Shown here in pieces: positions 1 through 32,182 of a stretch of 32,182 nucleotides of DNA; position 1 is the first letter of the stretch; each line of letters opens with the position of its first letter. Source of the DNA: an uncultured Flavobacteriales bacterium (GTDB lineage: Bacteria; Bacteroidota; Bacteroidia; Flavobacteriales_E; Vicingaceae); contig CAJXMH010000032.1 in NCBI GenBank assembly GCA_913056345.1, forward strand, positions 1 through 32,182, given 5' to 3'. The notes under the pieces were generated by a model, which saw only the letters and a list, made by a program, of their open reading frames with translations, searched no databases and was not told the DNA's origin. The position numbers and the translations under genes are program-made.

Positions 1-52
1 TAACGCCGATTAATTTTAACTTTTTCATAATTTCTAAATTTAAGTTTTTGAT

Positions 53-81
53 AAGCCTCTCAATAACTTGAGGCTTTTTTT
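53..81 (+). terminator. Intrinsic terminator of a gene left of the window
   Basis: The arms AAGCCTC (53-59) and GAGGCTT (70-76) pair around a 10-nt loop, and a run of T follows to position 81. The T run is on the plus strand only, so this should end a plus-strand gene that lies before position 1. It also separates that gene from the minus-strand small ORF that stops at 87. Confidence 0.8.
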
Positions 82-86
82 ACTGT

Positions 87-260
87 TTATTTATTGCTTG
101 TTTCTTCCATTTTAAAGCAATGACAGTCACCAAAAACTAAATTTCCCTTTAAATAAGAAGCGTTGCTTTTGCTCAAAGATTCTTTGGCCGCAGAGAGAGA
201 TGTCTCACTCAAAAAAATATCACTAAAAGGTTGAGTGAAGGAAGGTTTGTCGATTTTCAT
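87..260 (-). CDS. Small hypothetical protein, 57 aa
   Basis: This is an ATG-to-TAA reading frame of 58 codons on the minus strand. The product begins MKIDKPSFTQPF, has a serine- and lysine-rich middle, and ends with a short GDCHCFKM segment containing two cysteines and a histidine. I recognise no family, and there is no signal peptide or membrane segment. The support for it being real is positional. It fills the space between an upstream terminator and the divergent helicase gene. A promoter-like TATATTTA box (265-272 on the minus strand) lies exactly 4 nt before its ATG, the same geometry seen at several neighbouring genes. It would be a divergent partner of the helicase gene. It could still be a chance frame, since the region is short. 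Confidence 0.45.
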   Translation of the reverse strand: MKIDKPSFTQPFSDIFLSETSLSAAKESLSKSNASYLKGNLVFGDCHCFKMEETSNK

Positions 261-264
261 GATT

Positions 265-272
265 TAAATATA
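265..272 (-). promoter_or_regulatory. Possible -7 box of the small ORF
   Basis: Read on the minus strand the sequence is TATATTTA, seven of eight matches to the Bacteroidota -7 consensus TAnnTTTG. It ends 4 nt before the ATG at 260. I could not find a TTG at the expected -33 distance. Confidence 0.35.
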
Positions 273-360
273 CGAGAATTATTTTAATCCATTAAACAGC
301 AATGCACTATGGCACTTATACAACTTTTTAACAGGCATAAATCACACGCTTATCTTTAGC

Positions 361-368
361 TAACTTTG
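361..368 (+). promoter_or_regulatory. -7 promoter box of the UvrD/PcrA operon
   Basis: TAACTTTG is an exact match to the Bacteroidota -7 consensus TAnnTTTG and ends 4 nt before the helicase ATG at 373. With normal spacing, transcription would start at or within a base or two of the A of ATG, giving an almost leaderless mRNA. No clear -33 TTG is visible. Confidence 0.6.
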
Positions 369-372
369 CCGC

Positions 373-2769
373 ATGACTTACTTAGATGGTTTAAATCCTG
401 CACAGAAAGAGGCGGTGCTGCATACAAAAGGCCCTTCTATGGTGATTGCCGGTGCCGGCTCTGGAAAAACACGCGTCCTCACTTACCGCATTGCTCATTT
501 AATGCATCAAGGTGTGGACTCATTCAATATTCTGGCCCTCACTTTTACCAATAAGGCTGCACGCGAGATGAAAGAACGAATCGGGAAAATCACTCAGCCC
601 GGTGAAGCCAAAAATTTATGGATGGGAACCTTTCACTCAGTGTTTGCTAGAATTTTAAGAGCTGAAGCAGAAAAACTACACTACCCCTCTAATTTTACCA
701 TTTACGATACACAAGATGCCAAAAGCTTGATCAAGTCCATTACCAAAGAAATGGGCTTAGATGATAAAGTTTACAAAACTGGCTTGGTGATGAACCGAAT
801 TTCATCGGCAAAGAACAACTTACTTTCAGCGACTGCTTATTGCAATAACACTGACATACAAGCGGAAGACAGGCAAATGGTTCGTCCCAAAATTGGAGAG
901 ATTTACAAAACCTATGAACAGCGCTGTTTCAAAGCGGCTGCCATGGATTTTGACGATTTGCTTTTTAAAACCAACATTCTGCTGCGAGATTTTCCCGACG
1001 TTTTATACAAATACCAACATCGTTTCAAATACATTTTGGTTGATGAGTATCAGGATACCAACTTTTCACAGTATTTAATCGTAAAGAAATTGGGAGCCTT
1101 GAATGAAAATGTTTGCGTAGTTGGCGATGATGCACAAAGCATCTATGCCTTTCGTGGAGCAAACATTCAAAACATCCTCAATTTTCAGCGTGACTACCCC
1201 GATTGTAAAGTATTTAAACTAGAGCAAAATTACCGCTCGACTAAAAACATTGTAGGGGCCGCCAACCAAATCATTGAGAAGAATAAAGACCAACTTGAAA
1301 AAGAAGTCTGGACAGACAATACCGAAGGGCCAAGAATCAAGGTTGAGCGCACCTTGACTGATAATGAAGAAGGTAATTTGGTTGCAAATTCCATCATAGA
1401 GACCAGGCACAATAAACAAGCTCAACCTCAAGACTTTGCCATTTTATACCGCACCAATGCGCAGTCGCGAGCGATGGAGGAGGCCCTAAGAAAAAAGGAC
1501 ATTCCCTATCGCATATTCGGAGGAACCTCTTTTTACCAAAGAAAGGAGATCAAGGATCTTTTGGCTTACTGTCGCATGACAATTAACCCGAATGATGATG
1601 AAGCTTTAAAAAGAATCATCAATTATCCGGCAAGAGGTATTGGAAAAACCACTTTAGACAAGGTCGGCATACATGCCAATCAACACAATAAAAGTTTTTG
1701 GTCGGTTATCAGCGCTGAGGATTTAGCAACGCTTTCCATTCATGCAGGCTCGAAGAGTAAGATCAAGCAATTTGTGACTATGATCAAAAGCTTTCAAGCC
1801 CTTGAAAAAAGAGCGAATGCCTATGAAGTAATGGAAGAAATTGCCAAGACCTCTGGAATTTCTAAAGACCTTTTCACCGACAAGACGCCGGAAGGCATTG
1901 CACGTTATGACAACATCCAAGAACTTTTGAATGGGGTTAAAGAGTTTGTTGAGGAGGGAGATGATGATGAAAAAGAAGCCATTGTTCTACCAGATACAGT
2001 TGACGGTGAAGCCAAAAATGCGAAAGGACTTGCAATATTCTTGCAAGACATTGCACTGCTCACTGATGCTGACCAAGGCAATGACCAAGATACCAACAAG
2101 GTTTCATTGATGACGGTGCATGCGGCGAAAGGCCTTGAATTTCCTTATGTATTCATTGTTGGGCTTGAAGAAAATCTATTTCCTTCTCAAATGGCCCTGA
2201 ACAGTCGCGCCGACCTAGAGGAAGAAAGAAGACTATTTTACGTAGCTTTGACACGTGCTGAAAAAGAAGTTCGATTATCTTACTCCGCCAGTCGTTATAA
2301 ATGGGGTAATTTAATTTATTGCGAACCGAGCAGGTTTATTGAGGAAATTGATGAACGTTTTTTGGACTACACAGCTCCTGAAACTTCAGAGCCTTTTGCG
2401 AACGAACGAAGCAATTATTTTGAAAGAAGCGGACAAAGTAAAGCTAACTTTTCAGCCAAAAGTAAAAGTAACGGACGTTCAAAAACGAATAAAATGGGTT
2501 CTAAAAAAGAAGACAAAAAGGTTATACCTCCGCACAAAAAAATGGTAAACGTCAACGACGCAAAACGAGCTGTTGACCCTTCGTTTGCTTCAGCAGCAGG
2601 CAAAATTGACGAAGGCATGAGAGTAGAACATCTTCGATTTGGAAAGGGCAAAGTCACAAAATTGGAAGGTGATGAACCAAATAAAAAAGCAACCATTCAG
2701 TTTGATAAAATGGGCGAAAAACAGCTTTTATTGAAATTTGCTAAACTGAGAATACTAAAAGATAAGTAG
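373..2769 (+). CDS. uvrD: UvrD/PcrA-type ATP-dependent DNA helicase
   Basis: Superfamily 1A 3'-5' helicase of 798 aa, cytoplasmic, expected to act in nucleotide-excision and mismatch repair and in clearing replication forks. Visible motifs in order are a Q motif (NPAQ, residues 8-11), Walker A AGAGSGKT (26-33), motif Ia ALTFTNKAA, the Walker B/DExx box VDEYQD (223-228), motif III VVGDDAQSIYAFRG (about 250-263), motif V TVHAAKGLEF and motif VI VALTRAEKEV. A basic, low-complexity linker follows. The last ~53 residues (from GMRVEHLRFGKGKV) match the PcrA/UvrD Tudor-like C-terminal domain known to contact RNA polymerase. The length is slightly above the usual 720-750 aa because of the linker. It is first in a run with DUF4290, murA and a TlpA-like gene. 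Whether pcrA or uvrD is the better name cannot be decided from sequence alone. Confidence 0.95.
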   Translation: MTYLDGLNPAQKEAVLHTKGPSMVIAGAGSGKTRVLTYRIAHLMHQGVDSFNILALTFTNKAAREMKERIGKITQPGEAKNLWMGTFHSVFARILRAEAEKLHYPSNFTIYDTQDAKSLIKSITKEMGLDDKVYKTGLVMNRISSAKNNLLSATAYCNNTDIQAEDRQMVRPKIGEIYKTYEQRCFKAAAMDFDDLLFKTNILLRDFPDVLYKYQHRFKYILVDEYQDTNFSQYLIVKKLGALNENVCVVGDDAQSIYAFRGANIQNILNFQRDYPDCKVFKLEQNYRSTKNIVGAANQIIEKNKDQLEKEVWTDNTEGPRIKVERTLTDNEEGNLVANSIIETRHNKQAQPQDFAILYRTNAQSRAMEEALRKKDIPYRIFGGTSFYQRKEIKDLLAYCRMTINPNDDEALKRIINYPARGIGKTTLDKVGIHANQHNKSFWSVISAEDLATLSIHAGSKSKIKQFVTMIKSFQALEKRANAYEVMEEIAKTSGISKDLFTDKTPEGIARYDNIQELLNGVKEFVEEGDDDEKEAIVLPDTVDGEAKNAKGLAIFLQDIALLTDADQGNDQDTNKVSLMTVHAAKGLEFPYVFIVGLEENLFPSQMALNSRADLEEERRLFYVALTRAEKEVRLSYSASRYKWGNLIYCEPSRFIEEIDERFLDYTAPETSEPFANERSNYFERSGQSKANFSAKSKSNGRSKTNKMGSKKEDKKVIPPHKKMVNVNDAKRAVDPSFASAAGKIDEGMRVEHLRFGKGKVTKLEGDEPNKKATIQFDKMGEKQLLLKFAKLRILKDK

Positions 2770-2789
2770 CCTAAAAGGCAGAAATAAAT

Positions 2790-3425
2790 ATGGAATACAA
2801 TACGAGTAGATCGAAGATGATCATTCCCGAATATGGTCGTCACATTCAAAAATTAATCGATCACGCCACCCAACTAGAAAAGAAAGAAGACCGCAATGAA
2901 ATGGCTCTAGCCATTATTGATGTTATGGGTCAGCTTAATCCACACCTTAAAAACGTACAAGACTTTCGTCATAAACTGTGGGATCACCTTTTTATCATGT
3001 CTGACTTCAAACTTGATGTGGATTCGCCTTATCCAAGACCAGAGCCAGAGCATTTTCAGTCTAAACCACGTAAAATGCCTTATCCGGATAACAACATTCG
3101 GTATAAGCACTATGGCCGAGGAGTTGAAAAGTTAGTTTCAGTCATCTTAGACATGGAAGAAGGTGAAGAGAAAAGCGCTCTTGTTCAATCTACTGCTAAT
3201 CTAATGAAGAAGCATTATTTAAGCTGGAGTAGGAATTCAGTTGATGATAAGCAGATCATCATGGATTTGAAAAAAGTGTCAAGAGGTAAACTCGAACTAC
3301 AAGAAGAAGAAATTGAATTAACTGCCACAAAAGACATCGTAAACAGAAATATACACAGCGGTAATTCCAAGAAGAAAAAACCCAATAACAAGAGAAAACG
3401 GAAGTCTTACAAAAAGCGCAAATAG
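2790..3425 (+). CDS. DUF4290 family protein
   Basis: A 211-aa soluble protein of a family restricted, as far as I know, to Bacteroidota and commonly found immediately before murA. The N-terminal half (starting MEYNTSRSKMIIPEYGRHIQ) matches the DUF4290 pattern, including the PHLKN and KLWDHLF segments. The C-terminal ~20 residues are almost entirely Lys, Arg, Asn and Ser (SKKKKPNNKRKRKSYKKRK), which suggests nucleic acid or acidic membrane binding; that is inference. There is no signal peptide. It sits 20 nt after the helicase and 4 nt before murA, so co-translation with murA is likely. The function is unknown. Confidence 0.85.
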   Translation: MEYNTSRSKMIIPEYGRHIQKLIDHATQLEKKEDRNEMALAIIDVMGQLNPHLKNVQDFRHKLWDHLFIMSDFKLDVDSPYPRPEPEHFQSKPRKMPYPDNNIRYKHYGRGVEKLVSVILDMEEGEEKSALVQSTANLMKKHYLSWSRNSVDDKQIIMDLKKVSRGKLELQEEEIELTATKDIVNRNIHSGNSKKKKPNNKRKRKSYKKRK

Positions 3426-3429
3426 TAAA

Positions 3430-4734
3430 ATGGGAACATTCGAAATTAATGGTGGAAAGAAATTAAAAGGAGAATTAGTTCCACAAGGCGCTAAAAATGA
3501 AGCACTGCAAGTTCTCTGCGCCGTGCTTCTTACCCCTGAAAAGGTGGTAATGAAAAACGTTCCTGATATTTTAGACGTCAACAAATTGATTGACCTCTTG
3601 AGTGATCTCGGCGTTAAAGTTGAAAAGCTGAATGCTACTGATTATGCTTTTCAAGCAGACCAAATTGATATAGAATACCTCAATACCCAAGAGTTTAAAA
3701 AGAAAGGGGCTAGTCTTAGGGGCTCTGTCATGATTCTTGGTCCTTTGCTCTCTCGATTTGGCAAAGGTTACATCCCACGGCCTGGTGGTGACAAGATTGG
3801 AAGAAGAAGACTGGACACCCACTTCATCGGTTTTCAGAAGCTTGGCGCTAAGTTCATTTACAATAAAGACAATAAATTCTACAAAGTAGAAGCCAACAAT
3901 TTAAAAGGCACCTACATGCTTTTAGACGAAGCTTCTGTTACGGGAACTGCCAATATTGTAATGGCTGCAGTGCTTGCAAAAGGAACCACCCAAATTTATT
4001 ATGCAGCCTGTGAACCTTACATTCAGCAGTTATGCAAAATGCTCAACCGTATGGGAGCTAAAATCTCGGGAATTGGTTCTAATTTGCTTACTATAGAAGG
4101 AGTTGAGTACCTCGGAGGCTGTGAGCACGCTATTTTACCAGATATGATCGAGATTGGAAGTTTTATTGGCTTAGCAGCCATGACTCAATCTGACATTACC
4201 ATTAAAAATGTCTCTTATGAAAATTTAGGCATCATTCCTGACACTTTTGCCAAATTGGGCATCAAAATGGAATTGAAAGGAGATGACCTACACATTCCCG
4301 AGCAGGAAATCTATGAAGTAGATACTTTTATTGACGGTTCGATCATGAATATTTCTGATGCTCCATGGCCAGGTTTCACTCCTGACCTCTTGAGCATTGT
4401 TTTGGTAGTTGCTACCCAAGCGAAAGGCTCGGTTCTGATCCATCAAAAAATGTTTGAGAGTAGGTTATTCTTCGTGGATAAATTGATTGACATGGGGGCA
4501 CAAATTATTTTATGTGATCCGCATAGGGCAACAGTCATTGGGCTGGAAAGAAAAACCAAACTCAAAGGAATTCAAATGACTAGCCCAGACATTAGGGCTG
4601 GTGTTTCCTTGTTGATTGCAGCACTTTCTGCCAAAGGAACCAGTGTGATCCATAACATTGAACAAATTGATCGCGGCTACGCTAACATTGATAAGCGACT
4701 CAATGCACTAGGCGCGGATATTAAGCGTTTGTAA
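3430..4734 (+). CDS. murA: UDP-N-acetylglucosamine 1-carboxyvinyltransferase (MurA)
   Basis: First committed step of peptidoglycan synthesis: transfer of enolpyruvate from PEP to UDP-GlcNAc in the cytoplasm. It is 434 aa, close to the usual ~420, with an EPSP-synthase-like fold. Conserved Lys22-Asn23 are present in QGAKNEAL, and the DIRAG segment carrying the late active-site Arg is present near the C terminus. The loop that normally reads GGC in E. coli (Cys115, the fosfomycin target) reads PGGDKIG here, so the position is Asp121 (codon 3790-3792). Cys-to-Asp MurA enzymes (Chlamydia, Mycobacterium) are active and fosfomycin-insensitive. The ATG lies 4 nt after the DUF4290 stop, so the gene is part of the helicase-DUF4290-murA-tlpA run. 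Confidence 0.96.
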   Translation: MGTFEINGGKKLKGELVPQGAKNEALQVLCAVLLTPEKVVMKNVPDILDVNKLIDLLSDLGVKVEKLNATDYAFQADQIDIEYLNTQEFKKKGASLRGSVMILGPLLSRFGKGYIPRPGGDKIGRRRLDTHFIGFQKLGAKFIYNKDNKFYKVEANNLKGTYMLLDEASVTGTANIVMAAVLAKGTTQIYYAACEPYIQQLCKMLNRMGAKISGIGSNLLTIEGVEYLGGCEHAILPDMIEIGSFIGLAAMTQSDITIKNVSYENLGIIPDTFAKLGIKMELKGDDLHIPEQEIYEVDTFIDGSIMNISDAPWPGFTPDLLSIVLVVATQAKGSVLIHQKMFESRLFFVDKLIDMGAQIILCDPHRATVIGLERKTKLKGIQMTSPDIRAGVSLLIAALSAKGTSVIHNIEQIDRGYANIDKRLNALGADIKRL

Positions 4735-4746
4735 TAAAAAAGTACC

Positions 4747-5280
4747 ATGAAAAAATTTGCACTAAGTATTATCATGTTGGGAAGTTTTTTATTTTCCTCG
4801 CATGCACAAGATAAAAAAGTAGACATCGGTTTAGGGATTGGTGACCGGGCGCCTAACTTGGTTTTCAGCGATCCTAATGGAAAACAAATTGAATTGAATG
4901 ACCTTAAAGGAAAAATGGTCCTGATTGATTTTTGGGCTTCATGGTGCGGACCCTGCAGAAGGGAAAACCCCCGAATAGTCGCAACCTATAAAAAATTTAA
5001 AGATCAGGATTTTGAAAACGGAGATGGATTCACCGTTTATTCCTATTCACTAGATAAAAACAAAGGTGCATGGCAAAATGCCATCATGCAAGATGGATTA
5101 GCTTGGCCTTATCATGTTAGTGATCTAAAAGGATGGGCAGCTGCAGGAGCTCAAACCTACCGCATAAGATCAATCCCTCAGGCCTATTTAGTAGATGGAG
5201 ACGGTATAATTGTAGGTAAAGGAAACACCTTGAGAGGTGGTGGTTTAGGAAAACTGTTGTCCAACTTAAGTAAACCTTAA
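4747..5280 (+). CDS. Exported TlpA-like thioredoxin family protein
   Basis: A 177-aa periplasmic thiol-disulfide oxidoreductase. Residues 1-20 form a signal peptide (MKKF, hydrophobic core, cleavage likely SHA|Q). Residues ~31-170 are an AhpC/TSA-Redoxin type thioredoxin fold with a WCGPC active site (W66, C67, C70) and the conserved cis-Pro in RSIPQAYLVD. Family members reduce disulfides in apo-cytochromes or other envelope proteins; the partner is unknown here. It starts 12 nt after murA and is followed by a strong terminator, so it is the last gene of the operon. Confidence 0.9.
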   Translation: MKKFALSIIMLGSFLFSSHAQDKKVDIGLGIGDRAPNLVFSDPNGKQIELNDLKGKMVLIDFWASWCGPCRRENPRIVATYKKFKDQDFENGDGFTVYSYSLDKNKGAWQNAIMQDGLAWPYHVSDLKGWAAAGAQTYRIRSIPQAYLVDGDGIIVGKGNTLRGGGLGKLLSNLSKP

Positions 5281-5303
5281 GACAAGTAAAAAAAGCATAT
5301 TCT

Positions 5304-5327
5304 AAATCCCCTTTTAGGGGATTTTTT
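5304..5327 (+). terminator. Intrinsic terminator after the tlpA-like gene
   Basis: The arms AAATCCCC (5304-5311) and GGGGATTT (5317-5324) form a perfect 8-bp stem with a TTTTA loop. The T run continues to 5327. It ends the plus-strand helicase-DUF4290-murA-tlpA run. Confidence 0.88.
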
Positions 5328-5435
5328 AATTTATAAGGTAAAGCAAAAGCCAAGGAAAAAACCTTATGACAAATTGACAAGTAAAATCAATTGGCAAAGC
5401 ATTTGTTTAAAGTGAATCGATTAAAAAATATGTTC

Positions 5436-6002
5436 ATGAGTAAAGAAAAACAAGCAGCAGAAAATCCCGAAGACGAAGCGCAAAACGAAAAGCTCAAAGG
5501 GAACGAACAAGAGCAAGCTGAACAAGAACAGCAAGAGGCAGAAGAATCCAAACCAGCAGAAGACAAGGACGAAGAGATCAAAGCTCTGAATGATAAGTTC
5601 CTCCGTTTGTATTCAGAATTTGATAATTTCAGAAGAAGAACCCAAAAAGAGAAGCTTGACCTCTACAAAACGGCAGGTGAAGATATCTTTAAAAGTCTTA
5701 TCCCCATCATGGATGATTTTGAGCGTGCCAAAAAGTCTATGGAAGAAACAGAAGATTACCACAGTTTGAAAGAGGGAGTGGATTTGATCTTTAGTAAGTT
5801 TTTGAATGTTTTTAAAAGCAATGGTCTTGAACCGATGGAGTCAGCTGTTGGAAAGGATTTTGACAGTGACTTGCATGAAGCAGTAACCCAAATCCCCGCC
5901 CCTGAAGAAAAGTTGAAAGGGAAGGTAGTTGATGAAATAGAAAAGGGTTACGTATTAAAAGAAAAAGTTATTCGCTACGCTAAAGTAGTGGTAGGACAAT
6001 AA
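5436..6002 (+). CDS. grpE: Nucleotide exchange factor GrpE
   Basis: Co-chaperone that releases ADP from DnaK. The frame is open from a TTG at 5391, but the first good starts are ATG 5430 and ATG 5436. I chose 5436 ([15 protein letters not shown]) because GrpE normally opens with a short acidic, glutamine-rich disordered tail; this gives 188 aa, typical for the family. A coiled-coil region ([22 protein letters not shown] onward, as two stretches) leads into the GrpE core with the MDDFERA segment. The C-terminal beta domain ends with [18 protein letters not shown]. dnaJ follows after 13 nt, so the two are one operon; dnaK is not in the window. No CIRCE-type element is visible, and a clear promoter in 5328-5435 was not found. 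Confidence 0.93.
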
Positions 6003-6015
6003 GAGAAAGAATAGC

Positions 6016-7176
6016 ATGGCAAAGAGAGACTATTACGAAGTTCTAGGATTAAGCAAAGGTGCTTCTAGCAGTGAGATCAAAAAAGCTTACCGAAAATTAG
6101 CCTTGAAATATCATCCTGATAAAAATCCGGATGACAAAGAGGCAGAGGAAAAGTTTAAAGAGGCAGCTGAAGCTTATGAAGTACTAAGTAATCCCGAGAA
6201 GAAGCAGCGTTATGATCAATATGGTCATGCTGGCATGGGCGGAGCAGCTGGCGGAGGTGGTTTCGGCGGCGGCGGAATGAGCATGGATGATATCTTTTCA
6301 CAGTTTGGTGATATTTTCGGCGGTGCAGGCTTTGGCGGATTTAGCGGTTTTGGTGGACAAGGCGGCGGAAGAACTAGAAGAAGAAATCGAGGTAGCAACA
6401 TTCGCGTTAAAGTCTCTTTAGACCTTAAAGACATTGTTAATGGGGTTGAAAAAAAGATCAAGGTTAAAAAATACGTTAGCTGTAAAAGCTGCAGCGGATC
6501 AGGGGCTGAAGGAAATAGTGGCTTTGACACTTGTGACACCTGTGGCGGAAGTGGTCAAGTTAACCGGGTAACCAACACCTTTTTGGGGCAAATGCAGACA
6601 GCTTCAACTTGTCCAAAGTGCGGTGGTGAAGGGAAAACCATAACCAATAAATGTAATACCTGCCATGGTGATGGCATTGTAAAAGACGATGAAACCATTG
6701 AGCTGAAAATTCCTGCGGGTGTTGAAGGCGGTATGCAACTTTCCGTGAGTGGCAAAGGAAACATGGGTGCTCGTAATGGAGTAGCCGGAGACTTGATCGT
6801 TTTGATCGAGGAAGAGGAACATCCTGAGCTCAAAAGAGATGGGAACAACATTCTCTACGATCTATACATAAGTTTTGCCGATGCTATATTGGGAACGGAA
6901 GTAACCGTACCTACAGTAAACGGTAAGGCAAAAATTAAAATTGAAGCAGGAACACAAGGAGGAAAGGTATTGCGTCTTCGCAGTAAAGGAATTCCCGATG
7001 TAAACGGATATAGAACCGGAGATCAATTGGTCAACATCAATGTGTGGACCCCTCAAAACTTAAGTAAAGAAGAAAAAGGACTAGTTGAAAAATTAAAGGG
7101 TTCTAAGAATTTTGAACCTCAGCCAACTTCTAATGATAAAGGCTTTTTTGGAAGGATGAGGGATTATTTTAATTAA
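6016..7176 (+). CDS. dnaJ: Chaperone protein DnaJ
   Basis: Hsp40 co-chaperone of 386 aa (E. coli 376) that delivers substrates to DnaK and stimulates its ATPase. The J domain covers residues 1-70 with HPD at 33-35. A Gly/Phe-rich linker runs from about 72 to 120. Four zinc-finger CxxCxGxG repeats have cysteines at 156/159, 173/176, 199/202 and 213/216. The C-terminal substrate-binding domains follow, making this a complete type I DnaJ. It lies 13 nt after grpE. Its 3' end overlaps the convergent YkgJ-type gene by 8 nt, leaving no room for an intrinsic terminator. Confidence 0.97.
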
Positions 7177-7651
7177 TCATCTGATCCACCATTTTCGCAA
7201 CAGCAGGACAAACCCGGGTATTTTTAGCGGTAAGATCTAAGATTTGATGCATTCGCTTTCGGTTAGTATGCGGATATTCCCGACAGGCTTTAGGCCTAGC
7301 CGAATAAGCCATGCATTTATTATCTTCCAATAAAAATGGACAAGGAGAGCTTTGTAAAACCTGGTCACCATCTTCATCAATTTTTAAATATTGATCAAAA
7401 AAGTCAGCAGGTTTCATTTTAAAATGAGCCGCCATACGCTCAACATCTTTATCATAGAAAATAGGGGAAGTTGTTTTACAACAATTGGCACAATCCAAAC
7501 AATCAATTTCTTCAAATGCCTCTTCATGCAATGCATGAAAACGACGGTCTAAGTCTTTTGGTGGTCTTTGCTTTAGCTTCCGAAAGAACTTATTGTACTC
7601 TTTTCGTTTGCTTTTCGCCGTATTGAGGTATTTTCTAAGTTCTGCCTTCAC
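7169..7651 (-). CDS. YkgJ family cysteine-cluster protein
   Basis: A 160-aa protein with eight cysteines in the CxxCxxCC...C...C...C...C order of the YkgJ/UPF0153 family: C51, C54, C57, C58, C104, C113, C123 and C148. The family is thought to bind zinc or an Fe-S cluster; its reaction is not established. The [22 protein letters not shown] segment (two adjoining motifs) is typical. Residues 1-35 are strongly basic. The start is GTG at 7651, supported by a TAACTTTG box 5 nt upstream. The gene converges on dnaJ and overlaps its 3' end by 8 nt. Confidence 0.85.
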
Positions 7652-7656
7652 ACATA

Positions 7657-7664
7657 CAAAGTTA
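7657..7664 (-). promoter_or_regulatory. -7 promoter box of the YkgJ-type gene
   Basis: On the minus strand this reads TAACTTTG, identical to the box at 361-368 and a full match to TAnnTTTG. It ends 5 nt before the GTG start at 7651. That supports the GTG start and a leaderless or nearly leaderless transcript. Confidence 0.55.
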
Positions 7665-7718
7665 ACATTCGAGAGCTTTAGTATGGCTGATTTTAGTTTT
7701 TAGCTTTCTTACTTTAAC

Positions 7719-7758
7719 CGCAAAGCACTCAAAGTAATCGCAAAGAACAAAAAGTCAT
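7719..7758 (+). repeat. Two 20-bp degenerate tandem repeat units
   Basis: The unit beginning CGCAAAGCACTCAAAGT (7719-7738) is followed directly by a diverged copy beginning CGCAAAGAACAAAAAGT (7739-7758). About 16 of 20 positions agree. It lies between the YkgJ-type gene and mnmD and has no coding potential. I recall similar CGCAAAG-rich stretches between genes in other Bacteroidota, but cannot confirm that here. Confidence 0.5.
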
Positions 7759-7788
7759 GGCTTAGCAATCAAATTTTTAAAAGGTCTC

Positions 7789-7851
7789 AGCCAGCTGCTC
7801 TAGGGTTTATGCTTTTTACTTTCAGCTCGTTACCTTAAACTTTTAACTTTG
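7789..7851 (-). repeat. Degenerate heptanucleotide tandem repeat (9 units)
   Basis: Read on the minus strand, the 63 bp divide into nine consecutive 7-mers with consensus NNRAGYN. Examples are ACGAGCT, GAAAGTA, AAAAGCA and TAGAGCA. The array lies downstream of mnmD, in the orientation in which an mnmD transcript would read it. The stretch between it and the mnmD stop (7852-7904) is also purine-rich on that strand, with a weaker 16-nt periodicity. It matches the array at 28578-28696. Confidence 0.55.
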
Positions 7852-7904
7852 CCTCTCTTTAACTCTTATTCTCTTTAACTCTTTTTCTATTCTACTTTTC
7901 TGCT

Positions 7905-8570
7905 TTATACCTTCCTCGCTCTCAGCATCTCACGTTTACCACCTGGAGGACCTGCTAATTTTTCTACTTCAAAGCCTATAGCCTTTAGTCTTCTACGAAT
8001 CACACCCTTCACACAATAGGTAACCAATAACCCCCCTTTAGTCATACTATCATGGAGTTTTCTAAAAATAGCCTCTTCCCAAAGTTCCGGCTGTTTCTCT
8101 GGAGCAAAAGCATCAAAATAAACAAGGTCGTATGCCTGTTCAAGTGAAAGCGACTGCAAGCTTGCCTGCTTTTTTAAAAGGCTAAGCTCCTCTGTTAGTT
8201 GCACGGGTGCTTCCCAAGCTGATTGATGAATCTTATTGAAAAGTGCGCGACTTTCACCTAGTAGATTAGGATAATTGAGATTTTGAACTTCATCTAAAGA
8301 AAGCGGAAAAGCTTCTATGGCTGTATAGTTTACTTTCAATCCACTACCCTTTAAAGCTAGAGCACTCAGCCAAACGTTCAAGGCCGTTCCCATGCCAACT
8401 TCCAACAATTTAAAATTAGATTTCTCAGCGCTTTTCTGTTTTAATCCCGCTTCAATGAAAATGTGGTTTGACTCCGCTATAGAGCCGTGCTTTGAGTGAT
8501 AATGTTCATCCATCTCTTCTAAATAAAAAGAGTGGGATCCATCTGCAGTTACTATCAATTTCCTCTTCAT
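7905..8570 (-). CDS. mnmD: tRNA (5-methylaminomethyl-2-thiouridine)(34)-methyltransferase MnmD
   Basis: A 221-aa SAM-dependent methyltransferase of the Methyltransf_30 (DUF752) family. It methylates nm5(s2)U34 to mnm5(s2)U34 in tRNA wobble positions. The SAM-binding segment is EVGMGTALN (57-65), the catalytic region has YFDAFAP (151-157), and the C-terminal signature is GPPGGKREM (207-215). In enteric bacteria this domain is the N-terminal half of bifunctional MnmC. Here it stands alone with no FAD oxidase half, as in other lineages. It is divergent from the thioredoxin-fold gene and shares a palindromic promoter with it. Confidence 0.92.
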   Translation of the reverse strand: MKRKLIVTADGSHSFYLEEMDEHYHSKHGSIAESNHIFIEAGLKQKSAEKSNFKLLEVGMGTALNVWLSALALKGSGLKVNYTAIEAFPLSLDEVQNLNYPNLLGESRALFNKIHQSAWEAPVQLTEELSLLKKQASLQSLSLEQAYDLVYFDAFAPEKQPELWEEAIFRKLHDSMTKGGLLVTYCVKGVIRRRLKAIGFEVEKLAGPPGGKREMLRARKV

Positions 8571-8586
8571 CTCGCTAATCTAATCT

Positions 8587-8602
8587 TACCTTTGCAAAGG
8601 TA
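8587..8602. promoter_or_regulatory. Palindromic bidirectional promoter core
   Basis: TACCTTTG followed immediately by CAAAGGTA is a perfect 16-bp palindrome in the 57-bp gap between mnmD and the thioredoxin-fold gene. Each half reads as a TAnnTTTG -7 box on its own strand, so the two promoters are back to back. Leaders would be roughly 20 nt for mnmD and 30 nt for the plus-strand gene. No clear -33 element is visible on either side. It could instead be an operator. Confidence 0.55.
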
Positions 8603-8627
8603 GTAGAAACCTTAACGGAAGAGTAAA

Positions 8628-9260
8628 ATGGGGCAATCAGAATTAAGTCATCTCAAGGAAGAATCAATACAAGCAAGTCTCAGTTACGAAGCATACCTTG
8701 AGCTTATGGAGGCCTTAGTGGCCAAAGGCAAAACATCTGGTCCTAACCAAAGTGAAGAGTTTGCCCAATATACCAAGATGAACTTAAAAAGAATGCAAAG
8801 GCTCAACAAAACCATTGTGCTGAGCGATGCTTTAGCTAGCCAGTGCGAGAAAGTCGATCAGGAAATTACTTTTTTAGCCCTTACAGAATATTGGTGCGGA
8901 GATGCTGCTCAGAACCTACCTCTTTTCAATAAGCTCGTAGAGCAAAATCCAAAACTTTCCTTTAAGCTTCTTTTCAGAGATGAAAACCTTGACTTGATGG
9001 ATGCTTTCTTAACCAATGGAGGAAGATCCATCCCAAAAGTGATTGCCTTAGATACTCATAGTTTAAAGGTTTTAGGAAGTTGGGGGCCTCGACCTACTCC
9101 CGCCCAAGAGATGGTTTTAGCATTTAAAAAAAGCGGTCAGGACGATTACCAAGAATTTTTGAAGGAAATCCAATTGTGGTATGCTAAAGACAAAACCTTA
9201 AGCCAGCAAGCTGAATTAATACTTGCTTTAAGTGATTGGTTGAGCAAACACAATAAGTAA
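8628..9260 (+). CDS. Thioredoxin-fold family protein with a single active-site cysteine
   Basis: A 210-aa cytoplasmic protein of the Bacteroidota thioredoxin family whose motif reads EYWCGDAAQ. Cys90 is present, but the second cysteine of CxxC is replaced by Ala. The thioredoxin fold spans about residues 75-165, with a cis-Pro in RSIPKVIALD and a helical N-terminal extension. With one active-site cysteine it cannot act as a classical disulfide reductase alone; a mixed-disulfide or non-redox role is possible. It has no signal peptide. It is divergent from mnmD and 34 nt upstream of a lipoprotein gene that appears to have its own promoter. Confidence 0.8.
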   Translation: MGQSELSHLKEESIQASLSYEAYLELMEALVAKGKTSGPNQSEEFAQYTKMNLKRMQRLNKTIVLSDALASQCEKVDQEITFLALTEYWCGDAAQNLPLFNKLVEQNPKLSFKLLFRDENLDLMDAFLTNGGRSIPKVIALDTHSLKVLGSWGPRPTPAQEMVLAFKKSGQDDYQEFLKEIQLWYAKDKTLSQQAELILALSDWLSKHNK

Positions 9261-9282
9261 GACATGATCAGGTTTGCTTCTG

Positions 9283-9290
9283 TAACTTTA
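9283..9290 (+). promoter_or_regulatory. -7-like box of the beta-helix lipoprotein gene
   Basis: TAACTTTA matches TAnnTTTG at seven of eight positions and ends exactly 4 nt before the ATG at 9295. The stretch to the ATG (CCGC) is identical to that before the helicase ATG at 373. No -33 TTG is seen at the usual distance. Confidence 0.45.
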
Positions 9291-9294
9291 CCGC

Positions 9295-10767
9295 ATGAAT
9301 AAAAGTCTCCTATTCTTACTTTCTTTTACGTTACTGCTTGCTTTTGGCTGCAGGAGAGACGAGAGTATTCTGGAAGATAGCGGAGCAAAATTGAGTTTTA
9401 GCACTGATTCAATCAGTTTTGATACGGTTTTTACTACTGTTGGAACAACCACCGAAAACTTCAGGGTATACAACCCTTACAAAGAAACGATACGCATTAG
9501 CAGTATTCGCTTGAATGGCGGACAAAACTCCAACTTTAGAATTAATGTTGACGGTCAGCCTGGTCCTTTTCACGAAAACATTGAAATAGCACCTGAAGAT
9601 AGCCTCTTCATATTTGTTGAAGCAACGGTTGACCCAAATAATCGGCTTAACCCTTTTGTCATTACTGACTTTATCGAATTTAACACCAATGGCAACCGGC
9701 AAGAAATTGACTTAGTTGCTTGGGGACAAAATGCCATTTATTATACGCCAACAACTTTTAGCAGAAACCTACCTGATTTTACTTGTCTCACGGGACCTTG
9801 CAGTAGTACAAACCCTCCCGTAAATGTTACTTGGACGGATTCACTACCCATCGTGATCTATGGTTATGTGGTAGTCGATTCGCTTGATCAATTGACCATT
9901 GAAAAGAATACCAAGATCTATTTCCATAATAATGGTGGATTATGGGTTTACCGAGGAGGAACGCTTAAAGTTCAAGGAACAAAGGATGAACCTGTTATTT
10001 TTAGAGGTGATCGTTTGGAGCCTGCTTACGATGACATACCCGGTCAATGGGATAGAATATGGATCAACGAAGGTGGGCAAAACGAGATCAATTATGCGCA
10101 AATCAAAAATGCCTTTATTGGTTTACAAGTGGAAGTCCTTCCCTTTAACGACCCGCCATACGGTGCTTCAAGTTTAGACCTCAAGAATACGGTGATCGAC
10201 AATTGTTCAGGCTTCGGCTTGCTCTCATCGGTTTACAACATTCAAGCTGAGAATCTAATCATCTCCAACTGCGGGCAATACAATGTAGCGCTTAGAGGAG
10301 CAGGAAGATATGCATTCAAGCACTGCACCTTTGCCAACTATTTTGACCAAGCAGATCGTGAAACACCTGCCTTTTTTGCCCAAAACTTCTTTATTAACGC
10401 CTTGGGTAGTCAACTGATCGGTTTACCTAGAATTGAGCTGAGTAACAGCATCGTCTATGGAGATAAGCAAACAGAGTTTGAGTGGGAAATCGTGAATAAT
10501 GGCAACATCGACTTCAATGTTCGAAATAGTCTAATAAAAACCCAAGAAAACACGAGTGATACCGCCTCTTTCAAAAATTTATTACTCAATCCTCCTGATC
10601 AAATTTTTGCTGAGCCCCGTAGTGGTAATTTCAATCTATTCGAAAATTCATTGGCCAGAGGAAGGGGTGATCTCAGCATCGCCAATACTGTTCCCAATGA
10701 TCTTAAAGGAAATGATAGAACAACTGATGGACAGCCTGACCTAGGTGCTGTGGAATATCAACCTTGA
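9295..10767 (+). CDS. Lipoprotein with right-handed beta-helix domain
   Basis: A 490-aa protein with a lipoprotein signal peptide: hydrophobic segment 4-18 and lipobox FGC with Cys19. The residues after Cys19 (RRDES) are charged. Residues ~30-150 look like an immunoglobulin-type (DUF1573-like) beta-sandwich with SFDTVFTTVGTTTENFRVYN. Residues ~195-450 are a right-handed parallel beta-helix of the pectate-lyase-like kind, containing short repeated strands such as IYFHNNGGLWVYRGGTLKV. It ends with a DLGAVEYQP motif common in such surface proteins. I see no catalytic residues. It is probably exposed at the outer membrane; the ligand is unknown. Its TGA abuts the stop of the convergent LuxC-like gene with no gap. 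Confidence 0.8.
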   Translation: MNKSLLFLLSFTLLLAFGCRRDESILEDSGAKLSFSTDSISFDTVFTTVGTTTENFRVYNPYKETIRISSIRLNGGQNSNFRINVDGQPGPFHENIEIAPEDSLFIFVEATVDPNNRLNPFVITDFIEFNTNGNRQEIDLVAWGQNAIYYTPTTFSRNLPDFTCLTGPCSSTNPPVNVTWTDSLPIVIYGYVVVDSLDQLTIEKNTKIYFHNNGGLWVYRGGTLKVQGTKDEPVIFRGDRLEPAYDDIPGQWDRIWINEGGQNEINYAQIKNAFIGLQVEVLPFNDPPYGASSLDLKNTVIDNCSGFGLLSSVYNIQAENLIISNCGQYNVALRGAGRYAFKHCTFANYFDQADRETPAFFAQNFFINALGSQLIGLPRIELSNSIVYGDKQTEFEWEIVNNGNIDFNVRNSLIKTQENTSDTASFKNLLLNPPDQIFAEPRSGNFNLFENSLARGRGDLSIANTVPNDLKGNDRTTDGQPDLGAVEYQP

Positions 10768-12257
<1,490 letters not shown>

Positions 12258-12259
<2 letters not shown>

Positions 12260-12293
12260 AATTCAAACCGTAAAATAAATTGGTTTGAATTTT
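12258..12293. terminator. Long-stem hairpin after the ferredoxin gene
   Basis: AAAATTCAAACC (12258-12269) and GGTTTGAATTTT (12282-12293) form a perfect 12-bp inverted repeat with a 12-nt loop. The first arm begins inside the ferredoxin TAA stop. Only four T follow the stem core, so it is a weaker intrinsic terminator than those at 5304 and 19908. Confidence 0.5.
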
Positions 12294-12311
12294 GTTACCA
12301 GTGGTAACAAA
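12291..12311. promoter_or_regulatory. 21-bp palindrome, possible operator
   Basis: TTTGTTACC and GGTAACAAA form a perfect 9-bp inverted repeat with the 3-bp centre AGT. It overlaps the preceding hairpin by 3 nt and lies 7 nt before the ATG at 12319. The short centre and two-fold symmetry fit a dimeric regulator site better than a terminator. No regulator gene is nearby. Confidence 0.45.
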
Positions 12312-12318
12312 TCCTGAC

Positions 12319-13221
12319 ATGCAGCGCACTTTATTCTTTATTTTTCTTTTAGCCTTTAATTTTGATTCGCTTCAATTGAAGGCTCAAGAACAGGATCCTT
12401 TTCAAGAAGCCAAGATTGAAGAGCTCTGCTTTGGTGTGTTAAACACTGACTATGACGAAGAGCGCAAGCAATTCAACCAAGCACTTAAGCAACTGCTAAA
12501 AGAAGAAGTATTGCCAAAAGAGGGAGCATTTGCTCATCCTTTCTCCAAGGTGAAAAGCCTAGGAATTCTGAGTAGCCCCGATTCCATGCTAAGGATTTTT
12601 AACTGGATGGTACCATTTTCCGATGGCAGTTATCAATACGAGGGTTTGATTTTATTGAAACAAGCTGGAGAAGTCAAATTAATCGACTTAAAGCCGCTCA
12701 AAAATGATAGTGTTCTAACTGAATATGCTATCCTTGGCAACAAGCAATGGCCTGCAGCACTCTACTATGAGTTGATTCAACGCCAAGACCAGTTCGATAC
12801 CTATTATACCCTTTTAGGTTGGGATGGACACAACCGCTTGAGCACGAAAAAAACCATTGAGGTCATTCGACTGAAGACTGACGGAAGCATACAGTTCGGG
12901 GCTCCAATTTTTGAAGCAGCAAAAGGTAAAAAAAGCCGCAGATTATTTGAGTACAGTGCGCAACACTCTATGCGTTTAAACTATGATGCTTCTACCAAGC
13001 AAATTCAATTTGATTTCCTCGCCCCTTTAAAACCTAGTTTGGAGGGGGTTTATGAGTATTATTTCCCGGCCATGACTCAAGATGCCTACGTTTGGGAAGA
13101 AAACCGCTGGAAATTTATTAAGCTAATTGATACGGATGAAGGTCGCAAAAGGGAAATCAAGAAGCTGGAGAAAAATAAAAAAGACCAGATTCTTGAGCAG
13201 GACGACATTTACAAGCCCTAA
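12319..13221 (+). CDS. Exported protein of unknown function
   Basis: A 300-aa protein with a signal peptide: MQRTLFFIFLLAFNF, then LKAQ with likely cleavage KA|Q near residue 23. The frame is open from a TTG at 12292, but ATG 12319 places the signal peptide at the N terminus, so I chose it. The mature part has several beta-rich stretches, such as DGSYQYEGLILLKQAGEVKL (20 residues), and YYTLLGWDGHN. The C terminus is Lys/Glu-rich. I do not recognise a domain; similar exported proteins are, I believe, common in Flavobacteriales. It may be regulated through the palindrome at 12291-12311. Its stop lies 1 nt from the convergent moxR stop. Confidence 0.7.
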   Translation: MQRTLFFIFLLAFNFDSLQLKAQEQDPFQEAKIEELCFGVLNTDYDEERKQFNQALKQLLKEEVLPKEGAFAHPFSKVKSLGILSSPDSMLRIFNWMVPFSDGSYQYEGLILLKQAGEVKLIDLKPLKNDSVLTEYAILGNKQWPAALYYELIQRQDQFDTYYTLLGWDGHNRLSTKKTIEVIRLKTDGSIQFGAPIFEAAKGKKSRRLFEYSAQHSMRLNYDASTKQIQFDFLAPLKPSLEGVYEYYFPAMTQDAYVWEENRWKFIKLIDTDEGRKREIKKLEKNKKDQILEQDDIYKP

Positions 13222-13222
13222 T

Positions 13223-14203
13223 CTAGTTTTCTTCTACCAGGGTTTGAATAATCCTTTCTAAACTATAGCCTTCTGCCTCTGCTTTGTAGTTACGAACGAT
13301 TCGATGCCTTAAAATAGGCTCAGCTACCGCTTTTACATCCTCAATGTCAGGAGAATACTTGCCATTGATTGCAGCATGACATTTAGCACCAACAATTAAG
13401 TACTGAGAAGCTCTTGGGCCAGCTCCCCAACTCAAATATTGATCTACTAATTCAGTGGCATGTTTGGTATTGGGTCTTGTTTTAGCAGAAAGCTTAACAG
13501 CATATTCCAATACCTGATCAGGAACTGGAATCTTGCGAATGAGGTTTTGGAAGAAGGTAATCTCTGCTCCATCCATCACTTTGTTTACCTCTGCTTTAAA
13601 ATTAGTCGTGGTTGTTTTTACAATGTTCAACTCTTCTTCTAAACTCGGATAGTCTAACCAAATGTTGAACATAAAACGATCTAATTGTGCTTCAGGCAAT
13701 GGATAAGTCCCTTCTTGCTCAATCGGGTTTTGTGTGGCTAATACAAAAAACGGGCTCGGTAATACGTAGTTCTTGCCACCTGCTGTAATGGCTTTCTCTT
13801 GCATGGCCTCTAGCAAAGCAGACTGGGTTTTAGGTGGCGTTCGGTTAATCTCATCTGCCAAGATCAAATTGGAAAATAATGGTCCTTGAATAAACTTAAA
13901 GTTCCGATTTTCATCTAAGATCTCAGATCCTATAATATCTGAAGGCATGAGGTCGGGCGTAAACTGAATGCGGTTAAAACTCAAACCAAGCACCTCTGAA
14001 ATGGTATTAACCAAAAGGGTTTTAGCTAAGCCCGGCACACCAACCAAAAGGCAGTGTCCATTGGAGAAAATGGAAATCAATAAGTTCTTGATCACCTCTT
14101 CTTGTCCAACAATTACTTTCCCAATTTCTTGTTCAAGTGCTTGATACTTCTTTACAAGAGCATCAACTGCCGCCTGATCACTTTCAAATTTTACCTCTGC
14201 CAT
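13223..14203 (-). CDS. MoxR family AAA+ ATPase
   Basis: A 326-aa AAA+ ATPase. Walker A is GVPGLAKT (55-62), Walker B is LILADEIN (113-120), and the ATQNP sensor segment and the arginine-bearing LDRFMF are present. MoxR proteins act as chaperone-like ATPases that help mature or insert metal cofactors, often with a VWA-domain partner. No DUF58 or VWA gene is in the window on its 3' side, where another gene converges. It begins 3 nt after the surA stop and so should be the last gene of the guaB-foldase run. The link to the foldases is inference. Confidence 0.9.
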   Translation of the reverse strand: MAEVKFESDQAAVDALVKKYQALEQEIGKVIVGQEEVIKNLLISIFSNGHCLLVGVPGLAKTLLVNTISEVLGLSFNRIQFTPDLMPSDIIGSEILDENRNFKFIQGPLFSNLILADEINRTPPKTQSALLEAMQEKAITAGGKNYVLPSPFFVLATQNPIEQEGTYPLPEAQLDRFMFNIWLDYPSLEEELNIVKTTTTNFKAEVNKVMDGAEITFFQNLIRKIPVPDQVLEYAVKLSAKTRPNTKHATELVDQYLSWGAGPRASQYLIVGAKCHAAINGKYSPDIEDVKAVAEPILRHRIVRNYKAEAEGYSLERIIQTLVEEN

Positions 14204-14206
14204 ACG

Positions 14207-15556
14207 TTATTTTTCATTTGCTAGCCATGGCTGCATAAATTCGCAACCTTCAGCATATTTATCGTCTAAACTAAAATAGGTATTCTCTACTGCTTTAGCC
14301 ATCCATTCTTGCAAAACTTTTTGCTCTTTTTCAGCTAAAGCGGCTTGTTTAACCTTTTGGTAATCTTGTTCTAGATTAGCACGGTGGGGTTTGGTTCTTT
14401 TGTTTAGCCTGATTAAGTGATAACCCGGCTTTCCTCTTGGGTCTTGCAACTCAACAGGCTGTGAGATTTCTCCCTCTTCCAATTGGTCGATCACGAAGAA
14501 CATACTCGGATCCAATTGATCCATGGGAGTCATAGAAGATGAGTTGTAGGGATTAACCATAATACCCCCATTTTTCTTTGATTCCTCCTCATCCGAAAAT
14601 TTGCTTGCTGCTTCTTCAAAACTCAAAGAGTCTGTTTGTATTAGGTTGGCAATACTATCCAATTCCTGCTTAGCCTTTAGCAGCGCAGTCTGATCCAATT
14701 TAGGTTTTAACAGAATATGGCGCACATTCGCTTTTGTCCCTCTGCGCTCGATCATTTGAATAATGTGGTAACCGAAATCGGTTTTCACAATGGGCGAAAC
14801 TTGTCCGGGCTTTAATTGAAAGGCTGCTGCTCCGAATTCAGGAGCTACCTCCGCTTTGCCTACGAACCCAATTTCACCACCCTTTTCCGCAGAACCGGGA
14901 TCTTCAGAATAAAGCACAGCTAGCGTAGAAAAACGCTCTCCTTCACTCACACGCTTCTTAAATTCCCTTAGGCGTTCTTTGACTTTTTTTACCGCTGCCT
15001 TAGATGGCGGAGCGTGTACCACAATGTGGGCAACTTCAACTTCAGCATCGATTAGGGGTAAGCTGTCTTCGGGAATTTTATTGAAGTACTCCTCCACTTC
15101 TGCCGGTGTGGCTTTAATGCCACTTGATATTTCTGAGCGCATGCCTTGCACCAACATCTGCTCACGCATTGAAGCTCGTAATTCATCTTTGATCTTAGAA
15201 AGTGGCTTCTTATAGTAAGCAACAAGGGCTTGTTCTGAGCCCATTTGACCGATAAAGTAACGCAAGCGGCGGTCCATTTCTGCTTCAACCTGGTTTTCAG
15301 ATACCTCTATACTATCCAACTTGGCATGGTTCAATAACATTTTAGCAAACAGTAAGTCTTCAAAAATCTGGCACCGCGACTGGTCGGTTACTTCCATGCC
15401 TTGGGCAACCATGCTAGAGAACTGCGATTCCAATTCAGACTTGCTTACAATTTCGTCGCCAATTACGGCAATGATCTCATCCAAAACGGCCTTTTTCTGC
15501 CCGAAAAGTGCAGTGCTAAAAATCATGGCAAAAAGGAATAGAAATTTAATTCGCAT
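14207..15556 (-). CDS. SurA-type periplasmic peptidyl-prolyl isomerase
   Basis: A 449-aa exported foldase for outer-membrane proteins. The signal peptide is residues 1-19 (MRIKFLFLFAMIFSTALFG). A SurA N-terminal chaperone region follows (~24-165, with DEIIAVIGDEIVSKSELE), then two parvulin domains: one ~173-272 (AEVEVAHIVVHA to KTDFGYHIIQM) and one ~277-385 (NVRHILLKP). The C-terminal helix packs with the chaperone core in SurA. The frame continues upstream to 15592; ATG 15556 is preferred because the signal peptide then begins properly, with ATG 15565 as the alternative. It overlaps the preceding gene by 11 nt and precedes moxR by 3 nt. It is the third foldase in a row. Confidence 0.88.
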   Translation of the reverse strand: MRIKFLFLFAMIFSTALFGQKKAVLDEIIAVIGDEIVSKSELESQFSSMVAQGMEVTDQSRCQIFEDLLFAKMLLNHAKLDSIEVSENQVEAEMDRRLRYFIGQMGSEQALVAYYKKPLSKIKDELRASMREQMLVQGMRSEISSGIKATPAEVEEYFNKIPEDSLPLIDAEVEVAHIVVHAPPSKAAVKKVKERLREFKKRVSEGERFSTLAVLYSEDPGSAEKGGEIGFVGKAEVAPEFGAAAFQLKPGQVSPIVKTDFGYHIIQMIERRGTKANVRHILLKPKLDQTALLKAKQELDSIANLIQTDSLSFEEAASKFSDEEESKKNGGIMVNPYNSSSMTPMDQLDPSMFFVIDQLEEGEISQPVELQDPRGKPGYHLIRLNKRTKPHRANLEQDYQKVKQAALAEKEQKVLQEWMAKAVENTYFSLDDKYAEGCEFMQPWLANEK

Positions 15557-16412
15557 AGATCTCATATTTATCTTTAAGGGTAGCCTCTTCATAAATTTCA
15601 GCCTTTACATCAGCAATTAACTTCAGCCTACGCTGATTGAGAATAATCCCTCTTATTTGTTCTTTTATGTAGGCCAAAGGTGCAGCCTCGCCCTTATCCA
15701 GCTCTTGTCCGACCTGAACCCAAACGGTTTTTACAGAATCTTGGTATTGATTAAAGCCAATTTTTAGCGGGCTGTATTGAGCTGCGGTATCCAAGGGTAA
15801 GATTTCTCTCCACTCATTTTCACTGAACCAACGGTTACTGTCTAATTGACAAGCAGAAGCAAATTGGGTGCAATAATCACTTAATTTTAGTTCAAGCTGT
15901 TCCTCATCTGTGTTGCCCAAAAACCAATCTTTTAGGCTGTCCTGACTAGGTGCAGAATTTAAAAACTCAATGTAACGCGCTTGATAAAGCTTTTCGCGTA
16001 ACTCAAAGTTCTTGCGGTTGGCTTCGTAATAAGTTTGGTAATGCGCCTCGTCGATGATTGTATCTAACTTTTGCTTAACCAATTCATTCTCGTAAGTATA
16101 GATAACCAAAGAGTTTCGATAATCTGAAAGTTGTTTTTCAAAGTCAAGCTGGTTTTCAGCTAAGTTTTGCGTGGCCTTTTGAATCAAAAGTTTTTCTTTG
16201 ATCCATTGGTCTATAAAAGCTTGAGCAATTTCAACGCTATCTTTTTTTTCCTTACCTGCCACTAAATTCTCTAGTTCACTCAGATAAAGGTATTCATCAC
16301 CCACCCGGGCAATGGCATCTGCCTCCTGATCAGTTCCCAAAAGGTTACAGGCAAATAATGAGCTTAAGGAAAGCCACAAAAGAAGATTCTTAAGAAGCTG
16401 CAACTTAATCAA
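15546..16412 (-). CDS. Lipoprotein with SurA-like chaperone fold, no parvulin domain
   Basis: A 288-aa lipoprotein with signal peptide 1-21 and lipobox SLFAC (Cys22). After a short linker it shows the ARVGDEYLYLSELENLV segment typical of the SurA/PrsA N-terminal chaperone fold, then a helical body. I see no parvulin HIL...GYH pattern, so it probably holds clients without isomerase activity. The only start available is TTG (16412, or TTG 16403); no ATG lies before the signal peptide. It overlaps the foldase before it by 8 nt and the SurA gene after it by 11 nt, so the three are likely translationally coupled. Confidence 0.75.
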   Translation of the reverse strand: MIKLQLLKNLLLWLSLSSLFACNLLGTDQEADAIARVGDEYLYLSELENLVAGKEKKDSVEIAQAFIDQWIKEKLLIQKATQNLAENQLDFEKQLSDYRNSLVIYTYENELVKQKLDTIIDEAHYQTYYEANRKNFELREKLYQARYIEFLNSAPSQDSLKDWFLGNTDEEQLELKLSDYCTQFASACQLDSNRWFSENEWREILPLDTAAQYSPLKIGFNQYQDSVKTVWVQVGQELDKGEAAPLAYIKEQIRGIILNQRRLKLIADVKAEIYEEATLKDKYEIYAN

Positions 16413-18351
16413 GTTCTTCCTGCAATTCTTTTAATAGAGCTTGATCTACTTTAAAGTCATATTTCGCTCTGAGCTCTTTTACCCACTCTTGCTCTAAATG
16501 GTTTTGGTAATCTGAGGTAATAAGCCCTTTGGCTTCATCCAACTTTTTGTAGGAAGGCTCTAATATTTCCTTGAAGTGAACAAAGAAAATACGACCCTTT
16601 TTCTCCAATAAGGGAGATATTCCCTTTTTCCATTTAAAAGAGTCAACTGCAGGATTTTCACCTTCTTCGTATTTCTTCATCTCATAACGCAGGTTCAATT
16701 GAGAAGATTGATTCATTAATTCTTGAATCGAGTCTTCTGCTAGACCCTCTTTGATCAATTTGATGGCTTTTTCTGCGGTTTCCTCATCTTTTGCATTGTA
16801 TAAAACTGCATCCGCTCGTTTATCCCAGCGGTAGTTCTCTTTGTTCTTTTCATAAAAAGCCTCTAGTCCTGCAGTATCTTCAATGGCTTTACTCCAGATC
16901 AACTCATCCGTTAAATTGAAGAGCAAGATCCCATCATGGTACTCTTCCATCAAAGCCCTGAATTCCGGCTCTTCTTCATCCAATTGCTGGTTTTTGTAGT
17001 CGAGTAGTTCTTGCCGTTTAAATTGTGCGTATTGCTGATTAACTAAAACTGAAGCATCGATCGCTTTCCGTTTCCTCGTGCTCTCTGCTAAGAAAGCTGC
17101 AAATTCATGCTGGTTAACTTCTCTATCCCCGATGGTGAATAGGGTTTTGTTCAGCTTCTTTGCACGCTCTTTTTTCCACTCTCCACTAAAAAAACTCTCG
17201 TCAATCAATTCATAAAAATCTTCCTTCTCCTTTGGTTTCTCAGAAAAGCCATATTGCTTTTTGATCTTATTCAATAAAGCTCCTTCTGTTAAGTTAGAAC
17301 GACTATCCTTTTTTACACGGTCGGTTAATTCTTGCTCAACCTCTTCAAATGAGCCAATTTCATCTTTAGAGATTCTTTTTACAATGTGCCAACCGTAAGG
17401 CGTTTCAAATGGCTCAGTGTAATCACCATCTTCTTCCAAAGCAAATGCAGCTTCTTCAAAAGGCTTAACCATTCTTCCAATCCCAAAGGTTGGCAATACA
17501 CCACCACGGTCAGCCGACTTCATATCATCTGAAAATTGTTGTGCTAACATCTCAAAAGACTCTCCGCTTTCAAGCTTGTCGTAGATCTCTCTGATTTTCG
17601 TTTCTGGCTGATCTGTCTTGGCTAGCTCAGGATCACTTGAAATTAAGATGTGGGCTACCTTAATATTTCCGCTAGCAGGACGGCGATCAAATACTTTTAA
17701 AACATGGTATCCAAAGCGGGTTTTTACAACATCTGAAATGGCACCTACTTCTGTATTGTAAGCAGCTGTTTCGAAAGGATAAACCATATATAGGGCAGAG
17801 AAATAACCGAGATCACCGCCATTCTCCTTTGCAGAAGGATCATCTGAATATTCTTTAGCAGTGGTCTCAAACTCAGCACCCTTCTCTAACATTTCTTTAA
17901 GCTTCAAAGCTTTTTTATAGGCTTTTAAAGTATCCGCCGGACTGTCTTCTACACCTGAAGCCACTAAGATATGGCTGACTTTTACCTCTTCTTGCAGTCG
18001 TTTGTAAGCTTCTTCCTTAAGCCCTTCAAGCACCCCGTCTGCTGATAGATAAGGCTGCGCTAACTGCTGCCGATAACCTTGAAGCTCATTTACAAAAGAA
18101 CTGACGGTATCCAATCCCCTTGCTTCAGCTTCCATCACTTTAAGTTTAAAATTCAGGTAGAGTTCCAAGTAGTCCTTCACGGTACTTTTTGAAACCATTT
18201 CTCCGCTGTTATTCTTCAGATACACTCTTTTGAACTCTGCCTTGCTAATCTGTTCATCGCCAAAGTCAATAAAAGTTTGCTCTTGAGCGAAACTTAAGGT
18301 TCCGAAACTGATTAAGGCAATAAGACTAAAAAGTTTGCTTAAGCTTTTCAT
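16405..18351 (-). CDS. Exported peptidyl-prolyl isomerase with two parvulin domains
   Basis: A 648-aa periplasmic foldase. The signal peptide is residues 1-22 (SFA|QEQ). An N-terminal helical chaperone region is followed by two complete parvulin domains. The first is ~124-222 (VKVSHILVAS to TRFGYHVLKV) and the second ~230-327 (IKVAHILISS to TPYGWHIVKR). About 300 further residues contain a long helical region and a final PPIase-like segment (GEWKKERAKKLNKTLFTIGD area). It is larger than SurA (~430 aa) and may be a Bacteroidota-specific PpiD/SurA hybrid. It starts 14 nt after guaB and overlaps the next gene by 8 nt. Confidence 0.87.
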   Translation of the reverse strand: MKSLSKLFSLIALISFGTLSFAQEQTFIDFGDEQISKAEFKRVYLKNNSGEMVSKSTVKDYLELYLNFKLKVMEAEARGLDTVSSFVNELQGYRQQLAQPYLSADGVLEGLKEEAYKRLQEEVKVSHILVASGVEDSPADTLKAYKKALKLKEMLEKGAEFETTAKEYSDDPSAKENGGDLGYFSALYMVYPFETAAYNTEVGAISDVVKTRFGYHVLKVFDRRPASGNIKVAHILISSDPELAKTDQPETKIREIYDKLESGESFEMLAQQFSDDMKSADRGGVLPTFGIGRMVKPFEEAAFALEEDGDYTEPFETPYGWHIVKRISKDEIGSFEEVEQELTDRVKKDSRSNLTEGALLNKIKKQYGFSEKPKEKEDFYELIDESFFSGEWKKERAKKLNKTLFTIGDREVNQHEFAAFLAESTRKRKAIDASVLVNQQYAQFKRQELLDYKNQQLDEEEPEFRALMEEYHDGILLFNLTDELIWSKAIEDTAGLEAFYEKNKENYRWDKRADAVLYNAKDEETAEKAIKLIKEGLAEDSIQELMNQSSQLNLRYEMKKYEEGENPAVDSFKWKKGISPLLEKKGRIFFVHFKEILEPSYKKLDEAKGLITSDYQNHLEQEWVKELRAKYDFKVDQALLKELQEELD

Positions 18352-18365
18352 AGTAAAATGTTTGA

Positions 18366-19844
18366 TTATCGACTGTAATTTGGTGCTTCTCTTGTAATGG
18401 AAACATCGTGTGGATGGCTTTCTCGGATTCCGGCATTGGTTACCTTAATGAAAGTTGATTCATTTTTCAGCTTCTCTATACTATTGCAACCGCAATAGCC
18501 CATGCCTGCTCTTATGCCTCCAATCATTTGGTAGATCACTTCAGAAAGTGACCCCTTGAACGGCACTCTTCCGCTGATTCCTTCAGGAACCAATTTTTTG
18601 ATATCATCTTCCATGTCTTGAAAATAACGGTCTTTAGAACCTTTTTGCATGGCCTCAAGCGAACCCATTCCGCGGTAAGATTTGAATTTTCTTCCTTCAT
18701 AAATAATAGTTTCCCCTGGCGACTCTTCCACCCCTGCAAAAAGTGAGCCAGCCATAGCTGTATCTGCTCCTGCAGCTAAGGCTTTTACAATGTCGCCTGT
18801 AAAACGAAGTCCACCATCAGCTATTACCGGAATGCCAGTTCCTTTTAGGGCTTCCGCTACCGTCATCACCGCTGAGAATTGCGGCACTCCTACTCCGGCG
18901 ATCACTCGGGTGGTGCAGATCGAACCAGGACCAATTCCTACTTTAATGCCATCAGCTCCTGCTTCAGCTAAAGCTATTGCAGCTTCTTTAGTAGCAATGT
19001 TTCCTACCACAACGTCAAGCTCACTAAATTGAGCCTTTACCTTTTTAAGGGTTTCAAGCACCCCTTTAGAGTGGCCGTGGGCTGTATCAATGATTACCGC
19101 ATCTACTCCTACTTGTACAAGAGCAGCTATGCGCTCCATCACATCTGCCGTTACGCCTACAGCTGCTGCTACGCGTAATCTACCAAATTGGTCTTTGCAT
19201 GCGTTTGGCCGCTCGCGCAGTTTAATAATGTCGCGGAAAGTGATCAAACCGATCAAGCGGTTGTCCTTATCCACCACGGGTAACTTTTCGATTTTATGCC
19301 CTTGTAAAATATCTTCTGCTTGACTGAGATCAGTGTCTTTGGTAGTAGTGATGATGTTCTCACTCGTCATTACTTGGTCTACCGCTTCCTTCATGTTCTT
19401 TTGAAAACGCAGGTCACGATTGGTTAAGATTCCTTTTAACACTTGATTATCATCCACCACAGGAATTCCGCCAATGCTATTCTCCTTCATCAACTGCAAG
19501 GCTTCAGCAACCGTTGCTCCTTCCTTCAAGGTAATTGGGTCTTGGATCATGCCGCTTTCAGAGCGCTTTACCTTGCGCACTTCTGCCGCTTGCTGCTCAA
19601 TTGACATGTTCTTGTGCAATACGCCAATCCCGCCTTCTCCTGCAATGGCAATTGCTAAGGCAGATTCGGTTACCGTATCCATGGCAGCAGATACGATTGG
19701 GGTATTGAGTTTGATGTTTTTAGTAAAACGGCTTGAAATATCAACTTCTCTTGGCATTACCTCAGAATAGGCAGGAACTAGCAGAACGTCGTCGTAAGTA
19801 AGGCCTTCTGTTAAAAATCTAGAATTTTGGGATAATTCGCTCAT
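18366..19844 (-). CDS. guaB: Inosine-5'-monophosphate dehydrogenase
   Basis: Oxidises IMP to XMP with NAD+, the first committed step of GMP synthesis, in the cytoplasm. It is 492 aa with a TIM barrel interrupted by a CBS pair (~100-215). The catalytic Cys310 is in GIGPGSICTTR, and the flap residues YRGMGS are present. The frame is open upstream to 19895, but ATG 19844 gives the usual MSELSQNSRFLTEGLTYDDV start, and a -7 box at 19865-19872 lies inside the longer version. The next gene, a foldase, begins 14 nt after the stop, so guaB leads the foldase-MoxR run. A strong terminator separates it from the upstream gene. Confidence 0.95.
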   Translation of the reverse strand: MSELSQNSRFLTEGLTYDDVLLVPAYSEVMPREVDISSRFTKNIKLNTPIVSAAMDTVTESALAIAIAGEGGIGVLHKNMSIEQQAAEVRKVKRSESGMIQDPITLKEGATVAEALQLMKENSIGGIPVVDDNQVLKGILTNRDLRFQKNMKEAVDQVMTSENIITTTKDTDLSQAEDILQGHKIEKLPVVDKDNRLIGLITFRDIIKLRERPNACKDQFGRLRVAAAVGVTADVMERIAALVQVGVDAVIIDTAHGHSKGVLETLKKVKAQFSELDVVVGNIATKEAAIALAEAGADGIKVGIGPGSICTTRVIAGVGVPQFSAVMTVAEALKGTGIPVIADGGLRFTGDIVKALAAGADTAMAGSLFAGVEESPGETIIYEGRKFKSYRGMGSLEAMQKGSKDRYFQDMEDDIKKLVPEGISGRVPFKGSLSEVIYQMIGGIRAGMGYCGCNSIEKLKNESTFIKVTNAGIRESHPHDVSITREAPNYSR

Positions 19845-19864
19845 TATGGCTTTTTTGAGATCGA

Positions 19865-19872
19865 CAAAAATA
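19865..19872 (-). promoter_or_regulatory. -7 promoter box of guaB
   Basis: On the minus strand it reads TATTTTTG, a full match to TAnnTTTG. It is 20 nt before ATG 19844, so the mRNA would have a leader of roughly 15-18 nt. Its position within the frame of the longer candidate ORF supports the 19844 start. No -33 TTG at the standard distance. Confidence 0.5.
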
Positions 19873-19907
19873 AACATATTGCCTTTCTCGGGCATCTTAA
19901 TTAATGC

Positions 19908-19935
19908 AAAAAGGCTCTGCTTTCGCAGAGCCTTT
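19908..19935 (-). terminator. Intrinsic terminator of the large surface-protein gene
   Basis: AAAGGCTCTGC (19910-19920) and GCAGAGCCTTT (19925-19935) form a perfect 11-bp stem. On the minus strand the loop is GAAA, a GNRA tetraloop, followed by TTTTT. It lies 22 nt after the stop of the gene ending at 19958. Confidence 0.92.
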
Positions 19936-19957
19936 CGCTATTATCCATTCGCAGCTT

Positions 19958-22900
19958 TTAGCGGATCAGCGTAACTGTTCCTTTTCTGCGGTGTTCTTCT
20001 CCATCAGCGTCAACAAACCGAATGGTGTATACGTACGAACCTTGCTGTGCAGGCTCTCCATTTACCTCTCCGGTCCATCCTTTGTTAATGTCGCGGGTTA
20101 CGAAGATCTCTTCTCCCCAACGGTTGTAAATGATCATTTCATACAAACTAAAGTCAAAGAACTGACCTTTAGGGGTGAACATTCTATTTACTCCATCTGG
20201 TGCAAAAGCATTTGGCACATAAAATAAGGGCTTCTGCGTTACACACACTTCATTCGAATTTGAGACTGCATTGCTCAAGTTGTTAGGGAAAGAAGTTGTC
20301 ATCGGTCCTTGAACTGCTTCTACTCGGTAGCAATACTGACCAATTACAAGCGCATTGTCATACACATCATCAATGTAGCTGTTTGGATCACCGTTAGCGG
20401 TTGGAGGCACTGTAGCGTAAAGCTCAGTTGCAGCTGCTCCATTAAATCCACGGTAAATGTTGTAAAAAGCTACAGCACTGTCCCATCTTTGGTATTCATT
20501 CCAACGTAGGGTATTGGTGATGGCCTCATTATCAGCTTCCACCTGAAGGTGAATGGTTCTACCCACATTAGAAGTATCGATGGCGTTACCACAAGTATTC
20601 TCGATCACTACATTGTAGAAGTAACTGTAGTTATCTGTCTCAGCTGAAGGATCTACGTAATTGATCAAGCTGTTCTTAAACTCAGCTGCACCATCAAAAC
20701 GCGTGAGTGGTTGCATATCATCTTGATTCAAACCGCGATATACTGTGTAACCACCCTGCTCGATCGAAGTATCCTTGTAAAAACTCAATTCTACTTCTTT
20801 GGTAGGCAATACCGTTGCATAATGCAAGTAGCGGTAAAGTGGCTCCTCCTGGAAGAAGGTAGTATCTGAGTCAACATTTGAAGTAGAAGAAAACTGATTT
20901 CCTCCATCTGTAGCTTTGATGTAATAGTAATAACGCTTCTCACCTTCCGTAATCTTGTGATTATAGGTGGTATCTGTCGTTTCACTATTGGGCACCAAGC
21001 TAAAGGGTCCTCTCAGGTTTTCACCTACATACACTTCATAGCTTACCTCAGTGGTATCTCTAAAATCGGTGTATGGATTCCAAGTCAGGATATTTACAGA
21101 ATCACACTGCACAAACTCTACATCTACATCCATAGTAGTATGAAAATCGAATTGCTCAAAGGCATCATCGGTTGAGTTGGTGCAAGTATCCACTGTTTGA
21201 GCAGTTAACGTATAAACCGTATCACTTGGGTCTAGCACTGTTGTTGGAATTACGGCTCTTTGAGCTGACCATGGTACTTCTGCAGCCCTAACCAAGAAGC
21301 TTCCAGGAACAGGCGCCGTAACATCTTCTTCTAAAATGTTAACTGCATGCTTTAAGCCTGCATCTACCGACCAATAGATCTCCACTTCTCCGGTTTGTGG
21401 ATTAACGGTTACAACATCTACCGGTTGAGTCGGTATAATAGACTCGCCTCTGATATCGATCTGCTGGTACGTTGATCTACTCACACAACCTGAAACGTGT
21501 TCGATGGTCAGGTGATAGTTGATGGATGGGAAATCACATCCACTTCCTTCATTCAGCGGATCATTGTCGAGGTAAGTGTTTTCAGTAGCGTCAATAAATG
21601 CAGCTTGCGGGGAACCAAATGGTGGCAAGCTTTGATCAAATCCCTTATGGAATCTGTATCTACTTAAATTAGAAGCTCCATTGGCATTCCAATTTAACTC
21701 CACTTGGGCATCATTTAAAGATACAGGAGGATTGCTGTTTGAATCTAGCTGCACTCCAGTTAATTGGATTGCGCTAATCACATCACTGTATGGAGAGTAC
21801 TCTGTCCCGTCACAACCTGAGCGAGAACGTGAACGGAATTCATAGAATCCATTAAACGCATCTATCGTATTAACATTCACAAAGGTATCGCGCTTAGCAA
21901 TTAAATTACTGCCTGCAAAGGTTTGCCATGCTCCTCCATCTCTGCGGTATTCAATTTCATACGCTAACCAGTTATCTGTACTGTCTACCGTTCCTGCCGC
22001 TTGATTTTCTGCATTGTTATCTCCTAGCGGACGAAAAGTTAGCGTCACTGAACCATCTGCTTCTACGAAAGTACAATAGATGGGTGGTGCGGGCACGATT
22101 TCATCCGTTCTAAAATCAGTGGAAGGGAAATAGGCATGACTAATAATTACATCATTGTTTTGATCAAAGGCCACAACCTTGATCCAATGCTCTGTATTCT
22201 TTGTAACAAACACATCAACAGAATCTTGATTGGGATCATTAATCGTTGTACGCAAGGCGTAAGGTCCACTTCCGTTAACACTGCTGGTATCAACGTAAAT
22301 GCGATAGCCCGCAATGCCGTTTCTAAAACCAGTTGGATCATCTAAACCTACTCTAAAGAATCCACCACATTCATCAAATCTCCCCTGTGGTCTAAAGTTG
22401 GAGTAGATCTCACTCCAAGCACGGTTGCCCGGCTGACAGGCATCAATGGATTCGATGATAAATTGTTGATTCGAATTGAGGCCATTTGCCCCTGCCATCA
22501 GAAGAGAATCTTGTTCTACATTAAATGAATCTACCTCGGTAACATTTGGATAAGGTGGATTTAAAGGCGCTAAAGGATCAGTTAATACTCTAAAGCTTCC
22601 AACTGTTCCTGCATTGGCTCGGTCAATACGGAAATACACATCACCATTCGGACGAATCTCTAGCGTATCCAAGCGTGGCTGTGGTATATATCCTCTGCTG
22701 ACCATCAGCATGGTATCTATGATACTGAAAGTTCTATAGGTTAAGGTATCCAAGCTATCTTGTCTTGGTGCAGTTCCTTCTCTCCACGTTACCACGGTGT
22801 CTCTAGCTTCAATTCTAAAGCCCGGACGACCATTACAAGTATTAGTAGCCAAGGTGTAGCTTAACGCATTGGTGTCACCTCTCAGGTACCAATTCCCTTC

Positions 22901-24880
22901 AACAGCCTCTCCTCCAATGTATTGACCATTTTGCTCGATTGAATCATTTTGCCAGATGTAAAAATGGGTGGGTGATTCGTATTCGAAATAAGGATAAGTG
23001 CTCGCATTCAATGGTTTCGGTCTGTTCCATGTCAAGGTAACCTCTGATCGAGCAGGCTCCAATGCTGTACCTGGCCCCGAAGGAGTAGCATTCACTTCCA
23101 TCACTTGCACAGGCTCAGAAAACTGAGAAGGTACATCATCTGTACAACCAGACCTGGCCAACATTCTAAAATACCAATCTCTATTTGGACGTTTTACCAA
23201 TATATTGGGCTCATTGTTTGCACCCGGCACGAAGAACTGGAAACCACCATTTCTTCTTCTTTGCTGGTAATTGTTAATTATGGGGTCTAGCGCCTGCCAA
23301 AAGGCAACTGGCTGACCATCAGTTGGTGAGCTAAACTCTGATTCGTATCGCTCAAAAGTAAAGGTAGAATCCATGGGAGGAACCCAAGAGTAGATCAAAC
23401 GACCATCCAATTCTACTGATGCACCTTTCATGATTGGCTCAGTTAGGGGAATTGGATCACGAACCCGAACGGTAATGGTTGGGTAGTTAATACCTGGAAT
23501 AGGACAATGATCGTCTTGTACCCGCATCACAAAATTGTAGATTCCTTGTGCTTGGCCAGGAACACCTGTACCTACCGTGGCAATGTGGTAGCATCTTGTA
23601 TCCCAAACCAGCTCAGTTGCAACACCTGCCAAGCCTGATACTTCATACTGTGGTGGCTGTTCTTGTTGATTTAAGACAGGTGCACGATTTTCTAAAGTGG
23701 CACAGGGTGCAATACCGGAAATCTCACATAAATTCTTATCAGTCAAACGAGTAGAAAACATAAAACCTGCAGGAATTACTTTAACTCTTTGTAAACCTGT
23801 TCCGTAACCAGTAAAGTCTTGATCTTGAGCTTGAAATGGTATACGAACCGTTTGACCTGCCACGATATCGGTTATCAAGCCTTCTGCAGGCTGACCGTCT
23901 ATAAAAATACTTGGCGGTCCGTTGATTTGCCCACTTGCCAGAGGTGGACAATCAAAGAAATAATAAGGTATTTCGCGGTAAACCGAAGAAATAATACGAC
24001 CATCTCGATAACCGTCTACTTGGATTACCGTAAGGTAACTTCTAGGTCCTGAACCTATGTTACTGTATACGGCAGTTTTGATAATTCCAGTTAAAGGATC
24101 CAAAGTACTTGGAATGTTGTTGGGATTAAAAGTTGCATCAGGCGTAGGGTTGTTCGGAGCATAGCGTGGTGCCATTCCTACCACAGTTGGGTTTGCTCCA
24201 GGAGAATTATACGTTCGATCCCAAGAGTAAACTAAAGAATCTAAATCTTTATCAATGGCCGTGTGGTTGTAGGTAAACTCATATCCTCTACAAATTAAGT
24301 TAGTCGGCAGTGCTCTAAATTGGGGAGAAGAATCAATACATGGATCGGTATTGTCATTATTTCGGGTTGGAAACATTTCTGCTCGCAAGATCATGGTTCC
24401 GCCCATAGCTAAATTCTGTACATCATTTGGGCGGCAGCAAGGGGCTGTCCATACAAAACGCCAACCAACACTTGGTGGCACACCCCTTAAGGTAATAGGC
24501 GCAGAACTAAAAAAGAACTGCTGTACAGTACCCACATCTCCATTTGAACAAGAATAGGGATCTTCCGGACTGTTGGGGTCACAAGTAGGAGCAGTGTCGC
24601 CATTTCTAGCATTCAACCACTTATTGGAATCAGGTCTCAATTGAATGCTTCTTACCGTTTGGTTATTTTGGTTACGGGGTAGAGGATTGTTGAAAATCTC
24701 TAAAGTCTGATTATTGAATCCAAAAGGAATTCCATCACAATCTCTAAAGACCACCATCTTAAAGATATATTGTCCACTTGACAAACATTCCCAGGTGATT
24801 TCCCCACCTAAAATATGAGAAGCCTTAGTATTACTTACAAAAGTAAAGGCTATGATAACACTTAACAGTAATTTTTTCAT
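19958..24880 (-). CDS. Giant secreted protein with type B T9SS (gliding-motility-associated) C-terminal domain
   Basis: A 1640-aa protein with a signal peptide 1-20 (MKKLLLSVIIAFTFVSNTKA). The mature N terminus begins SHILGGEITWECL and continues FKMVVFRDCDG, a unit I recall from many large Bacteroidota surface proteins. The middle holds many fibronectin-type-III-like beta-sandwich segments, recognisable by repeated VTLTW- or VELNW-type strands. The last ~88 residues (about 1553-1640) are the CHU_C/type B sorting domain, starting FYVPNAFAPDG and containing IYNRWGEEIF, WTGEVNG and GSYVYTIRF. Such proteins cross the outer membrane through the PorSS/T9SS and act as adhesins or motility-associated filaments. 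The binding partner is unknown. It is monocistronic, ended by the terminator at 19908-19935. Confidence 0.92.
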   Translation of the reverse strand: MKKLLLSVIIAFTFVSNTKASHILGGEITWECLSSGQYIFKMVVFRDCDGIPFGFNNQTLEIFNNPLPRNQNNQTVRSIQLRPDSNKWLNARNGDTAPTCDPNSPEDPYSCSNGDVGTVQQFFFSSAPITLRGVPPSVGWRFVWTAPCCRPNDVQNLAMGGTMILRAEMFPTRNNDNTDPCIDSSPQFRALPTNLICRGYEFTYNHTAIDKDLDSLVYSWDRTYNSPGANPTVVGMAPRYAPNNPTPDATFNPNNIPSTLDPLTGIIKTAVYSNIGSGPRSYLTVIQVDGYRDGRIISSVYREIPYYFFDCPPLASGQINGPPSIFIDGQPAEGLITDIVAGQTVRIPFQAQDQDFTGYGTGLQRVKVIPAGFMFSTRLTDKNLCEISGIAPCATLENRAPVLNQQEQPPQYEVSGLAGVATELVWDTRCYHIATVGTGVPGQAQGIYNFVMRVQDDHCPIPGINYPTITVRVRDPIPLTEPIMKGASVELDGRLIYSWVPPMDSTFTFERYESEFSSPTDGQPVAFWQALDPIINNYQQRRRNGGFQFFVPGANNEPNILVKRPNRDWYFRMLARSGCTDDVPSQFSEPVQVMEVNATPSGPGTALEPARSEVTLTWNRPKPLNASTYPYFEYESPTHFYIWQNDSIEQNGQYIGGEAVEGNWYLRGDTNALSYTLATNTCNGRPGFRIEARDTVVTWREGTAPRQDSLDTLTYRTFSIIDTMLMVSRGYIPQPRLDTLEIRPNGDVYFRIDRANAGTVGSFRVLTDPLAPLNPPYPNVTEVDSFNVEQDSLLMAGANGLNSNQQFIIESIDACQPGNRAWSEIYSNFRPQGRFDECGGFFRVGLDDPTGFRNGIAGYRIYVDTSSVNGSGPYALRTTINDPNQDSVDVFVTKNTEHWIKVVAFDQNNDVIISHAYFPSTDFRTDEIVPAPPIYCTFVEADGSVTLTFRPLGDNNAENQAAGTVDSTDNWLAYEIEYRRDGGAWQTFAGSNLIAKRDTFVNVNTIDAFNGFYEFRSRSRSGCDGTEYSPYSDVISAIQLTGVQLDSNSNPPVSLNDAQVELNWNANGASNLSRYRFHKGFDQSLPPFGSPQAAFIDATENTYLDNDPLNEGSGCDFPSINYHLTIEHVSGCVSRSTYQQIDIRGESIIPTQPVDVVTVNPQTGEVEIYWSVDAGLKHAVNILEEDVTAPVPGSFLVRAAEVPWSAQRAVIPTTVLDPSDTVYTLTAQTVDTCTNSTDDAFEQFDFHTTMDVDVEFVQCDSVNILTWNPYTDFRDTTEVSYEVYVGENLRGPFSLVPNSETTDTTYNHKITEGEKRYYYYIKATDGGNQFSSTSNVDSDTTFFQEEPLYRYLHYATVLPTKEVELSFYKDTSIEQGGYTVYRGLNQDDMQPLTRFDGAAEFKNSLINYVDPSAETDNYSYFYNVVIENTCGNAIDTSNVGRTIHLQVEADNEAITNTLRWNEYQRWDSAVAFYNIYRGFNGAAATELYATVPPTANGDPNSYIDDVYDNALVIGQYCYRVEAVQGPMTTSFPNNLSNAVSNSNEVCVTQKPLFYVPNAFAPDGVNRMFTPKGQFFDFSLYEMIIYNRWGEEIFVTRDINKGWTGEVNGEPAQQGSYVYTIRFVDADGEEHRRKGTVTLIR

Positions 24881-24940
24881 GATGTAAAGATTGTTGTTCT
24901 GCTAGTTTGACGTAAAAGTAATCAAAGGTTGCCTTTTCAT

Positions 24941-26218
24941 TTAAGAAATTTTTCCAGCTACCACTTTGGTCAAGTCGTTAAACTGAAAATAACGTTGAAA
25001 AATTTGCAAGAGCCGCTTGGCAGTCATGCCCTTGAAGTCGTGAATCAGTTGGTCGTAATAATCATAATCCAAACCAAGGACGTGCAAACTTTTAAAGCGG
25101 TCCATAGCTGCAAAAGGACCATCAAAATTGCGCATTAATGAGCCTTGCAAATATTGCTTAACGGTTTCCAATTCATCGGCATCAAGGGGCTCTTGTGTAA
25201 GCCGCAGCATCTCCTTTTCTATTTCATTTAAGGCTGGCTGGGTGTGTTGCGCCCCTATTTCAGTGCTTAGCACAAAATAAGCCAAGCCTTTGTAAGCAAT
25301 TAATCCACTGCCAACGCCATAAGTATAGCCCTTATCTTCTCGCAAATTATTCATGAGCCGAGAACCGAAATAGCCCCCGAGTATGGTATTGGCAAAAAAG
25401 AGCGCAGGAAAATCAGCATGACCTTTGTTTGGCATGGGTTTTCCCATTTTAATGGCCGATTGTGTGGCCCCTGCCTTTTCAACTTGAAGTAACTCTTTGT
25501 TTGCCTTTAATTCGGGGAAAGTCAGTTTAGCTTGGCTCGCTGCCCCAAAATCATACTGCTCTAAATGTTGCGCTGTGCTCTTGAGTTTCCCCTCACTAAG
25601 CTGTCCGCTAAGTAAAACCGTAAAAGGCTTTTTCTGATACTGCTGCTCATAAAAGGCGAACAAGTCTGCTTGGGTTAGCGTGTCAAAACTTTCTGCATTT
25701 ACTGCATTGTTATAGGGATGACCGGCTCCAAAAAAAGCATCCACGAAGGCATTTTTAGCCAAATAAGAAACCTTCTCTTGGTTGATGGCATACTTTTGCT
25801 TCTTCCGATTGAGCCAATCTTCTAGTTCTTCCTCAGGAAAAGTAACCGTTTGCAGCAGCTCTAGCAAATAAGGCAAAAGTTCCCCTATCTGTCTACTAAG
25901 GCAATGCAGCTGAACACTGGCATAATCTGCATGCAAGGAAGTATCCAAAAAGGCACCCCTATTTTCAAAAAATTCAGCAATTGCTTTGGCTGACTTTCCT
26001 TTACTGCCTTCTACTAAGAGGGCGTTTACCGCTGAAGCTTGCAGGGCTTTTTTTTGGTAGCGGTAACCAGCATCAAACAACAGCTCCATTTTCACAACCG
26101 CTTCTTCGCTTCCACCTATGTAATAAACAGGCAACTGCTTAATTTGCGCTAAACGTTCAGCCTTTAAGTAATCAAAAGACTCCATTAAACTTATTTCTGG
26201 GGCAAGGCTTCGATTCAT
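24941..26218 (-). CDS. M16 peptidase-like subunit lacking the zinc motif
   Basis: A 425-aa M16 (pitrilysin/MPP-like) protein. The HxxEH zinc site is absent: the corresponding helix reads AVNALLVEGSKG. The C-terminal half keeps the conserved LREDKGYTYG element (R293, Y298/Y300), which binds substrate in the M16B partner subunit. It therefore looks like the non-catalytic half of a heterodimer, as in Sphingomonas M16B pairs and mitochondrial processing peptidase. No signal peptide is seen. Its ATG overlaps the stop of the catalytic subunit gene by 4 nt (ATGA), indicating translational coupling and co-assembly. Confidence 0.88.
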   Translation of the reverse strand: MNRSLAPEISLMESFDYLKAERLAQIKQLPVYYIGGSEEAVVKMELLFDAGYRYQKKALQASAVNALLVEGSKGKSAKAIAEFFENRGAFLDTSLHADYASVQLHCLSRQIGELLPYLLELLQTVTFPEEELEDWLNRKKQKYAINQEKVSYLAKNAFVDAFFGAGHPYNNAVNAESFDTLTQADLFAFYEQQYQKKPFTVLLSGQLSEGKLKSTAQHLEQYDFGAASQAKLTFPELKANKELLQVEKAGATQSAIKMGKPMPNKGHADFPALFFANTILGGYFGSRLMNNLREDKGYTYGVGSGLIAYKGLAYFVLSTEIGAQHTQPALNEIEKEMLRLTQEPLDADELETVKQYLQGSLMRNFDGPFAAMDRFKSLHVLGLDYDYYDQLIHDFKGMTAKRLLQIFQRYFQFNDLTKVVAGKIS

Positions 26219-27462
26219 TTAGCTTGATTTTTAGAACGGTAATATAAAGTAGAACATTGGTGTGGTTGAAAATAATTTTGGGCAATGCGTTGCACGTCCT
26301 CCCGCTTCACTGCTCCATATTGGTCGTATTCTTGGTTTACGAGCTCAGCCGATTGAATCACTTCTGCAATTCCCAAGCCCATCGCTTTGTTGAGCACAGA
26401 AGTTTTCGCAAAGGCCAAGGTAGATTCAACCTTATTTTTAACTTTTTGCAGTTCGGCTTCGGTCACCAACTCCTCTTGCAAAAGCATGATTTCTTCCTCC
26501 AAAGCGGCTTCGGCTGCTTCCATGCTCACCCCAGGATTTAGGTGGCCAGTCAACATAAACAAGCCCGGATCAAAGTCCCCGCCAATGTAAGCTTGTACAT
26601 CATGGAAGAGCTTCTTGCCTTTAACCAATTTTTGATGGAAGCGGGAGGCATTCCCCCGAGAAAGCAAATCTGAGATCAAATCAAATGCGTGGTAATCGGC
26701 ATGTAAGCGATCTGGCATATGATAAGCCTTATAAATCGCATGCAAAGGAACGTCACGCTCTACGGTAAGGCTTCTCGCTTGCAATTGTTGCTCCTCTTGG
26801 GGATACTTTTTTCGATCAATTTCCCCTGCCGGAATATCCCCAAACCACTTCTCTACCAGCTGTTTTACTTTTTTCGGTTCAAGATCACCCGCAATGGTCA
26901 AGACAGCATTATTTGGTCGGTAATGGGTGTAAAAAAAATCTTTCACCTCTTGCATGCTCGCCGTTTCAATGTGTTCAATATTTTTTCCAATAGTGGGCCA
27001 TTGATAAGGATGCTTCAAATAAGCGAGCGGACGCAAAAGCAAGTAAACATCTCCGTAGGGTTGGTTCAAATAGCGTTGTTTAAACTCTTCGATCACTACC
27101 TGACGCTGTACTTCAAGCCCTTTCTCCGAAAAGGCCAATTCCATCATACGATCAGATTCCAACCAAAGTGCCGTTTCAAGGCTATTCTTGGGCAAAGTGA
27201 TGTAGTAATTGGTAATGTCATTTGAAGTGAATGCATTGTTCTCTCCCCCTACTTTTTGCAGCGGCTGGTCGTAGGAAGGAATGTTTTTAGAACCACTAAA
27301 CATCAAGTGCTCAAACAAATGGGCAAAGCCTGTGCGCTCAGGGGATTCATCTCTAGCGCCCACTTTATAGGTGAGGTTTACCGCCACCATGGGGGTGGTT
27401 TGATCTTGATGAACCAAAAGGCATAGGCCATTATCCAATTCAAAGCGTTCGTATGCGATCAT
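26215..27462 (-). CDS. M16 family zinc metallopeptidase, catalytic subunit
   Basis: A 415-aa M16 peptidase. The zinc site is HLFEH (H48, E51, H52), with the distal Glu ligand near 125-126 in VVIEEFKQR. The N-terminal half shows the usual GARDESPERTGFAHLFEHLM arrangement (20 residues) and GGENNAFTS. It has the classic two-lobed architecture at a length typical for a single M16B subunit (~420). It probably degrades small peptides or signal-peptide remnants in partnership with the next gene, which lacks the zinc site. There is no signal peptide, so it is likely cytoplasmic. A TAACTTTC box lies 4 nt before its ATG. Confidence 0.92.
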   Translation of the reverse strand: MIAYERFELDNGLCLLVHQDQTTPMVAVNLTYKVGARDESPERTGFAHLFEHLMFSGSKNIPSYDQPLQKVGGENNAFTSNDITNYYITLPKNSLETALWLESDRMMELAFSEKGLEVQRQVVIEEFKQRYLNQPYGDVYLLLRPLAYLKHPYQWPTIGKNIEHIETASMQEVKDFFYTHYRPNNAVLTIAGDLEPKKVKQLVEKWFGDIPAGEIDRKKYPQEEQQLQARSLTVERDVPLHAIYKAYHMPDRLHADYHAFDLISDLLSRGNASRFHQKLVKGKKLFHDVQAYIGGDFDPGLFMLTGHLNPGVSMEAAEAALEEEIMLLQEELVTEAELQKVKNKVESTLAFAKTSVLNKAMGLGIAEVIQSAELVNQEYDQYGAVKREDVQRIAQNYFQPHQCSTLYYRSKNQAK

Positions 27463-27466
27463 AAGC

Positions 27467-27474
27467 GAAAGTTA
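27467..27474 (-). promoter_or_regulatory. -7-like box of the M16 peptidase operon
   Basis: On the minus strand it reads TAACTTTC, seven of eight matches to TAnnTTTG, ending 4 nt before the ATG at 27462. It has the same geometry as the boxes at 361 and 9283. Confidence 0.4.
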
Positions 27475-27605
27475 GGTGCCCGAAATTAAGCCTAATGTAG
27501 CGCCTCTGCAAAGAATCTGAAAAGCAGGGCACTCAAGGCGCTTTGAGCAGCTGATTATCAGTTTATTCAACCAATTAAATGTAAATTAAACTGTAAAGGC
27601 TTAAG

Positions 27606-27639
27606 TTTGTTAGTTGTACTAGGAAATATTTTATATTTG
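27606..27639 (+). promoter_or_regulatory. Promoter of the DUF6089-type outer-membrane gene
   Basis: A -7 box TATATTTG (27632-27639) matches TAnnTTTG fully. An upstream TTTG (27606-27609) is 22 nt away, and an alternative TTG (27614-27616) 15 nt away. The box ends 5 nt before the ATG at 27645. It is the only promoter in the window where a -33 element at a usable distance can be proposed. Confidence 0.65.
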
Positions 27640-27644
27640 CAAGC

Positions 27645-28568
27645 ATGAAAAAACTACTTCTTCTTTCCGCCATTCTTTTAAGCATAGGTAGCCTCAAAGC
27701 CCAATACGACATGGACTTTGGATTCCAATTAGGAGCAACCAATTATGTAGGTGAAATTGGTTATGCCTCTGAAACGAGGGATTACCTTGATATAAGCTTG
27801 AGGACCACCAATTTTGCAGTAGGTGGCTTTTACCGTTACAGCTTTACCCCCAACATTGCTGCTAAAATCCAAGTAAATTACTTACGTCTTTCTGGAGCAG
27901 ACAGCTTATCAGATAATCCGGTGCGTTACGGAAGAAACCTTAGTTTTAGAACTGATGTGCTCGAGGCAGCCTTAACAGGTGAATACGCATTCTTCACCAT
28001 GAATGATTTGAATCGCAGAAGCAGAAGTCGAGTAGATTTTAAGTCTTATGCTTTTGCAGGAATTGGCGCTGCTTTCTTTTACCCCTATGCCCAATACAAT
28101 GATCGTTGGTATTACTTGCGCCCTTTGCAGACTGAAGGAACTGAAAATGCCTACGATGAAATGACCATCAGCGTACCGATGGGTTTGGGTGTCAATTTCA
28201 CCTTCAATAAAAAAATAAGGCTGGGTCTTGAAGCCAGTTACCGCATGACATTTACGGATTACCTAGACGATGTGAGCACAGATTATGCTGCAGATACAGA
28301 ACTCCCTTTTACAGAGTCTTTCCTGTTTTCGCAACGCAGTCAAGAAGTATATCTTTCAGGTGACTTAAGAGAGGGCATGCCTGACCCTAGATATTATGGT
28401 TACAATGAAGGTAATCAACAGGGAGCTATTAGAGGAAATCCCGATAACAATGATGGTTTTTTTATGATGCAATTTACCCTTTCATGGGTGATCAATAGCG
28501 GAAATAACTTCTACAAATCACGCTACGGCAATATTGTTAACCGCAAGCGGAAGAGAAGGAAGTTTTAG
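27645..28568 (+). CDS. Outer-membrane beta-barrel protein, DUF6089-like
   Basis: A 307-aa protein with signal peptide 1-19 (MKKLLLLSAILLSIGSLKA|Q). The mature N terminus YDMDFGFQLGATNYVGEIG and alternating hydrophobic strands, such as AVGGFYRYSFTPNIAAKIQV (20 residues), indicate a small outer-membrane barrel of roughly eight or more strands. It matches what I know as the DUF6089 family of Flavobacteriia. The C-terminal residues NRKRKRRKF are strongly basic, which is unusual for a barrel end and may lie in the periplasm. It has its own promoter, and a heptanucleotide repeat array begins 10 nt after the stop. The function is unknown. Confidence 0.85.
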   Translation: MKKLLLLSAILLSIGSLKAQYDMDFGFQLGATNYVGEIGYASETRDYLDISLRTTNFAVGGFYRYSFTPNIAAKIQVNYLRLSGADSLSDNPVRYGRNLSFRTDVLEAALTGEYAFFTMNDLNRRSRSRVDFKSYAFAGIGAAFFYPYAQYNDRWYYLRPLQTEGTENAYDEMTISVPMGLGVNFTFNKKIRLGLEASYRMTFTDYLDDVSTDYAADTELPFTESFLFSQRSQEVYLSGDLREGMPDPRYYGYNEGNQQGAIRGNPDNNDGFFMMQFTLSWVINSGNNFYKSRYGNIVNRKRKRRKF

Positions 28569-28577
28569 TATATGGCT

Positions 28578-28696
28578 GCGAGCTTAGAGCTGCGAGCTGA
28601 AAGCAAAACTCGACGAGCGGAAAGCTTAAAGCAAATAGCATAAAACAGCGAGTTGAAAGCAAAGAACTGTGAGCGGAAAGTCAAAGGCGAGGAGTT
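28578..28696 (+). repeat. Degenerate heptanucleotide tandem repeat (about 17 units)
   Basis: The 119 bp read as 17 consecutive 7-mers with consensus NNRAGYN. Examples are GCGAGCT, GAAAGCA, ACGAGCG, GAAAGCT and GCGAGTT. A recurrent two-unit block, GCGAGC(T/G)GAAAGC and variants, starts at 28578, 28592, 28613, 28648 and 28669. The intervals are 14, 21, 35 and 21, all multiples of seven. The array is in the sense direction of the barrel gene just upstream. A minus-strand frame of 68 codons across it is judged spurious. Confidence 0.75.
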
Positions 28697-28833
28697 CAGA
28701 CTTTCTTGCCCGTCCGAAATGAAATGGAGGCGGGAGAGATTAGCAAATAATATTTGAGTAAGCTCATCCAAAACTATTTACATCCTGTTTAGCTTGGATT
28801 TCTTTTTAGGAAAACCGCAATCAATTAAAACTC

Positions 28834-29595
28834 TTACAGTTCGCGATTCAAGCGGATAAACTGAAAGAGCTTGCGAAAGGGTTTAAGGAAAAAAGTGAGT
28901 TTCCCGGTTTTTAAACCATTGATCCGCCAAGCTTTTTGATCCTCCTGATTACCACGCAAACGTGCTACCAAATTCAAATTGCTCATTCCTCCTTCTCGCA
29001 TCTTTACAATTACTTTTGGTAAATAAGCTAATTTAATCTGATAGCGGTGAATAAAACGCAACATCAGTTCATAGTCAGCAGCAGAGCGTAAATGACGGTT
29101 AAAGGCACCATACTGTTCATAGCAAGATTTGCGCACAAAAAAAGTGGGATGCGGTGGCATCCAACCTCTTTTAAAACTGTTCTTGCGGTATTTCCCGCTT
29201 TTCCAATAGCGTTTAACCTTCGTGGGATTGTCACGCTCTACATAGATTAGATCGGCATAGCAAGCATCAACCTTTTCCTGCTTGAACTTGGCTAACATTT
29301 CAGAAATCACCTGCGGATAAGCATAAAAGTCATCCGAATTCAAAATCCCAATCACCTCTCCACTAGCTAAGGCAATTCCCTTATTCAGGGCATCATACAT
29401 CCCTTGATCGGGCTCACTCAGCACTTGAGCGATTTGGTCTTCATAGCGGCCAACAATTTTCAAGGTCTCATCCGTGGACTGCCCGTCGATAATCAGGTAT
29501 TCAATATCAGGATAATCTTGTTTAAGCACCGACTGTATGGTATCTTCTACCGTTTCGGCACTGTTGTAGGTTACGGTGATGATGCTAACTTTCAA
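28834..29595 (-). CDS. Family 2 glycosyltransferase
   Basis: A 253-aa GT-A fold glycosyltransferase, cytoplasmic or membrane-associated. It shows the nucleotide-sugar binding start MKVSIITVTYNSAETVEDTI (20 residues), the IIDGQSTDET loop, GMYDALNKGI, and the metal-binding NSDD (86-89). It resembles the WcaA-like enzymes of capsule and O-antigen clusters. The start codon is TTG at 29595, since the family motif begins directly after it. It follows the carbamoyltransferase by 10 nt, so the two are co-transcribed. The sugar donor and acceptor cannot be told from sequence. Confidence 0.92.
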   Translation of the reverse strand: MKVSIITVTYNSAETVEDTIQSVLKQDYPDIEYLIIDGQSTDETLKIVGRYEDQIAQVLSEPDQGMYDALNKGIALASGEVIGILNSDDFYAYPQVISEMLAKFKQEKVDACYADLIYVERDNPTKVKRYWKSGKYRKNSFKRGWMPPHPTFFVRKSCYEQYGAFNRHLRSAADYELMLRFIHRYQIKLAYLPKVIVKMREGGMSNLNLVARLRGNQEDQKAWRINGLKTGKLTFFLKPFRKLFQFIRLNREL

Positions 29596-29605
29596 GAGAA
29601 AACAG

Positions 29606-31327
29606 CTATTTTCTTGCGACTAGGTAATTTCCCAAAACCAAAACATCCATTTCCGTCCTTAAGTAGCAATCTAATGCCTCTTTAGGAGTATTCACAATGG
29701 GTTCATTCTCGTTGAAAGAGGTGTTCAATAAGATGGGAGTGCCTGATTTTTGTCTAAACTTTTCAATCAGCTCATAATAAAGATTGCCCTTTTCTACAGT
29801 TTGTAATCTTCCTGAACCATCGACATGGGTAACAGCGGGAATCTCGGCATGCTTTTCCTTTTTTATGGGAAAAACCTTCTCCATGAAGGGAACTTTATCT
29901 ACCTTTTCAAAGTACTCATCAACATATTCTTCTAAGATGGAAGGAGCAAAAGGCCTAAATGATTCTCGCCTTTTTATTTTAGAATTCAAGAGTTCCTTGG
30001 CATCATCTCTTCTAGGATCCACAATAATAGATCTGTGCCCCAATGCCCTTGGACCAAATTCTGCTCTGCCCTGGTACCAACCAATTACAGCACCGTCGAT
30101 TAAAAAATCACTTACCGTTTCTAGTAAGTCTGTTTTGTCATACTTTGTGTATTCGACTCCTGAGTCCTTTAAGGTGTCTTCTATTTCATGTTCTCCGGCT
30201 TGGTATCCCGTATACGCATCGTAAATTGCTGGAAGCCTTTGCTTTTTTAACTCGTGGTTATAAACCCATAAGGCAGAGCCAAAAGCAGTTCCTGCATCAT
30301 GACCCGCTGAAGGAATGTACATCTCTTCAAAGGAGGTTTTCTCCAAAATCTTACCATTAACTACCGAATTTTGAGCCACTCCCCCCGCAATACAGATATT
30401 CTTACTGCCTGTTTTCTTTTGTAAATGATTTAAAAGATGGAAAATCAACTCTTCGGTAATTCGCTGCACTGAAGCGGCAAGATCTTTATGTTTTTGACTT
30501 AGCTCCTCTCCTTTCTTCCTAGCCGGACCAAATAACTCCTCCAGCTCCTTCGAAAAAATACTTTCTATGTGTGGGATACCACCCTCCCAACTCATACTGA
30601 CACCTTCTTTAGCATGTTTAAAAAACTTCAACTGTAATTCGAAAAGGCCATCTGATTTAAATCGAATAAGCTTACGTAGCTCCTCTACATATTTTGGATT
30701 TCCGTAGGGAGATAGTCCCATGACCTTATATTCATCGCCATAATGCGGAAAACCCAAATATTGTGTCATGGCAGTATAAAAGATACCGGCAGAATGAGGG
30801 TAGATTACGGAGTCTAACACCTCAATTTGATTATCCCTACCCATTCCTGTCATAGTGGAAGTAAAATCACCAAAACCATCTATTGATAAAATAGCTGATT
30901 CCTCAAAAGGAGATGCAAAAAATGCACTTGCCAAATGACTTCTATGGTGCTCTACATTCTTAATCTCTGCTCTGATTTCTTTCTCAGGTACATTTAAGGC
31001 TGCGCTCAACTCAGCTTTTACACTGCTTACCTTCCGGCTGTTAGCCAAGCGATCTTTCAAGGCTTTTACAGAAACCAAGTTCTTTACAGAATGAAGTATC
31101 TTTTTATGAATATTGGCAGACGGATTTCTTGAGATAGTGACATAATCAACTTCTTCAATTCCTATTCCGGCTTCCTCTAAGCAAAATTTTATAGCTTCTG
31201 AAGGAAATCCTGCCCAATGCTTAATTCTTCTAAAACGTTCCTCTTCTGTTCCAACGATTAACTTGCCATCTTTTAAAATACAAGCGGATGAGTCTCCGTG
31301 ATACGCATTAATTCCTAATATATACAT
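29606..31327 (-). CDS. O-carbamoyltransferase, NodU/CmcH/TobZ family
   Basis: A 573-aa carbamoyltransferase that transfers a carbamoyl group from carbamoyl phosphate, via an adenylate intermediate, to a hydroxyl of a sugar or small molecule. The N-terminal Kae1-like half has GINAYHGDSSA (5-15) and the metal-binding HHRSH (127-131). The nucleotide site includes SIDGFGDFTST and GGVAQNSVVNG. The C-terminal Carbam_trans_C half has GRAEFGPRALGHRSI and a final LNTSFN segment. The length is typical. Being between two glycosyltransferase genes, it most likely carbamoylates a surface polysaccharide. There is a 63-nt gap to the GT4 before it. Confidence 0.93.
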   Translation of the reverse strand: MYILGINAYHGDSSACILKDGKLIVGTEEERFRRIKHWAGFPSEAIKFCLEEAGIGIEEVDYVTISRNPSANIHKKILHSVKNLVSVKALKDRLANSRKVSSVKAELSAALNVPEKEIRAEIKNVEHHRSHLASAFFASPFEESAILSIDGFGDFTSTMTGMGRDNQIEVLDSVIYPHSAGIFYTAMTQYLGFPHYGDEYKVMGLSPYGNPKYVEELRKLIRFKSDGLFELQLKFFKHAKEGVSMSWEGGIPHIESIFSKELEELFGPARKKGEELSQKHKDLAASVQRITEELIFHLLNHLQKKTGSKNICIAGGVAQNSVVNGKILEKTSFEEMYIPSAGHDAGTAFGSALWVYNHELKKQRLPAIYDAYTGYQAGEHEIEDTLKDSGVEYTKYDKTDLLETVSDFLIDGAVIGWYQGRAEFGPRALGHRSIIVDPRRDDAKELLNSKIKRRESFRPFAPSILEEYVDEYFEKVDKVPFMEKVFPIKKEKHAEIPAVTHVDGSGRLQTVEKGNLYYELIEKFRQKSGTPILLNTSFNENEPIVNTPKEALDCYLRTEMDVLVLGNYLVARK

Positions 31328-31390
31328 GAGATACTATTTAAGCGAGTTGAATTACTGGTTGGCGAAGTTATTCAATTCGGATGATTGTTT

Positions 31391-32182
31391 TTAAAATAAG
31401 TTGCGATTAGCAGCTAAAACCTCCTGATTGAAAAGATTTGCCTTAGAAAAAGAAAAGCAATTATGTACCATGCCTTGATATTCAACCTGCCCTAAGGCAG
31501 AAAATTCTTTCAATTTTTCTTCCCAAATAACTTTGTAATCAAGTGGCAGCTCACAACCTATTCCTTGCTTTTCTAGATTAGACCAAGGCGTGTTATTGCT
31601 AATGATTACAGGCAATCCACTTAACCAAGCTTCGGCTATAGTGTGTCCGTAATTTTCATGTAAAGTTGGTAAAATGTAAAAATGATACCGTTGAAGTGTC
31701 TTGTTAATTTCATTAGGCTGCAATTCACCTTTGTAAGATATTTCATTATGCTCACAAATGATTTTTTTGCACCTCGCCCAATAGTTCTTGTCTTCCGCAG
31801 GACCATAAATATCTAAAGTAATTGATTCTCCATGTTTGAAGCCTGAAAGCAATTCAAGTAAAAAAAGTAAATTTTTCTTTTCAGACATACGTGAGATAAA
31901 AACTAAATTCAATTCACCTTTCTGCTTACGAGTGGTCTTTTCATCTCTTAGCTGTGGCTTAGAACTCAAGTTTTGAGCAATCTGAATCTTGGCCCGCTCC
32001 CCAATCGTCTGTTTGATTTCGTTGGCTTCATCTTTAGTAGATGCATGCCAATGCAAGTTTTCTCGATAGAGTAATCGCTTAGCCAGTGATATAATAAATT
32101 TCTTATTTTTCGCTTTCAACTGCAAGGCACCTTCCCCGAGCATTCCTCGCGGAGCAATCAACTGTTTAACTCCTTTCAGTTT
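31391..32182 (-). CDS. Family 4 glycosyltransferase (5' end beyond the window)
   Basis: A GT-B fold transferase whose N-terminal part is cut by the window edge. The frame stays open to 32182; the TTG at 32161 is not a credible start because GT4 enzymes have about 100 residues before the visible APRGMLGEGAL segment. In the visible 263 residues the C-terminal Rossmann domain starts at LVFISRMSEKKNL. The EX7E element ENYGHTIAE and the following AWLSGLPVIIS are present. It belongs to the same polysaccharide cluster as the carbamoyltransferase and GT2 downstream. The specificity is unknown. Confidence 0.9.
   Translation of the reverse strand, partial: KLKGVKQLIAPRGMLGEGALQLKAKNKKFIISLAKRLLYRENLHWHASTKDEANEIKQTIGERAKIQIAQNLSSKPQLRDEKTTRKQKGELNLVFISRMSEKKNLLFLLELLSGFKHGESITLDIYGPAEDKNYWARCKKIICEHNEISYKGELQPNEINKTLQRYHFYILPTLHENYGHTIAEAWLSGLPVIISNNTPWSNLEKQGIGCELPLDYKVIWEEKLKEFSALGQVEYQGMVHNCFSFSKANLFNQEVLAANRNLF

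Follow-up and report, generated by a model that had tools for sequence, protein, structure and literature searches.

The window, that is, the whole stretch of 32,182 nt analysed here, comes from an uncultured Flavobacteriales bacterium and carries an array of 7-nt units between two convergent genes. The locus is composed of the following features:

27645–28568, plus strand: upstream gene for a DUF6089/outer-membrane beta-barrel protein of 307 aa, with its TAG stop at 28566–28568 (ORF; Pfam PF19573, PF13505)
28566–28702, plus strand: heptad array of some 19 degenerate RAGYNNN units (lag-7 statistics, in-register array call)
28703–28833, no strand assigned: remaining spacer with weak hairpins only (fold z-scores, terminator search)
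28834–29595, minus strand: convergent neighbour, a family 2 glycosyltransferase gene (ORF; Pfam PF00535)

The array is sense to the barrel gene, and its core (28578–28696) reads as 17 heptads with the motif RAGY. The heptanucleotide periodicity proposed in an earlier, sequence-only reading was borne out by the autocorrelation suggested there. Lag-7 identity across 28578–28696 is 0.491, versus 0.292 ± 0.043 in 3000 dinucleotide shuffles (z 4.65); as in heptameric intergenic tandem repeats in general, 7-nt units follow each other head to tail more often than by chance. The mean identity over lags 7, 14, 21, 28 and 35 reaches 0.519 (shuffles, 0.290 ± 0.021), and the top 100-base lag-7 stretch of the window begins at 28575. 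The array had rightly been described as degenerate, and because of this TRF detects just its initial 3.6 copies (28575–28599). The block GCGAGC(T/G)GAAAGC, said to recur at intervals of 14, 21, 35 and 21 nt, does so at 28578 (half), 28592, 28613, 28648 and 28669 when 1–3 mismatches are allowed, but the exact GCGAGCNGAAAGC is found at 28592 alone in the whole genome. The start of the array had been placed 10 nt after a stop codon. It is indeed close, but the distance is 9 nt, with TAG ending at 28568, and when units are counted in phase, the stop codon itself opens the array: the TAG forms part of the first unit (TAGTATA; compare the internal unit TAGCATA), and the array ends at about 28702. 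The general rule behind this proximity had been missed.

The array is a real heptad array that is neither coding nor a terminator, and it is part of a genome-wide set. A 7-nt period had been held to preclude coding, which is not strictly so, since a repeat of seven residues is possible; here, however, stop codons lie inside the array and no ORF in the list for the window runs across it, and a coding repeat was rejected. An intrinsic terminator, a known RNA family and a stable RNA structure were rejected as well. No consensus intrinsic terminator (GC-rich stem plus T run) was found at 28400–29000, in agreement with the view that the array is not a simple terminator, the array region has no Rfam match at gathering score, and the predicted structure of the array RNA (28566–28702) does not go beyond that of shuffles (z 0.08). 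In the spacer, a hairpin at 28704–28739 (z −1.60) and a wide-loop stem at 28766–28799 ahead of a T-rich stretch (z 0.30) are both weak. A plasmid match was sought and none was found.

In a search of genome contigs, no named relatives of the barrel gene were confirmed. The C-terminus of the barrel protein (...KF*) is kept in relatives and, therefore, the array here starts at the native gene end. In most relatives a terminator lies ~20–60 nt past the barrel-gene stop, and the array-free orthologous ends do have terminators. Heptad-like sequence follows the same gene in genomes G004, G007, G021 and, more weakly, G011, with units that differ between the orthologous ends. All five barrel genes with arrays, the window gene included, stop at TAG, versus 5 of the 24 others (p about 0.002 by the authors' own arithmetic; the genomes are not independent, because two of them share a genus).

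The 2.9-Mb genome was covered by pattern searches and sequence stretches, and six-unit RAGYNNN with up to 3 mismatches gave 123 overlapping matches. These fall into roughly 20–25 mostly intergenic loci, so that, like heptameric repeats in general, the arrays are dispersed, intergenic and present in many copies. Neither outcome that the sequence-only reading had named as contradicting it, a lag-7 signal no stronger than in shuffles or a lack of further arrays in the genome, was obtained. The sequence-only reading had proposed both this search and one of relatives, and the latter revealed exact six-unit arrays in 13 of 41 genomes. Of the 392 Bacteroidota genomes searched, 101 contain exact eight-unit arrays; these genomes represent 58 of 179 genera. 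(RAGYNNN)n also occurs, as longer arrays, in Cyanobacteria, Proteobacteria, Chloroflexi, Spirochaetes and Planctomycetes. The units vary by genome and by array (AAAGCNN, GAGTATT, AAGTTGG, AAGTAGG, GAGTTAT and others). In some genomes the backwards control YGARNNN outnumbers RAGY. With this control abundant in other genomes, RAGY as the sole universal core was rejected; it is one flavour only.

The position of the arrays relative to genes was assessed on 123 distinct arrays, drawn both from this genome and from further Bacteroidota; 99 of them are intergenic. An array was regarded as anchored when its start, read along the RAGY strand, fell within a range from 30 nt ahead of to 10 nt past the last base of a stop codon belonging to a gene on that strand. 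In total, 41 of the 99 intergenic arrays are stop-anchored, versus 6 in the mirror arrangement (p 1.8e-7), and under a strict rule, with the stop wholly ahead of the array, the counts are 17 versus 4 (p 0.007); these p-values assume independent arrays, and the counts take genes as longest ORFs and arrays as chosen by pattern, several of them from one genome. Of 33 arrays between convergent genes, 26 are closer to the sense stop. A pan-bacterial set, Bacteroidota included, gave 23 versus 6 anchored arrays (strict rule, 7 versus 4). The onset is sharp, with lag-7 identity rising from ~0.25 in the final codons to 0.7–0.9 at and past the stop.

As an unselected check, 20-kb stretches at a fixed coordinate were examined in 33 genomes. 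Period 7 (with its double, 14) leads at gene 3′ ends, at 11/217 versus 0–5 for other lags up to 13; because arrays were already known from many of the 33 genomes, the point of this figure is the contrast between periods rather than a phylum average. Seven of these 11 period-7 segments begin within 5 nt of a stop. Two sampled relatives, G007 (12/33) and G004 (9/34), have period 7 at 26–36% of their roomy gene ends. In four relatives, 11 of 16 ends have the purine-rich strand in sense orientation, compared with just 4 of 11 in the 33-genome sample; because of the latter count the bias is not universal, and a universal sense-strand bias was rejected.

Array-bearing gene ends also differ in their stop codons. 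TAA is depleted in three of the four genomes tested: 5/16 array-bearing ends versus 394/631 in this genome, 2/9 versus 44/68 in G004, and 1/29 versus 14/23 in G331; in G007 the difference is not significant. G331 (L381–L410) has 65 junction matches of TGAGRNG–TGAATRG heptads, including inverted pairs between convergent genes. The stop TGA is here commonly the opening unit (TGAGGCG TGAGACG ...), and several unrelated proteins have array-encoded ends, REA* or RET*. One such protein has an orthologue in a genome of the same genus that lacks these arrays, and this orthologue ends in QIQP* with TAA and an ordinary terminator; in G427, of the same genus, the 8-unit array searches found none. The units of G331 are ordered, stop-proximal GTGAGRC preceding distal GTGAATR in 21 of 23 arrays. 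Convergent genes each have their own array, and in several cases a terminator-like hairpin separates the two. An all-frame stop device was considered and rejected, with stops no denser in arrays than in column-permuted units (9.05 versus 9.08 ± 0.49 per 100 nt).

Of 46 stop-anchored arrays in the Bacteroidota set, 9 have a terminator-like hairpin within 150 nt on their far side, and none has one inside or ahead of it. Because the arrays sit between stop and terminator, the stop-anchored ones are most likely transcribed as 3′UTR. The arrays are, then, mostly intergenic, anchored to stops far more often in the sense than in the mirror arrangement, followed by the terminator in those cases that show one, and accompanied by altered stop usage.

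A second array of the same kind is present in the window, as part of a composite:

7905–8570, minus strand: Methyltransf_30-type methyltransferase gene, upstream of the second array (ORF; Pfam PF05430)
7842–7888, minus strand: period-8/16 purine-rich repeat between the stop of gene 7905–8570 and the second heptad array (TRF, sequence)
7790–7849, minus strand: second heptad array, downstream of and sense to gene 7905–8570 (pattern matches, context)
7714–7755, minus strand: TTTGNGNNCTTTGCGGTTAA element on the same strand as the second heptad array and downstream of it (TRF, genome search, sequences)

The order octads, heptads, TTTGNGNNCTTTGCGGTTAA is met near other arrays of the genome as well as at 7714–7888, and an octad-heptad-CTTTGCGG order is repeated at several loci. 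In the genome, 10 of the 21 matches to TTTGNGNNCTTTGCGGTTAA have a heptad array no more than ~100 nt away, in most cases with the strand shared, and are spread over six separate loci, while its backwards control has zero matches. This may point to composites being copied as a whole. The longest stretch that heptad arrays at different loci of the genome have in common is 16 nt, inside the unit-permuted range, and the mean shared stretch is slightly raised (8.87 versus 8.01 ± 0.19 in unit-permuted arrays); with no long shared stretches, recent copying among these arrays was rejected. The barrel-gene array has neither the octad nor the TTTGNGNNCTTTGCGGTTAA module. The octads, purine-rich period-8 (16) repeats of AGTNGAAR type, are seen at 7842–7888 of the window, L134:19809–19940 and L149:15660–15730, and often adjoin heptad arrays. 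At L134:17178–17642 and 19534–19997 (G000 C1:185.7–188.5 kb), octads, heptads and CTTTGCGG form higher-order tandem copies of ~210–250 nt, which reach the contig end.

Enterobacterial REP/BIME elements are short, dispersed palindromic hairpins in 3′UTRs, between stop and terminator. The arrays share this placement, but the window array is tandem and, with a fold z of 0.08, does not form a palindromic hairpin. Classic cyanobacterial STRR units are of CCCCRRT type. STRRs resemble the window array in unit length, tandem form and intergenic location; the sequence-only reading had set them apart by sequence, and no CCCCRRT-type unit is indeed present in the array, although (RAGYNNN)n is found in cyanobacterial genomes too. 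STRR heptanucleotide repeats are cited for Calothrix PCC 7601 in the study of Rehm et al. 2015 (PMC4692102), which describes Xanthomonas and Nostoc heptads, GGGAATC and GGGGA(C/T)T, as dispersed, intergenic and near ORF ends, those of Xanthomonas being transcribed according to RNA-seq. With these the present arrays have in common the 7-nt unit, dispersed intergenic occurrence, a preference for the coding-strand downstream side of ORFs, paired inverted arrangement and varying length. The Xanthomonas and Nostoc units are quadruplex-forming, with a G3–G4 tract in every unit, whereas no GGG run exists within 28566–28702; and Xanthomonas heptads lie on average 28 nt from the 5′ ORF, whereas the present arrays often begin at the stop codon and can replace it (PMC4692102).

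It had also been stated that no named repeat family of such form was known in Bacteroidota. This was too strong, because TAACTGA and "other heptamer direct repeats" are on record for five Bacteroidetes in MacGregor 2015 (PMC4679880), and because (RAGYNNN)n occurs in further phyla. TAACTGA direct repeats are reported there from Beggiatoaceae, Cyanobacteria and some Bacteroidetes; they share with the present arrays the 7-nt unit, the intergenic location, the occurrence in Bacteroidetes and the lack of a known function. Forward TAACTGA arrays can overlap the coding end by no more than 18 nt, owing to their own stops, but in the Guaymas genome the repeats are mostly located just ahead of start codons, while the present arrays follow stops (PMC4679880). 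The window units are NNRAGYN and not TAACTGA. The anchoring at stop codons, the replacement of stops and the composite arrangement with further repeats seem to be novel. The arrays are called a new variant because the available parts of PMC4692102 and PMC4679880 mention neither base-precise anchoring at stops that are themselves replaced, nor a skew in stop usage, nor a polarity of units, subscription literature being mostly outside the scope of this comparison.

Taken together, the array behind the barrel gene is probably a heptanucleotide satellite of some age that has partly decayed; it would lie in the 3′ untranslated region of that gene, grown by slippage and bounded by coding sequence. 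Such a satellite would start from a chance 7-nt duplication at or beside a stop codon and would expand via strand slippage and unequal recombination. On the gene side, selection on the protein would halt its growth, or else the last residues would be overwritten and a new stop supplied; growth on the far side of the stop would be free, and point mutations would blur the array into the NNRAGYN pattern. The satellite would thus accumulate where coding constraint ends and, in some flavours, be strand-filtered at the RNA level; that the purine-rich strand is usually the one kept in mRNA in the RAGY flavour points to a filter acting on RNA or on transcription. Units that differ between orthologous gene ends are expected of fast-turning satellites, and the array-encoded C-termini and stops of G331, absent from the same-genus orthologue, support overwriting. 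A positive function is not needed to explain the array. Counting against this explanation, independent slippage predicts neither the conserved unit order of G331 (21/23) nor the octad-heptad-CTTTGCGG order at several loci. The strand bias, moreover, is missing in the unselected 33-genome sample (4/11), and gene ends were taken as longest ORFs and arrays as chosen by pattern.

A 3′UTR function or an active copying process is possible. An element that selection keeps beside stops because it affects mRNA stability or ribosome release, or sets a register for protein binding, would account for the anchoring at the stop codon, the position between stop and terminator, the conserved unit polarity of G331 and the arrays, with different units, behind the same gene in five family genomes. 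It is nevertheless unlikely, as most orthologous gene ends carry no array, stop density gives no all-frame stop sign, the array RNA is unstructured beyond shuffles, unit sequences vary freely among genomes and the named flanking genes are functionally unrelated. Copying of a dispersed composite from one gene end to another, whether through gene conversion or through a mobile process of unknown kind, and with the heptads as one module, appears quite improbable. The fixed, mostly same-strand order of octads, heptads and TTTGNGNNCTTTGCGGTTAA at several loci, the proximity of TTTGNGNNCTTTGCGGTTAA to heptad arrays and the unit types and polarity common to about 65 junctions in G331 argue for it, but the longest shared stretch stays within the unit-permuted range despite the raised mean, the other modules are missing from the barrel-gene array, and neither a target-site duplication nor an enzyme was found. 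An ordinary simple-sequence repeat without any special tie to stops, the anchoring being an artefact of array and gene calling, is very improbable: the arrays were selected by the RAGY pattern, ORFs entering an array are cut short by the stops inside it, and strand bias is absent in the unselected genomes, but the strict rule still gives 17 versus 4, the protein end beside the window array is conserved, and most unselected period-7 segments begin at or near a stop.

Beyond the satellite reading of the single array, we entertain, with considerable doubt, the broader proposal that heptad satellites are born preferentially at stop codons, a process tied to gene ends (for example, translation or transcription termination) seeding, orienting and copying 7-nt arrays that later overwrite stops and C-termini throughout a genome, G331 being an example. 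If gene ends do give birth to or tolerate heptad satellites, a large and little-studied share of bacterial 3′UTRs would stem from one process, which would also alter stop codons and C-termini. This would explain odd C-termini noted by annotators, and the question of why bacteria favour 7-nt repeats would become testable at a defined place.

Further repeats were seen beside heptad arrays. Heptads with an AATGNNN core lie at L140:8079–8329 and 8749–8813 in the same genome, beside a GAGTATT array, and at L136, near 1150–1500 and 3480–3700 (minus strand), hairpin-like CTTCGACTKCGCTCnGGG repeats adjoin heptad arrays in several near-identical copies.
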